Positions 1 through 64,000 of a stretch of 64,000 nucleotides of DNA are shown here, one piece after another. Below the pieces are notes generated by a model that saw nothing but the letters and a program-made list of their open reading frames with translations, searched no databases and was not told where the DNA came from. The translations under genes were made by a program, and so were the position numbers. Origin of the DNA: Bacillota bacterium (lineage in GTDB: Bacteria; Bacillota; Negativicutes; CTSoil-072); the NCBI GenBank assembly GCA_017889545.1, contig JAGFZV010000005.1:1-64000 (forward strand), written 5' to 3'. The stretch's first letter is position 1; each line of letters starts with the position of its first letter.

Positions 1-1
1 A

Positions 2-86
2 GGCGGCTAACCATTCAAAGCACTTGCAAGTGCAGCCGGTAATAACCCCTTATAGGGGTGGGACAAGCCGCCGGCTAAGCCGGCGG
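2..86 (+). other. structured RNA-like element with competing stems
   Basis: Seen directly: a 7-bp stem pairs 2-8 with 66-72 and encloses two hairpins (20-33, palindromic GCACTTGCAAGTGC; 45-59, ACCCC/GGGGT). A very strong 8-bp hairpin at 68-86 (CCGCCGGC/GCCGGCGG, 3-nt loop) uses the same bases as the 3' side of the closing stem, so the two folds exclude each other. No T-run follows the second hairpin, so it is not a standard terminator. A good promoter lies downstream (124-152), so this may be the tail of an upstream transcript. It could not be matched to a known riboswitch class. The left end may be cut by the window. Confidence 0.4.
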
Positions 87-123
87 TCCTGACTTTGCCA
101 GGTTTCACAAAAACATGTCTTAA

Positions 124-152
124 TTGCTATATTTGAACTAGAATGATAAAAT
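124..152 (+). promoter_or_regulatory. sigma-A-type promoter for the hpnK-GT39 cluster
   Basis: TTGCTA at 124-129, a 17-bp spacer, then TAAAAT at 147-152 preceded by TGA, giving an extended -10 (TGnTAAAAT). It lies about 37 bp upstream of the first gene of the envelope cluster. Confidence 0.5.
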
Positions 153-188
153 GTATATATTTGAAAATCTTTCTGTGAGGAGACTGCC

Positions 189-1055
189 ATGGAACGTAGA
201 ATCATTATCAATGCTGACGACTTTGGCTTGCATCCTGCAGTGAACCAAGGAATTATTGACGGTTTTTACAATGGTTGTATTACGAGCACTTCCATAATGC
301 CCGGCGGTGCAGCGTTTGATGAAGCGGTTAAATTGGCTTCTGTCCATCCTAAATTGGGTATAGGGGTACATTTAATGCTGGTTGGAGGAAGGGCCGTTTC
401 TAAACCGGCAGAGATTCCTACGCTGGCTGATGCTCAGGGTAATTTATCACTGGACTATCCTGTATTTTTAAAACGTTATTTCACCGGAAAGATTAATAAA
501 CAAGAAATTCGACGTGAACTGACTGCTCAAGTTGGCAAAGTTGCCAAAACAGGGCTGGTCATTACACATCTGGATAGTCACCAACACATGCATGTTGTGC
601 CGGGAATTATTGATATTGTTCTTGACATTGCCGCGCAATTTGCAATCCCTTCCATTCGCATACCGGCAGAGCCGTTGCTATTTCACGGCGGATATCCGCT
701 GAAGTGTTCACGACTTATTGCCCGTACCGGATTATCGGTATTATCTGAAATTGCGGCCTGGAAAGTGCGGCAACGGGGACTTCGCGCTCCGAAACACTTT
801 TTTGGCATGCTGGCTGGCGGCAATTTGCAATTGGAATACCTATTGACGATTATCAGACAGTTGCCGTCGGGTGTTTCAGAGATCATGATGCACCCGGGCG
901 TCAATGATGTGATTTTGCAGAAGAGCTATCAATGGGGATATCATTGGCAAGACGAACTGCAAGCCGTGACTTCTGTTCGTGCGCGTAATTGTTTACAGGA
1001 AGAAAAGGTGAAATTGATTTCTTTTCGGGAGCTATGCGATGAATCAATTAACTAA
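189..1055 (+). CDS. hpnK: HpnK/ChbG (YdjC-like) carbohydrate deacetylase
   Basis: 288-aa YdjC-family metal-dependent deacetylase. The metal-site motif NADDFG is at residues 8-13 (Asp10, Asp11), with His127, His131 and His133 in HLDSHQHMH and a C-terminal MHPG motif. The N-terminus and the GVHLMLVGGR segment look like the hopanoid-associated HpnK subgroup rather than E. coli ChbG. HpnK is known to remove an N-acetyl group from a lipid-linked amino sugar; no hopanoid gene is visible here, so the substrate is unknown. ATG start with GAGGAG about 7 bases upstream. First gene of a tightly packed cluster; its last 17 bp overlap the next gene. The family call is firm; the symbol rests on overall resemblance. 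Confidence 0.85.
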   Translation: MERRIIINADDFGLHPAVNQGIIDGFYNGCITSTSIMPGGAAFDEAVKLASVHPKLGIGVHLMLVGGRAVSKPAEIPTLADAQGNLSLDYPVFLKRYFTGKINKQEIRRELTAQVGKVAKTGLVITHLDSHQHMHVVPGIIDIVLDIAAQFAIPSIRIPAEPLLFHGGYPLKCSRLIARTGLSVLSEIAAWKVRQRGLRAPKHFFGMLAGGNLQLEYLLTIIRQLPSGVSEIMMHPGVNDVILQKSYQWGYHWQDELQAVTSVRARNCLQEEKVKLISFRELCDESIN

Positions 1056-2019
1056 ACGTCTTTTGCTATTGATGATTTTGATTGCCGGTATTTCAGCGGG
1101 AGTTATTTATATGACGATCGATGCTGAAACCTTGCGTCATTTAAATGTCTTTCAGTCTTGGTCCTTGTTTGCAGCAATCCTGTGTATTGTTGTAGGGATG
1201 TATTTTGATGGTTCACGTTTGATGCATTTGGTTTGGATATCCGGAGAACGAATTACTTTATTACAAGCGGTGCAAGTGGTGTTTAGCAATTACTTTTTGG
1301 CATTATTAACACCAGGCGCCGCTGGCGGCGCTTTCGCGCAGGTGATGTTTTTGCGGCGGGCCGGTGTGACTACCGGGAAAGCTACGGTATTGGTTTTAGT
1401 CAGAACAATTTTATCCATTTTGTTTTTGCTTATGTGCTTACCGGTGGTGTTCTATTTTGACCCTGGTCTCTTTCCTTGGATTTCTTCAAAGGCATTGGTC
1501 GCAGGGTCAATTGCAATGATCGGCGGCATTGCGGCGGGAATTTGGCTGTTCCGCACATCGTGGCCTAAACGATTCTTGGTGATATTGACCAGGAAGATGA
1601 AGCATCGCCGGCGTAGAAAAATTTTTTTGCTTTATGCGGAAATGCGGGGAGCAGTGTTGCTGCTTTCCTCGTCTCCGGGAAGCATGGTGCGCGTTTTCGG
1701 TGAATCTGCTCTTAGTTTATTGGCATTGTATAGTATTGTCCCTATACTGATTCAGGGGCTGGGGATGCCGGCTGACTGGGGACAATTGCTGGGAAGAATG
1801 GTTTTTCTAAATCTTTTTTTATATTTTGCTCCGACTCCGGGCGGCGCTGGAATTGCCGAAGGCGGGTTTGTGTTATTATTTAATGAATTTTTACCGGCAG
1901 GCACAGTGGGTATTGTCGCTGTAGCATGGCGGATATTGACGGAGTATTTGCCGTTTAGCATTGGTTTATATTATACGGTGAAAGTATTTGGACATGATTT
2001 CCTGGCCAAAGTGAAATAA
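1039..2019 (+). CDS. UPF0104 (LPG-synthase-TM/flippase-like) membrane protein
   Basis: 326-aa multi-spanning membrane protein with roughly eight hydrophobic segments, starting with a transmembrane helix at residues 8-26. The conserved features fit the UPF0104/AglD/LPG-synthase transmembrane family: LLTPGAAGGAFAQ near residue 90 and FAPTPGGAGIAEGG near 265. Relatives include the membrane half of MprF, which flips aminoacylated lipid, and proteins found in hopanoid loci. Translational coupling is likely, because the ATG lies inside the end of the deacetylase gene. In this context a role in moving a lipid-linked sugar across the membrane is reasonable inference, not shown by sequence. Confidence 0.8.
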   Translation: MNQLTKRLLLLMILIAGISAGVIYMTIDAETLRHLNVFQSWSLFAAILCIVVGMYFDGSRLMHLVWISGERITLLQAVQVVFSNYFLALLTPGAAGGAFAQVMFLRRAGVTTGKATVLVLVRTILSILFLLMCLPVVFYFDPGLFPWISSKALVAGSIAMIGGIAAGIWLFRTSWPKRFLVILTRKMKHRRRRKIFLLYAEMRGAVLLLSSSPGSMVRVFGESALSLLALYSIVPILIQGLGMPADWGQLLGRMVFLNLFLYFAPTPGGAGIAEGGFVLLFNEFLPAGTVGIVAVAWRILTEYLPFSIGLYYTVKVFGHDFLAKVK

Positions 2020-2035
2020 GGATGGAGGAATTGAA

Positions 2036-2956
2036 TTGAAAATTGCAGTAACCGGCGGCGCCGGATTTATTGGTTCACATGTTGTAGAAAAATTGTTGGC
2101 TGAAGGCATTGAGCCCATCGTAATAGATAATCTTTCCAGTGGACGGCGTGAAAATATTCCTGCCGGAGCATCCTTTGTGAATATGGATGTTCGCAGTAAA
2201 ACACTGCGGGAGTTATTTGCATTAGAGCGATTTGACGGTGTAGTGCATTTGGCGGCTCAGACTATGGTTCCGCAATCATTGCTTGATCCGGGTTTTGATT
2301 GTGACGTCAATATTCAAGGCACGATCAATGTTCTTGAAGCTTGCCGTGAGGGCAAAACGAAAAGAATTGTATTTTCATCCAGTGCGGCGGTTTATGGAGA
2401 TGCCGATACTCTGCCGCTTACTGAAAAATCATCTCAGCAGCCTACTTCTTTTTATGGACTTTCCAAGTTGACGGCGGAAAAATACTTGGAGCTTTATTAC
2501 CGGTTGTTTGGGATGGAATATGTAGTTTTGCGCTACGCGAATGTATACGGCGAGCGGCAGGGCGATGGCGGTGAAGGCGGAGTAGTTAGTATTTTTTCGC
2601 GTTTGATCCGTCAGGACAAATCGCTGACTGTTTTTGGCGATGGCGGGCAAACACGGGATTTTATTTATGTTGGTGATGTTGCATCTGCAAATTATAAGGC
2701 ATTGCTGACTGAAAATCCAAATGCGATATACAATATCAGTACAGGTCTTGAAACCAGTGTTAATGATCTGATTGCTGTGATGGAAGAGGCGGCGGCTAAA
2801 CCTGTTGCCAGAATTTATGCTTCGCCTCGCGAGGGCGATATTTATCGTTCGCGCCTGGATTGTCAGGCGGCGCTAACTAATTTAGGGTGGAAGCCATTCA
2901 CTCTGTTGAGCAATGGGATCCAAAGAACCTATCAATCCTTGGGAGGTATTCCATGA
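2036..2956 (+). CDS. NAD-dependent sugar-nucleotide epimerase/dehydratase (extended SDR)
   Basis: 306-aa extended short-chain dehydrogenase/reductase. The N-terminal Rossmann motif is TGGAGFIG (6-13), the catalytic pair is Tyr140 and Lys144 in YGLSK, and the VLRYANVYGERQ and VFGDGGQTRDFIYV segments are typical of UDP-glucose 4-epimerase-like enzymes. It would act on a nucleotide sugar in the cytoplasm; the exact substrate cannot be read from sequence. Start is TTG at 2036, with GGAGG at 2025-2029, six bases away; no better start is nearby. The stop codon overlaps the next ATG (ATGA). Probably supplies a modified sugar to the two membrane transferases that follow. Confidence 0.88.
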   Translation: MKIAVTGGAGFIGSHVVEKLLAEGIEPIVIDNLSSGRRENIPAGASFVNMDVRSKTLRELFALERFDGVVHLAAQTMVPQSLLDPGFDCDVNIQGTINVLEACREGKTKRIVFSSSAAVYGDADTLPLTEKSSQQPTSFYGLSKLTAEKYLELYYRLFGMEYVVLRYANVYGERQGDGGEGGVVSIFSRLIRQDKSLTVFGDGGQTRDFIYVGDVASANYKALLTENPNAIYNISTGLETSVNDLIAVMEEAAAKPVARIYASPREGDIYRSRLDCQAALTNLGWKPFTLLSNGIQRTYQSLGGIP

Positions 2957-4497
2957 TTCCCTGCCCCAAAAAAGAATTGCTTTTCGTTATCGCTTTCACG
3001 GCTTTTATCATGTTTTTTAATTTGGGGGGAATCCCGCTCTTGGATCCCGACGAACCGGTTTATGCAGAAACCCCTTTGGAAATGATCGCTTCTCATGATT
3101 TTTTGTCGCCGCGTATTTATGGAGAGTATTGGTACGATAAACCGCCTCTTTATTACTGGCTTGTCGCCGGTGCATTCAAAGTATTCGGCGTGAGCGAGTT
3201 TGCCGCTCGTTTTCCTTCAGCGCTCTTGGCTGTTTGCGGTGTGGCATTTGTTTATCATTCCGGTTTGCAATTATTCAGCCGTGGAGCAGGAATGGCCGGT
3301 GCGCTGGTTTTGGCTACCAGCATCGAGTATTTTTATTTAGGAAAGGCGGCAGTCACTGATATTACATTAACTTTCTGTCTTACGGTAGCTCTTCTGTCTT
3401 TTTTGCGTAAAAAATATTATTTGTTTTATGCTTTTGCCGGTTTGGCTGTTTTGGCCAAGGGTCCCGTCGGCCTCTTGTTCCCCGGCGCGATCCTGTTTCT
3501 GTATATGGTAGTGACCAGGCAGTTCAGTTTACTGGGAAAAATCAAGCTGCCGGGCGGGATCGTAGTATTTTCCTTGATTGCTCTGCCATGGTATATCATG
3601 ATGTATCAGGTTCATGGCAATGTTTTTTTGGACACGTTTATCGGGTTTCATAATGTCACTCGCTTTACGTCACCGGAACATCCGGAAAATGTATTGTGGT
3701 ATTATTTTCTTCCGGTTCTTTTACTTGGTTTTTTTCCTTGGACTGCAGTATTATTCCAATCGATCTGGAAGTCTTTAACGGTTACCCGCAGCGATGAATT
3801 CAATACAATGGTGTTTTTGAACATTTGGGCGATCTTTATCTTTCTGTTTTTCAGTATTTCTCAGACAAAGCTGGTTTCGTACATTTTGCCTATGTATCCG
3901 CCATTGGCGATGATTGCCGGCTGGTATATCAACCGGGTGATCGAAATGCATAAGTCCGTGCGTCCATTGTCTTGGCCGGTTTTACTGACAGTATTTACTG
4001 TTTTATGGTCTGTTGGACTGTTGTTTGGATTAAAAAATATGCCGGAACTGGCAATGGGAGTTTGGGCTGAAACCGCTGTTTTGGCAGTGATGACGGCCAT
4101 GGTATGGCATTATTACCGGAGCAAATCTTTTGCGCGGGCTTTTTGGATTCAAATCGCAGGCATGACGATTTTTGTCGTGCTGTTGGTCGGTATGCTGTTT
4201 CCTGCAGTAGCACCTCGATTTGCATCCACTGAAACTGCACAAGATTTCATACAATTCTATGACCGCCAGTCGCCGATCTATGTATTTAAGTTTTTGCGGC
4301 CAGGTTTCGCATTTTATTCCGGGTATTACGGCAATGTAGTTTTTACAGAAGCCGAACTGAACGACCGGATTGACAATGCGGGCAAAGCATATTTTGTTAT
4401 CCGTCGCATTGAATATGATTATCTATCGGAACACAGACGCGCTTCGCTTTCCATATTGTCGGAACGAGCGGGTGGAATGTTATTGATTAAACAATAG
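2953..4497 (+). CDS. ArnT-like GT39 membrane glycosyltransferase (copy 1)
   Basis: 514-aa polytopic protein of the GT39/PMT superfamily, which moves a sugar from a polyprenyl-phosphate carrier to an acceptor on the outer face of the membrane (ArnT, for example, decorates lipid A). An N-terminal helix is followed by the first-loop motif LDPDEPVYAE, then YDKPPLYYW, and a TD pair after the fourth helix (AAVTDITLTF) that matches the second conserved acidic site. The frame stays open back to 2887, but ATG 2953 is preferred: it overlaps the epimerase stop as ATGA and has GGGAGG about 8 bases upstream. Paralogous to the next gene. The acceptor is unknown. Confidence 0.87.
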   Translation: MIPCPKKELLFVIAFTAFIMFFNLGGIPLLDPDEPVYAETPLEMIASHDFLSPRIYGEYWYDKPPLYYWLVAGAFKVFGVSEFAARFPSALLAVCGVAFVYHSGLQLFSRGAGMAGALVLATSIEYFYLGKAAVTDITLTFCLTVALLSFLRKKYYLFYAFAGLAVLAKGPVGLLFPGAILFLYMVVTRQFSLLGKIKLPGGIVVFSLIALPWYIMMYQVHGNVFLDTFIGFHNVTRFTSPEHPENVLWYYFLPVLLLGFFPWTAVLFQSIWKSLTVTRSDEFNTMVFLNIWAIFIFLFFSISQTKLVSYILPMYPPLAMIAGWYINRVIEMHKSVRPLSWPVLLTVFTVLWSVGLLFGLKNMPELAMGVWAETAVLAVMTAMVWHYYRSKSFARAFWIQIAGMTIFVVLLVGMLFPAVAPRFASTETAQDFIQFYDRQSPIYVFKFLRPGFAFYSGYYGNVVFTEAELNDRIDNAGKAYFVIRRIEYDYLSEHRRASLSILSERAGGMLLIKQ

Positions 4498-4508
4498 GGG
4501 AGAGAAGG

Positions 4509-6107
4509 ATGAAAAACAAACTTGTTTGTTTGGCTGTTTTTGCCGGTGCATTGATTTATTTCCTGTTATTTAATGCGGGAATTCCAATTACTGACCCCGT
4601 TGAGGCTAATTATGCTTTAACAGCAAAAGAAATGGTAGCTAGCGGTGATTGGCTGTCGCCGCGTATTTACGGTCAGTATTGGTTTGATAAACCGATCATG
4701 ATCTATTGGCTGATTGCTCTTGCTTATAAAATCTTTGGCATCAATGAGTTTGCAGCCCGTTTTCCGGCCGCCGTATTTTCTGCTGCCAGCGTCGCTTGGC
4801 TGTTTTGGTTTGCCGATAAAATATACGCTTCACGCAGGACTGCTTTTTATAGCGCGCTGATACTTGCTACTTCGCTGGAATTTTGGGTTTTGTCCCGAAT
4901 GATTATTACCGATGCCGTTTTATTTTTGTTTACCAGCATGTCTATAGCTGCTTTTTATTTACAGTTTATCAACCGTCAGTCGTCATGGTATGTTGTTGCG
5001 TATGCTGCTGCTGGATTGGCAGTCCTGACTAAAGGACCTGTCGGCATCGTGTTGCCGGGGTTGATCATTTTTCTTTACCTGATTAGCGGCCGCCGGTGGC
5101 AGTTGATTTCAAAACTGCAATTATTGCGGGGCGGATTAGTATTTTTACTCGTGGCTGTTCCCTGGTATTTCGCGATGTACATTCAACATGGTAATGATTT
5201 TGTGAATACCTTTTTAGGATTGCATAATGTTTTGCGGGCTACCGTTTCCGAACATCCGCAGGATAATGTTTTCTACTATTATTTGGTATTATTCCCGGTT
5301 AGTCTATTGCCTTGGGCAGGAATATTTTTTCTTTCGCTTTTGCGGGGACGAAAAAATCATGGGGCCCATTTCAGTTATCTCCTGGTTTGGATTGCCGGTT
5401 TTTTGGGGTTTTACTCACTGATGGCAACGAAGTATTTGACCTATGTATTCCCTGCTCTGTTTCCGGCGGCGTTATTAGCCGGCCGCTGCTTGCAAGTCAT
5501 GGTACAGCAGGGCGGGAGAAGACAGTGGCTTTGGCTTTCTGGACCAACCGTTTTTTTGTTCGCCGTGTTTGCTGCGGCACCTCGTTTTTTCCCCTATTTA
5601 ACGGATTGGACAAGCCTGTACGGCTGTTTGGCAATCACTTCTTGTTTGATTATCTGGCTTCAATTTCGCGGCAATGTTCGTTTGTTGCCGGAAAGTACAG
5701 CGTTATCGGTGATGGCAGTCAGTTTGGTTCTTATCTACAGCGTTCTTATGCCACTGGCTGATTCGCGATCGGCGCGGGATATCGTTCAGCATTTACCGTC
5801 GAAGGGCGCAGACGTAGCAATGTATGGCGATTATGCGACATCTGCGGTATTTTACAGTGGATATGAGATCCCGGAGCTGTTTTTGGAAGGCGGTAAAAAA
5901 GATACCAGCGGCGTATGGTCCGGGAAATATACAATGCCGACGGAAACGATCGATGATTTCACAGTGAGAACCAGGGATCGACAGGAAGTTTACATCTTGG
6001 TTAAGTCGGAAGAAAATCGATTTTTGAGCGAGCCGATCGCTGACCGGTTTCAATTGGTCGCGCGGTATGGAAGATTGACGTTGTTCAAACAACAGATTGG
6101 TCCATGA
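4509..6107 (+). CDS. ArnT-like GT39 membrane glycosyltransferase (copy 2)
   Basis: 532-aa polytopic GT39 family protein, clearly a tandem paralogue of the preceding gene: WLSPRIYGQYWFDKP here against FLSPRIYGEYWYDKP there, plus shared EFAARFP and KGPVG segments. The first-loop motif reads TDPVEANYAL, so the Asp of the usual DE pair is Val here, while the downstream TD acidic site (IITDAVLF) is kept. Start ATG with GGGGAGAG just upstream; 11-bp gap to copy 1. The two copies probably act on different donors or acceptors, or one is regulatory; this is inference. Last gene of the cluster, followed by a terminator. Confidence 0.85.
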   Translation: MKNKLVCLAVFAGALIYFLLFNAGIPITDPVEANYALTAKEMVASGDWLSPRIYGQYWFDKPIMIYWLIALAYKIFGINEFAARFPAAVFSAASVAWLFWFADKIYASRRTAFYSALILATSLEFWVLSRMIITDAVLFLFTSMSIAAFYLQFINRQSSWYVVAYAAAGLAVLTKGPVGIVLPGLIIFLYLISGRRWQLISKLQLLRGGLVFLLVAVPWYFAMYIQHGNDFVNTFLGLHNVLRATVSEHPQDNVFYYYLVLFPVSLLPWAGIFFLSLLRGRKNHGAHFSYLLVWIAGFLGFYSLMATKYLTYVFPALFPAALLAGRCLQVMVQQGGRRQWLWLSGPTVFLFAVFAAAPRFFPYLTDWTSLYGCLAITSCLIIWLQFRGNVRLLPESTALSVMAVSLVLIYSVLMPLADSRSARDIVQHLPSKGADVAMYGDYATSAVFYSGYEIPELFLEGGKKDTSGVWSGKYTMPTETIDDFTVRTRDRQEVYILVKSEENRFLSEPIADRFQLVARYGRLTLFKQQIGP

Positions 6108-6112
6108 TCTTT

Positions 6113-6158
6113 AATGCCATCCACCAAACACCTTAGTGTGTTAGGAATGGCATTTTTT
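6113..6158 (+). terminator. rho-independent terminator after the GT39 pair
   Basis: AATGCCAT (6113-6120) pairs with ATGGCATT (6147-6154), with an inner ACAC/GTGT stem, followed by a run of T to 6158. Confidence 0.75.
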
Positions 6159-6349
6159 CATTTCTTTAACAACTCATTTACACTTTGTCGTAAAAATACG
6201 GTTAATATTGTTAAAAAAATATACACAAATAGAATAAGTGTAAAAATAAATAATTTTCTGTTTATTTTGCAGGAAAGAAATGGTGGATGGCGAAGAGAAT
6301 AAATATGAAATCTGAAAGATAATTTCCAAAAAAAGGAGTTGCTTTCATT

Positions 6350-7600
6350 ATGACCACAGAAAATTACAATCCGTTACTGGTAGCGCAAAAACAAATTGCT
6401 CACGCAGCGGAAAAGCTGCAGCTGGATTTGCGGATCCTTGAAATGCTGAAAGAGCCGGAACGATGCTTGGAAGTAAGCATTCCCGTGAAGATGGACGATG
6501 GCATGGTGCAGGTTTTTAAAGGATGGCGTTGTCAGCATAACACGGCAATTGGCCCGGCCAAAGGAGGTCTTCGTTACCATCCGGACGTGACACAGGAAGA
6601 GGTTAAGGCTTTAGCCATGTGGATGACCTTTAAATGTAATGTTGTGGGACTTCCTTACGGCGGAGGCAAAGGCGGCATCCGGGTTGACCCGCGTAAATTA
6701 TCTGTTGGGGAACTGGAACGAATGACTAGGGCCTACATTAATCTGATTGCGCCTGTTATTGGACCGACCAAAGACATTCCAGCGCCGGATGTTTATACGA
6801 CGCCGCAGATAATGGGCTGGATCATGGATGAATTTAGTAAAATTAACGGATGCAATGTTCCTGGTATAGTGACCGGTAAGCCAATTATTGTCGGCGGGTC
6901 GTTAGGACGCGATAAGGCGACAGCCCGGGGCTGCACAATTGTCATCCGCGAGGCGGCAAAAAAACTGGGTATTCCATTGCAAGGAGCTGCGGTTGCTGTG
7001 CAAGGGTATGGCAATGCGGGAAGCTTTTTGGCTACATTGCTGACTGAAATGGGCTGTAAAATCGTTGCTGTCAGTGACAGCAAAGGCGGTATTTATCATT
7101 CGGACGGCTTGAACGCACAGGCTGTGATTGATCATAAGGCTCATACCGGTTCTGTTGTGGGCTTTCCAGGCGCCAAAGTGATTACCAATCAGGAACTGCT
7201 TGATTGCGATGTTGATATTTTGGTACCAGCTGCATTTGAAAATCAAATTGATGCCGACGTTGCGGCTCAAGTAAAAGCAAAAATTGTAGCTGAGGCTGCC
7301 AATGGACCGACGACTCCAGAAGGAGATGCGGTTTTGTACGATAAAGGGGTATTGGTTATTCCTGATATTTTAGCAAGCGCCGGTGGTGTAACAGTTTCTT
7401 ATTTTGAGTGGGTGCAAAACTTGGCAAACTTCTACTGGTCATTGGAGGAAGTCAACAACCGACTGGAACATATCATGGTGAATTCTTTTGCTGCAGTTTA
7501 TGCAATGCATCAGGATAAAGGCGTCAGTATGCGGGATGCAGCCTATATGGTTGCAATAAACCGTATTGCAGAAGCGATAAAAATCCGGGGTTGGATATAA
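6350..7600 (+). CDS. gdhA: glutamate dehydrogenase (Glu/Leu/Phe/Val family)
   Basis: 416-aa hexameric-type glutamate dehydrogenase, interconverting glutamate with 2-oxoglutarate and ammonium. Substrate and catalytic lysines are visible: Lys71 in GPAKGGLRYHP, Lys95, and Lys107 in PYGGGKGGI. The nucleotide-binding domain has GYGNAG at 219-224. Length matches the RocG/GudB-size enzymes. ATG start with AAGGAG upstream. It is a single-gene unit, flanked by a terminator on the left and a long inverted repeat on the right. NAD or NADP preference was not determined. Glutamate is the more likely substrate than leucine or phenylalanine, from length and overall similarity. Confidence 0.93.
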   Translation: MTTENYNPLLVAQKQIAHAAEKLQLDLRILEMLKEPERCLEVSIPVKMDDGMVQVFKGWRCQHNTAIGPAKGGLRYHPDVTQEEVKALAMWMTFKCNVVGLPYGGGKGGIRVDPRKLSVGELERMTRAYINLIAPVIGPTKDIPAPDVYTTPQIMGWIMDEFSKINGCNVPGIVTGKPIIVGGSLGRDKATARGCTIVIREAAKKLGIPLQGAAVAVQGYGNAGSFLATLLTEMGCKIVAVSDSKGGIYHSDGLNAQAVIDHKAHTGSVVGFPGAKVITNQELLDCDVDILVPAAFENQIDADVAAQVKAKIVAEAANGPTTPEGDAVLYDKGVLVIPDILASAGGVTVSYFEWVQNLANFYWSLEEVNNRLEHIMVNSFAAVYAMHQDKGVSMRDAAYMVAINRIAEAIKIRGWI

Positions 7601-7875
7601 AGCCATAGAGTTTTATAAAATCGGGCATGAATAAGCGTTGGATCCTGCTATACTGTTTAGCAGGATCCAACGCTTATTCATGCCTGAAAAAACATATCGG
7701 TACTGATTATTCACCTTAGCTGAACACCGGTTCAATGCTTGCAGGCGGAGCAATGGGAACTGTTTCGGTTTGTCCATAGGCAGTTAATCGGCATGGTTTG
7801 GGAAAAGCATCGTTTCATGATAACGGCGTGCTTAAAAGAATAATTGGATAAAGATAAAAAAAGGTAGAATTAATA
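7601..7875. other. intergenic stretch, mostly featureless
   Basis: Between gdhA and the nrdR control region. It holds the long inverted repeat at 7624-7684, a small TTTTATAAAA palindrome at 7611-7620, and no convincing gene, promoter or further RNA structure in about 190 bp to the right of the repeat. Confidence 0.5.
7624..7684. repeat. perfect 27-bp inverted repeat, 7-nt loop
   Basis: Left arm 7624-7650 and right arm 7658-7684 are perfectly complementary over 27 bp; the loop is TACTGTT. On the plus strand it is followed by TGAAAAAA, not a T-run; on the minus strand the arm is followed by CGATTTTA. It probably acts as a transcript end or stability hairpin for gdhA, but it is not a textbook terminator. 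Bases 7628-7639 (TGAATAAGCGTT) nearly match the outer arm of the hairpin after pyrR. Confidence 0.8.
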
Positions 7876-7916
7876 CTACATATGGATTATAATAGTCTTG
7901 TGTGTACAATATATAG
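7876..7916 (+). promoter_or_regulatory. two NrdR boxes flanking a -10 element
   Basis: CAATATATAG at 7907-7916 is an exact match to the core of the known NrdR box (CwAtATaTwG), and CTACATATGG at 7876-7885 matches 8 of 10. The boxes are 31 bp apart, about three helical turns, the spacing known for NrdR targets. TATAAT at 7888-7893 sits between them; its -35 is weak. Repression of nrdR-nrdD-nrdG by NrdR with its dNTP effector is the natural reading. Confidence 0.75.
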
Positions 7917-7934
7917 TGATTGGGGGGCTGACCG

Positions 7935-8396
7935 GTGCGATGTCCGTTTTGCGGTTTTCTGGAAAGCAAAGTCATTGATTCTCGTGCGACGGAGGAGGGC
8001 GGTTCCATTCGCCGGCGTCGTGAATGCTTGCATTGCGGGCGGAGGTTTACTACCTATGAAGTAGTGGAAGAAATGCCGCTCATGGTGATTAAGAAAGATG
8101 GGCGACGAGAACTTTTTGACCGGTCAAAACTGCTGAATGGATTATTAAGAGCGTTCGAAAAACGGCCAGTTCCGCTCAGTATGATTGAGTCGCTGGCGGA
8201 TAAGGTGGAAATGGAACTTCGCAACTCAATGGAAAGGGAGATACAGACTCGTCAAATTGGAGAAACAGTGATGCGGTATCTCAAAGAAATTGATCAGATC
8301 GCTTATGTCCGGTTTGCTTCTGTGTATCGACAGTTTGCCGATGTCGAAAATTTTAAACTTGAACTTGAGGCGCTGATAAATTCACAAAAAAAATAA
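7935..8396 (+). CDS. nrdR: transcriptional repressor NrdR
   Basis: 153-aa NrdR, the nucleotide-sensing repressor of ribonucleotide reductase genes. A zinc ribbon at the N-terminus has Cys3, Cys6, Cys31 and Cys34, followed by an ATP-cone domain ([16 protein letters not shown] near residue 51). Start GTG at 7935 with a GGGGGG ribosome-binding stretch; the first codons place the CPFC motif at residue 3, as is normal for the family. Two NrdR boxes lie directly upstream, implying autoregulation. nrdD follows after 30 bp and nrdG after that, so the repressor is co-transcribed with its target. Confidence 0.96.
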
Positions 8397-8426
8397 CGGC
8401 TATTGCTACGAAAGGTGAGGGTACTG

Positions 8427-10439
8427 ATGTTTACAAAAATTAAAAAGCGGGACGGCAGGGAAGTACTGTTTGATGAAGCGAAAATTACGGAAGCAATTTT
8501 TAAAGCCGCTAAAGCGGTAGGCGGGGCCGATAAGCAAATGGCAATGGAATTGACTTTGGATGTGCTGCGCTTTCTTAAACAGAAATATAATGGCGGTATC
8601 TTTAATGTTGAAGATGTTCAGGATGCAGTAGAAAAAATATTGATTGAAAAGGGCCATGCCCGAACCGCAAAGGCTTATATTTTGTACCGTTATAACCGAA
8701 CGCGGATGCGTGATGCGAAATCGGATTTGATGGATGCTGTGGCGGATATTTTGATCGAGACCAGTCGTGAAAATGCAAATGTTTCCAATTCCCCTTCGGC
8801 AAAAATGTTGCAGATTGCCAGTGCAGCCAGCAAGTCTTATTATTTAAACCGGTTGATTCCGGAAAAATTATCGATCGCCCACCGGCGCGGCGATATTCAC
8901 ATTCATGATCTTGATTTTTACGGTAAAACGTTGACCTGCGTACAAATCCCTCTTGGGAAATTATTAAATACCGGGTTTAACAATGGACACGGTTTTATTC
9001 GATCCCCTAAACGGCCTGCTTCGGCAACCGCGTTGGCGGCCATTATTCTGCAAAGTTCTCAAAATGATATGCATGGCGGGCAGTCGTTCGCTTTTTTTGA
9101 CCGGGACATGGCGCCATTTATGGCCAATGCCGGTGAAGATGAAATTTATCAGGCAATGGAAGCCTTGATATATAATTTGAACAGTATGCATTCCCGGGCC
9201 GGAGCACAGGTACCGTTCTCCAGTTTGAATATTGGCAGCGACATATCTCCGGCTGCCCGAGCGGTAACCAGGAATATTCTATTGGCTTATGAAAAAGGAC
9301 TGGGCCGCGGCGAAACGCCCATTTTCCCGAATATTATCTTCCGTCTGAAAGAAGGAGTTAATTTCAATCCCGGTGATCCCAATTATGATTTGTTCCAATT
9401 AGCGATCAGAGTAGCAGCGCAACGGCTAAATCCAACTTTTAGCTTTATGGATTCTTCCTTTAATAAAGAATACGGCGACCAGGTCAGTTATATGGGTTGC
9501 AGGACACGGGTCATGGCTGATCGGTTTGGCGAAGCAGTGACCGATGGCCGGGGAAATCTGAGTTTCACTACTATAAACCTGCCCCGGTTAGCGATCAATG
9601 CAGAACGAAACTTAATGAAGTTCTATCAGAGTCTGTCCGAGTTGATCGATATGACGTGTGAACAATTGTATCATCGTTATGACGTTCAGGCGAATTTGAA
9701 AGTGAAAGATATGCCGTTTCTTATGGGTCAGCATCTTTATCTGGATTCGGACAAATTGGGGCCGAATGACAAACTTGAACCGGCGATCAAACACGGTACG
9801 TTATCTGTTGGTTTTATCGGCTTGGCAGAAACGCTTACTGCACTGACTGGTCATCATCATGGACAAAGTGAGGAAGCGCAGGTTCTTGGGGAAGAGATTG
9901 TCGCGTTTATGCGGAATAAGATTGACAAGGCGTCTGAACAATACGATTTAAATTACACGTTGCTGGCAACTCCGGCGGAAGGCTTGTCAGGACGATTTGT
10001 GAAAATGGATCTTAAAGAATATGGCATCATTCCTGGTGTTACCGATAAGGAATATTACACGAATTCCTTCCATGTCCCGGTAAACTATCCAATCAGCGCG
10101 TTCGACAAAATCCGTCTGGAAGGAATTTACCATAAGTACACCAATGCCGGACACATCAGTTACGTGGAGTTTGCGTCACCTCCGGCACATAACTTGCAGG
10201 CAGTGGAAGATATTCTTCGCTTTATGGCGAAAAGCGATATGGGTTATGCTGGAATTAATTTCCCGGTTGATTTTTGTGATGAATGCGGGTATTTGGGCGT
10301 TATTGATCAGGATAATTGTCCAATGTGCGGACAGACGGCGATTAGACGGATCCGTAGGATTACCGGCTATTTAAGTACAATAGAGCGTTTTAATGATGCG
10401 AAATGTAAAGAATTGGATGAGAGGGTAGCTCATTTTTAA
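8427..10439 (+). CDS. nrdD: anaerobic (class III) ribonucleoside-triphosphate reductase
   Basis: 670-aa glycyl-radical enzyme making deoxynucleotides without oxygen. It begins with an ATP-cone (KIKKRDGREVLFDEAKI), followed by the reductase barrel (MGCRTRV; LSFTTINLPR). The C-terminus has a zinc site (CDECG and CPMCG) and the radical loop RRITGYL, with Gly647 as the radical-bearing residue. The frame is open from TTG 8403, but ATG 8427 is chosen because AGGTGAGG lies just before it and the ATP-cone starts directly after. Acts with NrdG, encoded next. Implies an anaerobic lifestyle. Confidence 0.95.
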   Translation: MFTKIKKRDGREVLFDEAKITEAIFKAAKAVGGADKQMAMELTLDVLRFLKQKYNGGIFNVEDVQDAVEKILIEKGHARTAKAYILYRYNRTRMRDAKSDLMDAVADILIETSRENANVSNSPSAKMLQIASAASKSYYLNRLIPEKLSIAHRRGDIHIHDLDFYGKTLTCVQIPLGKLLNTGFNNGHGFIRSPKRPASATALAAIILQSSQNDMHGGQSFAFFDRDMAPFMANAGEDEIYQAMEALIYNLNSMHSRAGAQVPFSSLNIGSDISPAARAVTRNILLAYEKGLGRGETPIFPNIIFRLKEGVNFNPGDPNYDLFQLAIRVAAQRLNPTFSFMDSSFNKEYGDQVSYMGCRTRVMADRFGEAVTDGRGNLSFTTINLPRLAINAERNLMKFYQSLSELIDMTCEQLYHRYDVQANLKVKDMPFLMGQHLYLDSDKLGPNDKLEPAIKHGTLSVGFIGLAETLTALTGHHHGQSEEAQVLGEEIVAFMRNKIDKASEQYDLNYTLLATPAEGLSGRFVKMDLKEYGIIPGVTDKEYYTNSFHVPVNYPISAFDKIRLEGIYHKYTNAGHISYVEFASPPAHNLQAVEDILRFMAKSDMGYAGINFPVDFCDECGYLGVIDQDNCPMCGQTAIRRIRRITGYLSTIERFNDAKCKELDERVAHF

Positions 10440-10464
10440 GCAAGAGGCTGATTGGAGGGGTAAC

Positions 10465-10953
10465 ATGATTAAGTATGCGGACATTGTTAATGAATCAGTC
10501 GTAGATGGATTAGGTGTTAGAGTAACCGCTTTTTTGCAGGGTTGTCCGCGACATTGTCCAGGCTGTCATAACCCTCTGCTATTATCCTCGGATGGTGGTA
10601 CTGAGATCGGCGAAGAGGAGTTGGCCGATTTATTACTGGATAGAATATCGCCCATTCATCGGGGAATTACGTTCAGTGGCGGTGATCCGCTGGCACAGCC
10701 GGATGCCTTGTTAAATGTGATTTTTTTAATCCGACGGCGAAATCCGGCATTGGATATTTGGGTTTATACCGGATATGATTTTGAACAGGTAAAAAATCTA
10801 CCGGTGATGCGCTTTATTGATGTATTGGTCGATGGGCCGTTTATTCAGGAACAAAAAGATTTACGGGCACCCTTCAGGGGATCGGTGAATCAGCGAATAA
10901 TCGATGTACGTAAATCGTTAGAGTCAAATGAAGTGACTGAACTGGTAATATGA
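10465..10953 (+). CDS. nrdG: anaerobic ribonucleotide reductase activating protein
   Basis: 162-aa radical SAM activase that generates the glycyl radical on NrdD. The iron-sulfur motif CPRHCPGC (Cys27, Cys31, Cys34) lies close to the N-terminus, and TFSGGDPLAQP is the SAM-binding GGE-like motif. Length is normal. ATG start with TTGGAGGGG upstream, 25 bp after nrdD, so same transcript. A perfect 48-bp palindrome follows and may mark the end of the nrd operon. Confidence 0.95.
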   Translation: MIKYADIVNESVVDGLGVRVTAFLQGCPRHCPGCHNPLLLSSDGGTEIGEEELADLLLDRISPIHRGITFSGGDPLAQPDALLNVIFLIRRRNPALDIWVYTGYDFEQVKNLPVMRFIDVLVDGPFIQEQKDLRAPFRGSVNQRIIDVRKSLESNEVTELVI

Positions 10954-10966
10954 GCAGCGGGAGTAT

Positions 10967-11014
10967 TTGGATAGGCAAAGGACCTGGCTTAAGCCAGGTC
11001 CTTTGCCTATCCAA
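10967..11014. repeat. perfect 48-bp palindrome after nrdG
   Basis: TTGGATAGGCAAAGGACCTG begins the left arm at 10967; the 24-bp arm (10967-10990) is exactly complementary to 10991-11014, with no spacer. There is no T-run on either side, so intrinsic termination is not obvious; it may work as an RNA 3'-end stabiliser or as a DNA site. The GATAGGCAAAG segment nearly matches GACAGGCAAAG in the hairpin at 51722-51758. Confidence 0.85.
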
Positions 11015-11109
11015 GGCAGGGATATCCAGCTTCTTGTCGAATGTGGGTTTCTATAGTTTGTAGGAGAGAGGAGAAGTGCACGAGGCATTTGCCCGGGCAC
11101 AAATTTCTT

Positions 11110-12885
11110 ATGACTTGGCAATTGAAGCAAAATTTACAAAAAGTGCTGGCTGGAGAAAAAGGAACGCAGATTTTTCCGCCTGGCTCAAGAAACGGATTTG
11201 TATTGGCTTATCCAAACAGTTATCATGTTGGTATGTCTAATCTGGGTTTGCATATTATTTATCGTCAAATCAATTCCAGACAGGATACGGCTTGTGAGAG
11301 AGTTTTTCTGCCGGAAGCCAAACTATTGTCAGAGTATGAAAAAACGCACACACCGTTATTGACACTGGAAACTCAGCGGCCTTTGAACGAATTTCCATTG
11401 ATTGGATTTGCTGTGTCTTTTGAAATGGATTATTTTCATGTATTAACCATGTTGAAGTTGGGCAGAATACCTTTATTGGCAATGGAACGGGATGAAAATG
11501 ATCCTCTGGTGATCTTTGGAGGACCATGCGCAACATTCAATCCGGAACCATTGGCAGATTTCGCTGATCTCGTTATTGTTGGCGAAGGAGAAGAGGTTAT
11601 TCATGAAATCCTGGATACTTATTATCTGGCGAGAAAAGAACGGTTGGTCCGCCGCGATGTTTTGTTGAGATTAGCACAGATTGACGGCGTATATGTTCCG
11701 CGTTTTTATCAGCCAGTGTACCAGGACGATGGCGAGATAAAAGAAATTATACGTGTTGATCAGGTGCCGGAAAAGATTCAACGCCGCTGGATACGAGACT
11801 TGGACCGGTATCCAGGCCAGACTGCGATTATTACTGCCGACACGGAATTTCGCGACATGTTTCTGATTGAATTGGCACGAGGCTGCGGTCGTCAATGCCG
11901 GTTTTGCATGGCTGGATATTGCTTCCGGCGGCCGAGGGTAAAATCCTTGGAGAGCATTGCAGACGCTCTCGCTGCCGCTCCTTTCGATGCAAAAATTGGT
12001 TTGGTAGGCGCAGCGGTATCGGATTATCCGGAAATTGACCGTTTTTGTCGGGAAGTGCTGCCTAAGGATAAGGTTTTTTCAGTAGCTTCTCTGCGGGCGG
12101 ATTCTTTAACGCCCGAATTAACGGCATCGTTGGCGGCATGCGGCCAAAAAACCATTACGCTGGCCCCGGAGGCTGGCAGTGAACGGTTGCGTAAAGTCAT
12201 TAACAAGGGGATCACCCGGGAACATTTGACTTCCGCCGTCACATTGGCTATCAAAGCCGGTATTTTCAATGTGAGATTGTATATTATGATTGGCTTGCCT
12301 TTTGAAGAAGAGGCAGATATTCAAGCGATCGTTTCCATGGCGCGGGAGATAAAACAGCTTATGGCGACGTTAGGCAGCAAAGGCAGGCTTACGTTAAGCA
12401 TCAATCCATTTATCCCGAAACCGTTTACTCCTTTTCAATGGGTCCCCATGGCCGAAGAACGCGTAGTAGAAACGCGGTTGAAATATATACGCAGCGAGTT
12501 GCAGAAAGATAAAGGGGTTGCAGTGATTGCAGAATCCGTGCGGGAGGCATATGTGCAGGGTATTTTAGCGCGTGGAGACAGAAGGTTATCGTCAATTTTA
12601 ATGGCGGCAGTTCAGAAAAATGGGGCAAAAGCTTTCCGGTTAGCGATGAAAGAACGTTGTATGGAAGAACAATTTTATTTGTATCGGCAGAGAAGACTTT
12701 CGGAGATTTTGCCATGGGACAGTTTGGATATAGGGGTTGCAACCTCGTATTTGATCAATGAATTGCACAAAGCGGTGCAAGGGGAAAGTACTTTACCTTG
12801 CATGCCGGGCTGTACACGCTGCGGTGTTTGTAATGCCGGTGAACAGGAGTGGAAAAATGAACGAGTTTTTCTTAAAGAAGAGTAA
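11110..12885 (+). CDS. B12-binding-type radical SAM protein
   Basis: 591-aa protein with an N-terminal region like the B12-binding half of this radical SAM class (YPNSYHVGMSNLGL; VIFGGPCATFNPEPL; GEGEEVI) and a central radical SAM domain with CGRQCRFC (Cys259, Cys263, Cys266) followed by APEAGSERLR and GLPFEEE. It ends in a small Cys cluster, CTRCGVC. It resembles the TIGR03960-like radical SAM family of unknown function. The start is uncertain: ATG 11110 fits the family N-terminus but lacks a good ribosome site; AGGAGAGAGGAG lies about 37 bp upstream, TTG 11089 is an alternative, and the frame is open to 11041. Overlaps pgeF by 29 bp. Confidence 0.82.
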   Translation: MTWQLKQNLQKVLAGEKGTQIFPPGSRNGFVLAYPNSYHVGMSNLGLHIIYRQINSRQDTACERVFLPEAKLLSEYEKTHTPLLTLETQRPLNEFPLIGFAVSFEMDYFHVLTMLKLGRIPLLAMERDENDPLVIFGGPCATFNPEPLADFADLVIVGEGEEVIHEILDTYYLARKERLVRRDVLLRLAQIDGVYVPRFYQPVYQDDGEIKEIIRVDQVPEKIQRRWIRDLDRYPGQTAIITADTEFRDMFLIELARGCGRQCRFCMAGYCFRRPRVKSLESIADALAAAPFDAKIGLVGAAVSDYPEIDRFCREVLPKDKVFSVASLRADSLTPELTASLAACGQKTITLAPEAGSERLRKVINKGITREHLTSAVTLAIKAGIFNVRLYIMIGLPFEEEADIQAIVSMAREIKQLMATLGSKGRLTLSINPFIPKPFTPFQWVPMAEERVVETRLKYIRSELQKDKGVAVIAESVREAYVQGILARGDRRLSSILMAAVQKNGAKAFRLAMKERCMEEQFYLYRQRRLSEILPWDSLDIGVATSYLINELHKAVQGESTLPCMPGCTRCGVCNAGEQEWKNERVFLKEE

Positions 12886-13672
12886 AAATAACATCTGGTA
12901 TGGATTGTTTAGCCATTTTTATCATGCCGGAATCCGGCATGGGATTTCCACTCGCTTGGGCGGAGTCAGTAGTCTTCCTTATATGACTCTCAATCTGGGC
13001 ATGCATACGGGAGATTATCCAGTGAAGGTTCAGACGAACCGGCAGTTGTTCTGCAATGCGGTGGGTGTAAATTATCGTTCTGTTGTCAGCGCTCAACAAG
13101 TTCACAAGGATACGATTGCCATTGTTACACAGGCTGATGCCGGTAAGGGTGTTGACTGTTATGCAGACGCTTTATGTGAAACCGATGCGTTAGTTACGGC
13201 AAATCCGGATATTCCATTATTATTGCTCTATGCCGACTGTGTACCGGTATTGTTTTTCGATCCGGTTCAACGTGTTATAGGTGTTGCTCATGCGGGCTGG
13301 AAAGGCACAGTAGCACAAATTGCCGTAAAGACGCTTACAACAATGCAGGAATGTTTTGGAAGCCGCAGTGCGGATTGTCTTGTAGGAATTGGCCCTTCTA
13401 TCGGGCCATGCTGCTATGAAGTGGATGATGGTGTAATCAATCCCTTGCGTGCCGGTTTTCATGATTGGGAGGATGTTGCTGCCATTCATGGTGAGCGTCG
13501 ATGGATGTTGAATTTGTGGGAAGTTAACCGGCGCCAGTTGCTGGAAAATGGTGTTTTGGCGGCAAATATTGCGGTTGCGGAAGTTTGCACTTCCTGCAAT
13601 AATGAATTGTTTTTTTCTTATCGGGCGGAAGGTGGCTGTACCGGGCGCATTGGAGCATTGATTAGCTTATAA
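12857..13672 (+). CDS. pgeF: PgeF/YfiH multicopper-oxidase-fold protein (purine nucleoside phosphorylase-like)
   Basis: 271-aa DUF152/YfiH family protein. The metal-binding residues sit in the expected motifs: His in QQVHKD, Cys in YADCVPVLF, His in HAGWKGT. Family members are described as purine nucleoside phosphorylase/adenosine deaminase-like enzymes, and as a peptidoglycan editing factor in E. coli. ATG 12857 is chosen over longer in-frame starts because AGGAG lies 8 bases upstream, even though this places the start inside the end of the radical SAM gene. It heads the ylm-type division cluster, matching B. subtilis ylmD. Confidence 0.9.
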   Translation: MNEFFLKKSKNNIWYGLFSHFYHAGIRHGISTRLGGVSSLPYMTLNLGMHTGDYPVKVQTNRQLFCNAVGVNYRSVVSAQQVHKDTIAIVTQADAGKGVDCYADALCETDALVTANPDIPLLLLYADCVPVLFFDPVQRVIGVAHAGWKGTVAQIAVKTLTTMQECFGSRSADCLVGIGPSIGPCCYEVDDGVINPLRAGFHDWEDVAAIHGERRWMLNLWEVNRRQLLENGVLAANIAVAEVCTSCNNELFFSYRAEGGCTGRIGALISL

Positions 13673-13761
13673 GAAAATTGTAAAAAAAGTTACTGCGAGC
13701 TGAATTTGCAAGAGGAAAAATTTGTTTGCAGGCGAATTAGACATTGATGGGGGAATCTGTG

Positions 13762-14457
13762 ATGACGATTGCTGATAACATTAGCGCCATCAGGGGTCAT
13801 ATTCAAGAAGCGGTATCGAGACGTTCAGTTCTGGGCGCTCCTGGTCCTGTAACACTCGTGGCCGTGACCAAAAACCAAGGTATTGCCGAAATGCAAGAAG
13901 CATTGTCTGCTGGGATCGGTGCGGTCGGTGAGAACCGCATACAAGAAGCAGTGGGTAAATATGCAGAATTGGGCGATCTGCCGGAATGGCATTTAATTGG
14001 CCATTTACAGACTAACAAGGTTCATTTGGCAGTACCAATTTTTCATCTAATTCACTCTGTAGATAGTGAACGCTTGGCTAGCGAAATCAATCGGGTTGCC
14101 GGAAAAATTGGCAAACGCCAGAATATATTGTTGCAGGTAAATGTAGCCGATGAAGAGACAAAGTTTGGCATTGATTCAGATCAAGCAATTGATTTAGCTT
14201 GGAAAATCAGCGGGTTAGAACATCTTTGTTTACGTGGGTTGATGACAATCGCCCCGTTTTATGACGATAAAGAAAAAACCAGGCCAATATTTCGTAAATT
14301 ATATGAAATTTTTTCTGCTTTACGGAAAGCCGCACCACCGAATACATTCATTGATTCTTTATCAATGGGAATGACGAATGATTATGTAGTGGCGGTGGAA
14401 GAAGGAGCCAATATTGTAAGAGTCGGTACTGGAATTTTTGGAGCACGCAAATACTGA
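13762..14457 (+). CDS. yggS: YggS family PLP homeostasis protein
   Basis: 231-aa PLP-binding protein of the YggS/PROSC family, which maintains vitamin B6 and amino/keto-acid balance rather than catalysing a known reaction. The PLP lysine is Lys37 in LVAVTKN; further signatures are GENRIQEA, WHLIGHLQTNK and SMGMTNDY. The start is ATG 13762, with GGGGGA seven bases upstream; in-frame TTG 13744 and GTG 13759 are less likely. Equivalent to ylmE, between pgeF and sepF as in other Firmicutes. Confidence 0.92.
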   Translation: MTIADNISAIRGHIQEAVSRRSVLGAPGPVTLVAVTKNQGIAEMQEALSAGIGAVGENRIQEAVGKYAELGDLPEWHLIGHLQTNKVHLAVPIFHLIHSVDSERLASEINRVAGKIGKRQNILLQVNVADEETKFGIDSDQAIDLAWKISGLEHLCLRGLMTIAPFYDDKEKTRPIFRKLYEIFSALRKAAPPNTFIDSLSMGMTNDYVVAVEEGANIVRVGTGIFGARKY

Positions 14458-14476
14458 TAGAAAGGATGCGTAAATC

Positions 14477-14902
14477 ATGAAAATTTTGGAAAAAGTGTGG
14501 GGCGGTCTTGGTTTGCTTGAACCTGTCGACGCCGAAGAAGAGCAGGTTCGGGGGGAAGATACGGAACAAAAAGGGAAGAAGAGCGTTAATATTGTCAATT
14601 TACCGACAAACCCAAAACAAATGAAGGTTATGGTTGTTGAACCATTTTCTTTTGATGATGCTCAACAGGTATCTGACCACTTGAAAAACCGTAAACCGGT
14701 TGTGGTGAACTTTGAAAATACGGATAAAGAGATTGCAAAAAGGATGATTGATTTTATTAGTGGGACAACTTATGCGCTTGGCGGGTCAATTCAAAAGATT
14801 GGGACTCATATTTTTTTGTGCGCGCCGAATAACGTGGATGTTGCTTATACCCCGCGTGAAGATGGCATGAATAAAGAATTTTTACCGTGGATGAATAAAT
14901 AA
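14477..14902 (+). CDS. sepF: cell division protein SepF
   Basis: 141-aa SepF, which polymerises and helps anchor FtsZ to the membrane. A short N-terminal amphipathic helix (MKILEKVWGGLGL) is followed by an acidic linker and the conserved core from about residue 60 (VVEPFSFDDAQQVSDHLK; VVVNFENTD; FISGTTYALGGSIQKI). ATG start with AAAGGATG upstream; 19-bp gap from yggS. The C-terminus after the core (YTPREDGMNKEF) is normal for the family. Confidence 0.94.
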   Translation: MKILEKVWGGLGLLEPVDAEEEQVRGEDTEQKGKKSVNIVNLPTNPKQMKVMVVEPFSFDDAQQVSDHLKNRKPVVVNFENTDKEIAKRMIDFISGTTYALGGSIQKIGTHIFLCAPNNVDVAYTPREDGMNKEFLPWMNK

Positions 14903-14941
14903 TACTCAAAATAGATGAGAGTGGCTTTTCGGGAGGTCTAT

Positions 14942-15754
14942 ATGCTAAAAAATAAAAAAATTACATTTATTGGCAGTGGAGCGATTGCGGAGGCTTTAGT
15001 TGGAGGCATCATCAAGGCGGGCTTACTTTTACCCAGCCAAATCACTGTGTGTGATATTTCGCCGGAACGCCGAATTCATATGGAAACGAAATTCGGCGTA
15101 GCTTCTTCAGGAGATGCATCTGCGGCTGCGCCGTTGGCCGATATTTTGTTTTTGACTGTGAAACCTCAAGTTATTCATACCGTGCTTGATAGCCTTACCG
15201 GTGTGGTTCCTGTAACGACAACCGTTATTTCTGTTGTTGCCGGAACCGTTATTGATACTCTGCAGCAGAAGTTGCCGCAAGTACCGATTGTCCGGGTTAT
15301 GCCGAATACTCCGGTTGCGGTTGGGGAAGGAATGGCGGCCATTACATTAGGTAAATATGCCGATGAACAAGCCGGAGAAATGACAACTATGCTTTTCGCG
15401 GCTGTCGGTCGTACAGTCATGGTTGCGGAAAGTGCGATGGACGCAGTAACCGGTCTTTCCGGCAGCGGTCCAGGTTATGCCTATGTGATGATTGATGCAT
15501 TGGCGGATGCCGGAGTCCGGGTTGGTTTGCCCCGGACAGTGGCTGTAACTTTGGCAGCGCAGACATTGCTTGGCGCTGCCCGCATGGTTTTGGAAACTGG
15601 CGAGCATCCGGCTAAACTTCGCGATATGGTTACTTCGCCTGGCGGCACAACGATTGCCGGTATTCATGTCTTGGAACAGAATGGTGTACGGGCCGCATTG
15701 ATAGATGCAGTAGTTTGCGCTACCGAACGATCGCGGGAAATGGGTCGGCATTGA
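14942..15754 (+). CDS. proC: pyrroline-5-carboxylate reductase
   Basis: 270-aa ProC, the last step of proline synthesis (P5C to proline with NAD(P)H). N-terminal Rossmann motif GSGAIAEALVGG, RVMPNTP in the middle, and the conserved LSGSGPGYAYVMIDAL and TSPGGTT segments near the C-terminus. Start ATG 14942 follows GGGAGG by 6 bases; an in-frame ATG at 14915 lacks a site. Its stop overlaps the ylmH start (TGATG). It occupies the position between sepF and ylmH usually filled by ylmG (YggT) in Firmicutes. Confidence 0.95.
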   Translation: MLKNKKITFIGSGAIAEALVGGIIKAGLLLPSQITVCDISPERRIHMETKFGVASSGDASAAAPLADILFLTVKPQVIHTVLDSLTGVVPVTTTVISVVAGTVIDTLQQKLPQVPIVRVMPNTPVAVGEGMAAITLGKYADEQAGEMTTMLFAAVGRTVMVAESAMDAVTGLSGSGPGYAYVMIDALADAGVRVGLPRTVAVTLAAQTLLGAARMVLETGEHPAKLRDMVTSPGGTTIAGIHVLEQNGVRAALIDAVVCATERSREMGRH

Positions 15755-16539
15755 TGGCGGAACGGGATAAAATATTACGGTACTATCGTGCCAGCGGCGA
15801 AGAGGAGATTGCCACTCGCTTACTGGACGCAGCCGAGGCCGCAATACGGAACCGCAAGTACAAAGTCAGTGATTTTTTGGATCCATTTGCTTGCAGTGTA
15901 GCAGAGACGGCAGCCACCCATTATGACCGCCTGGAATTGGTATTGGAAGGCGGTTATCAAGGCGCGGAACGACTTAAAGCAGCTTTTGTTTCAGAAGATT
16001 TTAAAGGAGAGATCGATTTTGCTATAGAAGCGATTGCTGTTTCATGGGATAAACGCTATTATCAGCTGTCGCATAGGGATGTCCTTGGCGCTTTGATGGC
16101 TCTGGGCATCAAGAGAGAGACTTTCGGTGATATTGTAATGACTGCCGCCGGTTGCCAAATACTGGTCGGTCAAGCGCAAACAGAGTATGTATTGGCGAAT
16201 TTAACTCAAATCGGTTCAGCTACAGTATCGTTAAGTCGTATTCCGTTAACGGAGATTGTTGCCCGGGAAGAGAAGGTTAAAGAAATTAAAACAACTGCGG
16301 CGTCTCTTCGATTGGATGTTGTGGCTGCAGCCGGCTTTGGTGTTTCGCGAACCAAGATGGCCGAAGATATCACAGCAAAAAAACTAAAAGTAAATTGGCA
16401 GGATGCAAAAAGCAGCTCGCAAGCAGTGAAGCCTGGCGATATATTTTCGATGCGGGGCCGGGGCCGGGTAGAATTTTGCGAAGTGCTTGGTCAAACCAAA
16501 AAAGGGCGGATCAGCATCGTGTTAAAACGGTTTTACTAA
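15754..16539 (+). CDS. ylmH: YlmH family RNA-binding S4-domain protein
   Basis: 261-aa YlmH-type protein with an N-terminal YlmH domain (KYKVSDFLDPF; LGALMALGIKRETFGDI) and a C-terminal S4 RNA-binding domain around residues 186-245 (RLDVVAAAGFGVSRTKM). YlmH is linked to cell division by gene position and to the ribosome-associated quality control pathway, where it binds stalled large subunits; RqcH of the same pathway is encoded at 24037-25794. ATG 15754 shares a base with the proC stop; longer in-frame starts overlap proC and were not used. Confidence 0.9.
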   Translation: MAERDKILRYYRASGEEEIATRLLDAAEAAIRNRKYKVSDFLDPFACSVAETAATHYDRLELVLEGGYQGAERLKAAFVSEDFKGEIDFAIEAIAVSWDKRYYQLSHRDVLGALMALGIKRETFGDIVMTAAGCQILVGQAQTEYVLANLTQIGSATVSLSRIPLTEIVAREEKVKEIKTTAASLRLDVVAAAGFGVSRTKMAEDITAKKLKVNWQDAKSSSQAVKPGDIFSMRGRGRVEFCEVLGQTKKGRISIVLKRFY

Positions 16540-16598
16540 ATTGACCGTCATCCCCAGTTGATCGTGTGAGTGTTTTTAAGGAGCTTGGAGGTGGTTGG

Positions 16599-17051
16599 AT
16601 GTTGACGCCGATGGATATACATAATAAGGAATTCAAACGGAGTTTTCGCGGTTATTCAGAACGTGAAGTGGATGAGTTTCTGGATTTATTGTTATCCGAT
16701 TATGAAGGTTTATTGCGTGAGAATATGGAGCTTAAAGAAACGATTCAGCAATTGAACACAAAATTAGAATACTATCAGCAAATGGAGAGCACCTTGCATA
16801 ATACCTTGGTTATTGCTCAAGAAACTGCTGAAGAAGTGAAGCTTAGCGGCAAAAAAGAGAGCGAGTTAATTATCAAAGAAGGCGAAATACGCGCTCTTCG
16901 CATGGTAAATGAAGCAACGGAGAAAGTGCGCCGGATGACGGCTGAATACGACGAATTAAAAAAACAAATGGCTGTTGCCCGCTCGCGAATGAGAAACCTT
17001 CTTTCTGCTCAAATGGAATTGCTCAATACGACGGAAGAGGATGAAAGTTGA
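16599..17051 (+). CDS. divIVA: cell division protein DivIVA
   Basis: 150-aa DivIVA, a membrane-curvature-sensing coiled-coil protein at poles and septa. The N-terminal lipid-binding motif is LTPMDIHNKEFKRSFRGY and is followed by a long coiled coil with heptad leucines to the end. ATG 16599 is preferred over GTG 16566 because GGAGGTGG sits seven bases before it and the conserved N-terminus starts there. Overlaps yggU by 4 bp. Confidence 0.94.
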   Translation: MLTPMDIHNKEFKRSFRGYSEREVDEFLDLLLSDYEGLLRENMELKETIQQLNTKLEYYQQMESTLHNTLVIAQETAEEVKLSGKKESELIIKEGEIRALRMVNEATEKVRRMTAEYDELKKQMAVARSRMRNLLSAQMELLNTTEEDES

Positions 17052-17371
17052 TTCATACGGATGATTTGCAGTTGGTGGAAATCCGAAGCATGCCAACGGG
17101 GATAACTGTTAATATCCGGGTTCAGCCGCGTTCCAGCCGCAACAAAATTACCGGGGTTTCTGATGGTTCCTTAAAAATCAGTCTGACTTCTCCACCGGTG
17201 GATGGTGAGGCGAATCAAGCGTGTATTGCTTTTTTTGCCGACGTTTTAGCAATTGCTAAGAGCCGGATTGCGATTATTAACGGTTTTAAAGGCCGAAATA
17301 AAACGATCGCCGTTAGCGGCATGAATAAAGAAGATTTCCTGACACTGATCAGATCGGTGCTCATTCGCTAA
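17048..17371 (+). CDS. yggU: DUF167 (YggU) family protein
   Basis: 107-aa small conserved protein of the YggU/DUF167 family, function unknown. Typical core: VNIRVQPRSSRNKI, SLKISLTSPPVDGEAN, and a KSRIAIINGFKGRNKTI segment. The TTG start overlaps the divIVA stop (TTGA) and has GGAAGAGGA upstream. Last gene before the ileS T-box. Confidence 0.88.
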   Translation: MIHTDDLQLVEIRSMPTGITVNIRVQPRSSRNKITGVSDGSLKISLTSPPVDGEANQACIAFFADVLAIAKSRIAIINGFKGRNKTIAVSGMNKEDFLTLIRSVLIR

Positions 17372-17412
17372 TTTACGATAATTGATTATTTATCATAAAC
17401 ACTTTAGTACAA

Positions 17413-17441
17413 TTGACTATTGTTTTGCGAATATGTATAAT
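17413..17441 (+). promoter_or_regulatory. sigma-A promoter of the ileS T-box transcript
   Basis: TTGACT at 17413-17418, 17-bp spacer, TATAAT at 17436-17441; near-consensus and just upstream of the T-box leader. Confidence 0.85.
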
Positions 17442-17474
17442 GTTAGCTATATCATCATGACAACATATGACAAA

Positions 17475-17710
17475 GTAATGATGGAGGCAGTAGCCGGGAC
17501 ATTGCGTTTCTCAGCGAGCCAGGAAGTGGTGTGAGCCTGGTGGAGCGTGTCGATGGTGAAAATCTCTCCGGAACTGCGAACTGAAATTTAGTAGGATTCG
17601 CCGGGTAACGAGCGTTATTTCGTTCAGAGTAGCTGCTTGGCGGTTATTAGGGTGGTACCACGGGATTAAAAATCTCTCGTCCCTTTTTAGGGATGAGAGA
17701 TTATTTTTTT
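17475..17710 (+). promoter_or_regulatory. T-box leader (tRNA-Ile sensing) for ileS
   Basis: The leader carries the T-box core AGGGTGGTACCACGGGA at 17649-17665, whose bulge pairs with the uncharged tRNA acceptor end. The likely specifier codon is ATC at 17562-17564, in GGTGAAAATCTCTCC, which fits isoleucine. The terminator is at 17671-17710: AATCTCTC pairs with GAGAGATT and is followed by seven T. Uncharged tRNA-Ile would favour the antiterminator and ileS expression. Confidence 0.93.
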
Positions 17711-17723
17711 GGAGGTGTAAAAT

Positions 17724-20516
17724 TTGGATTATAGTAAAACATTGAATTTGCCGCAGACAGATTTTCCGATGCGTGCAAACTTGCCGGAGCGGGAACCCCA
17801 AGTGCTGGAATTTTGGCGTGACCACAAAATCTATGAAAAACGTATTCAGCAATCTGCGGGAAAACCAAAATTTATTTTGCATGACGGCCCCCCCTATGCA
17901 AATGGCAATATTCATATTGGCACTGCATTGAACAAAGTTCTTAAGGACATCATTATGAAATACAAGTCTTTGCGTGGCTATGATGCTCCCTACGTGCCTG
18001 GCTGGGATACGCATGGAATGCCGATTGAGCATGCGGCGATTAAAATCCTCGGACTGAACCGTCACGAGTTAAACCCGTTGGATTTGCGTCGTGAATGCAG
18101 GCAGTACGCGTTGCAGTGTTTGGACATGCAACGGGAAGATTTTAAACGTTTAGGGGTTAATGGAGACTGGGATCATCCTTATATAACACTCGAACCTGCT
18201 TATGAGGCGAAACAGATTGGTGTTTTTGGCACGATGGCTTCTAAAGGCTATATTTTCAAAGGACTTAAGTCGGTATACTGGTGCCCATCATGTGAAACTG
18301 CTTTAGCTGAAGCTGAGATTGAATATGCGGAACGAAAATCGACATCGATTTATGTGAAATTCTCATTGGTTGATGCCAAAGGCCGTCTGCCGGAAAGTGT
18401 TGATCCACAGAAGGTATTCGCGGTAATTTGGACGACGACGCCTTGGACGATGCCAGCGAATGTTGCAATAGCTCTCAATCCTGAGCTTAAGTACGTCTGG
18501 GCGCAATTTGGCGATGAAGTCTATTTACTGGCCGCTGATTTGGTTGCGAAGGTGGCCGAAGATAATCACCTTGGCGACTACCAAATCGTAGGGTCTGCGA
18601 TGGGTTCAGAACTGGAGGGTGTGGTTTTTCAGCATCCGTTTTTGGATAGGGAGTCTCCAATTGTTCTCGGCGGGCATGTTACATTAGAACAAGGTACCGG
18701 TTGCGTTCACACAGCGCCGGGTCATGGACAGGAAGACTTTGAGGTTGGTGAAAAATACGGCTTGCCGATTATTTGTCCGGTTGATCACTCAGGTCGTTTT
18801 ACTGAAGAAGGCGGAATATTTGCCGGACAATTTGTTTTTGATGCCAATGTTCCGGTCATTAAAGAATTAGCAGCCAAAGGAAAATTATTGGGCAAAGGGT
18901 CTTTGAAACACCAATATGCCCATTGCTGGCGTTGCAAGAGCCCGATTATTTATCGTGCGACTGAACAATGGTTTGCTTCAGTGGAAGATTTCCGCAAGGA
19001 AGCGTTAGAAGCCATTAAAAATGTGCAATGGATTCCTTCATGGGGTGAAGAACGTATTCATAATATGGTGGCGGACCGCCATGACTGGTGCATTTCCCGG
19101 CAACGGGTCTGGGGAGTTCCTATTCCTATTTTTTATTGTGAAAAGTGCAATAGTGAAATTATTAATGAAACGACGATTGCCGCGGTACAGGAACTTTTTG
19201 AACGAGAAGGTTCAGATGCTTGGTGGGCAAAGGATGCTGCTGAGATTCTGCCCGCCGGTTTTTCCTGCCCGAAATGCAATCACGAAAAATTTCGCAAGGA
19301 AACAGATATTATGGATGTCTGGTTTGACAGCGGATCAAGCCACGCGGCTGTGTTAGAGGTGCGAAAAGAATTGCATTGGCCGGCTGAAATGTATCTGGAA
19401 GGCAGCGATCAACATCGCGGATGGTTTCAATCATCTCTGCTGACATCTGTAGCGACGAAAGGTACGGCGCCGTATAAGGCTGTTTTGACGCATGGCTTTG
19501 TGGTTGATGGAGAAGGCCGAAAAATGTCTAAATCGGTAGGAAATGTAATTTATCCACAAGAAGTGATTAAAAAATACGGGGCGGATGTCTTGCGTTTATG
19601 GGTCGCATCAGCCGATTATAAAGCGGATATAAGGATTTCTAATGAAATATTGAAGCAATTGTCAGAAGTATACCGGAAAATCCGTAATACATTCCGCTAT
19701 ATTTTAGGAAATATTTATGATTTTGATCCGGTTGCTGACCGGGTCGCCTATGATGATATGACGGAACTGGATCGCTGGGCGCTGATGCGCCTTGAACAAG
19801 TTCGGGAACGTGTACAGCAAGCTTTTGAAACGTATGAATTTCACCTTTTGTATCACACTGTGCATAATTTTTGTGCGGTGGATCTGAGCGCGTTTTATCT
19901 TGATATCTTAAAGGACCGCTTATATGCTTCCGTGCCAGGTTCGCTTGAACGCCGGTCGGCACAGACGGTTATGCATGAAATACTGAGCACGTTAGTCACC
20001 CTGCTTTCCCCAGTGCTCACGTTTACAACGGAAGAAATTTGGGAATATATGCCCAAATTACCAGGCATGACGGAAAGTGTTCAAATGGCAGCATGGCCTG
20101 ATCCGCATCCGGAGTATTTGGATGAAGCTTTGGCCGCCAAATGGGATGCAATTTTGGAGCTGCGAAGTGAAATCACAAAGGCGCTGGAAAATGCCCGACG
20201 TACGAAACTGATCGGTCACTCCCTTGATGCAGCTGTGGAAATTTTTGCTGATGGCGAAGCTTTTCGTCGCTTAAACGAAGTTAGCGCGGCTTTAGCACAA
20301 ATTTTGATTGTTTCGCATGCAACGGTAAAAGAAGGTTCGTCATTGGCATCAGCCAATGCATATAAAGCGGCGGACTTTGGTTTGGCTGTTGATGTGAAAC
20401 CTGGCCATGGCGAAAAATGCGAACGTTGTTGGATCTATAGCGATACCGTTGGGATGGATCATGATCATTCCACGCTTTGTAATCGGTGTGCCGGTGTTGT
20501 AAAAAAATTATCGTAG
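17724..20516 (+). CDS. ileS: isoleucyl-tRNA synthetase
   Basis: 930-aa class I aminoacyl-tRNA synthetase. The ATP-binding signature PYANGNIHIG has HIG at 64-66, KMSKS lies at 600-604, and a C-terminal zinc finger (CERCW and CNRC) marks the bacterial type. The editing domain lies between about 200 and 400 (IWTTTPWTMPAN; GTGCVHTAPGHG). TTG start at 17724, with GGAGGTG at 17711-17717 directly after the T-box terminator; no ATG fits. Expression is controlled by the T-box. Confidence 0.97.
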   Translation: MDYSKTLNLPQTDFPMRANLPEREPQVLEFWRDHKIYEKRIQQSAGKPKFILHDGPPYANGNIHIGTALNKVLKDIIMKYKSLRGYDAPYVPGWDTHGMPIEHAAIKILGLNRHELNPLDLRRECRQYALQCLDMQREDFKRLGVNGDWDHPYITLEPAYEAKQIGVFGTMASKGYIFKGLKSVYWCPSCETALAEAEIEYAERKSTSIYVKFSLVDAKGRLPESVDPQKVFAVIWTTTPWTMPANVAIALNPELKYVWAQFGDEVYLLAADLVAKVAEDNHLGDYQIVGSAMGSELEGVVFQHPFLDRESPIVLGGHVTLEQGTGCVHTAPGHGQEDFEVGEKYGLPIICPVDHSGRFTEEGGIFAGQFVFDANVPVIKELAAKGKLLGKGSLKHQYAHCWRCKSPIIYRATEQWFASVEDFRKEALEAIKNVQWIPSWGEERIHNMVADRHDWCISRQRVWGVPIPIFYCEKCNSEIINETTIAAVQELFEREGSDAWWAKDAAEILPAGFSCPKCNHEKFRKETDIMDVWFDSGSSHAAVLEVRKELHWPAEMYLEGSDQHRGWFQSSLLTSVATKGTAPYKAVLTHGFVVDGEGRKMSKSVGNVIYPQEVIKKYGADVLRLWVASADYKADIRISNEILKQLSEVYRKIRNTFRYILGNIYDFDPVADRVAYDDMTELDRWALMRLEQVRERVQQAFETYEFHLLYHTVHNFCAVDLSAFYLDILKDRLYASVPGSLERRSAQTVMHEILSTLVTLLSPVLTFTTEEIWEYMPKLPGMTESVQMAAWPDPHPEYLDEALAAKWDAILELRSEITKALENARRTKLIGHSLDAAVEIFADGEAFRRLNEVSAALAQILIVSHATVKEGSSLASANAYKAADFGLAVDVKPGHGEKCERCWIYSDTVGMDHDHSTLCNRCAGVVKKLS

Positions 20517-20552
20517 AGCAAATCGCAGCAAAATAGGGTATTGTTTTTTCGC

Positions 20553-20578
20553 GACGCTCACCTTTCAGGGTGAGCGTC
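20553..20578 (+). terminator. hairpin terminator after ileS
   Basis: GACGCTCACC (20553-20562) pairs with GGTGAGCGTC (20569-20578). The following TTGTATT is a weak T-tract. Confidence 0.6.
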
Positions 20579-20693
20579 TTGTATTCTACAGAAATCAACC
20601 CAATGAATATTTTCCCTGTTATTTGTTTTTGCCAGCAGGAAACTTGAGTAGGATTGTATAAGATATAAAATGAGGACAGGGGATGATTATGGT

Positions 20694-20924
20694 ATGAATA
20701 CAGCGAAAATGAACGCCGCCATTGGTTTTGTAACAGTATTTGCCGCTGGCTTGCTATTGTATTTACAGGAAGATACAAAGTTAATGCTGCCTGATGTCTC
20801 GTCGGCATGGATTGCCGGTTTCGTTTTTCTATCGATCGTACTTGGAATGATCTTTTGGCGGAATAACAATCAGCGTCAGAACAATTCAACGATGAAAACC
20901 CGAACAAAAATGAAAAAACGCTGA
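20694..20924 (+). CDS. small two-helix membrane protein, unknown function
   Basis: 76-aa protein with two predicted membrane helices, about residues 8-24 (AIGFVTVFAAGLLLYL) and 38-57 (WIAGFVFLSIVLGMIFW), and a basic, Asn/Lys-rich tail. No family recognised. ATG 20694 has GGGG about 12 bases upstream, which is long; ATG 20670, giving 84 aa, has no clear site. It precedes a VTT membrane protein by 19 bp, so the two are probably co-transcribed. It could be a real small membrane protein; conservation would settle it. Confidence 0.6.
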   Translation: MNTAKMNAAIGFVTVFAAGLLLYLQEDTKLMLPDVSSAWIAGFVFLSIVLGMIFWRNNNQRQNNSTMKTRTKMKKR

Positions 20925-20943
20925 TCCAGCGGGGGCGAGGAAT

Positions 20944-21645
20944 ATGGCAGCATCAACAAGCAAGGTTTTGGTTTTCATTAAGCTTGGTGTCTTAGTCCTT
21001 GTGCTTTTTATTTATTTTCTGGTACCTGGGGTTCAAGAATTTGTTGCGACGATTACTGCTTATTTGCGCAACCGTAATTTTGATGATCTGAGACAATTTA
21101 TTTTGTCTTACGGAAATTGGGCCCCGTTGGTCAGTATATTGCTAATGTCGTTTCAGTCAACTATTCCATTGGTTCCGGGCTTGTTTTTGACGATCAGCAA
21201 TGCCTGGATCTTTGGGTGGATGTATGGCGCACTTTATTCATGGACAGGGGCTTTGCTTGGCGCGGCTTTGGATTTCGGCATTGCTCGCTGGTATGGACGT
21301 CCTTTAGTGGAAAGAATAGTGAATCCGCGACATTTGACGATGATTGACCGGTTTTTTCAGCACAATGGAGTTTTAGCTGTTTTTATAACCCGATTAACAC
21401 CGGTGATCCCGTTTAAGGCAGTTAGTTATGGGTCGGGATTGACTTCGATTCCCGTATGGCATTTTCTGTTGGCCACCGGAGTAGGCCAAACACCGGCGAT
21501 TATTTTATATTCGGTTCTTGGTCAGCAGATAACAAAAAATATTCATAAAATGGTAGCCATCACTACATTGATGGCGCTTGCGGGTCTCTTGCTATTTTTT
21601 TATTGGGAAAGGATTGAACGTTTTTTTCATATGAAAAAAAAGTAG
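20944..21645 (+). CDS. TVP38/TMEM64 (VTT-domain, DedA-like) membrane protein
   Basis: 233-aa polytopic membrane protein with a VTT (SNARE-associated) domain: an N-terminal helix, the re-entrant segment PLVPGLFLTISNAWIFGWMYG, and FITRLTPVIPFKAVSYGSGL, with the Arg and Pro typical of the family. DedA/TMEM64-like proteins include recently described undecaprenyl-phosphate and phospholipid translocases; a role here is inference. ATG with GAGG upstream. A second VTT protein is encoded at 53997-54683. Confidence 0.85.
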   Translation: MAASTSKVLVFIKLGVLVLVLFIYFLVPGVQEFVATITAYLRNRNFDDLRQFILSYGNWAPLVSILLMSFQSTIPLVPGLFLTISNAWIFGWMYGALYSWTGALLGAALDFGIARWYGRPLVERIVNPRHLTMIDRFFQHNGVLAVFITRLTPVIPFKAVSYGSGLTSIPVWHFLLATGVGQTPAIILYSVLGQQITKNIHKMVAITTLMALAGLLLFFYWERIERFFHMKKK

Positions 21646-21648
21646 ATT

Positions 21649-21675
21649 TTGTAACTTTAGTAAATATGTTATAAT
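21649..21675 (+). promoter_or_regulatory. extended -10 promoter of the ferredoxin gene
   Basis: TTGTAA (21649-21654), 15-bp spacer, TATAAT (21670-21675) with TGT directly before it (TGnTATAAT). About 31 bp upstream of the ferredoxin ATG. Confidence 0.65.
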
Positions 21676-21705
21676 AACTTCATGGAAGATGGGAGGTGAA
21701 CAACC

Positions 21706-21873
21706 ATGTATGTAATTAACAGCGAATGCATTAAATGCGGTGCATGTGCCGGAGTCTGCCCGGTAGGTGCGATCACTGAAGGAGACACACAATACAATAT
21801 CGACGAAAATTGCGTCGATTGCGGAACTTGTGCCGATACTTGTCCGGTAAGTGCGATCAGCGCGGGCGAATAA
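21706..21873 (+). CDS. 2[4Fe-4S] ferredoxin
   Basis: 55-aa clostridial-type ferredoxin with two CxxCxxCxxxCP motifs: CIKCGACAGVCP near the N-terminus and CVDCGTCADTCP in the second half, related by the internal repeat typical of this family. A low-potential electron carrier of anaerobic metabolism. Start ATG 21706, with GGGAGGTG at 21691-21698. It has its own promoter and terminator, so it is a monocistronic unit. Its redox partner cannot be told from the neighbours. Confidence 0.95.
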   Translation: MYVINSECIKCGACAGVCPVGAITEGDTQYNIDENCVDCGTCADTCPVSAISAGE

Positions 21874-21877
21874 GGGT

Positions 21878-21912
21878 AAAAGAGCTCAGGACATCGCTCC
21901 TGAGCTCTTTTT
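21878..21912 (+). terminator. terminator after ferredoxin
   Basis: AAAAGAGCTCAGGA pairs with TCCTGAGCTCTTTT across a 6-base loop, followed by further T. Nearly symmetric, so possibly bidirectional. Confidence 0.85.
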
Positions 21913-22000
21913 ACCTGGTTCATAAATTTGTTATATTTCTGATCAGTTCAGGATTTAATGAAAATACAGTTTCCCGCACAGGAAATAAGGAGAGGGAAAA

Positions 22001-22459
22001 GTGCCGGTATTATTTTTGGCTTTTATTGTTATAGGCATAGATCGTTTATCAAAGTATTATGTTGAGACTCATATGTCGCTTGGTATGTCCATCCCGGTTA
22101 TTCGTGACTTATTTCACATTACATATATTATCAACCCGGGTGCTGCTTTTGGGATTTTAGAATATCAAACCGGATTTTTTATTGTTGTTTCCGTCGTCAT
22201 GATAGCAGCGGCAATTTGGTATGTTCCTCGAATTCCGGCTCGATATCGCTTACTGCGGTTTGGGATCGGTATACAGGCGGGTGGCGCTATCGGTAATTTG
22301 ATCGATCGGATCCGCTATGGTGGTGTGGTTGATTTTTTGGATTTTCGCATTTGGCCCGTATTTAATGTGGCTGATATGGCGATTGTCGGCGGTGTAGGCT
22401 GCATATTAGTTACCCTTTTATACGTGATGCGCAAAGAAGAGGAAAAACAATGGCTGTAA
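22001..22459 (+). CDS. lspA: lipoprotein signal peptidase II
   Basis: 152-aa integral membrane aspartyl protease that cleaves prolipoprotein signal peptides. Four hydrophobic segments; conserved DRLSKYY near the N-terminus, NPGAAFG at 45-51, GNLIDR at 98-103, and the catalytic Asp111 (VVDFLD) and Asp125 (NVADMAI). GTG start with GGAGAGGG upstream. The last 10 bp overlap rluD, as in many Firmicutes, so they are coupled. Confidence 0.95.
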   Translation: MPVLFLAFIVIGIDRLSKYYVETHMSLGMSIPVIRDLFHITYIINPGAAFGILEYQTGFFIVVSVVMIAAAIWYVPRIPARYRLLRFGIGIQAGGAIGNLIDRIRYGGVVDFLDFRIWPVFNVADMAIVGGVGCILVTLLYVMRKEEEKQWL

Positions 22460-23379
22460 AGAGTTACGAATTTTTGGCGACTGACAAAGAAAAGGATTTA
22501 AGAATAGATGTATATTTGACTTCCGTAATGAATGAATTTTCGCGGTCTCATGTTCAAAAATTGATTGCTGCCGAACAGGTACAAGTGAATGGGAAAATAA
22601 TTCGGGCTAATTATAAATTGCAAAATAATGATCGTATTGAAATGACGATTCCAGAGGCGTGTCCGGCAGAAAACAAGGCGGAAGATATTCCGTTGTCAAT
22701 TTGCTATGAAGATGAAGATGTGATTGTTGTCAATAAGCCTCGTGGATTAGTTGTACACCCGGCAGCAGGCCATGAAACGGGTACTTTGGTTAATGCTTTA
22801 CTTATGCATTGCCATGATTTATCTGGAATTAATGGAGACTTGCGCCCTGGCATTGTCCATCGACTGGATAAAGATACCTCTGGTGTTATGGTAGCTGCGA
22901 AAAATGACCGGGCACATATGAGCCTTGCTGCGCAGATCAAGGCCCGGACAGCCGGCAGGCTGTATTATGCGATTGTTCAGGGTAATATTAAGGAAAATGA
23001 AGGTGTCGTTGATGCGCCGATCGGGAGACATTCTACTGATCGAAAAAAAATGGCGGTTACCTTTAAAAATAGCAAACCAGCAACAACGAAGTTTCGCGTT
23101 TTGGAACGGTTCGGAGACTTTACTTGGGTAGAATGTATGCTGCTGACCGGACGTACTCATCAGATCCGCGTTCATATGGCCTATATCGGTCATCCGGTAG
23201 TAGGGGATCCAAAATATGGGCCGCGACAATCTCTTTTCTCCATAGCCGGACAGGCATTGCACTCGGCGGAACTTCATTTTTCTCATCCGGCAAGTGGCAA
23301 AGAAATGGTTTTTCGCGCCCCGTTGCCGGAAGATATGATGAATATACTCTTAATGCTGCGCGCTAAGAAAAAGCAGTGA
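22450..23379 (+). CDS. rluD: RluD-family 23S rRNA pseudouridine synthase
   Basis: 309-aa RluA/RluD family pseudouridine synthase. An N-terminal S4 RNA-binding domain (SRSHVQKLIAAEQVQVNG) is followed by the catalytic domain with HRLDKDTSG, in which the Asp is the nucleophile, and the RTHQIRVHMAYIGHPVVGD segment. ATG with AGAGGAAAA upstream, overlapping lspA. The exact RNA positions modified cannot be assigned from sequence. Confidence 0.92.
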   Translation: MAVKSYEFLATDKEKDLRIDVYLTSVMNEFSRSHVQKLIAAEQVQVNGKIIRANYKLQNNDRIEMTIPEACPAENKAEDIPLSICYEDEDVIVVNKPRGLVVHPAAGHETGTLVNALLMHCHDLSGINGDLRPGIVHRLDKDTSGVMVAAKNDRAHMSLAAQIKARTAGRLYYAIVQGNIKENEGVVDAPIGRHSTDRKKMAVTFKNSKPATTKFRVLERFGDFTWVECMLLTGRTHQIRVHMAYIGHPVVGDPKYGPRQSLFSIAGQALHSAELHFSHPASGKEMVFRAPLPEDMMNILLMLRAKKKQ

Positions 23380-23404
23380 GTTTTGAGTTTAAATGAGAAT
23401 ATAG

Positions 23405-23980
<576 letters not shown>

Positions 23981-23983
<3 letters not shown>

Positions 23984-24045
23984 ATAAACGTTTAGAGCCG
24001 GGCGCAATTATCACGCGCCCGGCTCTAAACGTTTATTCATTTTTT
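23981..24045. terminator. 25-bp perfect hairpin shared by convergent pyrR and rqcH
   Basis: Arms 23981-24005 and 24015-24039 are perfectly complementary over 25 bp with a 9-base loop; TTTTTT follows at 24040-24045 for plus-strand transcription. The pyrR stop (TGA, 23981-23983) and the rqcH stop (24037-24039 on the minus strand) are the outer ends of the two arms. Acts as terminator for pyrR; the minus direction lacks a clear T-run. Confidence 0.85.
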
Positions 24046-25794
24046 CTTTAATAATGCTTGGACTGTTGTTTCGTCTGGGGTCACAAACAGGGTTGTTTGA
24101 TGATCATAGATCACAAATCCTGGTTTGGCGCCACTGGGTTTTTTAACATAACGGCGTCGGGTATAGTCAACCGGCACATTTGAAGAAGTGCGGCTTTTGC
24201 TGAAAAAAGCCGCTAATTGTGCCGCTTCAGTTAGTGTCTCCGGAGAAGGTACTCGCGACCCGGTCTGCAGAATAACGTGAGAGCCGGGAATATTCTTTGT
24301 ATGCAGCCAGATATCATCCGCGTGCGCATGTTTAAAAGTGACCAGATCATTTTGCCGGTTGTTTTTCCCAATCAAAAAAGGAGTTCCATCCGTCGTTTTT
24401 CCGCTCAGAGGCTGGGAAAGAGGAGCTGATGACCGGCGTTTCCCGGTTGCTCGTATATAGCCGGCCTGGGTTAACTCCAGCCGAATATCTTCCACATCGA
24501 TTCCGGTAACCGTTTGTTCCAAAGCAACAAAAACAGTTTCTAAATATGCTTTTTCTTTATTGCATTGTTCTAATTGATCAGCAAGCAAATCTTGAGCCCG
24601 TTTTTGTTTATTATAACGGTTATAATAATGTTGGGCATTTTCAATCGGAGTTAACAGGGGATCAAGAGGAATCGTGATTTGATCTTGCTCCGGGTTGGCT
24701 CCATATAGATCCGGCAGAATGATTTTATCACTATGGGGTTGAATGGCTGTCAGATAAGTCATGATCGTATCGGCGCACTTTCGTAATTCATCAGCGTTTT
24801 GAGCGATCGAGAACTCGGTTGTGAGAATAGTAAATTTACGTTCGACACGAGTCAATTCTCCGCTAACAAGCTTTAGAAGAAGATCTTTTTCAGGAACATG
24901 CCGATGGCCTGTTCGTGTTTCGACATATTCGACCGCCTGGCTCATGGTGGGAAAATGATGTTGACTTTCAACAGGTAAATGATCCAGAGGAAATGCAGCA
25001 ATACCTGTTACCCGGTTGTTGCCGTCTACCGCTACGGTTGGTATAGGCTGGCCGTTTTTTAGAGTGGTGACAAAATGTTGAATCACAGTCCTTAATTCCA
25101 GGATATCGGAATCGTCGAGTTCCGCAAGGGTTATATTTGACGGAAATCCTGAGCGGTACACAATTTCCCGGGCGGTTACCGGTCCAACGCCAATGGCAAT
25201 AGCGATAAGAGCTTTCGTTAGCAAACTGGTCGGTGGGACATCTAATAGAGTTTTGATAAAAATTTCAGTTCCGGTTTCCAATAGGTTCAGACGAAATTGA
25301 CCGGGTGGAAGAGAATAAGCAAGACCAGGCAGTACTTGACGTTGACGGCTGATACCGAGTCCCACCCGTTTGATGGCGTCGATGATGATGCCATTTTTCG
25401 TTAGGATTAAATTGCTATGTTTGCCCATTAATTCTGCAATGATACATTTTGTAACTATCTCCCCATGCTCGTCGCGATGATCAATATACAGTCGAACAAT
25501 CCGGTCCAGACTTTCTTGTTCCAAACCGGATATTCGCCCTCCTTCCAGGTGTTTGCGAAGCAGCATGCAAAAAGCCGGCGGCATTTCAGGATTTTCCAAC
25601 GCTTTTTCGGTTATTTGAAGGCGAGGGTGATCAGGCGATGCCGACAATAATAGGCGAACGGTTTCATTTGCCAATCGGATCGTCAGTAGTAATGTTGTTT
25701 TTTGCGGCTGAAATATTTTATCGATCCGACCGCCAATGAGACGGTTATGAAGCTCTTGGACCACAAATGATAAGGATAAACCGTCAAGGCTCAT
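24037..25794 (-). CDS. rqcH: RqcH / NFACT family protein (FbpA-like)
   Basis: 585-aa NFACT protein, homologue of eukaryotic Rqc2/NEMF. In bacteria RqcH adds alanine tails to nascent chains on stalled 50S subunits. NFACT-N domain (SLSFVVQELHNRLIGGRIDKI), then a coiled-coil middle region (about 340-450), then NFACT-R with DDIWLHTKNIPGSHVIL. It was formerly annotated as fibronectin-binding protein. ATG with GGGAGGAAA upstream on the minus strand. One of only two minus-strand genes; YlmH, another factor of the same pathway, is encoded at 15754-16539. Confidence 0.93.
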   Translation of the reverse strand: MSLDGLSLSFVVQELHNRLIGGRIDKIFQPQKTTLLLTIRLANETVRLLLSASPDHPRLQITEKALENPEMPPAFCMLLRKHLEGGRISGLEQESLDRIVRLYIDHRDEHGEIVTKCIIAELMGKHSNLILTKNGIIIDAIKRVGLGISRQRQVLPGLAYSLPPGQFRLNLLETGTEIFIKTLLDVPPTSLLTKALIAIAIGVGPVTAREIVYRSGFPSNITLAELDDSDILELRTVIQHFVTTLKNGQPIPTVAVDGNNRVTGIAAFPLDHLPVESQHHFPTMSQAVEYVETRTGHRHVPEKDLLLKLVSGELTRVERKFTILTTEFSIAQNADELRKCADTIMTYLTAIQPHSDKIILPDLYGANPEQDQITIPLDPLLTPIENAQHYYNRYNKQKRAQDLLADQLEQCNKEKAYLETVFVALEQTVTGIDVEDIRLELTQAGYIRATGKRRSSAPLSQPLSGKTTDGTPFLIGKNNRQNDLVTFKHAHADDIWLHTKNIPGSHVILQTGSRVPSPETLTEAAQLAAFFSKSRTSSNVPVDYTRRRYVKKPSGAKPGFVIYDHQTTLFVTPDETTVQALLKKK

Positions 25795-25822
25795 TTTATT
25801 TCCTCCCGTACAAGTTGGCTTT

Positions 25823-25852
25823 AGTATATCATTTTTTCTTTCTCAGGGTCAA
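25823..25852 (-). promoter_or_regulatory. promoter of rqcH
   Basis: On the minus strand: TTGACC (25852-25847), 18-bp spacer, TATACT (25828-25823) preceded by TGA, an extended -10. Confidence 0.65.
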
Positions 25853-25994
25853 ACCAGCTTGACAGATCTCTTCAAAATGGAATTTACTTTAAAAATATCC
25901 GAATATCTCGTCTGGTCTGTGTTCAGCGGACTATATTGATGGTATAATGATGGATAATGAAATTACAGTGTTATGCGGCTGGGAGGAATGGAAT

Positions 25995-26834
25995 ATGCAA
26001 TTTACGAAAGTACATGGACAAGGAAATGACTTTGTTCTGGTTGATGGTTTTCAAGAACATATTACAGATTATCCGCAAGCGGCAATAAAAGTTTGTGATA
26101 GACATTTTGGCATTGGTGCCGATGGCTTAGTATTGATATTGCCTTCTGAAAAAGCTGATTTCAAAATGCGGATTTTTAATTCGGATGGAAGCGAAGCAGA
26201 AATGTGCGGCAACGTGACCCGTTGTGTTGCGCGCTATGTGTATGAACATGGCTTGACGGACAAAACAAAGATTACGTTGGAAACGTTGGCGGGATTCATT
26301 AAACCGGAATTGATATTTGATGGAGACGTTGTTAAAACAGTACGTGTCGATATGGGAAAACCGAAATTGCAACGAGGCTTGATTCCTATGACAGGCAATT
26401 CAGAAGAACAGGCAGTCAATATTCCATTGGAAGTCGCAGGTAATATTTATTTTGGAACTTGCGTTTCAATGGGAAATCCTCATTGCGTTATTTTTGTTGA
26501 AGATATGGGGAAAATTGATTTGGCTGGAATAGGACCGTTTATTGAAACTCATTCGTTTTTCCCAAAAAAAACGAATGTCGAATTTGTTCAAGTATTGAAT
26601 GATCAAGAGATGCAGATGCGGGTTTGGGAACGCGGCGCGGGGATTACCATGGCTTGTGGAACAGGGGCAAGCGCAACGCTGGCGGCTGCTGTTTTAAATG
26701 GAAAAACCGGCCGGAAAGCCACCATTCATTTGGATGGCGGAGATTTGGAAGTAGAATGGGGCTTGGATGATCATATATACATGTCGGGGCCTGCTGTCGA
26801 AGTATTTCATGGAGAATATCCGCTTAACTCGTAA
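25995..26834 (+). CDS. dapF: diaminopimelate epimerase
   Basis: 279-aa DapF, converting LL- to meso-diaminopimelate for lysine and peptidoglycan. Both catalytic cysteines are present: Cys71 in EMCGNVTRC and Cys221 in ACGTGAS. N-terminal KVHGQGNDFV is typical. ATG 25995 is chosen since GGGAGG ends 8 bases before it and the family N-terminus begins here; the frame is open to 25947. A TATAAT at 25943-25948 may be its -10, but no good -35 is seen. Confidence 0.95.
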   Translation: MQFTKVHGQGNDFVLVDGFQEHITDYPQAAIKVCDRHFGIGADGLVLILPSEKADFKMRIFNSDGSEAEMCGNVTRCVARYVYEHGLTDKTKITLETLAGFIKPELIFDGDVVKTVRVDMGKPKLQRGLIPMTGNSEEQAVNIPLEVAGNIYFGTCVSMGNPHCVIFVEDMGKIDLAGIGPFIETHSFFPKKTNVEFVQVLNDQEMQMRVWERGAGITMACGTGASATLAAAVLNGKTGRKATIHLDGGDLEVEWGLDDHIYMSGPAVEVFHGEYPLNS

Positions 26835-26860
26835 GAAAATTTCTTGAGCATTGTCTTTCA

Positions 26861-26890
26861 AAATTCGGTCCATTCCGGACCGAATTTTTT
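26861..26890 (+). terminator. terminator after dapF
   Basis: AAATTCGGTCC (26861-26871) pairs with GGACCGAATTT (26877-26887), 5-base loop, T-run to 26890. Confidence 0.9.
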
Positions 26891-27046
26891 GACGGCATTT
26901 CACAGTGCTTGTTTGTTACAGCGCAACATTTCTTCTCTACCCATGAAAAAAGGAATTAGACCGCGCATGGAGAAGTATTGTTGAAATATAAGGCAAAAAC
27001 TTTTATTTTTTTGTATTTTCAATAGTAAAGGAAGGTGTTTTCTACA

Positions 27047-27931
27047 GTGCTGAAAAGCATGACGGGTTTTGGGCGAGGCGAATATCTCGATGAAAGCCAT
27101 CGATTTATTGTAGAGATTAAAGCAGTTAATCATCGCTATAATGAGGTTATTATCCGAATGCCAAAAAAATTCGGCAGTCTGGAAGATAAGATCCGGAAAC
27201 AAGTAACAAATTCGCTATCGCGTGGTCGCATTGATGTTTTTGTAACCACTGATGAGTATAGTGAAGGAAAACGGACGGTGCGGTTGGATAAGGAATTGGC
27301 GATGAGCTATCATTACGCCTTGCGGCAGCTAACTGAAATGCTGTCGCTTCCTCCTCATGAAAACGTAGCATTATTAACAGGGTTCCCTGATGTTTTAAAA
27401 GTTGAAGAAGTACATGAAGAAGCGATTGCGCTTTGGCCGAAATTTCTGGTTGCCGTGGATGCTGCGGTCAATAATTTAATGAATATGCGGCAAGAGGAAG
27501 GCGCGAATATTCATCGGGATCTAATGATGCGAATGGATAAATTGCAGGCTTTTGTAGCACGGGTGGAACAAGATGCGCCGCGCGTGTGGAAACAATATCG
27601 AGCTTCTTTATTGGATAGGATGCGTGATTTGATGGCTGAAATCGGTGCTGAGCCTGATGAAAGCCGTCTATTGCAGGAATGTGCCCTTTTCGCTGATCGG
27701 ACGAATTTTACTGAAGAATTGGTGAGACTTCAAAGCCATTTTAACCAGTTTCGTTCCAGTTTAGATCTTGATGAACCGGTAGGACGAAAACTAGATTTTA
27801 TTGTTCAGGAAATGAATCGGGAAACCAATACAATTGCTTCTAAGGCAAATGATATTTCAATTGCCAATACGGTGATTGACATTAAAAGTGAAATTGAGAA
27901 AGTCAGAGAACAAATTCAAAATATTGAATAA
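27047..27931 (+). CDS. yicC: YicC family endoribonuclease
   Basis: 294-aa YicC/YloC protein. The N-terminal MLKSMTGFGRGEY and the C-terminal GRKLDFIVQEMNRETNTIASK segments are diagnostic. E. coli YicC is an RNA-cleaving enzyme; the role in this organism is inferred. GTG 27047 is used because GGAAGG lies 11 bases before it and the family starts at this residue; GTG 27035 sits too close to that site. Precedes remA-gmk-rpoZ-coaBC, a common Firmicute order. Confidence 0.92.
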   Translation: MLKSMTGFGRGEYLDESHRFIVEIKAVNHRYNEVIIRMPKKFGSLEDKIRKQVTNSLSRGRIDVFVTTDEYSEGKRTVRLDKELAMSYHYALRQLTEMLSLPPHENVALLTGFPDVLKVEEVHEEAIALWPKFLVAVDAAVNNLMNMRQEEGANIHRDLMMRMDKLQAFVARVEQDAPRVWKQYRASLLDRMRDLMAEIGAEPDESRLLQECALFADRTNFTEELVRLQSHFNQFRSSLDLDEPVGRKLDFIVQEMNRETNTIASKANDISIANTVIDIKSEIEKVREQIQNIE

Positions 27932-27950
27932 ACACGTTCAGTGTTGTTTT
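27931..27950 (+). terminator. weak hairpin after yicC
   Basis: AACAC (27931-27935) and GTGTT (27941-27945), 5-base loop, then GTTTT. Short; may attenuate rather than stop transcription into remA. Confidence 0.4.
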
Positions 27951-27981
27951 AACCTTAAAAATAATGGGAGGATTTGATTGA

Positions 27982-28248
27982 ATGGATATTAAGTTAATCA
28001 ATATTGGTTTTGGAAACATCGTATCAGCCAATCGCATTATTTCAATTGTGAGTCCAGAATCAGCGCCAATTAAAAGGATTATTCAAGAAGCTCGTGATCG
28101 CGGCATGCTGATTGATGCGACATATGGACGGCGAACCCGTGCCGTTATTATTACAGATAGCGATCATGTGATTTTGTCGGCGGTTCAGCCAGAAACGGTC
28201 GCTCATCGTCTGGCAAGCAAAGAAACCGTCGAAGAGGCGGCAGAATAA
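27982..28248 (+). CDS. remA: RemA family regulator (DUF370)
   Basis: 88-aa DUF370 protein. It matches RemA, a DNA-binding activator of biofilm-matrix genes in B. subtilis: [21 protein letters not shown] at the N-terminus, then [21 protein letters not shown] with GGGAGGA upstream. In many Firmicutes it lies directly before gmk, as here; targets in this organism are unknown. Confidence 0.92.
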
Positions 28249-28273
28249 TGCACAAGTGGGGAGTAATTTAATT

Positions 28274-28894
28274 ATGGCCCAGCAGGGAAATCTTATCGTT
28301 TTATCCGGTCCATCCGGCACCGGCAAGGGAACAATTTGCAAAGCACTGTTACGTTCTAACCCGAATCTGCAGTATTCGATTTCTGCTACAACTCGTTCTC
28401 CACGCAAGGGAGAACAGCATGGCGTGAATTATTGGTTCTTTTCCAAGGAACGTTTTCAAGAAATGATTGAAAACGATGAATTATTGGAGTGGGCGGAGGT
28501 TTACGGTAATTATTATGGAACACCGTGGACGTATGTTGCAGAAATCCTGGAAAAGGGACAGGATATTGTTTTAGAAATTGATACTCAGGGCGCATTGAAA
28601 GTAAAAGATAAATTTCCACAAGGTATATTTATCTTCATTGTACCGCCATCGTTGGATGAATTGGCTGACCGTCTTTGGAAAAGAGGGACGGATAGTCCTG
28701 AGGTTATTCACACACGGCTGCAGTGCGTGAGGGAAGAATTGAAAATGGCGCCAAATTACCATTATTTAGTGATTAATGATCGAGTTTCTGATGCCGTGAA
28801 CAAAATTGCGGCAATTATCCTGGCGGAAAAATGCCGCATGGAGCGTAATGCCCAAATCATTGACAATATTTCCAGTAGAGGTACTGTTGAGTAG
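28274..28894 (+). CDS. gmk: guanylate kinase
   Basis: 206-aa GMP kinase (GMP + ATP to GDP + ADP). P-loop GPSGTGKGT near the N-terminus, GMP-binding TTRSPRKGEQHGVNYWF, and the LEIDTQGA segment. ATG 28274 is used, with GGGGAG 11 bases upstream; GTG 28256 lies at that site itself. Operon member between remA and rpoZ. Confidence 0.95.
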   Translation: MAQQGNLIVLSGPSGTGKGTICKALLRSNPNLQYSISATTRSPRKGEQHGVNYWFFSKERFQEMIENDELLEWAEVYGNYYGTPWTYVAEILEKGQDIVLEIDTQGALKVKDKFPQGIFIFIVPPSLDELADRLWKRGTDSPEVIHTRLQCVREELKMAPNYHYLVINDRVSDAVNKIAAIILAEKCRMERNAQIIDNISSRGTVE

Positions 28895-28923
28895 AAAATT
28901 TGTTTTTTAAGGGAGATGTAGAT

Positions 28924-29130
28924 ATGATAAAACCATCATTGGACATGTTGATCAAAAAAGTGGATAATAAGTACACATTGGTTGTTTTAGCTGCTAAACG
29001 GGCTCGGGAAATTATGAACGGATCAACAGTGCTGGTTGAAACTAAATCAAATAAACCGGTTACTATTGCACTCGAAGAGCTGGCGGCGAATAAGATTACC
29101 TACGAGCGAACTAAAATTGGGATTAAATAG
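28924..29130 (+). CDS. rpoZ: RNA polymerase omega subunit
   Basis: 68-aa omega subunit, assembling with the beta-prime subunit of RNA polymerase. Conserved KYTLVVLAAKRAREI near residues 17-31. ATG 28924 has AGGGAGATG upstream; earlier in-frame codons from 28900 lack a site. Directly followed by coaBC after 12 bp. Confidence 0.93.
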   Translation: MIKPSLDMLIKKVDNKYTLVVLAAKRAREIMNGSTVLVETKSNKPVTIALEELAANKITYERTKIGIK

Positions 29131-29142
29131 GAGGCCGCAACG

Positions 29143-30342
29143 GTGAAAGGAAAGCATATTGTTGTGGGGGTCACAGGCGGAATTGCTGCGTATAAGGCGG
29201 TTGAAGTTGTCAGTCGCTTAAAGAAAGCAGGCGCTTCAGTTCATGTCATCATGACAGAAGCGGCGAGCCGCTTTGTAACCCCGCTTACTTTTCAAGAAAT
29301 CAGCGGAAATCCGGTGGTTGACAGTATGTGGTCGGAAGTGAAGCAATGGCAGATTGAGCATATTGCCTTAGCCAATTTGGCGGATCTTTTTGTAATTGTG
29401 CCCGCTACTGCCAACATTATTGGCAAAATTGCCAACGGCATTGCTGATGACATGTTATCAACAACCGTCATGGCGACACGTGCTCCGATCGTATTGACTC
29501 CTGCAATGAATTCAGCAATGTATTTAAACCCGGTTGTTCAGAAAAATCTTGAAAAATTGCGTGGCTTAGGTTATTGCATTATGGATCCGGACTCTGGCGT
29601 ACTGGCTTGTGGAGTAGATGGTCCTGGCAGATTGCCTGAACCAGCGGCTATTTTACAATTTTTACAGACGTTTTTTCAGCAAAATACATTGTTTAGCGGA
29701 AAACGATTTTTAGTAACTGCCGCCGGTACTCGCGAACCGATTGATCCTGTGAGGTATATTGGCAACCGTTCCAGCGGCAAGATGGGATATGCGATTGCAA
29801 GCGTTGCTGCGGAACAGGGCGCAGAGGTGATTTTGATTTCCGGCCCAACAGGGCTTTCCTGTCCGCCTGGGGTTACAAGGCATATGGTGGAAACGGCTGC
29901 TGAAATGCGGGAAGCGGTTTTAGCCGAATATCCGAACGTGGATGTAGTCGTCAAGGCGGCAGCAGTAGCAGATTATCGGCCCCGAATTGTGCATTCGCAA
30001 AAAATCAAAAAGTCCGGGGAAAACATGGAATTGGTTTTGGAGAAAACGCCGGATATTTTATGGGAACTGGGCCAACTGAAAAAACAACAGATTTTAGTTG
30101 GTTTTGCGGCGGAAACCCAGGAATTATTGTCTAACGCCAATGAAAAGATGGTGCGAAAAAATCTGGATATGATTGTTGCCAATGACGTAACGCTGCCCGG
30201 GGCAGGATTTAATGCGGATACCAATATTGTGAAAATTCTTTTGCCGGGAGGATCTTGCGAGGAATTGCCGCAGCTGCCCAAAAATAAGGTTGCAGAAATT
30301 ATTTTGAATAAGATTCATGCTTTATTGACAAAATCAATTTGA
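29143..30342 (+). CDS. coaBC: bifunctional phosphopantothenoylcysteine decarboxylase / synthase
   Basis: 399-aa CoaBC, two consecutive steps of coenzyme A synthesis. N-terminal flavoprotein decarboxylase (VGVTGGIAAYKAVEVV; PAMNSAMY; the catalytic Cys in GVLACG), then the C-terminal CTP-dependent synthase (VTAAGTREPIDPVRYIGNRSSGKMG; KAAAVADY). GTG start preceded by AGGAGG, overlapping the rpoZ stop region. End of the yicC-coaBC operon. Confidence 0.95.
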   Translation: MKGKHIVVGVTGGIAAYKAVEVVSRLKKAGASVHVIMTEAASRFVTPLTFQEISGNPVVDSMWSEVKQWQIEHIALANLADLFVIVPATANIIGKIANGIADDMLSTTVMATRAPIVLTPAMNSAMYLNPVVQKNLEKLRGLGYCIMDPDSGVLACGVDGPGRLPEPAAILQFLQTFFQQNTLFSGKRFLVTAAGTREPIDPVRYIGNRSSGKMGYAIASVAAEQGAEVILISGPTGLSCPPGVTRHMVETAAEMREAVLAEYPNVDVVVKAAAVADYRPRIVHSQKIKKSGENMELVLEKTPDILWELGQLKKQQILVGFAAETQELLSNANEKMVRKNLDMIVANDVTLPGAGFNADTNIVKILLPGGSCEELPQLPKNKVAEIILNKIHALLTKSI

Positions 30343-30347
30343 AAAGC

Positions 30348-30376
30348 TTGATTTTCATTGTCGATTCGATTATAAT
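30348..30376 (+). promoter_or_regulatory. sigma-A promoter of the metK S-box transcript
   Basis: TTGATT at 30348-30353, 17-bp spacer, TATAAT at 30371-30376; it overlaps the end of coaBC by no bases and leads into the SAM riboswitch. Confidence 0.8.
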
Positions 30377-30401
30377 TTAGTTTATTGTTAAAAGCATATT
30401 T

Positions 30402-30539
30402 GCTCATCAAGAGTTGGTCGAGGGAGAGGCCCGATGAAACCGCGGCAACCATTGGCTATGGCCAAAACGGTGCCAATTCCTGCGATTTTCGCAAGATGGG
30501 AGAGTATTAGTAATGCCTCCTCCTGCAGGGGGCTTTTTT
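30402..30539 (+). promoter_or_regulatory. SAM-I (S-box) riboswitch with terminator
   Basis: S-box signature ATCAAGAG, GGCCCGATGAAACC and GCGGCAACC between 30405 and 30450, closing with GATGGGAGAG near 30504. The terminator at 30515-30539 (GCCTCC / GGGGGC, then six T) completes an OFF switch. High SAM should stop transcription before metK. Confidence 0.95.
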
Positions 30540-30600
30540 CATGGTGTCATGCATCATGCACGTTCGCTATGGTTGTTTATTCAAAAGGGGGGGTATTGCT

Positions 30601-31791
30601 ATGAAACAAAAACGAATGTTCTTTACATCAGAGTCAGTGACGGAAGGGCATCCGGATAAGATTGCCGACCAAATTTCGGATAGTATCCTGGATGCGATTT
30701 TATCGCATGATCCAACTGCGCGTGTTGCCTGTGAAACTCTTGTGACGACCGGATTGGTTCATGTTGTAGGCGAAATTACTACCGATTGTTATGTCGATAT
30801 TGCCAAGATTGTGCGACAAACAATCAAAGATATTGGCTATACGCGGGCGAAATATGGATTTGATGGCGATACCTGCGGTGTGATGACTTCTATCGATGAA
30901 CAGTCAGCAGACATTGCCCTGGGAGTAGACAAAGCGTTGGAAGCGAAACGGGGCGACGAAGATTCTGCGGACGCGATCGGTGCCGGAGATCAGGGCATGA
31001 TGTTTGGTTATGCGACGAATGAAACTCCGGAATATATGCCGCTGCCGATTTCTTTGGCTCATAAATTAGCCAGACGCTTAGCCGAAGTTCGAAAAACAAA
31101 TGAAATTCGTTACTTGCGCCCGGATGGAAAAACACAAGTTACTGTGGAATACGAGGGGAATATCCCTTTGCGTGTTGACACGATTGTGGTATCGACGCAG
31201 CATAGTCCGGAAATCGAACTGGAAACAATTGAAAAAGATATTATTGAAAAAATAATTAAACCGATTGTTCCGGCTAACTTACTGGATGCCAACACCAAAT
31301 ATTATATTAACCCTACCGGACGGTTTTCCGTTGGCGGACCGCAAGGTGATGCCGGTCTTACCGGCCGTAAAATTATCGTAGATACTTATGGCGGGATGGC
31401 CCGACACGGAGGCGGCGCTTTTTCCGGCAAAGATCCCACAAAAGTTGATCGGTCAGCCGCCTATGCAGCACGGTATGTAGCAAAGAATGTCGTGGCTGCA
31501 GGTTTGGCAGATAAATGTGAAATTCAACTGGCATATGCGATCGGTATCGCAAAACCAGTTTCTATTATGGTTGAGACGTTTGGTACGGCCAAGGTTTCGG
31601 AAATTTTAATTGCGGAACTGATTGCGAAACATTTTGATTTGCGGCCGGCAGGAATTATCAAGAAACTCGATTTACGGCGCCCTATTTACCGTCAAACCGC
31701 TGCGTATGGACACTTTGGAAGGACAGATGTCGATTTGCCTTGGGAACATACTGATAAAGCGGAACTATTACGAAAAGAAGCCAATTTATAA
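30601..31791 (+). CDS. metK: S-adenosylmethionine synthetase
   Basis: 396-aa MetK, making SAM from methionine and ATP; exactly the usual length. [12 protein letters not shown] at the N-terminus, [12 protein letters not shown] in the middle, and [19 protein letters not shown] 30601 follows a GGGGGGG ribosome site; the frame is open to 30541 but those codons sit at the riboswitch terminator tail. Controlled by the SAM riboswitch, so its product represses its own expression. Confidence 0.97.
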
Positions 31792-31808
31792 CTCGGCCTT
31801 GAGTCATG

Positions 31809-31845
31809 AACGGGGACATCACATCATTGATGGACCCGTTTTTTT
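31809..31845 (+). terminator. terminator after metK
   Basis: AACGGG (31809-31814) pairs with CCCGTT (31835-31840), with an inner CATCA/TGATG stem, and seven T's in total. Confidence 0.85.
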
Positions 31846-31943
31846 CTCAGTTCGCAGGAGTGTATAGTGGCTTTTTTAGATATGCAGCCGATCCGGTTTC
31901 GCTGTCTGTGCAAGCATTCTGATTATATGAGGTGGCGGATTAT

Positions 31944-34367
31944 ATGGGTTTAGTAGCCCAGGTAATTATCAATATAACAGTAAGTAGTATTCAAAAAGCG
32001 TTTTCTTATGCTGTTCCTGACGCACTGGCCCATGTCGATGTTGGCTGGCGGGTGATTGTTCCTTTCGGGTCGCGTTTATTAGAAGGTTTTGTTATTGAGG
32101 TGACAGAGGAAGATACTGCAGAATTAAAATCACTTGTTGACGCATTGGATGATGGTCCTTGGTTTGATAAACATATGATGCAAACGGCGAAATGGATTCA
32201 AGAGTATTATGTTTGTTCTGCAGGAGAGGCATTGCGTCTCTTTATTCCCGGTAAATCCGGGTTAAAAAGTACGGTAGGATATTGCCTTCGTGAGAATACG
32301 GACCATATGGCAAAAGATCATTTTTTTGAAAAAGCGGACATATATTGGCTGGTATACGATTATTTGTTTCAAAAAGGAACGGTTTCGGAAAAGGTTTTAA
32401 CGAAAAAATTTGGCAATGAAACCAAAATGGCGGTTCGTTACCTGCTGCGGAATAAGTTAATTCGTACGGCGACAATCAATCGCAGTGCAGCGGATTATCG
32501 TTATCAGACGATCGTTTCATTGAATATCAGCCGAATAGAGGCTGAAACGAAAGTAAACGAACTTTCACAGCAAAAACAAAGTCAGAAACGTTTGCTTGCC
32601 GCTCTTCTTGAGAAAAATCCGCTGACAGCAACGGAACTGCGAAATCAAAAAATCACGATGGATACTGTTTCCCGGCTGGAAAAAGCTAGTGTCGTACACA
32701 TTGACAAAGTACGGGTGATCCGTGACAGTTATTCTGACATTGTAATGACAGACACAAAAGTAGAATTGACTGAAGAGCAAAAAACAGTGCATGCGCCTGT
32801 ATACTCTGCAATCAGCGAGAAAAGATATGCATCTTTTCTTTTACATGGGATAACGGGCAGCGGTAAAACACAGGTGTATTTGGAAGCAGTGGCGGCAGTC
32901 CGCCGGCTTGGCCGCCAGGCTATTGTCCTTGTGCCGGAAATTGCGTTAACCGATCAAATTGTCCGGCGCTTCAAAAACCGTTTTGGCGCTGACGTAGTGG
33001 TGCTGCACAGTAAACTGTCAGCCGGCGAACGCTTTGATACTTGGCAAAGGATCCGGCATGGAGAAGCCGGAATAGTCATTGGCGCCCGTTCGGCCATCTT
33101 TGCCCCTGTTCTCGATTTAGGAATTGTAGTAATTGATGAAGAACATGAATTTACCTACAAACAAGAAGAAACACCACGTTATCATGCCCGAGAGGTTGCA
33201 CAAACGCGAGCGCGCTTGAGTAATGCCGCTGTTCTTCTCGGCAGCGCTACACCGGCGATCGAAACTTATTATCAAGCACAAAAAAATATCCACACTTTAT
33301 TACGGCTGACCAAACGGATTGACGGGGCGTTCTTGCCGACCGTAAAAATTGTTGATATGCGGGAAGAATTGCAGCGTGGAAACCGCTCTGTAATGTCTGC
33401 CGCTCTGCAAGCTCTGTTACAGCAGACCATTGCCGACGGCAATCAAGCGATTATTCTTTTGAACCGCCGTGGCTATTCGACTTTTGTCATGTGCAGGGAA
33501 TGCGGACGTGTTCTTCAGTGTCGACATTGTGCGATTTCTTTGGTGTATCATTTGACTGACAAGAGTCTGCGCTGTCATTATTGCGGCAGCGGTTTTGCCG
33601 TTCCTAATGTATGCCCGCATTGCGGCAGTCGATACATTAAATACTTTGGTACCGGCACACAAAAAGCGGAAGAAGAATTGATCCGTTTTTTGCCTGATGC
33701 CCGTGTCATTCGTATGGATCAAGATACTACCGGAAGCAAAATGGGGCATGAAAAAATTATTCAACCTTTTGCAGAGGGAAAATATAATATTTTGCTGGGT
33801 ACGCAAATGGTCGCCAAAGGGCATGATATTCAGAATGTTACAGCGGTAGGTATTATTTCGGCAGATACGGCGCTGAATTTACCTGATTTTCGGGCCGCAG
33901 AAAAAACGTTTGCCTTAATTACACAAGTTGCCGGCAGGGCCGGACGGGGCCGAAAGTCAGGAGAAGTAGTGGTTCAAACCTATAATCCTGAACACTTTGC
34001 GATAAAAACCGGAGCGGAGCAGAACTATGAAGCTTTTTTTACAACGGAATTGACTTGCCGCGCAGAATTGCGTTATCCGCCGTTCAGCAACTTATTAAAA
34101 ATTCTTGTTCAGGCAAAGAACGATGGACAAGCCCGCAAGAATTCAGAAGAAGTCGCACAAACGCTGCGAGCAGCAGTTGCGCATTTTTCCGGCGTTGAAA
34201 TTATCGGCCCCGTTCCGGCAATTATCGCGCAAATTAAAGATGTCTTCCGGATGATTATTATCGTGAAGGCGCAAGACTTGACGGAAGTGAAACAAGTCTT
34301 GCGAAAGGAAGGTTTTGACTGCCGAACGGATATCACGATTGATATCGATCCTGTTAATATGATGTGA
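31944..34367 (+). CDS. priA: primosomal protein N' (PriA helicase)
   Basis: 807-aa PriA, the 3'-5' DNA helicase that reloads the replisome at stalled forks. N-terminal 3'-DNA-binding domain (KAFSYAVP), Walker A GITGSGKT near residue 302, DEEH box (VVIDEEHEFTYK), and the zinc-binding insertion with four CxxC pairs (CRECG, CRHC, CHYCG, CPHCG). ATG 31944 has GAGGTGG 8 bases upstream; GTG 31932 is less likely. First gene of the priA-def-fmt-DUF116-rsmB-rlmN run. Confidence 0.95.
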   Translation: MGLVAQVIINITVSSIQKAFSYAVPDALAHVDVGWRVIVPFGSRLLEGFVIEVTEEDTAELKSLVDALDDGPWFDKHMMQTAKWIQEYYVCSAGEALRLFIPGKSGLKSTVGYCLRENTDHMAKDHFFEKADIYWLVYDYLFQKGTVSEKVLTKKFGNETKMAVRYLLRNKLIRTATINRSAADYRYQTIVSLNISRIEAETKVNELSQQKQSQKRLLAALLEKNPLTATELRNQKITMDTVSRLEKASVVHIDKVRVIRDSYSDIVMTDTKVELTEEQKTVHAPVYSAISEKRYASFLLHGITGSGKTQVYLEAVAAVRRLGRQAIVLVPEIALTDQIVRRFKNRFGADVVVLHSKLSAGERFDTWQRIRHGEAGIVIGARSAIFAPVLDLGIVVIDEEHEFTYKQEETPRYHAREVAQTRARLSNAAVLLGSATPAIETYYQAQKNIHTLLRLTKRIDGAFLPTVKIVDMREELQRGNRSVMSAALQALLQQTIADGNQAIILLNRRGYSTFVMCRECGRVLQCRHCAISLVYHLTDKSLRCHYCGSGFAVPNVCPHCGSRYIKYFGTGTQKAEEELIRFLPDARVIRMDQDTTGSKMGHEKIIQPFAEGKYNILLGTQMVAKGHDIQNVTAVGIISADTALNLPDFRAAEKTFALITQVAGRAGRGRKSGEVVVQTYNPEHFAIKTGAEQNYEAFFTTELTCRAELRYPPFSNLLKILVQAKNDGQARKNSEEVAQTLRAAVAHFSGVEIIGPVPAIIAQIKDVFRMIIIVKAQDLTEVKQVLRKEGFDCRTDITIDIDPVNMM

Positions 34368-34439
34368 TGGGCGTCTTCATGGATTTTTTTTTCTGAGTGT
34401 GTTAAAATTGTAAAAGGAAAATAAGTAGGAGGGGCTTAG

Positions 34440-34901
34440 ATGGCTGTCCTTAATATACGAAAAGCTGGCGACATGGTGCTAAAAAAGAAAGCGGAACCTG
34501 TTGTCCGCATTGATCGAAAAATTAAACAATTATTGGACGACATGAGTCAAACTATGTATCATGCAGATGGAGTCGGTCTTGCCGCTCCTCAGGTCGGAGT
34601 ATCGCAAAGAATTATTGTCATTGACGTTGGCGAGGGGTTGATCGAATTGATTAATCCTGTAATTACTGCCAGTGAAGGGTCATTGATTTCCATGGAAGGC
34701 TGTTTAAGCGTTCCTGGAATTTATGGTGATGTGGAAAGATGCACTACTGTAACTGTAGAAGGTTTTGACCGGCATAGAAAAAAAGTCCGCATTTCTGCAA
34801 CGGACTTGCTGGCTAAAGCGCTGCAGCATGAAATAGATCATTTGGAAGGCATACTGTTCATCGAATTAGCGAAAACAATACACAAGGAACAAAAAAGCTG
34901 A
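34440..34901 (+). CDS. def: peptide deformylase
   Basis: 153-aa PDF, removing the N-formyl group from new proteins. All three motifs are present: GVGLAAPQVG (44-53), EGCLSVPG with metal-ligand Cys88, and QHEIDHLEG with two metal-ligand His. ATG with AGGAGGGG upstream. Its TGA overlaps the fmt ATG, pairing the two formyl-methionine enzymes. Confidence 0.96.
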   Translation: MAVLNIRKAGDMVLKKKAEPVVRIDRKIKQLLDDMSQTMYHADGVGLAAPQVGVSQRIIVIDVGEGLIELINPVITASEGSLISMEGCLSVPGIYGDVERCTTVTVEGFDRHRKKVRISATDLLAKALQHEIDHLEGILFIELAKTIHKEQKS

Positions 34902-35842
34902 TGCGTAAATTGCGGATCGTATTTATGGGAACACCTGATTTTGCCGTACCCTGTCTTGAACGATTGGTGACTGACGGACATGAAATTGCTGCTGTAGTTA
35001 CTCAGCCTGATCGCCCGAAAGGACGCGGCCGTATTTTGACGCCTTCACCGGTAAAAGAATATGCTCTCAATCAGAAACTGCAGCTCATTCAGCCGGAGAA
35101 GATAAAAAATGCCGACGTTATGGAACAGATTGCTGTTTTGCGGCCGGATGTAATTGTGGTCGTAGCTTTTGGACAATTCTTACCACGGCAGTTATTAGAT
35201 TTACCGCCGCTGGGATGCATCAATGTACATGCCTCATTATTGCCTAAATATCGCGGCGCAGCACCGATCCATTGGGCAGTGATGAACGGTGAAACAGCAA
35301 CAGGCGTGACAACGATGTATATGGATAGTGGAATGGATACCGGCGATATCATCCTGAAAATGGAAACACCGATTACACCGGAAGAAAACACTGGTGAAGT
35401 TCATGATCGCCTTAGAATTTTGGGCGCTGAATTATTAGCGCAAACCCTAGAGTTGGCGGCGGAAAATAAAGCGCCCCGCACACCTCAAAATGCGCAGGAA
35501 GCAACTTATGCTCCCCTTTTAACGCGTGAGATCGAAGCCATTGATTGGCAGCGGTCAGCAATGGACATTCATAATCAGGTCAGAGGGCTGAACCCATGGC
35601 CAGGGGCCTATTGCCTCTATAAGGACCGGATATTAAAAATTTGGCGGACCAGCATTCAAGAAAATAGAGAGATTTTGAAAAATCCAGGCTGTATTATTGC
35701 TGTAGAAAGCGATTGTTTATTCGTGGCGACTGGAAACGGGATTATTCGTCTTGAAGAAGTTCAACCACAAAACAAACGCCGCATGGGCGCTGGAATATTT
35801 TCGACCGGTTATCGGATAGAAGCAGGGGAGATATTAAAATAA
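34901..35842 (+). CDS. fmt: methionyl-tRNA formyltransferase
   Basis: 313-aa Fmt, which formylates initiator Met-tRNA using 10-formyl-THF. N-terminal MGTPDFAVPCLERL, catalytic-region HASLLPKYRGAAPIHWAV, and the C-terminal tRNA-binding domain (VRGLNPWPGAYC). ATG overlaps the def stop; AAGGAA lies upstream within def. Normal length. Confidence 0.96.
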   Translation: MRKLRIVFMGTPDFAVPCLERLVTDGHEIAAVVTQPDRPKGRGRILTPSPVKEYALNQKLQLIQPEKIKNADVMEQIAVLRPDVIVVVAFGQFLPRQLLDLPPLGCINVHASLLPKYRGAAPIHWAVMNGETATGVTTMYMDSGMDTGDIILKMETPITPEENTGEVHDRLRILGAELLAQTLELAAENKAPRTPQNAQEATYAPLLTREIEAIDWQRSAMDIHNQVRGLNPWPGAYCLYKDRILKIWRTSIQENREILKNPGCIIAVESDCLFVATGNGIIRLEEVQPQNKRRMGAGIFSTGYRIEAGEILK

Positions 35843-35844
35843 CA

Positions 35845-36624
35845 ATGAGAAAGATGAGCGAAGTGATTCATCGACCGAAAAAACGCCTGTTTATTGCGTT
35901 GATCCTAATCAGCTTATTTGTGACGGCAGTATCGACTTATGGTATTTGGATGGTAAGCTTTCCGGGATTGAGCAATATTAGTACCCATCTGCCTCTGATA
36001 CTGGGGTCTTTGTTGGCCATTGCGTTGTTTGCGATTGTCAGCGGAGTGGTTGGGATTGTTTTAGCAATTCTGGGTTTTCCAACCTTGCATTTTTTTCGGA
36101 GAATTGCCTGGTCGACGGTGAATATTCTTTTTCCAATGGCGACGATGATAGGGCGCTTATTTGACGTTGAAAAAGAAAAAGTGGAACGTTCATTTATTGA
36201 GGTCAGCAATCATTTGAATCGCCAGAAACATCATAAAATTGCACCAGAAAAGTTATTGATCCTCACGCCTCATTGCATTCAAAATGATGCATGCCTACAT
36301 AAGATTACCCGTGACGCGGCTAATTGTCGTTCCTGCGGACGTTGTCAAGTGGGCGATCTTTTGAATTTAAGCCGTAAATATGGAGTGAATTTAGCAATTG
36401 TAACCGGAGGGACGTTGGCTCGCAAAGTGGTCAAATCCCTCCGTCCTCATGCCATTCTGGCCATTGCTTGTGAACGGGATTTGACAAGTGGAATTCAAGA
36501 TGTTTTTCCGCTGCCGGTTATCGGCATATTGAATGAACGGCCGTCCGGACCATGTTGCAATACTCGGGTGGACATGGAGCAAGTTGAGCAGGCCATACGA
36601 GGTTTTTTGGAAGGAGACTTATAA
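35845..36624 (+). CDS. DUF116 membrane-anchored Cys-rich protein
   Basis: 259-aa DUF116 protein, function unknown. Two hydrophobic segments in the first 85 residues (about 14-36 and 46-72), then a soluble domain with clustered cysteines: CIQNDACLHKITRDAANC and SCGRCQVG in the middle, plus Cys in IACERDLTSG and GPCCNTR near the end. The cysteine pattern would suit a metal or iron-sulfur site; that is inference. ATG 35845 lies 2 bp after fmt; GGGGAG is 14 bases upstream, and ATG 35854 is an alternative start. The position between fmt and rsmB is common in Clostridia-like genomes. Confidence 0.8.
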   Translation: MRKMSEVIHRPKKRLFIALILISLFVTAVSTYGIWMVSFPGLSNISTHLPLILGSLLAIALFAIVSGVVGIVLAILGFPTLHFFRRIAWSTVNILFPMATMIGRLFDVEKEKVERSFIEVSNHLNRQKHHKIAPEKLLILTPHCIQNDACLHKITRDAANCRSCGRCQVGDLLNLSRKYGVNLAIVTGGTLARKVVKSLRPHAILAIACERDLTSGIQDVFPLPVIGILNERPSGPCCNTRVDMEQVEQAIRGFLEGDL

Positions 36625-37953
36625 GTGGAGGCAAGAGAATTAGCCCTAAAAATTATTAGTGAGATTTACAGCAAAAATGCATATGCAAATATTGTGCTGG
36701 TCAAAGAAATCAATACCCGCTATCTTGAGGATCAAGACAGACGTTTTGTTACTGAGTTGGTATATGGTACGATTAAAACCGGCGAAACCTTGGATTGGAT
36801 TTTAAAGCATTATGTCGATCGCCCGTTGACGAAAATTCCGGGAGTAATTCTTAACATTCTTCGCCTGGGTATTTACCAGTTATTTTTTTTGTCAAAAGTT
36901 CCTGCTGCTGCAACTTGCAACGAAGCGGTTAAATTGGCAAAGAAATATGGCCATGGCGGTACGGTGAAATTTGTGAATGCCGTGCTGCGCAGCGCTGCTC
37001 GCAGCCCTGAAAAAGTAGTTTATCCGGATCGTCAGGAACAGCCATCACAACACCTTGCATTACGGTATTATCACCCGGAATGGATCATTTCACGATGGAT
37101 CGAAAGATTGGGCATTGATGCTTGCGAAAAGCTGTGTCAGGCGAATAATTTGACGCCTCCGTTGTCTATACGGACAAATACTCTTAAAATTAGCCGAACA
37201 GAGCTTATGAAAAGGCTGCCTTCCGATGAGGTTGTCTGCGAGCCTTCTCAATGGTCGCCGGAGGGGATCGTTTGCCGGAAGTTTCCTTCTATGAACCGGC
37301 TTGCTTCCTTGCAGGAAGGATTGTTTCAAGTTCAAGATGAAAGTTCTATGCTTGTTGCCCATGTTTTGGATCCGCAGCCAGGAGAATTTGTTATTGATGC
37401 ATGCGGGGCGCCGGGTGGAAAAAGTACGCACATTGCTGCATTGATGAAAAATATTGGCCGGGTTCTATCGGTCGACATTCATGATCATAAATCAGCGATT
37501 ACCCGCCAAAATGCCGGCCGGCTGGGGATTACGATTATCGATGCCAAAACAATGGATGCGGAGCAATTAGATACGTTGTTTGCCGGACAGGCTGACCGGG
37601 TTTTGGTAGATGCTCCTTGTTCCGGCTTGGGAGTGTTGCGGCGAAAACCAGATTCTCGCTGGCGAAAAACGCCGCAAATGCTCATAGATTTGCCGATGCT
37701 GCAGACGAGCATTCTAAACAGCGCAGCAGATTGTCTCAAACCCGGAGGGGTCCTCGTGTACAGCACCTGTACGACTGAACCGGAGGAAAACCAGGAAGTC
37801 GTTTGCCGCTTCCTTGCGAGTCACCCGAATTACAGGCTGGAGGAAACCGGGCAATTTTTACCAGTGAAGCGTTCGGGAGAATTTGTTCAATTATGGCCTC
37901 ATGTTGATGATGTGGACGGCTTTTTCATTGTCCGAATGGTAAAGGGAAAATAG
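36625..37953 (+). CDS. rsmB: 16S rRNA m5C967 methyltransferase
   Basis: 442-aa RsmB (Sun). N-terminal NusB-like RNA-binding domain (about 1-140, RFVTELVYGTIK) and C-terminal SAM methyltransferase with DACGAPGGKSTHIA, the motif IV Cys in VDAPCSGLG, and the catalytic motif VI Cys in YSTCTTEPEEN. GTG start with AAGGAG upstream, directly after the DUF116 stop. Confidence 0.94.
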   Translation: MEARELALKIISEIYSKNAYANIVLVKEINTRYLEDQDRRFVTELVYGTIKTGETLDWILKHYVDRPLTKIPGVILNILRLGIYQLFFLSKVPAAATCNEAVKLAKKYGHGGTVKFVNAVLRSAARSPEKVVYPDRQEQPSQHLALRYYHPEWIISRWIERLGIDACEKLCQANNLTPPLSIRTNTLKISRTELMKRLPSDEVVCEPSQWSPEGIVCRKFPSMNRLASLQEGLFQVQDESSMLVAHVLDPQPGEFVIDACGAPGGKSTHIAALMKNIGRVLSVDIHDHKSAITRQNAGRLGITIIDAKTMDAEQLDTLFAGQADRVLVDAPCSGLGVLRRKPDSRWRKTPQMLIDLPMLQTSILNSAADCLKPGGVLVYSTCTTEPEENQEVVCRFLASHPNYRLEETGQFLPVKRSGEFVQLWPHVDDVDGFFIVRMVKGK

Positions 37954-37982
37954 TAGTAAGCATTGGTTGTGAGGTACATAAA

Positions 37983-39038
37983 ATGAAAACAGAACTGTTT
38001 GGATTATTTACCCATGAAATTGCCGCAGCAATAATCCCTTGCGGTTTGGAACAATATCGAGCCAAACAAATTGGTGAGTGGCTTTACCGTCATGGTGTTG
38101 AAAATTTTATAGATATGAAAAATATACCGTTGACCCAAAGGATTTTGTTGGATTCGCAATTCACAATAATAAAGTCAAAAGTGCGCTGTGCCCAGCATGC
38201 TGCGGACAAGAGTACAGATAAGTATCTGCTGGAGTATCAGGATGGGGCTGCAGTGGAAACTGTACTTATGAGACACAAATACGGTAACAGCATATGTGTG
38301 TCTACACAAGTGGGTTGTGCAATGGGCTGCCGTTTTTGTGCATCGTCTTTACTTGGCAAAAGCCGTGATTTATCAACTGGCGAAATATTGCGGCAAGTAC
38401 TTTTTATTCAACAAATTTTGAAACAAGAAGGATCGAAACTGCATTCTCTGGTCATTATGGGGACAGGCGAACCTTTGGAAAACTATGACAATGTCCTGCG
38501 TTTCATGCGTCTGTGTCATGAACCATATTGTTTGAATTTGAGCTATCGGCACATGACCCTATCTACATCCGGACTGGTTCCCCAGATTGATGCCTTGGCG
38601 GATGAAGGATTACCAATCACGTTGTCAATATCCCTTCATGCTCCTAATAATTCAGTCCGTTCTGAATTAATGCCGATTAATAAAAAGTATCCGATTGAGT
38701 TGTTGTTATCGGCTGCTGATCGCTATGCGGCTAAGACAGGACGACGGGTTACCTATGAGTATATTTTATTGCAAGGGATAAATTCTCTCCCGGAGCAGGC
38801 GCGTGAATTGGCTGTCTTATTGCGCGGCCGGTTAGCGAATGTTAACTTGATTCCTGCCAATCCGGTTCCCGAACGCGGTATTTTACGGCCTAATTCGTCG
38901 TCAGTTCGAGAATTCTTAACTATTCTGCAGCAACGAGGAATTACAGCCACCGTTCGCAAAGAGATGGGTTCGGATATACAGGCTGCATGCGGACAGTTGC
39001 GATATCAATCGTTTAAAGGTATTTCCAAGAGTGAATGA
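37983..39038 (+). CDS. rlmN: 23S rRNA / tRNA A2503/A37 methyltransferase RlmN
   Basis: 351-aa radical SAM methyltransferase forming 2-methyladenosine in 23S rRNA and tRNA. Iron-sulfur motif CAMGCRFC (Cys112, Cys116, Cys119), GEPLENYDNV, and the C-terminal methyl-carrying Cys in QAACGQL. ATG with GAGGT upstream. End of the priA-rlmN run; the kinase/FHA operon begins 56 bp later. Confidence 0.95.
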   Translation: MKTELFGLFTHEIAAAIIPCGLEQYRAKQIGEWLYRHGVENFIDMKNIPLTQRILLDSQFTIIKSKVRCAQHAADKSTDKYLLEYQDGAAVETVLMRHKYGNSICVSTQVGCAMGCRFCASSLLGKSRDLSTGEILRQVLFIQQILKQEGSKLHSLVIMGTGEPLENYDNVLRFMRLCHEPYCLNLSYRHMTLSTSGLVPQIDALADEGLPITLSISLHAPNNSVRSELMPINKKYPIELLLSAADRYAAKTGRRVTYEYILLQGINSLPEQARELAVLLRGRLANVNLIPANPVPERGILRPNSSSVREFLTILQQRGITATVRKEMGSDIQAACGQLRYQSFKGISKSE

Positions 39039-39094
39039 TTCCAAAACTTAATAACCATAGAGATGAACATTAACCTGTATTGGGGTGTTTTGAC

Positions 39095-39862
39095 GTGAAG
39101 TTTGTCCGCAATATAGAAAGCTTTTTTGAAAAACATATCGAAGGTTTTTTTGACAAAAAGTTGTCAGCTGAATTACAACCGGTAGAAATTGCTAAAAATT
39201 TGGCACGAATCATGGAGCAAGAGAAAACAATCGGTGTCTCTTGCATTTACGTTCCAAATGAGTATTGCATCTATCTTCACGCAGATGATTTTGACCGGAT
39301 GTCCTCGTATCATCAAACTATTAGTCAGGATCTGGCCGTTTTTTTATTTGACGAAGCGAAAAAAAAGGGGTATGTTTTGACAGGGCCGCCTGTGGTTCAG
39401 ATCAAACTTTCCGATGAAAATAGCCGAAACCGGTTTCGATGTCTTGCATCTTTCAGTGAGCCGTTACTTTTTCCTGATGATGCTGCGGCAATTGTGAAAA
39501 ATGATGATAACCCTTCGACTACTCGTGTTTTTAATAAGGTGAACGCTCAAGTACAAAAGCCAGTTCCTTCTATTACCGGTAGCTTAACGGTAATAGAAGG
39601 GGGTGATATTGGGTTGAAAGTAGCGGTCGGGACTGGCCGTATCCATATTGGCAGGCGTGAGAGCAATGAATTGCCATTGACCGATATGAATACTTCCCGT
39701 ATTCATGCGTATGTGGTTTTTGACGAAAATGCCCATGTTTTGCATGATGCCAATAGCCTTAACGGGACTTACGTCAACAATCATCGTGTTACGTTTATAG
39801 AGCTGAAGTCTAACGACCGGATTCGTATTGGCAATACCATCATCGTTTATGAGGTGAACTAG
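39095..39862 (+). CDS. fhaA: FhaA-like DUF3662 + FHA domain protein
   Basis: 255-aa protein with an N-terminal DUF3662 domain (FVRNIESFFEKHIEGFF; VEIAKNLARIME) and a C-terminal FHA phosphothreonine-binding domain from about residue 165 (HIGRRESNELPL; TSRIHAYV; SLNGTYVNNHRV). In Actinobacteria FhaA links Ser/Thr kinases to peptidoglycan synthesis. GTG 39095 is preferred, with GGGGTG upstream; TTG 39080 is possible. First gene of a co-directional six-gene phospho-signalling and cell-wall operon. Confidence 0.9.
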   Translation: MKFVRNIESFFEKHIEGFFDKKLSAELQPVEIAKNLARIMEQEKTIGVSCIYVPNEYCIYLHADDFDRMSSYHQTISQDLAVFLFDEAKKKGYVLTGPPVVQIKLSDENSRNRFRCLASFSEPLLFPDDAAAIVKNDDNPSTTRVFNKVNAQVQKPVPSITGSLTVIEGGDIGLKVAVGTGRIHIGRRESNELPLTDMNTSRIHAYVVFDENAHVLHDANSLNGTYVNNHRVTFIELKSNDRIRIGNTIIVYEVN

Positions 39863-39863
39863 A

Positions 39864-40325
39864 GTGCCTGGTAAAGTATGGCTTATGAATGTTGCCGGTT
39901 TCATTTTACAATATGTATTTTTGCTCCTGATCTATTACTTTATTTACCGTATTGTGCGAATAATTTTTCAGGATCTTTGTCCGTCTGCTTTGCCAAATGA
40001 CTTAAAATCGTCGAAAAAAACAGTAGAAGTTTCGGCTAGGTTGATTGTGATTGACACGTTTTCCGGTCATCTTGCCGGAGAAGTCATTTCACTGGGAGAA
40101 GCCATTGCAATCGGCCGGGGCGAGGGTAATGACATTGTAGTCGATGACAGCTGTGTTTCTCATGAACACTCCTGTATTACTTATTATAAAAACAATTATT
40201 GGCTAGCTGATTTGCGAAGTACGAACCATACTTATCTTAATGATCGGATTGTTACTGAAGAAGTGAAACTCAAGAGCGGAGATTTGATCAAGATAGGCAG
40301 GGTTACTTTTAAATTTGAGAGGTGA
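39864..40325 (+). CDS. fhaB: membrane-anchored FHA domain protein (FhaB-like)
   Basis: 153-aa protein with one N-terminal membrane helix (about residues 8-33) and a cytoplasmic FHA domain from about residue 75: AIGRGEGNDIVV, CVSHEHSCI and TNHTYLNDRIV. Binds phosphothreonine ligands, presumably products of the kinase encoded in the same operon. GTG start with GAGGTG 7 bases upstream, located inside the end of fhaA. Confidence 0.88.
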   Translation: MPGKVWLMNVAGFILQYVFLLLIYYFIYRIVRIIFQDLCPSALPNDLKSSKKTVEVSARLIVIDTFSGHLAGEVISLGEAIAIGRGEGNDIVVDDSCVSHEHSCITYYKNNYWLADLRSTNHTYLNDRIVTEEVKLKSGDLIKIGRVTFKFER

Positions 40326-40331
40326 CACGCG

Positions 40332-41054
40332 TTGCTGGCATTTGTGAAGTCGGATACAGGCATGGTAAGAAGAAAGAATGAAGATAGTTATGTTTTCAAA
40401 CCTCCGCATTTATTTGTTGTCGCAGATGGAATGGGGGGGCATTTGGCGGGGGAAATTGCCAGCGATTTAGCTGTTCATTGCATTACGGATTATGTTGAAA
40501 AACATACCGGAGAAAAAAAACCGGATGTTATGCTGACGGAAGCAATTTACCTGGCCAACCGGATAATTTATGAAAAATCGTTGCAGCATAGTGATTATAC
40601 AGGGATGGGAACGACTGTGAGTGCAGTTTATCTTGAAATGAATGAAATATACTGGGGTCATGTTGGCGACAGTCGAATTTATTTGTTTGAAAAAAATAAA
40701 GACAATTTGTTACAGCTTACTGCAGATCATTCTCTTGTATGGGAATTGGTCGAGCGCGGCGAATTGAGCCGTGAAGAAGCCGACAATCATCCTCGTCGCA
40801 ATGTGCTGACCCGAGCAGTCGGGACGGGGGAAAATATCAGTATTGATACAGGAGTCGTACTGTGGAAACCGGGAGATGTTTTGTTTCTTTGTACGGATGG
40901 TCTATCGAATATGATCGATGAACCGGAACTGCTTTGCTATCTCAAGGAAGGGTATGACGATGGTGCGGCGACTATTGAACGTTTGGTCGCCAAAGCAAAT
41001 GCGGTTGGAGGTTATGACAATATTACCGCTATAATGGTTCAAAACGAGGATTAG
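40332..41054 (+). CDS. stp: PP2C-type Ser/Thr phosphatase Stp
   Basis: 240-aa PPM phosphatase, the partner that reverses PASTA-kinase phosphorylation. Metal-binding motifs in order: VRRKNEDSY, VADGMGGH, GTTVSAVY, HVGDSRIY, CTDGLSNM and GGYDNITAI. TTG start at 40332 after GAGAGGTGA; no ATG fits the family N-terminus. Cytoplasmic and soluble. Confidence 0.95.
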   Translation: MLAFVKSDTGMVRRKNEDSYVFKPPHLFVVADGMGGHLAGEIASDLAVHCITDYVEKHTGEKKPDVMLTEAIYLANRIIYEKSLQHSDYTGMGTTVSAVYLEMNEIYWGHVGDSRIYLFEKNKDNLLQLTADHSLVWELVERGELSREEADNHPRRNVLTRAVGTGENISIDTGVVLWKPGDVLFLCTDGLSNMIDEPELLCYLKEGYDDGAATIERLVAKANAVGGYDNITAIMVQNED

Positions 41055-41057
41055 TAT

Positions 41058-42314
41058 ATGGATGCGGGAAAAAAAGAAAAAGTTTTACTGATTTTATCGG
41101 GATTGATCATTGGTTCGGGCGTTTTAACGGTGAGTTTGGCCCAGGGAAGCATTGATCCTATCGTTTGCGGGATAGTAGCTGGATTATGGAGCGTTTTTTT
41201 TCTGGTGCATGTTTTTTTGCGTTTTGCCAGCCATGACGGCGACCCGATTTTGCTGCCACTCGCATCCGTGCTCACTGGAATGGGATTGACTGTATTATTG
41301 CGGTTAAGTCCGGATTTGTTTTTTTTACAGGCTCTTTGGCTGGTTGTGGGATTGACAGGATTCGTAGTAACCGTGTTTTTATTTCAAAAACCAGGCCGGT
41401 TTGCTGACTATAAATATATTTTAGGCGGCGTCGGACTTGTTTTATTATTATCGGCAATTCTTTTCGGCGTTGAGATTGGCGGACATAGAAGCTGGCTGAT
41501 ATTGGGACCGGTTCGTTTTCAACCATCTGAATTTGCAAAATTATTTATTATTTTGTTTTTGGCAGCGTATCTTAGCGAACGGCGGGAAGTGTTAGCATTT
41601 GCCACTCGTCGTTATGGACCGCTGCTGCTTCCGCGGCTTCGTTTTATTGCCCCCCTGATGGCGGTATGGGCGCTTACGATGCTTATGCTGGTTGTTCAGC
41701 GTGATCTTGGATCAGCGTTGCTTTATTTTGGGATCACTGTGATTATGACCTATATGGCTAGCGGACGGTTTACTTATATTGCCTTTGGCGCTTTTTTATT
41801 TCTTTTCGGTTCGGTATTGTGCTATTATCTCTATTCGCATGTACAGGTTCGCGTAGACATCTGGCTGGATCCCTGGAAGGATCCTACTGGGAGAGCGTAT
41901 CAAATTGTCCAATCTTTGTTCGCTTTGGGTTCCGGCGGCATTTTGGGCAGTGGGCTGACGTACGGATTTCCCAAAACGATCCCGGAAGTTCATACGGATT
42001 TTATTTTTGCCGCGATTGGTGAAGAATTGGGGTTCATCGGTTCTGCTGCGGTAATGATCATTTATTTGCTGTTTGTGTATCGTGCCTTTCGGATCGCTTT
42101 GAAGGCTGAACAACCATTCAGCGCATTGGTTGCTGCTGGTTTAGCTGTGTTTTTAGCATTACAGGTTTTTTTAATTGTTGGCGGCGTAACAAAATTCTTT
42201 CCACTTACCGGTATTACATTGCCATTCATTAGTTATGGGGGCAGTTCGCTGGTGGCGAATTTTGTGTTATTAGGAATGCTTTATGCAATATCTGAGGTGA
42301 AACCTAAACCATGA
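41058..42314 (+). CDS. FtsW/RodA/SpoVE peptidoglycan polymerase
   Basis: 418-aa SEDS-family glycosyltransferase with about ten membrane helices that polymerises lipid II. Conserved WLILGPVRFQPSEFAK, the extracytoplasmic loop segment VQSLFALGSGGILGSG with IPEVHTDFIFAAIGEE, and GITLPFISYGGSSL. ATG with GAGGA upstream. By position, beside a PBP in an fha/stk operon, it is more likely RodA-like than the septal FtsW, but the sequence does not decide it. Confidence 0.92.
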   Translation: MDAGKKEKVLLILSGLIIGSGVLTVSLAQGSIDPIVCGIVAGLWSVFFLVHVFLRFASHDGDPILLPLASVLTGMGLTVLLRLSPDLFFLQALWLVVGLTGFVVTVFLFQKPGRFADYKYILGGVGLVLLLSAILFGVEIGGHRSWLILGPVRFQPSEFAKLFIILFLAAYLSERREVLAFATRRYGPLLLPRLRFIAPLMAVWALTMLMLVVQRDLGSALLYFGITVIMTYMASGRFTYIAFGAFLFLFGSVLCYYLYSHVQVRVDIWLDPWKDPTGRAYQIVQSLFALGSGGILGSGLTYGFPKTIPEVHTDFIFAAIGEELGFIGSAAVMIIYLLFVYRAFRIALKAEQPFSALVAAGLAVFLALQVFLIVGGVTKFFPLTGITLPFISYGGSSLVANFVLLGMLYAISEVKPKP

Positions 42315-43726
42315 TGAAAAATAATCTTTTAGGTAATATTCGCCGAACTGCTTGTGTATTGATGGGGTTTCTCGTAATTCTTATTGCTTATATTTCCTAT
42401 GTACAGGTTATAGAACAGGACTTTTTGAAAGGACATCCTTTAAATCGCCGCAATATAGAGGCGGCGTCATCGATCCAACGCGGTCAAATCCTTGATCGCA
42501 ATGGGGATAAATTGGCGACAAACCTCCCTAATAAAGATGAGAAAGGACGTTTTAAACGAGAATATCCGCTTGGTAGAATGACAACCCATATTGTGGGCTA
42601 TGATAGTTTGCAGTATGGAAAATCAGGGATTGAAAGCTCTTATAATGGGTATTTGTCCGGGATGAGTAATCTCAGTCGTTCTTTTGGTCCTTTCACTCGT
42701 TTGTGGCAGGAAAATGCGGGCAACGATGTGGTATTAACGATTGATTCTTCTTTACAGGCTACCGCCTATCAAGCATTGGGAAACCATCGGGGCGCTGTAG
42801 TGGTGATTGACCCTCGTACCGGCGCAATCCTTTCCATGGTTAGTAAACCTTCCTTTGACCCTGCGGAGCTTGCTTCACAGTGGCAAAGTATTTCATCGGC
42901 TGCGGATGCGCCGCTTCTAAACAGGGCAACGCAAGGATTATACCCCCCCGGATCCATTATCAAAGTGATGGTTGCTGAAGCAGCTTTGTCAAAACGGATA
43001 ACTTCTCCCAATAGTTCTTTTGACTGTTCCGGGACTTTGCCTATCGGCAGGGATTATACGTTGTCGGAAGATAAGCAAACCGCGCACGGACATCTTTCTC
43101 TCAAGGAAGCCTTGGCAGTATCATGCAATATCACGTTTGGCCGGTTGTCTTTGGAACTAGGCAGGAATAATATGGAAGACGTGTTTGAAAAATATGGTTT
43201 TCAGAAACCATTGACAACTGATTTGCAGGAAAGCGCCTGCCAATTACCGAAATTTAATAGTTTAAGTGACGGAGATTTGGCACAACTGGGAATTGGCCAA
43301 ACCAGTCTTTTAGTTACGCCCTTACGAATGGCGGTATTAGCAGAAGTGTTTGCTAATCACGGAGTCATAATGAAGCCGTTTCTGGTTCAACGCGTTGTGA
43401 CACCTGATGGAACGGTTATTGAGCAAAACCAACCGCAACAATGGCTGAGTCCTGCCAATCCTGGTCTCGCAAATCTAGTCGCTGAAATGATGGTTGAAGC
43501 GGTCGCAAATGGTACTGGCGGCGCAGCTCAGATCCGTGGGATTAAAGTGGCAGGAAAAACCGGAACGGCCGAAAATCCGCATGGAGCTTCCCATGCATGG
43601 TTTATTGGTTTTGCGCCAGCGGATAATCCCCAAATTGCGGTAGCGGTAATTATAGAAAACGGTGGTTCTGGCGGCGGGGTAGCAGCTCCGGTGGCTAGAA
43701 AAATATTTACACAGGCACTACATTAA
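42311..43726 (+). CDS. pbpA: penicillin-binding protein, class B-like transpeptidase
   Basis: 471-aa membrane-anchored PBP with one N-terminal helix (about 14-30). The transpeptidase active site is complete: SxxK at Ser215-Lys218 (PGSIIK), SCN at 271-273, KTG at 416-418. No PASTA domains. It overlaps the SEDS gene by 4 bp (ATGA), the usual pairing of a glycan polymerase with its cognate cross-linking PBP. Resembles actinobacterial PbpA in size and setting. Confidence 0.93.
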   Translation: MMKNNLLGNIRRTACVLMGFLVILIAYISYVQVIEQDFLKGHPLNRRNIEAASSIQRGQILDRNGDKLATNLPNKDEKGRFKREYPLGRMTTHIVGYDSLQYGKSGIESSYNGYLSGMSNLSRSFGPFTRLWQENAGNDVVLTIDSSLQATAYQALGNHRGAVVVIDPRTGAILSMVSKPSFDPAELASQWQSISSAADAPLLNRATQGLYPPGSIIKVMVAEAALSKRITSPNSSFDCSGTLPIGRDYTLSEDKQTAHGHLSLKEALAVSCNITFGRLSLELGRNNMEDVFEKYGFQKPLTTDLQESACQLPKFNSLSDGDLAQLGIGQTSLLVTPLRMAVLAEVFANHGVIMKPFLVQRVVTPDGTVIEQNQPQQWLSPANPGLANLVAEMMVEAVANGTGGAAQIRGIKVAGKTGTAENPHGASHAWFIGFAPADNPQIAVAVIIENGGSGGGVAAPVARKIFTQALH

Positions 43727-43738
43727 GGAGGTGCGAAC

Positions 43739-45619
43739 TTGCTGATCAACCGGACATTAGATAATCGTTATACAATTTTAGAATTAATTGGCGGCGGAGG
43801 AATGGCCGATGTCTACCGGGCCCATGATAAATTGCTGGACCGGTCGGTTGCTGTTAAAATTCTGCATAAGCAATTTACGCATGATGAAGAGTTTGTCAGC
43901 CGATTTCGGCGTGAAGCGCAGGCAGCAGCCCGTCTTTCACATCCTAACATTGTCAATATTTATGACGTAGGTCAAGACGATGATATTTATTATATTGTGA
44001 TGGAATACATTAGCGGGGAAACATTAAAGGAAAAAATTGAGCGGGAAGCGCCGCTGCCTGCGGATACTGCGGTCAGGATAGCGCTTGAGATCGCGGATGC
44101 TTTGGGGAATGCGCATTCGAATAATATTGTTCACTGTGATATTAAACCTCATAATATCTTGCTAACCAAAGCAGGCCGGGTTAAAGTGACTGATTTTGGT
44201 ATTGCCAGAGCTGTCTCCTCGGCGACGATTACTCAATCGGGGCTCATTATCGGTTCTGTACATTATTTTTCGCCGGAACAAGCGAAAGGATCATTTGTTG
44301 GCGCAAAGTCCGATATTTACTCTTTAGGCATTGTGCTTTATGAAATGTTGACAGGAACGGTGCCTTTTAAAGGCGAAACACCGATTAGCATTGCTATCAA
44401 GCATCTGCAGGAAGAACCGCTCATGCCGAGAAAAATTAATCCTGCAATTCCTGCATTGGCGGAGGCGATTGTTCTTAAAGCGATCGCCAAAGATCCGGAG
44501 CAACGGTTCGCTACGATTGCTGAAATGGATGCAGACCTGCATTTAGCTCAAAATTATTTGCGGGATGATCACACCCGGCGGCTTTCACGAGAAGATTTTC
44601 CGACTCAAATTTTGCCGAAACTGCCGATTCAGGAACCTATTGAACAAAATGTCAAACCGATACCTGGTGATGATAGAACTAAGTCAGTGATGACAAAACG
44701 AAAACAGATTATTGGTGTTTTTGCCTTACTTTTGATTGGTTTTGTTTTTGGCGCTTTTTTATCTTTTGGCAAGTTCTGGAGTCCTGATGATGTTGTTGTA
44801 GCCAATGTCGTCGGCAAGCAAGTTGATGATGCTAAAAATGTGTTAGTCAGTCAAAACCTTCGTATTTCCATATCATCTGTGTACGATGACAAGGTACCGG
44901 TAGGTCGGGTAATTTCTCAATCACCTGAAGCGGGTACTCAGGTAAAGGAGCAGAGAACAATTACGTTAATCGTCAGCAAAGGGATGGAAGTTACAAATGC
45001 TCCGGATTTACGCGGCATGAACCGGCGAGATGCGGAATTGCAGTTAAAAAACAGCGGACTAGCGCTAGGTACAGTGGAAGAACAGTTTGTGGCTGAGGTT
45101 CCGGCAGGCATGGTGGCAAGTCAGAATCCCAAACCGGGCTCTCAGGTGAATAAAGGATCAACAGTGGCAATTGTCATAAGCAAAGGAACTGGACCGCGAA
45201 AATTTGCTCTGCCCGATTTTCGCGGTATATCGCAAACTGCTTTAGCCGGGCAAATGGAAAATTTGAAATTAAAGATTGGCAATGTAAGCGAGTCGCCAAG
45301 CGACCGGTATTCTCCCGGAACGATCAGCGCCCAAAATCCGGCACCTGGAACAGAAGTCCAGGAAGGAGCAACTGTTGATTTTACCGTTGCAAAAAGTCCA
45401 GCTGCGGCAATACGCCGGGCTGCCGTGCAGTTTATTGTTCCTGACGGTCCGCTGCGTCAATCTGTTCAAGTTGTTGTAACAGATTCTAACGGACGACGTA
45501 TTATCTACGAAGGCGTTCATAAACCGGGTGAGAGAGTTGACAAAATTGTTGAAGGGATTGGTCAATTAAGAATACAAGTATATGCAAATGGGACATTATT
45601 CCAGGATCAAATTCTTTAA
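43739..45619 (+). CDS. prkC: PASTA-domain Ser/Thr protein kinase
   Basis: 626-aa membrane kinase. Cytoplasmic kinase domain at about 10-270, with the glycine loop GGGGMADVYRAHD, VAVKIL and DFGIARA. The catalytic loop reads HCDIKPHNILL, with Cys in place of the usual Arg (a non-RD type). Juxtamembrane linker, one membrane helix at about 324-344, then three extracellular PASTA repeats (about 355-555), which bind muropeptides or lipid II in the family, and a C-terminal extension of about 68 residues. TTG start preceded by AGGAGGTG. Likely phosphorylates targets read by the FHA proteins encoded upstream; Stp reverses this. Confidence 0.95.
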   Translation: MLINRTLDNRYTILELIGGGGMADVYRAHDKLLDRSVAVKILHKQFTHDEEFVSRFRREAQAAARLSHPNIVNIYDVGQDDDIYYIVMEYISGETLKEKIEREAPLPADTAVRIALEIADALGNAHSNNIVHCDIKPHNILLTKAGRVKVTDFGIARAVSSATITQSGLIIGSVHYFSPEQAKGSFVGAKSDIYSLGIVLYEMLTGTVPFKGETPISIAIKHLQEEPLMPRKINPAIPALAEAIVLKAIAKDPEQRFATIAEMDADLHLAQNYLRDDHTRRLSREDFPTQILPKLPIQEPIEQNVKPIPGDDRTKSVMTKRKQIIGVFALLLIGFVFGAFLSFGKFWSPDDVVVANVVGKQVDDAKNVLVSQNLRISISSVYDDKVPVGRVISQSPEAGTQVKEQRTITLIVSKGMEVTNAPDLRGMNRRDAELQLKNSGLALGTVEEQFVAEVPAGMVASQNPKPGSQVNKGSTVAIVISKGTGPRKFALPDFRGISQTALAGQMENLKLKIGNVSESPSDRYSPGTISAQNPAPGTEVQEGATVDFTVAKSPAAAIRRAAVQFIVPDGPLRQSVQVVVTDSNGRRIIYEGVHKPGERVDKIVEGIGQLRIQVYANGTLFQDQIL

Positions 45620-45634
45620 CAGGGGGGTGGTTAA

Positions 45635-46510
45635 GTGGGGCAGGGAACTGTCATTAAGGCCTTCAGCAGTTACTATTATGTACAGACTGACAGTAAGGTA
45701 ACGATGTGCACTTTGCGGGGACGGTTTAAAAAGGAGAGGTTTTCCCTTTTTGTTGGAGACGTCGTAGAGTATGTGCCAGGTACAGCTGGGAAAGGCGTCA
45801 TAGAAACAATTTTGCCGCGAAAAAGTCTGCTGAAACGGCCGACAGTTGCTAATGTCAATCAAGTTGTTGTTACCTTTGCAGCAGCCCGCCCTGATTTTAG
45901 CACTATATTGCTCGATCGATTTTTGGTATTGGCTGAAATGTCGCACTTAGAACCAGTGATCGTGATTAACAAAATGGATTTGGCTGATCGGGAAAAGATC
46001 GAAGAGATAGCGGATGTATACCGCAAGATTGGTTATCAAGTTATTCTCGTGTCAACTTTTACCGGTATAGGGATCCAGGAACTTGCGGAACTGCTGCATC
46101 ATCGGATTACCGTTTTTTCCGGCCCGTCGGGGGCCGGAAAATCGTCTATATTAAATGCCATAGAACCTGGATTGTCCTTGGTTACGGGAGTGATTAGCGA
46201 TAAAATCGGCCGCGGCAAACATACGACCCGTCATGCTCAACTGCTTCCTCTTGCCGGAGGGGGATTTGTGGTTGATACGCCTGGACTTGGTTTTACGGAA
46301 TTTACCGATATTGAGGAAATGGAATTGATGCATTGTTTCCCGGAAATTTCAGCAATGGCTTCTGCTTGCAGATTTAGCAGCTGTCTGCATTATAAAGAAC
46401 CGCAGTGTGCTGTAAAACAAGCGGTATTAACCGGTGAAATTGCTGAAGGCCGATATGGATCTTATCTCGCGATCCTTGAAGAATTAAAAACAAACAAGAA
46501 AGGATTTTAA
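45635..46510 (+). CDS. rsgA: ribosome small subunit-dependent GTPase RsgA
   Basis: 291-aa circularly permuted GTPase for 30S maturation. N-terminal OB fold, then G4 (INKMDLAD) before G1 ([12 protein letters not shown]) and G3 (DTPGLG), the permuted order that defines the family, and a C-terminal zinc site ([14 protein letters not shown]). GTG start after GGGGGGTGG. Downstream of prkC, as in most Firmicutes. Confidence 0.95.
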
Positions 46511-46512
46511 AC

Positions 46513-47160
46513 ATGATACGAATTGCCCCTTCCATGTTATCAGCTGATTTTGCCAATTTACAGAATGAAATTCTGCGCTCAGAGCAAGCAGGAGCTGACA
46601 TGCTGCATATTGATGTAATGGATGGTCATTTTGTTCCGAACCTGACTTTTGGTGCTCCAGTTGTTGCAGCGATCCGCAAAGTGACGAAAATCCCTTTTGA
46701 TGTTCATCTTATGGTGACTAATCCGCAAGATTTACTGGAAGCATTTTCCCAAGCCGGCGCAGATATCATTACTGTGCATGTGGAAACCGCCCCCCACCTT
46801 CATCGTCTTGTTCAAACCATTAAGAGCAAAGGGATTCAGGCTGGTGTGGCTTTAAATCCTGCAACTCCATTGAGTACGGTGGAAGAGATCCTCGAGGAAT
46901 TGGATATGGTGCTCATTATGAGCGTGAATCCGGGCTTTGGCGGACAAAAGTTCATCCCGTCTGCAGTTAAAAAAATTAGCAAGTTAAAACAAATGATTAA
47001 TGAACGTCAATGTTCCGCAACGATCCAAGTTGATGGCGGTATTAATGCGGATACAGCCAAACTTGTTGTTGCAGCCGGAGCGGACATTTTGGTTGCAGGA
47101 TCTGCTGTTTACGGAGCAGCCGACTTATCCACAGCCATTCGCACCCTGCGGGGGGATTGA
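46513..47160 (+). CDS. rpe: ribulose-phosphate 3-epimerase
   Basis: 215-aa TIM-barrel enzyme of the pentose phosphate pathway. [13 protein letters not shown] at the N-terminus, metal-binding [22 protein letters not shown], and VDGGIN near the end. ATG with AAAGGA upstream, 2 bp after rsgA; the rsgA-rpe pairing is usual. Confidence 0.95.
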
Positions 47161-47207
47161 TTTTTTTGCTAGTTAGTGGTAACATGTAAAAAGAAATTGA
47201 ATAATTA

Positions 47208-47334
47208 TGCCTTTGGGGTAAGGTGAAAAAGAGCAATCTTTTGATTCCTGACCGGCGGTAGAAGCCCGCGAGCCGTAATGGCTGATCCGGTTACATTCCG
47301 GAGCCGACAGTAAAGTCTGGATGGGAAAAGGCAG
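47208..47334 (+). promoter_or_regulatory. FMN (RFN) riboswitch
   Basis: RFN signature segments are in order: GGGGTAAGGTGAAA, TTCCTGACCGGCGGTAGAAG, CCCGCGAGCC, ATCCGGTTACATTCCGGAGC, CGACAGTAAAGTCTGGATGGG. A terminator at 47371-47398 follows, so FMN should switch off the rib operon by premature termination. Confidence 0.96.
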
Positions 47335-47370
47335 GTTTTAGGCCTCAGTATAGGCTTGTTACCTTATTTT

Positions 47371-47398
47371 CCTAAAGAACCGTTCTTTAGGATTTTTT
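47371..47398 (+). terminator. FMN riboswitch expression-platform terminator
   Basis: CCTAAAGAA (47371-47379) pairs with TTCTTTAGG (47383-47391), followed by six T (47393-47398). Confidence 0.9.
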
Positions 47399-47459
47399 AT
47401 TTTTCAAACGCGATTAACCTTCAACGCAAGCCAGGTTTCTAATTTGGGAGGTCTTCATT

Positions 47460-48578
47460 TTGGATGAAAAATATATGGAATTGGCATTGAGCTTGGCTAT
47501 GCGTGCAAATGGCCGGACGAGCCCGAACCCCATGGTTGGAGCTGTACTTGTTCGAAATGGCGAGATTGTTGGTGAAGGATGGCATATGCGAGCAGGGACC
47601 CCGCACGCCGAAATACATGCGTTGCAGGCAGCCGGCGAATTGGCTTATGGCTCGACACTGTATGTAACGTTGGAACCTTGTTCCCATCATGGCCGCACCG
47701 GTCCTTGTACGGAAGCTATAATTAAAGCGGGAGTAAAAAAAGTCGTAATAGCCATGGTTGATCCGAACCCCTTGGTTGCTGGAAATGGGATTAACAAACT
47801 TCGCCGTGTGGGAGTAGAGGTTGTAGAAGGAGTTCTGGCAAAAACAGCGGCTCGTTTAAATGAAGTGTTTCTTAAATGGATTACTACCCGAATGCCGTTT
47901 ACGGTGTTGAAAACTGCGATGACGCTGGATGGAAAAATTGCTACCAGCAGCGGTCATTCCCGGTGGATTACAGGCGAAAACGCCCGTCAGCAGGTACATA
48001 AGCTGCGTGATCAATATGACGCCATTCTGGTGGGGATTGGAACTGTTTTGGCAGATAATCCCGCACTTACGACCCGTTTGCCGTCGGAATGCCATCATCC
48101 AGTCAGGATTGTAGTCGATAGCCTGGCACGAACGCCTTTGGATTCTCAGCTTGTGAATGACGGTTTAGCACGTACTATTATTGCGGTGACTAAAGAAGCT
48201 CCTTCCGGCAGGATTGAGGCTTTAGCTGCGAAAGGCGTAGAAGTGCTTGTCGTGCCGGAAGACAATGCGGGTGTTGATTTGCGGCATTTATTTCAATTAC
48301 TTGGGTCGCAAGAAATTACCAGCATTTTGGTTGAAGGCGGAGCAATGGTCAATGCTTCTATACTCAAGGCGGGTTTGGCGGACAAGGTGTGCTGGTTTAT
48401 TGCTCCAAAAATTGTTGGCGGTCACGCTGCACCGGGACCAATAGGCGGCCCTGGGGCAACTTTTTTACATGATGCATGGCAAGTAAAAGATATGACTGCA
48501 GAATTTGCAGGGCCGGATTTAATGATTAGCGGGTATCTGCGTGATCAGGAGGAATATCATGTTCACAGGACTTGTTGA
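47460..48578 (+). CDS. ribD: riboflavin biosynthesis deaminase/reductase RibD
   Basis: 372-aa bifunctional enzyme: N-terminal zinc-dependent pyrimidine deaminase (HAEIHAL; PCSHHGRTGPC) and C-terminal NADPH reductase from about residue 145 (TAMTLDGKIA; ILVEGGAMVNAS). Steps two and three of riboflavin synthesis from GTP. TTG start at 47460 with GGGAGG upstream. The end runs 20 bp into ribE, so the last residues (about HVHRTC) are read in the overlap. Confidence 0.95.
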   Translation: MDEKYMELALSLAMRANGRTSPNPMVGAVLVRNGEIVGEGWHMRAGTPHAEIHALQAAGELAYGSTLYVTLEPCSHHGRTGPCTEAIIKAGVKKVVIAMVDPNPLVAGNGINKLRRVGVEVVEGVLAKTAARLNEVFLKWITTRMPFTVLKTAMTLDGKIATSSGHSRWITGENARQQVHKLRDQYDAILVGIGTVLADNPALTTRLPSECHHPVRIVVDSLARTPLDSQLVNDGLARTIIAVTKEAPSGRIEALAAKGVEVLVVPEDNAGVDLRHLFQLLGSQEITSILVEGGAMVNASILKAGLADKVCWFIAPKIVGGHAAPGPIGGPGATFLHDAWQVKDMTAEFAGPDLMISGYLRDQEEYHVHRTC

Positions 48579-49209
48579 AGAAATGGGTAAGGTGAAGGAT
48601 ATCGCCCGCGGGGCGAAATCAATCCGTATCACAATTACCGCTTCCAAGGTGTTGGAAGGAACTGTTCTTGGCGATAGTATTGCGGTCAACGGAACATGTC
48701 TTACGGTCGTCGCCTATGGAACAGACTGGTTTACGGCTGATGTAATGCCGGAAACTGTAAATCGTACTGTTTTAGCAGGACTTAAAGCCGGCGACGAGGT
48801 GAATTTAGAACGAACTTTGCGGGTCGGCGACCGCCTTGGCGGACATATTGTCAGTGGACATATTGATGATACGGGGAAAATTAGTGAGAAGCAAATCAAT
48901 GACATTGCGGTCATTGTCAAGATATCTGCGACTCCGGAAATCCTTCGCTATATCATTCAAAAAGGGTCTATTGCGGTGGATGGAATCAGTCTTACTGTTG
49001 TTGATTGCGCTCAGGACTGGTTCACGGTTTCCCTTATTCCGCATTCGGCGGAAATGACAACTTTGGGGCGCAAAAAAGTTGGCGATGCTGTAAATCTGGA
49101 AGTGGATATGATTGGCAAGTATGTGGAAAAATTACTAGGGCTGAAAGCATCACAGCCAAATGTCAAATCGGACTTGTCGCTTGCTTTTTTACGGGAACAC
49201 GGATTTTAA
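48559..49209 (+). CDS. ribE: riboflavin synthase alpha subunit
   Basis: 216-aa riboflavin synthase, which dismutates two lumazines to riboflavin. Two tandem lumazine-binding domains: MFTGLVEE with SIAVNGTCLTV in the first, and GSIAVDGISLTV in the second, plus VSGHIDDTG. ATG 48559 has AGGAGGAAT just upstream; ATG 48541 does not. Overlaps ribD. Confidence 0.95.
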   Translation: MFTGLVEEMGKVKDIARGAKSIRITITASKVLEGTVLGDSIAVNGTCLTVVAYGTDWFTADVMPETVNRTVLAGLKAGDEVNLERTLRVGDRLGGHIVSGHIDDTGKISEKQINDIAVIVKISATPEILRYIIQKGSIAVDGISLTVVDCAQDWFTVSLIPHSAEMTTLGRKKVGDAVNLEVDMIGKYVEKLLGLKASQPNVKSDLSLAFLREHGF

Positions 49210-49234
49210 ACTATAAATAGGGAGGCTTTTTGGT

Positions 49235-50437
49235 ATGAAGTTTAGCAGCATTGAAGAGGCAATTGAAGACATTAAAAATGGCAAGATGGTTGTTGTCGTT
49301 GATGACGAGGACAGGGAAAATGAGGGAGATTTGGTCTTTGCGGCAGAAAAAGCAACTACGCAAATGATTAATTTTATGGCGACTCATGCCAGAGGACTTA
49401 TTTGTATGCCGATTATTGGATCCCGTCTGGACGAACTGGGAATTGGCGCCATGGTCACTGAAAATACTGATACTCATGGAACCGCATTTACGGTATCCAT
49501 TGATGCGAAAAATGTCACAACGGGCATTTCCGCTCATGAAAGGGCATTGACGATCCAGACCGTACTTGATCCCGAAGCAGGACCTGGGGACATTCGACGT
49601 CCAGGACATTTATTTCCGCTGCGGTATCGGGAAGGCGGCGTTTTAAGGCGTGCGGGACACACGGAAGCGTCAGTTGATTTGGCAAAACTGGCCGGACTGT
49701 ACCCAGCAGGTGTCATTTGCGAAATTATGAATGAAGATGGTACGATGGCTCGTGTTCCCCAGTTGATGGAGTTTGTTGAAAAACATGATATGAAGATTAT
49801 ATCGGTTGTCGATTTGATCAAATATCGGAAATTGCATGAAAAATTTGTAGTGCGGGCGGCAGAGACAAATCTACCGACGAAGTATGGAGATTTTCGTTTG
49901 ATTGCTTACGAAAGCGCATTGGATCATCTTTGTCATGTAGCTTTGGTGAAAGGCGATATTGCAGGGAAAGAAGATGTCTTAGTCCGGGTTCATTCAGAAT
50001 GTCTGACAGGAGATGTTTTTGGATCACTGCGTTGTGATTGCGGTGAACAACTAGGTACTGCTTTGCAGAGGATTGAAAAAGAAGGCACCGGCGTATTGCT
50101 TTATATGCGGCAAGAAGGCCGGGGAATCGGTTTGGCAAACAAGATCAAAGCATACGCTTTGCAGGACGCAGGGAAAGATACTGTAGAAGCGAACGAAATT
50201 CTTGGCTTTGCCCCTGATTTGCGCGATTATGGAATTGGAGCACAGATCTTGGTTGATTTAGGTTTAACAAGTATCCGGCTTTTAACGAACAATCCGAAAA
50301 AGAGAGCGGGCTTGGAAGGGTATGGGTTAACGATTACCGAACGCGTACCATTGGAGATTATACCCAACTGTTTCAATCAACGCTATTTATCAGCAAAGAA
50401 ATCAAAACTCGGACATTTACTGAAGAAAACAATATAA
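49235..50437 (+). CDS. ribBA: bifunctional DHBP synthase / GTP cyclohydrolase II
   Basis: 400-aa fusion. The N-terminal half is RibB ([36 protein letters not shown]), making dihydroxybutanone phosphate. The C-terminal half is RibA with the zinc cluster motif [15 protein letters not shown] and RQEGRGIGL, opening GTP. Both active-site signatures are intact. ATG with GGGAGG upstream. Supplies both precursors of lumazine. Confidence 0.96.
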
Positions 50438-50489
50438 ATGTAGACTTGCTTAAGGACAAAGGTTTTAACAAAAAGAGGAGGCATAAATA

Positions 50490-50954
50490 GTGGTTATGAC
50501 GTTAGAAGGAAAGTTAGTTGCCAAGGGGCTTAAATTCGGGATTGTTGTGGCGCGTTTTAATGAATTTATAACAAACAAATTATGCAGCGGTGCGATCGAT
50601 ACTCTTGTGCGTCATGGAGCAGCAGAAGAAGAAATTGAAATCGCATGGGTTCCGGGCGCATTTGAAATTCCCTTGGTGGCCCAAAAAATGGCCATTTCAG
50701 GCAAATATGATGCTGTAATTTGTTTGGGTGCTGTGATTAGAGGAAGTACGCCGCATTTTGACTATGTTTGTGCGGAAGTGGCTAAAGGTGTTGGGCAAGT
50801 TGGTTTAAGCTCCGGTGTTCCGACAATTTTTGGTGTTATTACTTCCGACTCCATTGAACAGGCCATTGAGCGAGCGGGTACAAAAGCTGGCAATAAAGGC
50901 TCGGATGCTGCTATGTCTGCTATTGAAATGGCTAATTTGTTAAAAGTTTTGTAG
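50490..50954 (+). CDS. ribH: 6,7-dimethyl-8-ribityllumazine synthase
   Basis: 154-aa RibH, the icosahedral-shell lumazine synthase. [43 protein letters not shown] with the catalytic His, and [23 protein letters not shown] 50490 is 9 bases from GGAGG; ATG 50496 is possible. Last gene of the rib operon. Confidence 0.95.
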
Positions 50955-51000
50955 TTCTAACCTTGTTGCAGACGGATTAGAATGAGAACTGAGTATATAA

Positions 51001-51042
51001 GAATTGGCACAGTGCTATATGCAGCCTGTGCCAATTCTTTTT
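51001..51042 (+). terminator. terminator of the rib operon
   Basis: GAATTGGCACAG (51001-51012) pairs with CTGTGCCAATTC (51026-51037), followed by five T. Confidence 0.9.
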
Positions 51043-51056
51043 CGCTTAATCAAATT

Positions 51057-51090
51057 AAAAAGGACTTGGTTCTTTTAACCAGTCCTTTTT
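51057..51090 (-). terminator. terminator of rpmB (bidirectional)
   Basis: AAAAAGGACT (51057-51066) pairs with AGTCCTTTTT (51081-51090), with an inner GGTT/AACC. The minus strand ends in a T-run for rpmB; the plus strand also has T's. Confidence 0.8.
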
Positions 51091-51104
51091 CGTACTTTTT
51101 TGTT

Positions 51105-51296
51105 CTACACTGCACGAGATACTTTGTTTGTGCGAAGACAGCGAGTACAAATGTTGATTTTTTTAATTTCACCGTTTACGAGTGCCTTGACTCGTTGAAT
51201 ATTTGGTTTCCAAACGCGTTTGGTTTTTAAGTTCGAGTGACTGACGTTGTTACCAGTAACCTCACCTTTACCACAAACTAGACAAACGTTTGCCAT
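51105..51296 (-). CDS. rpmB: ribosomal protein bL28
   Basis: 63-aa bL28 of the zinc-binding type: CLVCGK at the N-terminus and CTRCLR at the C-terminus, with NVSHSNLKTKRVWKPNIQ between. Minus strand; ATG at 51296 with AAGGAGGTGG upstream on that strand; the frame extends three codons further but without a site. Convergent with the rib operon, separated by two terminators. Confidence 0.96.
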   Translation of the reverse strand: MANVCLVCGKGEVTGNNVSHSNLKTKRVWKPNIQRVKALVNGEIKKINICTRCLRTNKVSRAV

Positions 51297-51344
51297 GTAA
51301 TCCACCTCCTTTTAAGAAGGACAAAATATCCTTATCACGATACT

Positions 51345-51353
51345 ATTATAACA
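51345..51353 (-). promoter_or_regulatory. extended -10 of the rpmB promoter
   Basis: On the minus strand TGTTATAAT (51353-51345), i.e. TGnTATAAT, about 50 bases upstream of rpmB; the -35 region is weak. Confidence 0.5.
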
Positions 51354-51491
51354 GTGATATTTTATCATATTGCTTGACGTCATGCAATAGAAAGGAAAAT
51401 AATATTTATAAAGAGAGATGGCAGGATTCCAAGTCGCATTATGGAAATACTGTTACTATTATATCATTTTATAGCTGGGAGGCGATAGAGC

Positions 51492-51692
51492 TTGATCACT
51501 CCAAATACTCCTATTATTGACGTTTTGAGAGCTTATCCTCAAGCACGGACGTTGTTTTTGCGGCATGGTATGGCTTGCGGAGGTTGTATGGGTTCAACAA
51601 TAGAAACAATTGAGAATGGCGCCCGTATGCATAATATTGATCTTGCAATTTTAATGAAAGAATTGCAAGAAATAGAAAAAGCAAATGGCTAA
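51492..51692 (+). CDS. DUF1858 redox-disulfide domain protein
   Basis: 66-aa stand-alone DUF1858 protein. This domain is usually associated with hybrid-cluster or Fe-S proteins. ITPNTPIIDVLRAYPQART at the N-terminus and the paired cysteines in MACGGCMGS, which probably form a redox-active or metal-binding CGGC site. TTG start at 51492 after GGGAGG. No partner gene is adjacent; recG follows on the other side of a hairpin. Function unknown. Confidence 0.85.
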   Translation: MITPNTPIIDVLRAYPQARTLFLRHGMACGGCMGSTIETIENGARMHNIDLAILMKELQEIEKANG

Positions 51693-51721
51693 CGACATAA
51701 TCGATGTAAATTATCGATGTT

Positions 51722-51758
51722 CGACAGGCAAAGTGCATTCATTGCGCTTTGCCTGTCG
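51722..51758 (+). repeat. inverted repeat between the DUF1858 gene and recG
   Basis: GACAGGCAAAG (51723-51733) pairs with CTTTGCCTGTC (51747-51757), with an inner GCA/TGC. Only GCTTCTT follows, so terminator function is unsure. The arm resembles that of the palindrome after nrdG. Confidence 0.7.
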
Positions 51759-51813
51759 CTTCTTGAGCAATATTCATTCGCTGAATAAGTTGCGACAGTT
51801 GAGGTGAGATTTT

Positions 51814-53856
51814 ATGCAGCAATGGCTGTTTAACCGTATAGACACATTGAAGGGAGTGGGTGCTAAAACTTCAGAGAAACTAGCGGATTTGCAACTTGTT
51901 ACGCTTCAGGATTTGCTTCATTATTTTCCCCGTACTTATCTCGATTACAGTCAATTAAAGCAAGTTCGAGATTTGCAAGCAGGAGAATTCGAGACTTGTC
52001 AGGTTAGTATGGTTCGTATCAGTTCAAAGTCCGGTTTTTACGGAACAGGGAAAAAAGCGCGCAGTTGTATTCTGGTATCCGATGATACGGGAAGCTTGGA
52101 AATTGTATCGTTTAATCCGTATATAAAATATGAATTTCGGGTAGGCAGGAAAATTTTGATATCCGGTAAAATAAAAAAAACGTTTAATAGCCGGTATCTT
52201 CAGATGGAAAATCCAGTAATAGAGGATGCAGAGGCGTCACAACATTTGCGTACAGGCCGTATTGTCCCAGTTTACGGTGGTAAAAAAGGTCTGCCCAAAA
52301 ATTTGCTTCGATCGCTTATTTTTCAAATCTTAACCTTGTATTCAGAACATATAACAGAATGCATTCCTGCAGATATTTTGGCAAGCAATGATCTAATGGC
52401 ACGGGCAGATGCATATTGGAATATTCATTTTCCCCAAAATGCGGACTTATTAGATAAAGCGCGAAAACGGTTAATCTTTGAAGAATTGTTTTTACTGCAA
52501 TGCGGATTATTATCAATAAAAGAAAAAAACCGTAAATTAAATTATGGGATTAAACATTCTTCTGATGGAGAGTTGGTTTGCAAGATTACAGAAAAATTAC
52601 CGTTTTCCTTAACTGATGATCAGCTGCGTGTATTGAGGGAAATTAAAAGTGATATGGAAGATATCATTCCCATGCGCCGTCTTGTTCAGGGGGATGTAGG
52701 TTCAGGGAAAACTGCTGTTGCTGCCATTGCATTGGCCAAGACCGTTGAAAACGGCTACCAGGGTGCATTGATGGCGCCAACCGAAATTCTTGCACAACAG
52801 CATTTTCAAACCTTGGCGAACCTGTTTTCCTCTTTTGGATGTCGAGTTGCGTTGTTATCTGCCAGATTGAGCCGCAAAGAACGCGGCTTACTGCTTGATG
52901 CGATCCGTAATCATCAGGTGGATATTGTAGTGGGAACACATGCACTGATCCAAGAAGATATTGATTTTTCTGCTCTTGGATTGGCAATAACTGATGAACA
53001 GCACCGTTTTGGGGTTGAGCAAAGAGCCAAACTGAAAGCAAAAGGGGAGAATGCAGATGTTTTGGTTATGACAGCGACGCCTATCCCAAGGACTTTGGCC
53101 CTTACTGTATATGGAGATCTGGATGTTTCTATTATCCATCATCTTCCGCCTGGCCGTAAACCTGTGCGAACGCTGCTTTACGGATTTGAAAAACGGGAAG
53201 AGATTTATGCTGGAGTTCTGAGGCAGATTGCTTTAGGACATCAAGTATATGTCGTATGCCCTCTTGTGGAAGAAAATGAGAACATTGACGCCCGCTCCGT
53301 ACATGATGTACATGCAGAATTATCTGCAACATGGCTGCGTGGTGTTTCCTGCGGCTTAATTCATGGCCGTTTGGCACCGGATCAAAAAGATCGTATCATG
53401 CAAGCTTATTATAAAGGGGATATTAGCGTTTTGATTTCGACGACTGTGATTGAAGTAGGTGTCAATGTTCCGAATGCGACTGTGATGGTAATCGAAAATG
53501 CAGAGCGTTTTGGGTTAGCGCAATTGCATCAATTGCGTGGTCGAATTGGAAGGGGAGGAAATGAATCGTTTTGTGTGTTGATTTCCGACATAAAACAGCA
53601 AAATATTCAGGAACGGCTTGCGATTATGACGGAGTGTAATAATGGCCTCTTGCTTGCGGAAAAAGATTTGCAGCTTCGAGGGCCTGGGCAGTTTTTTGGG
53701 CATAGACAGCATGGCTTGCCGGATTTAAAATTAGCCGATATTATTGGGGACATGGATGTACTGCTTTTGGCCAGGCGGGCGGCGTTGGATGTTGTGCAAG
53801 ACAGAGAAATTCCGCTGGAACTTCAGCAAGCGATAGAGTGCCAGCTTGCTATTTGA
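51814..53856 (+). CDS. recG: ATP-dependent DNA helicase RecG
   Basis: 680-aa RecG, remodelling replication forks and Holliday junctions. N-terminal wedge/OB domain (TLKGVGAKTSEKLADLQL), Walker A GDVGSGKTA near 293-301, DEQH box (ITDEQHRFGVEQR), TATPIPRTLA, and C-terminal helicase motifs (STTVIEVGVNVPNA; QLRGRIGRGG). ATG with TGAGGTGA upstream. Confidence 0.96.
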   Translation: MQQWLFNRIDTLKGVGAKTSEKLADLQLVTLQDLLHYFPRTYLDYSQLKQVRDLQAGEFETCQVSMVRISSKSGFYGTGKKARSCILVSDDTGSLEIVSFNPYIKYEFRVGRKILISGKIKKTFNSRYLQMENPVIEDAEASQHLRTGRIVPVYGGKKGLPKNLLRSLIFQILTLYSEHITECIPADILASNDLMARADAYWNIHFPQNADLLDKARKRLIFEELFLLQCGLLSIKEKNRKLNYGIKHSSDGELVCKITEKLPFSLTDDQLRVLREIKSDMEDIIPMRRLVQGDVGSGKTAVAAIALAKTVENGYQGALMAPTEILAQQHFQTLANLFSSFGCRVALLSARLSRKERGLLLDAIRNHQVDIVVGTHALIQEDIDFSALGLAITDEQHRFGVEQRAKLKAKGENADVLVMTATPIPRTLALTVYGDLDVSIIHHLPPGRKPVRTLLYGFEKREEIYAGVLRQIALGHQVYVVCPLVEENENIDARSVHDVHAELSATWLRGVSCGLIHGRLAPDQKDRIMQAYYKGDISVLISTTVIEVGVNVPNATVMVIENAERFGLAQLHQLRGRIGRGGNESFCVLISDIKQQNIQERLAIMTECNNGLLLAEKDLQLRGPGQFFGHRQHGLPDLKLADIIGDMDVLLLARRAALDVVQDREIPLELQQAIECQLAI

Positions 53857-53911
53857 TCCCGTTGTTTTGCTGTGCAAAGGAACTTTACCGGTTTTTCCGA
53901 CTAGTTGCCAT

Positions 53912-53939
53912 TTGATAGTATTTCTAGTATAGTTATAAT
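53912..53939 (+). promoter_or_regulatory. promoter upstream of the second VTT gene
   Basis: TTGATA (53912-53917), 16-bp spacer, TATAAT (53934-53939). Confidence 0.65.
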
Positions 53940-53996
53940 AATGGCCGGGATGCCAGAGATTTTTGAGGAATATTTGTTGTTGTAAGGAAGATAATT

Positions 53997-54683
53997 ATGG
54001 GAAAATTATGGGGATGGTTGTTCATTTTTCTGTTAGGCGGCTTGGTTTATTATTGGCAGCCTGAATTTTTTCAACAAGCCTATGGAATTATTGAGCATGG
54101 TGATATTGCTGCGTTATCCCAATATTTGCGTTCGTTTGGAATTGGTTGGGGGATCTTTGTTACTCTGATCTTGTTCATAGTAATGACATTCACCATTGTT
54201 TTTCCATTTGTTATTTTATCAGGTGCAGCTGGGATTGTCTTCGGATTATTTTGGGGTGTTATAATATCTTGGACCGGCGAAATATTAGGCGCATTGGCTA
54301 TGTTTGCTTTTGCCCGTTATTTTTTTCGTGGATCGGTTGCCAGCTGGGTATGTAAAAGCCCATATTTGAAACAAGTCGATGACTATAGTGCTGCCAATGG
54401 ATTCAAGGCATTATTAATCGCCAGACTGTTGCCTTTGGCGCCGTCTGGGATCATTACTGCCGTAGCTGCTATTAGCCGGATATCGTTTCGGGATTTTATT
54501 TTAGCTACGATTTTGGGTAAACTGCCACCGGTGGTCATCAAAGTATTGATTGGACATGATATTGCGTTTGCAGGGGAAAATACGACACGTTTGGTCCTGG
54601 TTTTGAGTTTGGTGGTTGGAGTTTATCTTATCATGTGGTGGCATAAACGGGCAAAAAAACGAAAATTGGAGCAAGCTCGTTAG
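53997..54683 (+). CDS. TVP38/TMEM64 (VTT-domain) membrane protein, second copy
   Basis: 228-aa DedA-like VTT protein with about six hydrophobic segments. FPFVILSGAAGIVFGLFWG forms the first re-entrant region, followed by GEILGALAMFAFARYFFRG and LIARLLPLAPSGIITAVAAIS. Shares the family layout with the protein encoded at 20944-21645 but is clearly diverged. ATG with AAGGAAG upstream and its own promoter. Possible polyprenyl-phosphate or phospholipid transport, by family analogy only. Confidence 0.85.
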   Translation: MGKLWGWLFIFLLGGLVYYWQPEFFQQAYGIIEHGDIAALSQYLRSFGIGWGIFVTLILFIVMTFTIVFPFVILSGAAGIVFGLFWGVIISWTGEILGALAMFAFARYFFRGSVASWVCKSPYLKQVDDYSAANGFKALLIARLLPLAPSGIITAVAAISRISFRDFILATILGKLPPVVIKVLIGHDIAFAGENTTRLVLVLSLVVGVYLIMWWHKRAKKRKLEQAR

Positions 54684-54737
54684 TCTATTGTCCGGCGCTA
54701 AATATTATAAAAAATAATTATAAGGAGGAATTACATT

Positions 54738-54923
54738 ATGCCATTGGTACAAATTGATTTTCTGGAAGGCCGCAGTGTAGAACAAAAAAGGGCTATGGTA
54801 AAAAAAATCACCGAGGCAATTACTGAAACTGCTCAGTGCCCGCCTGATGCCGTAACAATTATTATTCGGGAAATGTCGCCGCAAAATCTTGCAAAAGCTG
54901 GTAAACTACGTTCCGATATGTGA
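54738..54923 (+). CDS. 4-oxalocrotonate tautomerase family protein
   Basis: 61-aa tautomerase-superfamily subunit. It starts MPLVQIDFLEGRS, leaving the catalytic Pro1 after Met removal; EQKRAMVKKITEAI and TIIIREMSPQNLAKAG are typical. Proteins of this size assemble as hexamers. ATG with AAGGAGG upstream. No catabolic genes surround it, so the physiological substrate is unknown. Confidence 0.9.
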   Translation: MPLVQIDFLEGRSVEQKRAMVKKITEAITETAQCPPDAVTIIIREMSPQNLAKAGKLRSDM

Positions 54924-54935
54924 TTTTATAAGATG

Positions 54936-54971
54936 TAGTCCATTTCGTTTTATACGGAGTGGACTATTTTT
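54936..54971 (+). terminator. terminator after the tautomerase gene
   Basis: TAGTCCA (54936-54942) pairs with TGGACTA (54960-54966), followed by five T. Confidence 0.75.
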
Positions 54972-54991
54972 AAAAGGAGAGTGGATGATTT

Positions 54992-55483
54992 ATGGAATCA
55001 ATGAAGATTGCCTGCGAATTAGAAACGGCACTACAGCGGCAGCTTGAATTGTTTTCCGGAGCTTCTTCGCCATATTTAACGCCTGTATTGCATTTTTTGA
55101 TCGACATACAAGTCGAATTTGCTGAAAGTTTATCCGCGGCTGAGTATGTTAATGTTGATCTCTCCGGATATCCACCGTCTGGGGATCGGCTGCGTAATGC
55201 CAGCACTGATTGGAAAAAACTTGTGGAAGACAAATTGACTTTGCCGGCTGAAACGGGAGATATTGTACTTTTATGGTCTATTTATACAGCGATAGATCGA
55301 ATGGAACAATTTTATCGTCAAGCTGCTTTAAATAGTGTGCACCCTTTGACACGCGCATACTTTGCTTCACTTGCAGAGGTAAAGATGCTTCTTCGACGTC
55401 GGACTGACGGTTTAATCCGTGTGCTTTACAATGACATATGGGGAAAAGTTGGTTTTGCTCCTTTTGCGTTAAGAAAAGACTAA
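54992..55483 (+). CDS. conserved-looking hypothetical protein, all-helical
   Basis: 163-aa protein, not recognised. It looks mostly helical, with an amphipathic N-terminus (ELETALQRQLELFSGA), a Pro/Gly-rich middle (LSGYPPSGDRLRN) and helical segments to the end (HPLTRAYFASLAEVKMLLRRR). Length and layout recall ferritin-like bundles, but no ExxH metal motif is present, so no such call is made. No signal peptide, no membrane helix, no cluster of cysteines beyond Cys7. ATG with AAGGAGAG about 11 bases upstream; codon use like the neighbours. Sits between a terminator and guaB. Confidence 0.7.
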   Translation: MESMKIACELETALQRQLELFSGASSPYLTPVLHFLIDIQVEFAESLSAAEYVNVDLSGYPPSGDRLRNASTDWKKLVEDKLTLPAETGDIVLLWSIYTAIDRMEQFYRQAALNSVHPLTRAYFASLAEVKMLLRRRTDGLIRVLYNDIWGKVGFAPFALRKD

Positions 55484-55608
55484 TTATTATGCTGAAGGTT
55501 GATAGTAAATAAACATTTTTTTAAAACAGCAATAAAGATGGTAGATTGAAGATTTCAATTGTGATATTATATGTAAAATAACTGTTTATTATTAGGAAAG
55601 GGGTTTAG

Positions 55609-57066
<1,458 letters not shown>

Positions 57067-57075
57067 TTAAAAATG

Positions 57076-57113
57076 AAAAGCTCTGTCCGGGATAGATTAC
57101 GGATGGAGCTTTT
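57076..57113 (+). terminator. terminator after guaB
   Basis: AAAAGCTC (57076-57083) pairs with GAGCTTTT (57106-57113), with an inner TCCG/CGGA and more T's beyond. Confidence 0.85.
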
Positions 57114-57186
57114 TATTTTTGATACTTTGTTCTTTGGTTTTTTACCGGCATTTATGGAACTTACTGCAAGCCAAGTCTTATTTTAA

Positions 57187-57215
57187 TTGCCCGGATTTAT
57201 ATTATATGATACAAT
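57187..57215 (+). promoter_or_regulatory. possible promoter of the WecG/TagA gene
   Basis: TTGCCC (57187-57192), 17-bp spacer, TACAAT (57210-57215). The expected transcript start near 57222 leaves almost no leader before GTG 57232, so either the promoter or that start codon is wrong. Confidence 0.45.
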
Positions 57216-57231
57216 AATTCAGGAACATGAT

Positions 57232-58005
57232 GTGTTTCACGAGAAAGGACGATTGTATCCAACTGTGGAAAAACGAATAACGGTTTTAAATGTAATGATT
57301 GATGCAGTTACAATGGATCAGGCTGTAGCCAGATTGGAAAAGTACATAGCAAATTTTGATCGTTGTCATATGATCGCCACTGCGAATGCAGAGATGGTGA
57401 TGATGGCGGCAGAAGATCCTGAGTTACATCGTATATTATCAAATTCAGACTTAGTCGTTGCGGATGGCGCCGGCGTTGTTTGGGCGGCTCGCCATTATGG
57501 AAATCCGGTTCCAGAACGTGTTGCAGGTTATGATTTGGCGCAAAAATTGCTGGAACGGTCAGTGCGAAATAATTACAAGGTGTATTTTTTAGGCGGCGCA
57601 CCAGGCGTTGCTGAACAGGCTAAAATAAAGGCTGAAAAACTATATCCAGGAGTCAATATTGTTGGGGTGCGCAATGGTTTTTTTTCTGAAATGGATGAAG
57701 AAGAAATTTTGAATGAGATTGCAAACTGTAAACCTGATGTTTTATTGGTAGCTTTGGGTGTCCCGAAACAGGAAAAATGGTTGTCAAAACATCTCTCCAA
57801 GCTCCATGTGCCGGTTGCTATTGGAGTTGGTGGTACATTTGATGTAATGGCTGGGATTATGAAACGTGCTCCACTTTGGATGCAAAAAGCTAATTTGGAA
57901 TGGCTGTTTCGTTTGCTTATGCAGCCCCAGCGGTTTTTTAGAATGCTGGCTTTGCCAAAATTTGTATTTCGAGTACTTTTATATAAAAAAAATGAAACAA
58001 AATGA
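57232..58005 (+). CDS. WecG/TagA/CpsF family glycosyltransferase
   Basis: 257-aa GT26 family enzyme. It adds ManNAc or a related sugar to a polyprenyl-pyrophosphate-linked acceptor (TagA, wall teichoic acid; WecG, enterobacterial common antigen). ATANAEMVMMA, SDLVVADGAGVVWAA, VYFLGGAPGVAEQA and ALGVPKQEKWL are family motifs. The start is uncertain: GTG 57232 has AGGAA 6 bases upstream; TTG 57253 and GTG 57265 follow an AAAGGA at poorer spacing; TTG 57187 is more likely part of a -35. No partner polymer genes are nearby. Confidence 0.88.
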   Translation: MFHEKGRLYPTVEKRITVLNVMIDAVTMDQAVARLEKYIANFDRCHMIATANAEMVMMAAEDPELHRILSNSDLVVADGAGVVWAARHYGNPVPERVAGYDLAQKLLERSVRNNYKVYFLGGAPGVAEQAKIKAEKLYPGVNIVGVRNGFFSEMDEEEILNEIANCKPDVLLVALGVPKQEKWLSKHLSKLHVPVAIGVGGTFDVMAGIMKRAPLWMQKANLEWLFRLLMQPQRFFRMLALPKFVFRVLLYKKNETK

Positions 58006-58115
58006 TAGATTGGCCGTGTTGCAAGATGTTAATACAAATATGTGTTAACAAAAATGGGGCCGGTTTTTGTATGCAGTTTATCCTGCACCGTTGTTTTGTA
58101 GCCGGAGGTGAATAA

Positions 58116-58754
58116 ATGGTTCGTGCGCCGATAGTGAAAGAAGGCTATATTTATATAGGAATTTTAGCACTGATTACGATAGTGGTAGTGCTGGCTGTTG
58201 GTCCTTACTGGGGAGTTGTTCCAGGTTTTTTACTTTGTTTCATCCTGTTTTTTTTCCGTAATCCGACCCGGCTTATTCCGAGTGATCAGCGATTGATATT
58301 GTCACCGGCGGATGGAAAAGTAATGAGCATTGTAGAAATATTCGATGATGAGTTTTTAAATGAAGATGCGATTAAAGTAACCATATTCTTATCCGTTTTC
58401 AATGTCCATGTCAATCGAAGCCCGATTGCCGGTGAAATTACATATCAACAATATACTTGCGGACGTTTTCGCCCTGCGTATAAAGATACTGTGGGATTTG
58501 AAAATGAGCGTCACTCTATTGGCTTAGAAAATCCCAACATGCGTATTCTAGTAACCCAGATTGCCGGGATTTTGGCACGGAGAATTGTTTCCTGGGTCAC
58601 ATTGGGAAATGTGTTGAAACCGGGTGAACGTTACGGCATGATTAAATTTGGCTCCTGTACAGAAGTGGTTGTCCCCAAATCTGTAGAAATTATTGTAAAA
58701 AAAGGAGACAAAGTTAAAGGTGGAGAAACGGTTATAGGGAGGTTGACAGCTTGA
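58116..58754 (+). CDS. psd: phosphatidylserine decarboxylase, short type
   Basis: 212-aa proenzyme that makes phosphatidylethanolamine. N-terminal membrane helices (about 11-50), LILSPADGKVM, NVHVNRSPIAGEI and the self-cleavage site in MIKFGSCTEV (Gly-Ser), giving the pyruvoyl group. This is the short class found in many anaerobes. ATG with GGAGGTG upstream. It overlaps pssA by 4 bp, so the two steps of PE synthesis are coupled. Confidence 0.93.
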   Translation: MVRAPIVKEGYIYIGILALITIVVVLAVGPYWGVVPGFLLCFILFFFRNPTRLIPSDQRLILSPADGKVMSIVEIFDDEFLNEDAIKVTIFLSVFNVHVNRSPIAGEITYQQYTCGRFRPAYKDTVGFENERHSIGLENPNMRILVTQIAGILARRIVSWVTLGNVLKPGERYGMIKFGSCTEVVVPKSVEIIVKKGDKVKGGETVIGRLTA

Positions 58755-59434
58755 GTGTAAGGCTGATTATTCCTAACGCATTGACTGCAGTAAATTTGGT
58801 TTTCGGCATGCTTGCGATTATGTTTACAATACAAAATGATTATTGGAACGCCGGTTTATTTGTTCTTATCGCCATGGTCGCTGATGGATTGGATGGCAGG
58901 GTGGCGCGGGCATTGAATGCAGGCAGTGAGTTTGGCAAAGAACTTGATTCTTTATGTGATTTAGTATCATTTGGCGTTGCGCCTGCAATTCTTGCATACG
59001 TATTTTATTTAAAAGACTTTGGCACTGCAGGAGCTATCATTGCGATTGGATTTGCTACCTGTGGCGCCCTGCGTTTGGCGCGGTTTAATGTGAACACTTC
59101 CGTCGTAAAAGGGTATTTCATGGGACTGCCTATCCCAGCGGGCGGTTGTGTCGTTGCTACTTTTGTGATGCTTGGAGTTAAGCCTTCAGGATGGATTTTT
59201 CCAGTTATGGTTGCTATTTTTGCTTATTTAATGGTCAGCACTGTTCATTATCCTGATTTTAAAGGAAAAGGCGAACCCATTCATTTATTAGCGGTGATGA
59301 TCACAGCAGCTTTATCCCTATATCTTTTGTTTCTGCTTCATAATGCTTTTTTCTTTGTTCCGTTTTTTGCTTATACTCTGTTTGGCATTTTGAATTCCCT
59401 TTTCAATTTGTTTTCCCAAAGATCTAAGTTGTGA
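58751..59434 (+). CDS. pssA: CDP-diacylglycerol-serine O-phosphatidyltransferase
   Basis: 227-aa CDP-alcohol phosphatidyltransferase of the Bacillus PssA type. It has about seven hydrophobic segments, and the catalytic motif DGLDGRVARALNAGSEFGKE is followed by LDSLCD, which together satisfy DGxxAR...GxxxDxxxD. TTG start at 58751 with GGGAGG upstream, inside the psd stop. Makes phosphatidylserine, the substrate of the preceding gene's product. Confidence 0.94.
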   Translation: MSVRLIIPNALTAVNLVFGMLAIMFTIQNDYWNAGLFVLIAMVADGLDGRVARALNAGSEFGKELDSLCDLVSFGVAPAILAYVFYLKDFGTAGAIIAIGFATCGALRLARFNVNTSVVKGYFMGLPIPAGGCVVATFVMLGVKPSGWIFPVMVAIFAYLMVSTVHYPDFKGKGEPIHLLAVMITAALSLYLLFLLHNAFFFVPFFAYTLFGILNSLFNLFSQRSKL

Positions 59435-59482
59435 ACCATATATTCATGTTAGATCACAGTGTGGATGCGAAGTGTTTTTGAC

Positions 59483-59511
59483 TTGACAATCCTGGCGACT
59501 AACTTTACAAT
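59483..59511 (+). promoter_or_regulatory. consensus promoter of the GT2 gene
   Basis: TTGACA (59483-59488), 17-bp spacer, TACAAT (59506-59511); close to ideal sigma-A spacing. Confidence 0.85.
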
Positions 59512-59573
59512 TTAGTCTGGATACGAAAAAAAATGATGTGTTGAAAAAAGGTTCCTAGATAAGGAGAAGATCC

Positions 59574-60857
59574 ATGAATACCATTTTTGATTATATAATG
59601 ATTCCGATGCAATTAATTATCGTGTTTTTTACGCTCTATTATTTTATCATTGCATTTTTTGGCATTGTCCGAAAAAAGGAAATAAAGATATTAAAGCCAG
59701 AAAAAACAATGGCTGTGATCGTAGCTGCTCACAATGAAGAACAGGTAATTGGACATTTGGTAGATAACATCCATCTTTTAAACTATCCACGGGCGTTGTA
59801 TGATGTATTTGTTGTTGCGGACAATTGCAAAGATAAAACCGCACAAATTGCCCGCGATGCCGGTGCAATTGTTTTTGAACGCTTTAACCTTGAGCAGCGA
59901 GGCAAAGGGTATGCGATGGAATGGATGTTTGCGAAACTTTTCGGTTTAAAACGCAAATATGATGCAGTTGTTGTTTTTGATGCAGATAATTTGGTTCATC
60001 CGGATTTCCTTTTAGAAATGAATAACCGATTATGCAAAGGCGAAAAGGTGATCCAAGGGTATTTAGATTCTAAAAACCCAAATGATACTTGGATTTCCGG
60101 AACGTTTGCCATTTCTTTCTGGGTCGTTAATCATATTTGGCATTTAGCCAAATATAACATAGGGTTGTCAAGCGTGTTGGGCGGCACTGGAATGTGTATT
60201 GCAACGGACGTTCTTCGTGAGCACGGATGGGGAGCCACTTGTTTAACTGAGGACATGGAATTTACAATGAAACTTTTATTGCGCGGCGTTCCTACGACAT
60301 GGGCGCATGATGCAATCGTTTATGATGAAAAACCACTCACGTTTATGCAAGCTTGGAAACAAAGAAAACGCTGGGCGCAAGGTCATTTTGATGTGGCAGG
60401 CCGGTATATCCCGCGTCTCATAACAGAGGGGATACGTTTACGCGATGTAAGAATTTTGGACGGAATTCTCCACTTGGTTCAGCCATATTTTTTACTGCTT
60501 TCAACTGTTTTTGTGATCAGTTCTTATATTTATTCATTTGTTCCTTTTTACACGAACATTCTTTATTCCATATTGCCGGTAGAAGTGTGGTCGGTTATTG
60601 CTGTTGGGCAATATGTTTTCCCAATGATCATACTTGCGAAAATTAAAGCGCCTATAAAATCCTGGTTTTATTTAATTTTGTACCCGCTGTTTGTTTACAG
60701 CTGGATACCGATCACCTTCATTGGTTTTTTACATCGGCATGATCACGAATGGAGTCATACTGAACATACGCGGAGCATCACTTATCAAGATGTTTTATTG
60801 CGGCAGGCTGATGATTTTTCTAAGACAGGTCTGTTAAGCAAGCAGGCTATTAAATAA
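59574..60857 (+). CDS. processive family 2 membrane glycosyltransferase
   Basis: 427-aa GT2 with a membrane helix at the N-terminus and several near the C-terminus (from about 285). The catalytic domain has VIVAAHNEEQVIGHL, the donor-site DADN (VVFDADNLVHPDF), the acceptor-site TEDMEF and QRKRW, the motif set of cellulose/hyaluronan-synthase-like polymerising enzymes. The product is unknown; an exopolysaccharide or glycolipid sugar transfer is possible. ATG with AAGGAGA upstream and its own strong promoter; monocistronic. Confidence 0.87.
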   Translation: MNTIFDYIMIPMQLIIVFFTLYYFIIAFFGIVRKKEIKILKPEKTMAVIVAAHNEEQVIGHLVDNIHLLNYPRALYDVFVVADNCKDKTAQIARDAGAIVFERFNLEQRGKGYAMEWMFAKLFGLKRKYDAVVVFDADNLVHPDFLLEMNNRLCKGEKVIQGYLDSKNPNDTWISGTFAISFWVVNHIWHLAKYNIGLSSVLGGTGMCIATDVLREHGWGATCLTEDMEFTMKLLLRGVPTTWAHDAIVYDEKPLTFMQAWKQRKRWAQGHFDVAGRYIPRLITEGIRLRDVRILDGILHLVQPYFLLLSTVFVISSYIYSFVPFYTNILYSILPVEVWSVIAVGQYVFPMIILAKIKAPIKSWFYLILYPLFVYSWIPITFIGFLHRHDHEWSHTEHTRSITYQDVLLRQADDFSKTGLLSKQAIK

Positions 60858-60878
60858 CGCAGCGAGTTTGAAATGCGC

Positions 60879-60908
60879 AAAAGGTGAGCTGAATACTCAT
60901 CTTTTTCT
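60879..60908 (+). terminator. terminator after the GT2 gene
   Basis: AAAAGGTGAG (60879-60888) pairs with CTCATCTTTT across one G-T pair and ends in TTTTTC. Confidence 0.6.
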
Positions 60909-60938
60909 TTCATGTCATAGTAATTATCACGATGTTTT

Positions 60939-60954
60939 GATTACACATGTAATC
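60939..60954. repeat. small inverted repeat upstream of queD
   Basis: GATTAC (60939-60944) and GTAATC (60949-60954) around ACAT. It may be an operator or a weak hairpin; no preQ1-riboswitch core was found beside it. Confidence 0.4.
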
Positions 60955-61009
60955 AGAGGTTTGATAACATTCTAAAAATATTTAAATGCGCGGAAGGGAG
61001 CAAAGAAAA

Positions 61010-61390
61010 ATGTTTGAATTGACAATCCTTGTTGATTTTGCTGCTGCGCACTGCATACCTGACTATCCAGGAAAGTGCCAACGGTTGCATGGCCATAATT
61101 GGAAAGTGGAAGTATCGGTGCAGGGAGATAAGTTGGATAATTTAGGTATGCTGGTTGACTTTAGTGAACTTAAACGCCGTGTAAACATGGTGTTGGAGAC
61201 GCTGGATCATCATTATTTAAATGAGATAGAATCATTTCGACAGGTAAATCCGACGGCGGAAAATATTGCCTGCTATATTTATGAACAGTTAGAGAAGGAT
61301 TTTTCAACTCTGGAGACAATTTCTGTTTCCAAAGTAACCGTATGGGAGTCGCTTCATTCTGCTGCTTCCTATAAAAAATTGTCTATATAA
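61010..61390 (+). CDS. queD: 6-carboxytetrahydropterin synthase QueD
   Basis: 126-aa QueD/PTPS family enzyme, an early step in 7-deazaguanine (queuosine) synthesis. Zinc ligands His14, His27 and His29 (AAAHC; CQRLHGHN), catalytic Cys23, and LDHHYLNE. ATG 61010 has AAGGGAG 9 bases upstream; ATG 60986 is unlikely. No queC, queE or queF lies nearby, so it is an orphan in this window. A folate-related PTPS role cannot be excluded, but the Cys-xxx-HGH pattern favours QueD. Confidence 0.9.
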   Translation: MFELTILVDFAAAHCIPDYPGKCQRLHGHNWKVEVSVQGDKLDNLGMLVDFSELKRRVNMVLETLDHHYLNEIESFRQVNPTAENIACYIYEQLEKDFSTLETISVSKVTVWESLHSAASYKKLSI

Positions 61391-61426
61391 TCATGATCGA
61401 ATGCGATGATCGGGAGGCTTATCACA

Positions 61427-62182
61427 TTGCATATATTGCTCACGAATGATGATGGAATTGCAGCGCCTGGAATCAAGGCGTTATGGGAAGAATTGTCAAA
61501 TTTTGCAAAAATCACGGTGGTTGCTCCTGATAGTGAAAAAAGTGCGACCAGCCAAGCAATTACAGTTCATCATCCAATACGAGTTGATGAATACTTTATG
61601 GAAAATCCGGACATTAGAGCTTGGCGGGTAGGCGGGACACCAACAGACTGCGTTAAGCTGGCGTTGGAAGCCTTGTTGCTTGGTTACCCTGATTTGGTTA
61701 TATCGGGTATTAATCAAGGGCCGAATTTGGGAACCGATGTATTGTATTCCGGTACGGTGAGCGCTGCGATTGAAGGAGCAATGCACGGATTGCCGGCAAT
61801 AGCGGTTTCTCTGGATTCTTGGCATCCGTATGATTTTACTCCGACTGCCCGAATCATTGCCAATTTAATCAAAAAAATGGTTTTAGGTTCACTGCCGCGA
61901 TATACTTTATTAAATGTGAATGTGCCCGCGATACCGGCTGATGAATTAGCTGGCATAACCATTACAAAATTAGGCGTTCGGCAATATGAAAATACATTTG
62001 AGCGCCGTCAAGACCCGCGAGGGCGTGTCTATTACTGGATGGGCGGCAAAATTATGGCCACAGACAATGATCCGGACAGTGATGTGATGACTGTGTCCAG
62101 AGGGGAAGTTTCCGTAACGCCAATTCATTTTGATTTAACAAATTATGAGTTGATGCATCTATTGACCGAATGGAAATTATAG
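61427..62182 (+). CDS. surE: 5'/3'-nucleotidase SurE
   Basis: 251-aa metal-dependent nucleoside monophosphate phosphatase. N-terminal LLTNDDG carries the metal-binding Asp pair, followed by VVAPDSEKSA, GGTPTDCV and SGINQGPNLGTDVLYSGTV. TTG 61427 is chosen: GGGAGG ends about 8 bases upstream and the family begins MHILLTNDDG here; the longer ATG 61406 precedes that site. Confidence 0.93.
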   Translation: MHILLTNDDGIAAPGIKALWEELSNFAKITVVAPDSEKSATSQAITVHHPIRVDEYFMENPDIRAWRVGGTPTDCVKLALEALLLGYPDLVISGINQGPNLGTDVLYSGTVSAAIEGAMHGLPAIAVSLDSWHPYDFTPTARIIANLIKKMVLGSLPRYTLLNVNVPAIPADELAGITITKLGVRQYENTFERRQDPRGRVYYWMGGKIMATDNDPDSDVMTVSRGEVSVTPIHFDLTNYELMHLLTEWKL

Positions 62183-62237
62183 ATGGTGCGGGACTACTCT
62201 TCAAAAAGAGCGCAATCATGATGCATAAAATAGTCGG

Positions 62238-62271
62238 GGCATACAGCTTGCGAGAGTCGTATGCCTCTTTT
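62238..62271 (+). terminator. terminator after surE
   Basis: GGCATAC (62238-62244) pairs with GTATGCC (62259-62265), then TCTTTT. Confidence 0.65.
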
Positions 62272-62299
62272 CCCATATTAACGTAAGGAGGATTTTCGC

Positions 62300-62956
62300 T
62301 TGAAGTTTCACGGACTTTTATTTGATTTGGATGGCACAATATTAGACACTACAAACCTAATTCTTCAGTCATTTCAACATACTTTTCATATTCACTATAA
62401 TCGGCAGATTGCACCGCAAGAGGTTCACCGGTTTTTTGGCAAAACATTGCGGGCTGCAATGGAGGCGTTGGGGCCGGATAAAGTGGAAGAACTGATTGCA
62501 ACTTATCGCGAATTTAATTTGGCGCATCATGATGAACTGACATCAACTTTTGCAGGCATGCATGAAACACTGCAAAAATTGCATGAGGCTGATTTTCCTA
62601 TGGCGATTGTCACGTCAAAAGCATCGGAAACGGCCTTGCGTGGTTTAAAACTATTTCATATGGATCATTTCTTTTCGGTTATTATCGGCGTCAATGAGTG
62701 CAGCAAACATAAACCCGATACCGAGCCGGTGCGAAAAGCGTTGGAGCAATTGCAGCTTCCCGCATCGGCCTGCTTGATGATTGGGGACAGTCCGTTTGAT
62801 ATTATCAGCGCCCGTGAAGCCGGAGCCAAGACCGCTGCTGTCCGTTGGACTCATGTTTCTTGGCAAGAGTTACTAACTGAAAACCCAACATATATTTTGG
62901 AAAAACCGCAGGATTTGCTATCTTTATGCGGGCTTAGAAGTTTGAATAAGAAATGA
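62300..62956 (+). CDS. HAD-superfamily phosphatase (PpaX/Gph-like)
   Basis: 218-aa HAD hydrolase. Nucleophile motif FDLDGTILDT (Asp9, Asp11), motif II VTSKASE, and motif IV MIGDSPFDI, with a helical cap at about 17-85. The closest known functions are pyrophosphatase PpaX and phosphoglycolate phosphatase; the sequence alone does not separate them. TTG start at 62300 with AAGGAGG upstream. Directly upstream of mtnP with an 18-bp gap, so it may be co-expressed with methionine salvage. Confidence 0.87.
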   Translation: MKFHGLLFDLDGTILDTTNLILQSFQHTFHIHYNRQIAPQEVHRFFGKTLRAAMEALGPDKVEELIATYREFNLAHHDELTSTFAGMHETLQKLHEADFPMAIVTSKASETALRGLKLFHMDHFFSVIIGVNECSKHKPDTEPVRKALEQLQLPASACLMIGDSPFDIISAREAGAKTAAVRWTHVSWQELLTENPTYILEKPQDLLSLCGLRSLNKK

Positions 62957-62973
62957 TTTGGAGGTAGAAAGAG

Positions 62974-63771
62974 ATGACACGGATTGCAATTATTGGCGGT
63001 ACGGGAGTGTACGATCCCCGGGTCTTGGATAATGTACGCACATGTTCAGTTGAAACGCCTTATGGCGAAGTCGATTATACAATAGGAGAATTCGCTGGGC
63101 AAGAAATTGCTTTTTTGGCCCGCCATGGAAGTAAACATTCTATTCCGCCGCATCTCATTAATTATCGTGCAAATATTTGGGCGTTGAAAAAAATCGGAGT
63201 GGAAAGCATTCTAGCAACAACTGCCGTTGGATCGCTTGTAAAAGATATTCCTCCGGGTCAATTTGTTTTAATTGATCAATTTATTGATTTTACTCACAGC
63301 CGGGTGAATACATTCTACGAAGGCGGAGAGCGCGGAGTTGTTCATGTTGATCTAACAACTCCGTATTGTCCTGAACTTCGGAAGATTGTTGCTCAAGCCG
63401 CAAAAAATTCCGGTTTGCCAACAACAACATCCGGAACGTATGTCTGTACTGAAGGACCGCGATTTGAGACTCCGGCGGAAATTAGCATGTTTGCTAAATT
63501 GGGCGGTCATGTTGTCGGAATGACTAATATCCCTGAAGCAGTGCTGGCGAGAGAAGCAGAAATGTGTTATATGACCATATCGCTGGTAACCAATTATGCA
63601 GCCGGTATTTCTTCAATGCCGTTAACACATAGTGAAGTACTGGATATAATGAAAGAGAACACCGATAAATTGCAAACATTATTGCTGGGCACTTTACGTT
63701 TGCTCCATTTTCGTCAAAAGGATTGTACTTGTTATCATGCATTAAAGGAATATGGCGGGTTTAAACTATAG
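62974..63771 (+). CDS. mtnP: methylthioadenosine / methylthioinosine phosphorylase
   Basis: 265-aa PNP-family phosphorylase splitting methylthioadenosine (or methylthioinosine). IAIIGGTGVYDP, FLARHGSKHSIPPHLINYRAN and EGPRFETPAEI are family motifs, with MTNIPEAVLAREAE in the substrate pocket. ATG with GGAGG upstream. mtnA follows immediately, giving the first two steps of the methionine salvage pathway that recycles SAM by-products. Confidence 0.92.
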   Translation: MTRIAIIGGTGVYDPRVLDNVRTCSVETPYGEVDYTIGEFAGQEIAFLARHGSKHSIPPHLINYRANIWALKKIGVESILATTAVGSLVKDIPPGQFVLIDQFIDFTHSRVNTFYEGGERGVVHVDLTTPYCPELRKIVAQAAKNSGLPTTTSGTYVCTEGPRFETPAEISMFAKLGGHVVGMTNIPEAVLAREAEMCYMTISLVTNYAAGISSMPLTHSEVLDIMKENTDKLQTLLLGTLRLLHFRQKDCTCYHALKEYGGFKL

Positions 63772-63786
63772 AAAGCGGTGGTATCA

Positions 63787-64000
63787 TTGGTTTCATTACG
63801 ATGGAAGGACGACTGCTTGTTTTTGCTCAATCAAGTCAAACTGCCAGGATCGGTGGAGTATATTCAGTGCAAAGACTACCGACGGGTAGCAGAAGCAATA
63901 CGCCGATTGGAAGTGCGTGGAGCACCCGCTATTGGCGTAGCAGCCGCTTATGGCTTGTTGTTGGGCGCGGCAGAAATCAAAGAAACAGGAACTGGCTTCC
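63787..64000 (+). CDS. mtnA: methylthioribose-1-phosphate isomerase, 5' part
   Basis: First 71 codons of MtnA; the gene runs off the right edge. TTG start at 63787, then VSLRWKDDCLFLLNQVKLPG, IQCKDYRRVAEAIRRLEV and RGAPAIGVAAAYG, the conserved N-terminal block of the family. It follows mtnP by 15 bp. The start is a little uncertain, as the upstream AAAGCGGTGG is a modest ribosome site. Confidence 0.88.
   Translation, partial: MVSLRWKDDCLFLLNQVKLPGSVEYIQCKDYRRVAEAIRRLEVRGAPAIGVAAAYGLLLGAAEIKETGTGF

Follow-up and report, generated by a model that had tools for sequence, protein, structure and literature searches.

The analysed window, a stretch of 64,000 nucleotides whose first base is also the first base of contig C25, carries five adjacent, near-touching genes at positions 189 to 6107 of the forward strand. 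Profile matches agree with the places and families given to these genes in an earlier note on this DNA, and the cluster comprises the following features:

189 to 1055, forward strand: YdjC-family N-acetylhexosamine deacetylase, labelled HpnK (PF04794, E = 3.5e-71)
1039 to 2019, forward strand: UPF0104 / LPG_synthase_TM membrane protein (PF03706, E = 2.4e-34)
2036 to 2956, forward strand: GalE-like short-chain dehydrogenase/reductase, SDR (PF01370, E = 2.8e-61)
2953 to 4497, forward strand: GT39a, ArnT-like GT-C transferase of the DPDE clade (PF13231, E = 1.3e-19)
4509 to 6107, forward strand: GT39b, ArnT-like GT-C transferase of the DPVE clade (PF13231, E = 7.5e-25)
6113 to 6158, forward strand: intrinsic terminator (hairpin 6113-6154, then a T run)

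The spacing is as compact as had been described: genes 1 and 2 overlap by 17 nt, genes 2 and 3 are 16 nt apart, genes 3 and 4 overlap, and 11 nt separate genes 4 and 5. The frame of gene 4 is open from GTG 2887, and ATG 2953 is more probably its start, because this codon overlaps the gene 3 stop codon in an ATGA and yields a protein of 514 amino acids, the length shared with most relatives. The single terminator proposed to close the cluster was recovered as a hairpin of -15.9 kcal/mol, compared with -7.0 ± 2.3 in shuffled sequences (z = -3.85), which was found by this fold-versus-shuffle computation and missed by a simple terminator scan. One shared promoter, also proposed, was not borne out, the number of promoter-like sites in positions 1 to 9000 (20 versus 17.5 ± 3.8 expected) being at the level of chance.

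The first protein passes the curated cut-off of the YdjC superfamily (PF04794, 240.6 bits versus 29.7), has YdjC/ChbG-type proteins (2i5i and 7vi8) as the closest solved structures and keeps D10, D11, H61, H127, D129, H131, H133, H135 and H235 across 90 aligned Negativicutes homologues. Its identity as HpnK had to be abandoned: on the model TIGR03473 it scores 224.2 bits with a cut-off of 232.6, four Negativicutes relatives score 211-222, and the control, a hopanoid-locus HpnK of Mycetohabitans, reaches 413. A search for squalene-hopene cyclase gave no match in the genome (95.96% complete), the same method having matched only 2 of 14 controls, both below cut-off; this agrees with the earlier observation that no hopanoid gene lies in the window. 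Because of the missed cut-off and the unmatched cyclase, ‘HpnK’ is, on sequence criteria, a misnomer. The function implied by that name, modification of a hopanoid side chain, would draw on the common superfamily, the 224-bit match itself and a PF03706 protein that adjoins hpnK in a hopanoid hpnIJK locus. That locus, however, serves another substrate, and HpnI and HpnJ are absent from the cluster; we consider the hopanoid reading extremely improbable and, given the score on TIGR03473 and the cyclase result, rejected it. ChbG, an enzyme of chitobiose use, was likewise rejected, as the protein gives 165 bits on NF002559 (cut-off 227; control ChbG of Rahnella, 363) and none of the five genes is a chitin-use gene. 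The substrate of the deacetylase is presumably a polyprenyl-phosphate-linked N-acetylhexosamine (polyprenyl-P-HexNAc), and a YdjC deacetylase in such a role is already described in the consulted part of the literature on NaxD-type lipid A modification (PMC11279074).

The UPF0104 protein scores 119.6 bits, well above the PF03706 cut-off of 33.4; the genome gave no second match of this type, and a profile search of structures found no solved relative of the protein, which we regard as a candidate flippase for a polyprenyl-P-aminosugar. The structures closest to the SDR are the UDP-glucose 4-epimerases 4zrm and 2p5u, followed by 6wjb, which together with 6wj9 we take to represent the UDP-GlcNAc 4-epimerase PelX. 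Four more SDR paralogues with 33-37% identity are encoded elsewhere in the genome. The previously suggested role in sugar nucleotide modification is narrowed to that of a GalE-like UDP-hexose 4-epimerase, with UDP-HexNAc as a predicted substrate, and the protein is no counterpart of ArnA/B.

Neither of the two clustered transferases, nor a third ArnT-like protein encoded on contig C42 (GT39c), passes the ArnT model NF009784, the scores being 144.5 (GT39a), 157.3 (GT39b) and 138.5 bits (GT39c) with a cut-off of 567. GT39b nevertheless matches the solved ArnT 5ezm with E = 7.7e-33, and its structure model, weak (pLDDT 61.7, pTM 0.64) and used for the fold match alone, places ArnT 5f15 and 5ezm first in Foldseek (5f15, E = 2.8e-13); judged by this model, GT39b has an ArnT-like GT-C fold. 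The motif DPDE occurs in 35 of 60 aligned GT39 proteins and a DPVE-type motif in the remaining 25, the Val of GT39b aligning with the catalytic Asp of ArnT. Both clades have a support of 100, that of the DPVE clade being obtained with the motif masked. As far as alignment and phylogeny indicate, the two clades are old and the DPVE one lacks the Asp aligned with the catalytic residue of ArnT. According to the consulted part of PMC5377068, the first periplasmic loop of ArnT carries the motifs RYA and YFEKP; these forms are absent here, VYA and YDKP standing in GT39a and NYA and FDKP in GT39b, with the loop Tyr and Lys retained.

A GT2 polyprenyl-phosphate transferase had been expected to the left of the window. 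The window begins at the contig edge, so nothing is visible there, and, in line with the earlier statement that the window has no ArnC homologue, no ArnC-like gene was found on this contig; the genome does encode an ArnC/GtrB-like polyprenyl-phosphate GT2, located on another contig, C28. It scores 188.5 bits on the ArnC model NF007986 (cut-off 529), and its nearest solved relatives are sll0501 (E = 2.1e-79) and then ArnC (E = 6.4e-49). GT39c is situated directly upstream of genes for an OmpR-type regulator (159.8 bits on the PmrA model NF007928, below the cut-off of 330) and a sensor kinase, a neighbourhood which suggests that part of the system may be induced by stress. This genome, in which LpxC is also present, holds a set of NaxD/Flm-type parts, i.e., a YdjC deacetylase, an ArnC-like GT2 and an ArnT-like transferase, with the pathway genes split over three loci (C25, C28 and C42).

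With the genome itself being the only member of its family-level set, the comparison was made at the level of the class, using 150 sampled genomes and, for synteny, 58 loci, one per genus (for genera G075 and G086 the genome with the longer contig was chosen over the first listed). Before counting, 5 of 65 GT39 rows under 450 amino acids (four wrong-frame ORF starts and one short), 3 of 93 HpnK, 1 of 43 FLIP, 3 of 48 SDR and 2 of 26 GT2 rows were left out. The UPF0104 gene directly follows that of the deacetylase in 34 of the 58 genera, an epimerase lies within about 4 kb in 32, a GT39 is linked in 36 loci, and deacetylase, flippase, epimerase and GT39a occur all together in 22 genera. The cluster is syntenic across many families; the scattered occurrence in relatives that, according to the earlier note, would have spoken against it was not seen. 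In 15 genera the deacetylase has no GT39, GT2 or DUF6056 gene nearby, some of these loci ending at contig ends; proteins of the DUF6056 family take the expected place of GT39 in some relatives. Eight clusters (L099, L124, L132 and L135-L139) include a GT2 with 66-70% identity to that of C28, and seven of them also a regulator and a kinase, L137 stopping at a contig edge. Because several relatives hold all the parts in one cluster, the three loci of the genome studied here probably belong together. A DPM1-like GT2 is found inside the cluster in two genomes devoid of the GT2 orthologue (L077, L081), five Selenomonas-type loci (L031-L033, L084, L131) carry adjacent genes for GT39, GT2 and the deacetylase, and Sporomusa loci contain the deacetylase alone or with an SDR. 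The cluster L124 has an EamA transporter and no UPF0104 protein, and L139 an extra DedA/VTT protein and a PAP2 phosphatase; a DedA protein of B. thailandensis, DbcA, is required if lipid A is to be fully modified with aminoarabinose, as stated in the part of PMC7835334 consulted.

Among the 150 genomes, matches were obtained for the deacetylase in 128, GT2 in 125 and GT39 in 138; deacetylase and GT2 are both present in 120 and both absent in 17 (Fisher p = 2e-12, without correction for kinship). A GT39 match without the deacetylase was seen in 13 genomes, and one (G018, 87% complete) has a deacetylase-regulator-kinase arrangement but, at the cut-offs applied, yielded neither a GT2 orthologue nor a GT39 match. 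LpxC is present in 147 genomes, so that having an outer membrane does not help to decide between the hypotheses.

Taken together, these data favour, with a probability of about 0.7, the reading that the genes of this cluster specify the larger part of a cell-envelope pathway in which an amino sugar is carried on polyprenyl phosphate and would be placed on a lipid of the envelope, for example lipid A. The GalE-like SDR would interconvert UDP-GlcNAc and UDP-GalNAc, the GT2 of C28 would load HexNAc onto polyprenyl phosphate, and the YdjC enzyme would deacetylate the product on the cytoplasmic side to polyprenyl-P-hexosamine. The latter would be flipped by the UPF0104 protein, and GT39a, GT39b and the unlinked GT39c would transfer the positively charged sugar, galactosamine or glucosamine, on the outer side, with phosphate or sugar groups of lipid A/LPS as the most likely acceptors. 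What the sequences themselves display is the families, their linkage and co-occurrence, and a pathway divided among three loci here and united in relatives; substrate, direction, sidedness, acceptor and regulation are predictions. The Arn-like logic put forward earlier is well supported: the GT2 exists and lies in the cluster in relatives, and synteny is retained across many families. The reading of the deacetylase as HpnK is given up. Weighing against the pathway are the 15 genera whose deacetylase has none of the three transferase types nearby, the Sporomusa loci, G018 and the 13 genomes with a GT39 match and no deacetylase.

Pairs of a UPF0104 protein and a deacetylase are also known, from partly consulted sources, in pathways without polyprenyl carriers. 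By analogy with GpgSDF or HexSDF, HexNAc might be attached directly to a membrane lipid, deacetylated by the YdjC enzyme and flipped by the UPF0104 protein, with the GT39s serving another purpose. In those sources the same pair is represented by GpgD and GpgF (UPF0104, COG0392) in P. aeruginosa and HexD and HexF in C. difficile, and seven of our loci (L087, L107, L111, L116, L118, L127, L134) have deacetylase and UPF0104 genes without a nearby GT39. The UPF0104 protein weakly matches the GlcN-PG flippase (GpgF) model NF053789, at 55.5 bits, which is far from the cut-off of 320; moreover, the cluster contains no GT4-type synthase, the linked sugar-lipid synthases, where present, are GT2s of the polyprenyl/dolichyl-phosphate type, and ArnT, the solved relative of the often linked GT39s, takes a polyprenyl-P donor. 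This explanation seems to us unlikely. A pathway that keeps the donor half of the preferred reading and delivers the sugar elsewhere than to lipid A (to the LPS core, a different glycolipid, or an S-layer or pilin protein) is a good deal easier to envisage, although still doubtful. The PMT families include protein O-mannosyltransferases, both GT39 clades lack the ArnT forms of the loop motifs, the three transferases of this genome hint at more than a single acceptor, and DUF6056 proteins replace GT39 in relatives; on the other hand, ArnT is the closest solved relative in both sequence and fold, known sets of YdjC, ArnC-like and ArnT-like proteins modify lipid A in the sources consulted in part, and the accessory copies are accompanied by a two-component system and once by a DedA gene, a setting also seen in systems for charge modification.

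Of the known systems, Arn (Pmr) has the same logic of a sugar on polyprenyl phosphate, its deblocking, flipping and transfer, as well as an OmpR-type regulator, linked in relatives of the cluster; it differs in having ArnD in place of YdjC, ArnE/F in place of UPF0104 and Ara4N in place of what is presumably a hexosamine, and the ArnT and ArnC models are not reached here. FlmK of Francisella and LgmB of Bordetella we take to be ArnT-like transferases. In the parts of the sources consulted, NaxD is a YdjC-superfamily deacetylase acting on undecaprenyl-P-GalNAc in the Francisella lipid A galactosamine pathway (PMC11279074), and LgmB adds glucosamine to lipid A phosphates and raises peptide resistance (PMC8168481). 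The gene naxD occurs also in Acinetobacter. The NaxD/FlmF2/FlmK set, likened here by gene roles and not by NaxD sequence, shares the YdjC deacetylase, the ArnC-like GT2 (FlmF2) and the ArnT-like transferase, whereas our cluster also holds a putative flippase of the UPF0104 type and an epimerase resembling GalE, the transferases, two or three in number, fall into two clades, and the genes reside in a diderm Firmicute. Compared with Lgm, the cluster adds the UPF0104 flippase and a second GT39 clade, and its acceptor is a predicted one. The gpgSDF and hexSDF systems share a deacetylase and a UPF0104/MprF-like flippase leading to a cationic amino-sugar lipid, but act directly on phosphatidylglycerol or a diradylglycerol glycolipid, with no polyprenyl carrier or GT39 reported in the consulted parts. 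The open-access literature searched, as far as consulted, gave no account of this cluster in Negativicutes or of lipid A modification in them, and the words ‘deacetylase’, ‘glycosyltransferase’ and those beginning with ‘arn’ are absent from the text of PMC5007114, an eLife article about the LPS of diderm Firmicutes. Very probably, the cluster is a variant of an established bacterial means of altering surface charge, unusual in its putative UPF0104 flippase and the two old GT39 clades. More speculatively, a class-wide cationic-sugar pathway of diderm Firmicutes might combine flipping of polyprenyl-P-hexosamine by UPF0104 with DPVE transferases that work without the canonical GT-C base Asp, either because the invariant Asp of DPVE, two residues upstream, would serve as the base or because the acceptor would be a phosphate that needs none.

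Negativicutes are LPS-bearing Firmicutes common in the gut and mouth. A near-universal gene set predicting a charged envelope hexosamine in them would be relevant to how they tolerate peptides and are recognised by the immune system. The cluster would name a candidate flippase for a carrier-linked sugar of this kind and corrects the annotation ‘HpnK’ for the Negativicutes branch of deacetylases, and the DPVE clade would offer a natural test of the need of GT-C transferases for the canonical aspartate.

The own genome (G000) comprises 3.27 Mb in 50 contigs, and base 1 of the window is base 1 of contig C25. Profile searches bore out the near-touching gene set described in the earlier note (YdjC, UPF0104, SDR and two GT39 genes at 189-6107), and folding supported its terminator, a hairpin followed by a T run:

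Gene 1 of 189-6107, + strand: YdjC-family deacetylase (PF04794, E 3.5e-71)
Gene 2, + strand: UPF0104/LPG_synthase_TM membrane protein (PF03706, E 2.4e-34)
Gene 3, + strand: GalE-like SDR (PF01370, E 2.8e-61)
Gene 4, + strand: GT39a, PMT_2 transferase (best NCBIfam match ArnT, 144.5 bits, cut-off 567)
Gene 5, + strand, ending at 6107: GT39b, PMT_2 transferase (best NCBIfam match ArnT, 157.3 bits, cut-off 567)
6113-6154, 3' of the five genes: terminator (fold z -3.85)
6350-7600: glutamate dehydrogenase, the next gene

Neighbouring genes of the cluster overlap or are separated by 11-16 nt (for gene 4 the likeliest start is the ATG at 2953, which falls four bases within gene 3), and this spacing makes one promoter common to all five plausible. 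A strong GC-rich inverted repeat without a clear T run lies 5' of gene 1, at 67-87, where no Rfam match was found. The window also carries a T-box leader (17469-17687), a SAM riboswitch (30401-30502) and an FMN riboswitch (47205-47336).

The cluster genes probably serve a polyprenyl-phosphate-hexosamine pathway (probability about 0.7), in which the YdjC enzyme would deacetylate the sugar in the cytoplasm and the UPF0104 protein would flip the carrier-linked product. The genome was searched for an ArnC-like GT2 with a Selenomonas enzyme whose gene is flanked by one GT39 and one YdjC gene (L033). It gave one strong match (E 1e-109, 54% identity), the second-best reaching E 9e-12. The GT2 anticipated in the earlier note is thus present, but on contig C28, the window itself starting where its contig starts. 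Its nearest solved relatives are ArnC and transferase sll0501, which we take to be GtrB, a polyprenyl-phosphate glucosyltransferase; by eye, the C28 gene is flanked by a cell-wall hydrolase-like gene on one side and hydrogenase-like genes on the other. The genome holds one YdjC gene, one UPF0104 match and three GT39 genes; no more than 15 nt downstream of the third come genes for an OmpR-type regulator and a sensor kinase:

C28:27886-28851: GT2, full frame
C42:6893-8524, - strand: GT39c, third ArnT-like gene, DPVE clade
G000:C42:4916-8524 (L046), - strand: GT39c, regulator and kinase

The C42 genes are likely an inducible arm of the same pathway, which the regulator-kinase pair would control.

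Conservation across the Negativicutes was assessed on one deacetylase locus per genus, drawn from each of the 58 other genera that gave a match in a class sample of 150 genomes. The flippase directly follows the deacetylase in 34/58 genera, an SDR is no more than about 4 kb away in 32/58, and a GT39 is near in 36/58 (two in 15/58). Deacetylase, flippase, SDR and GT39a occur together in 22/58, which answers the earlier note's call for such a comparison, and the exact five-gene order recurs in eight loci (L080, L085, L101, L102, L110, L115, L117, L130). The regulator-kinase pair lies downstream in 5/58 loci (L077, L091, L099, L124, L132); L132 reads deacetylase-GT2-flippase-SDR-GT39a-GT39c-regulator, the kinase being cut by the end of the stretch. 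Similar clusters of GT2, GT39a, a DPVE-type GT39, regulator and kinase were found in L099, L124, L135, L136, L138 (kinase preceding regulator) and L139, and L137 has the same make-up as far as its contig end; L135-L139 were chosen for already visible proximity and are examples rather than a rate. Their GT2s share 66-70% identity with that of C28, their regulators 54-61% and their kinases 30-46% with those of C42. Since GT2, regulator and kinase sit inside one cluster in relatives, the C25, C28 and C42 loci correspond to a single cluster elsewhere.

A second copy of the deacetylase is present in many Negativicutes (L135-L140, L142); in L135-L139 it adjoins GT2, GT39s and, in most cases, the regulator pair, and these loci are an accessory twin of the cluster, probably inducible. 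In L136 (G055:C1) the GT39c gene is probably broken: its match falls into two pieces and includes one TAG.

Individual parts are replaced in some genomes. G002 and G007 gave no GT2 orthologue at E 1e-60, but each encodes inside the cluster a shorter GT2 (69% identity between the two), whose best solved relative in G002 is dolichol-phosphate mannose synthase, then ArnC. In L124, which is without UPF0104, the gene between those for the deacetylase and GT2 encodes a 153-aa EamA transporter; ArnE/F belong to the same broad superfamily as EamA transporters. Between core genes of the accessory cluster in L139 (8590-11240) lie a DedA/VTT protein and a PAP2 phosphatase, fitting carrier-lipid recycling. 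Selenomonas-type loci read GT39-GT2-deacetylase, and others deacetylase-GT2-DUF6056 (L012, L017, L025, L028, L029, L104, L113, L119, L121, L133), where a different family (PF19528, to which Pfam assigns no function) takes the place of GT39 and may supply another kind of transferase that uses the same donor. Such keeping of roles while proteins change is as expected of a carrier-lipid pathway.

Across the 150 genomes, deacetylase was found in 128, GT2 in 125, GT39 in 138 and LpxC in 147. Deacetylase and GT2 occur together in 120 (8 genomes have just the deacetylase, 5 just the GT2 and 17 neither; Fisher p 2e-12), and deacetylase and GT39 in 125 (3 have just the deacetylase, 13 just the GT39 and 9 neither; p 1e-6), both p values ignoring kinship between genomes.

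Several observations speak against the polyprenyl-phosphate-hexosamine reading. None of GT39, GT2 and DUF6056 was found near the deacetylase in 15/58 genera, some of these stretches ending at contig edges; in Sporomusa loci the deacetylase, with or without SDR, stands beside lar, folE2 and cbi genes. G018 has deacetylase and regulator pair, but no GT2 orthologue or GT39 at the cut-offs used, and 13/150 genomes have a GT39 match without deacetylase. UPF0104 also adjoins a deacetylase in gpgSDF, hexSDF and a hopanoid hpnIJK locus, none of which involves a polyprenyl carrier. On a Mycetohabitans megaplasmid (L147:2983-4898) a PF03706 membrane protein directly 3' of hpnK in an hpnIJK locus may be a flippase for glucosaminyl-hopanoid.

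The earlier label HpnK for the window's deacetylase does not hold, as the protein reaches 224.2 bits against the HpnK model's cut-off of 232.6, and the genome gave no hopene cyclase match. Four Negativicutes relatives score 211-222 bits and the Mycetohabitans HpnK 413 bits; a quick tree separated the 59 Negativicutes rows from the 4 reference rows (support 78).

The transferases fall into two clades. Among 60 aligned GT39s of at least 450 aa (65 collected), the first loop starts with DPDE in 35 and DPVE in 25 (one DSVE), never both, and the groups, to which GT39a and GT39b respectively belong, stand apart with support 100 when the motif is masked. The DPVE valine aligns with the aspartate of the PDE motif of ArnT (5ezm), which we read as the loop-tip aspartate described as catalytic in ALG6, ArnT and PglB by the PimE paper (PMC12041525). 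The ArnT motifs RYA and YFEKP, as named in PMC5377068, have the counterparts VYA/YDKP in GT39a and NYA/FDKP in GT39b, both of which retain the essential Tyr and Lys. ArnT was the first fold match of a low-confidence GT39b model (pLDDT 61.7).

Within the polyprenyl-phosphate-hexosamine pathway, lipid A/LPS phosphates are the somewhat favoured main acceptor, and the sugar could almost equally be GalN or GlcN, leaning to GalN because a GalE-like gene accompanies the deacetylase although four further SDR paralogues are encoded elsewhere in the genome. No description of the cluster was found in the open-access literature searched, subscription papers being largely outside its scope. The pathway logic is that already known from Flm/NaxD and Lgm; as a variant, this one is new relative to those systems in its gene set, its distribution across a class of diderm Firmicutes, its type of flippase and its DPVE clade.
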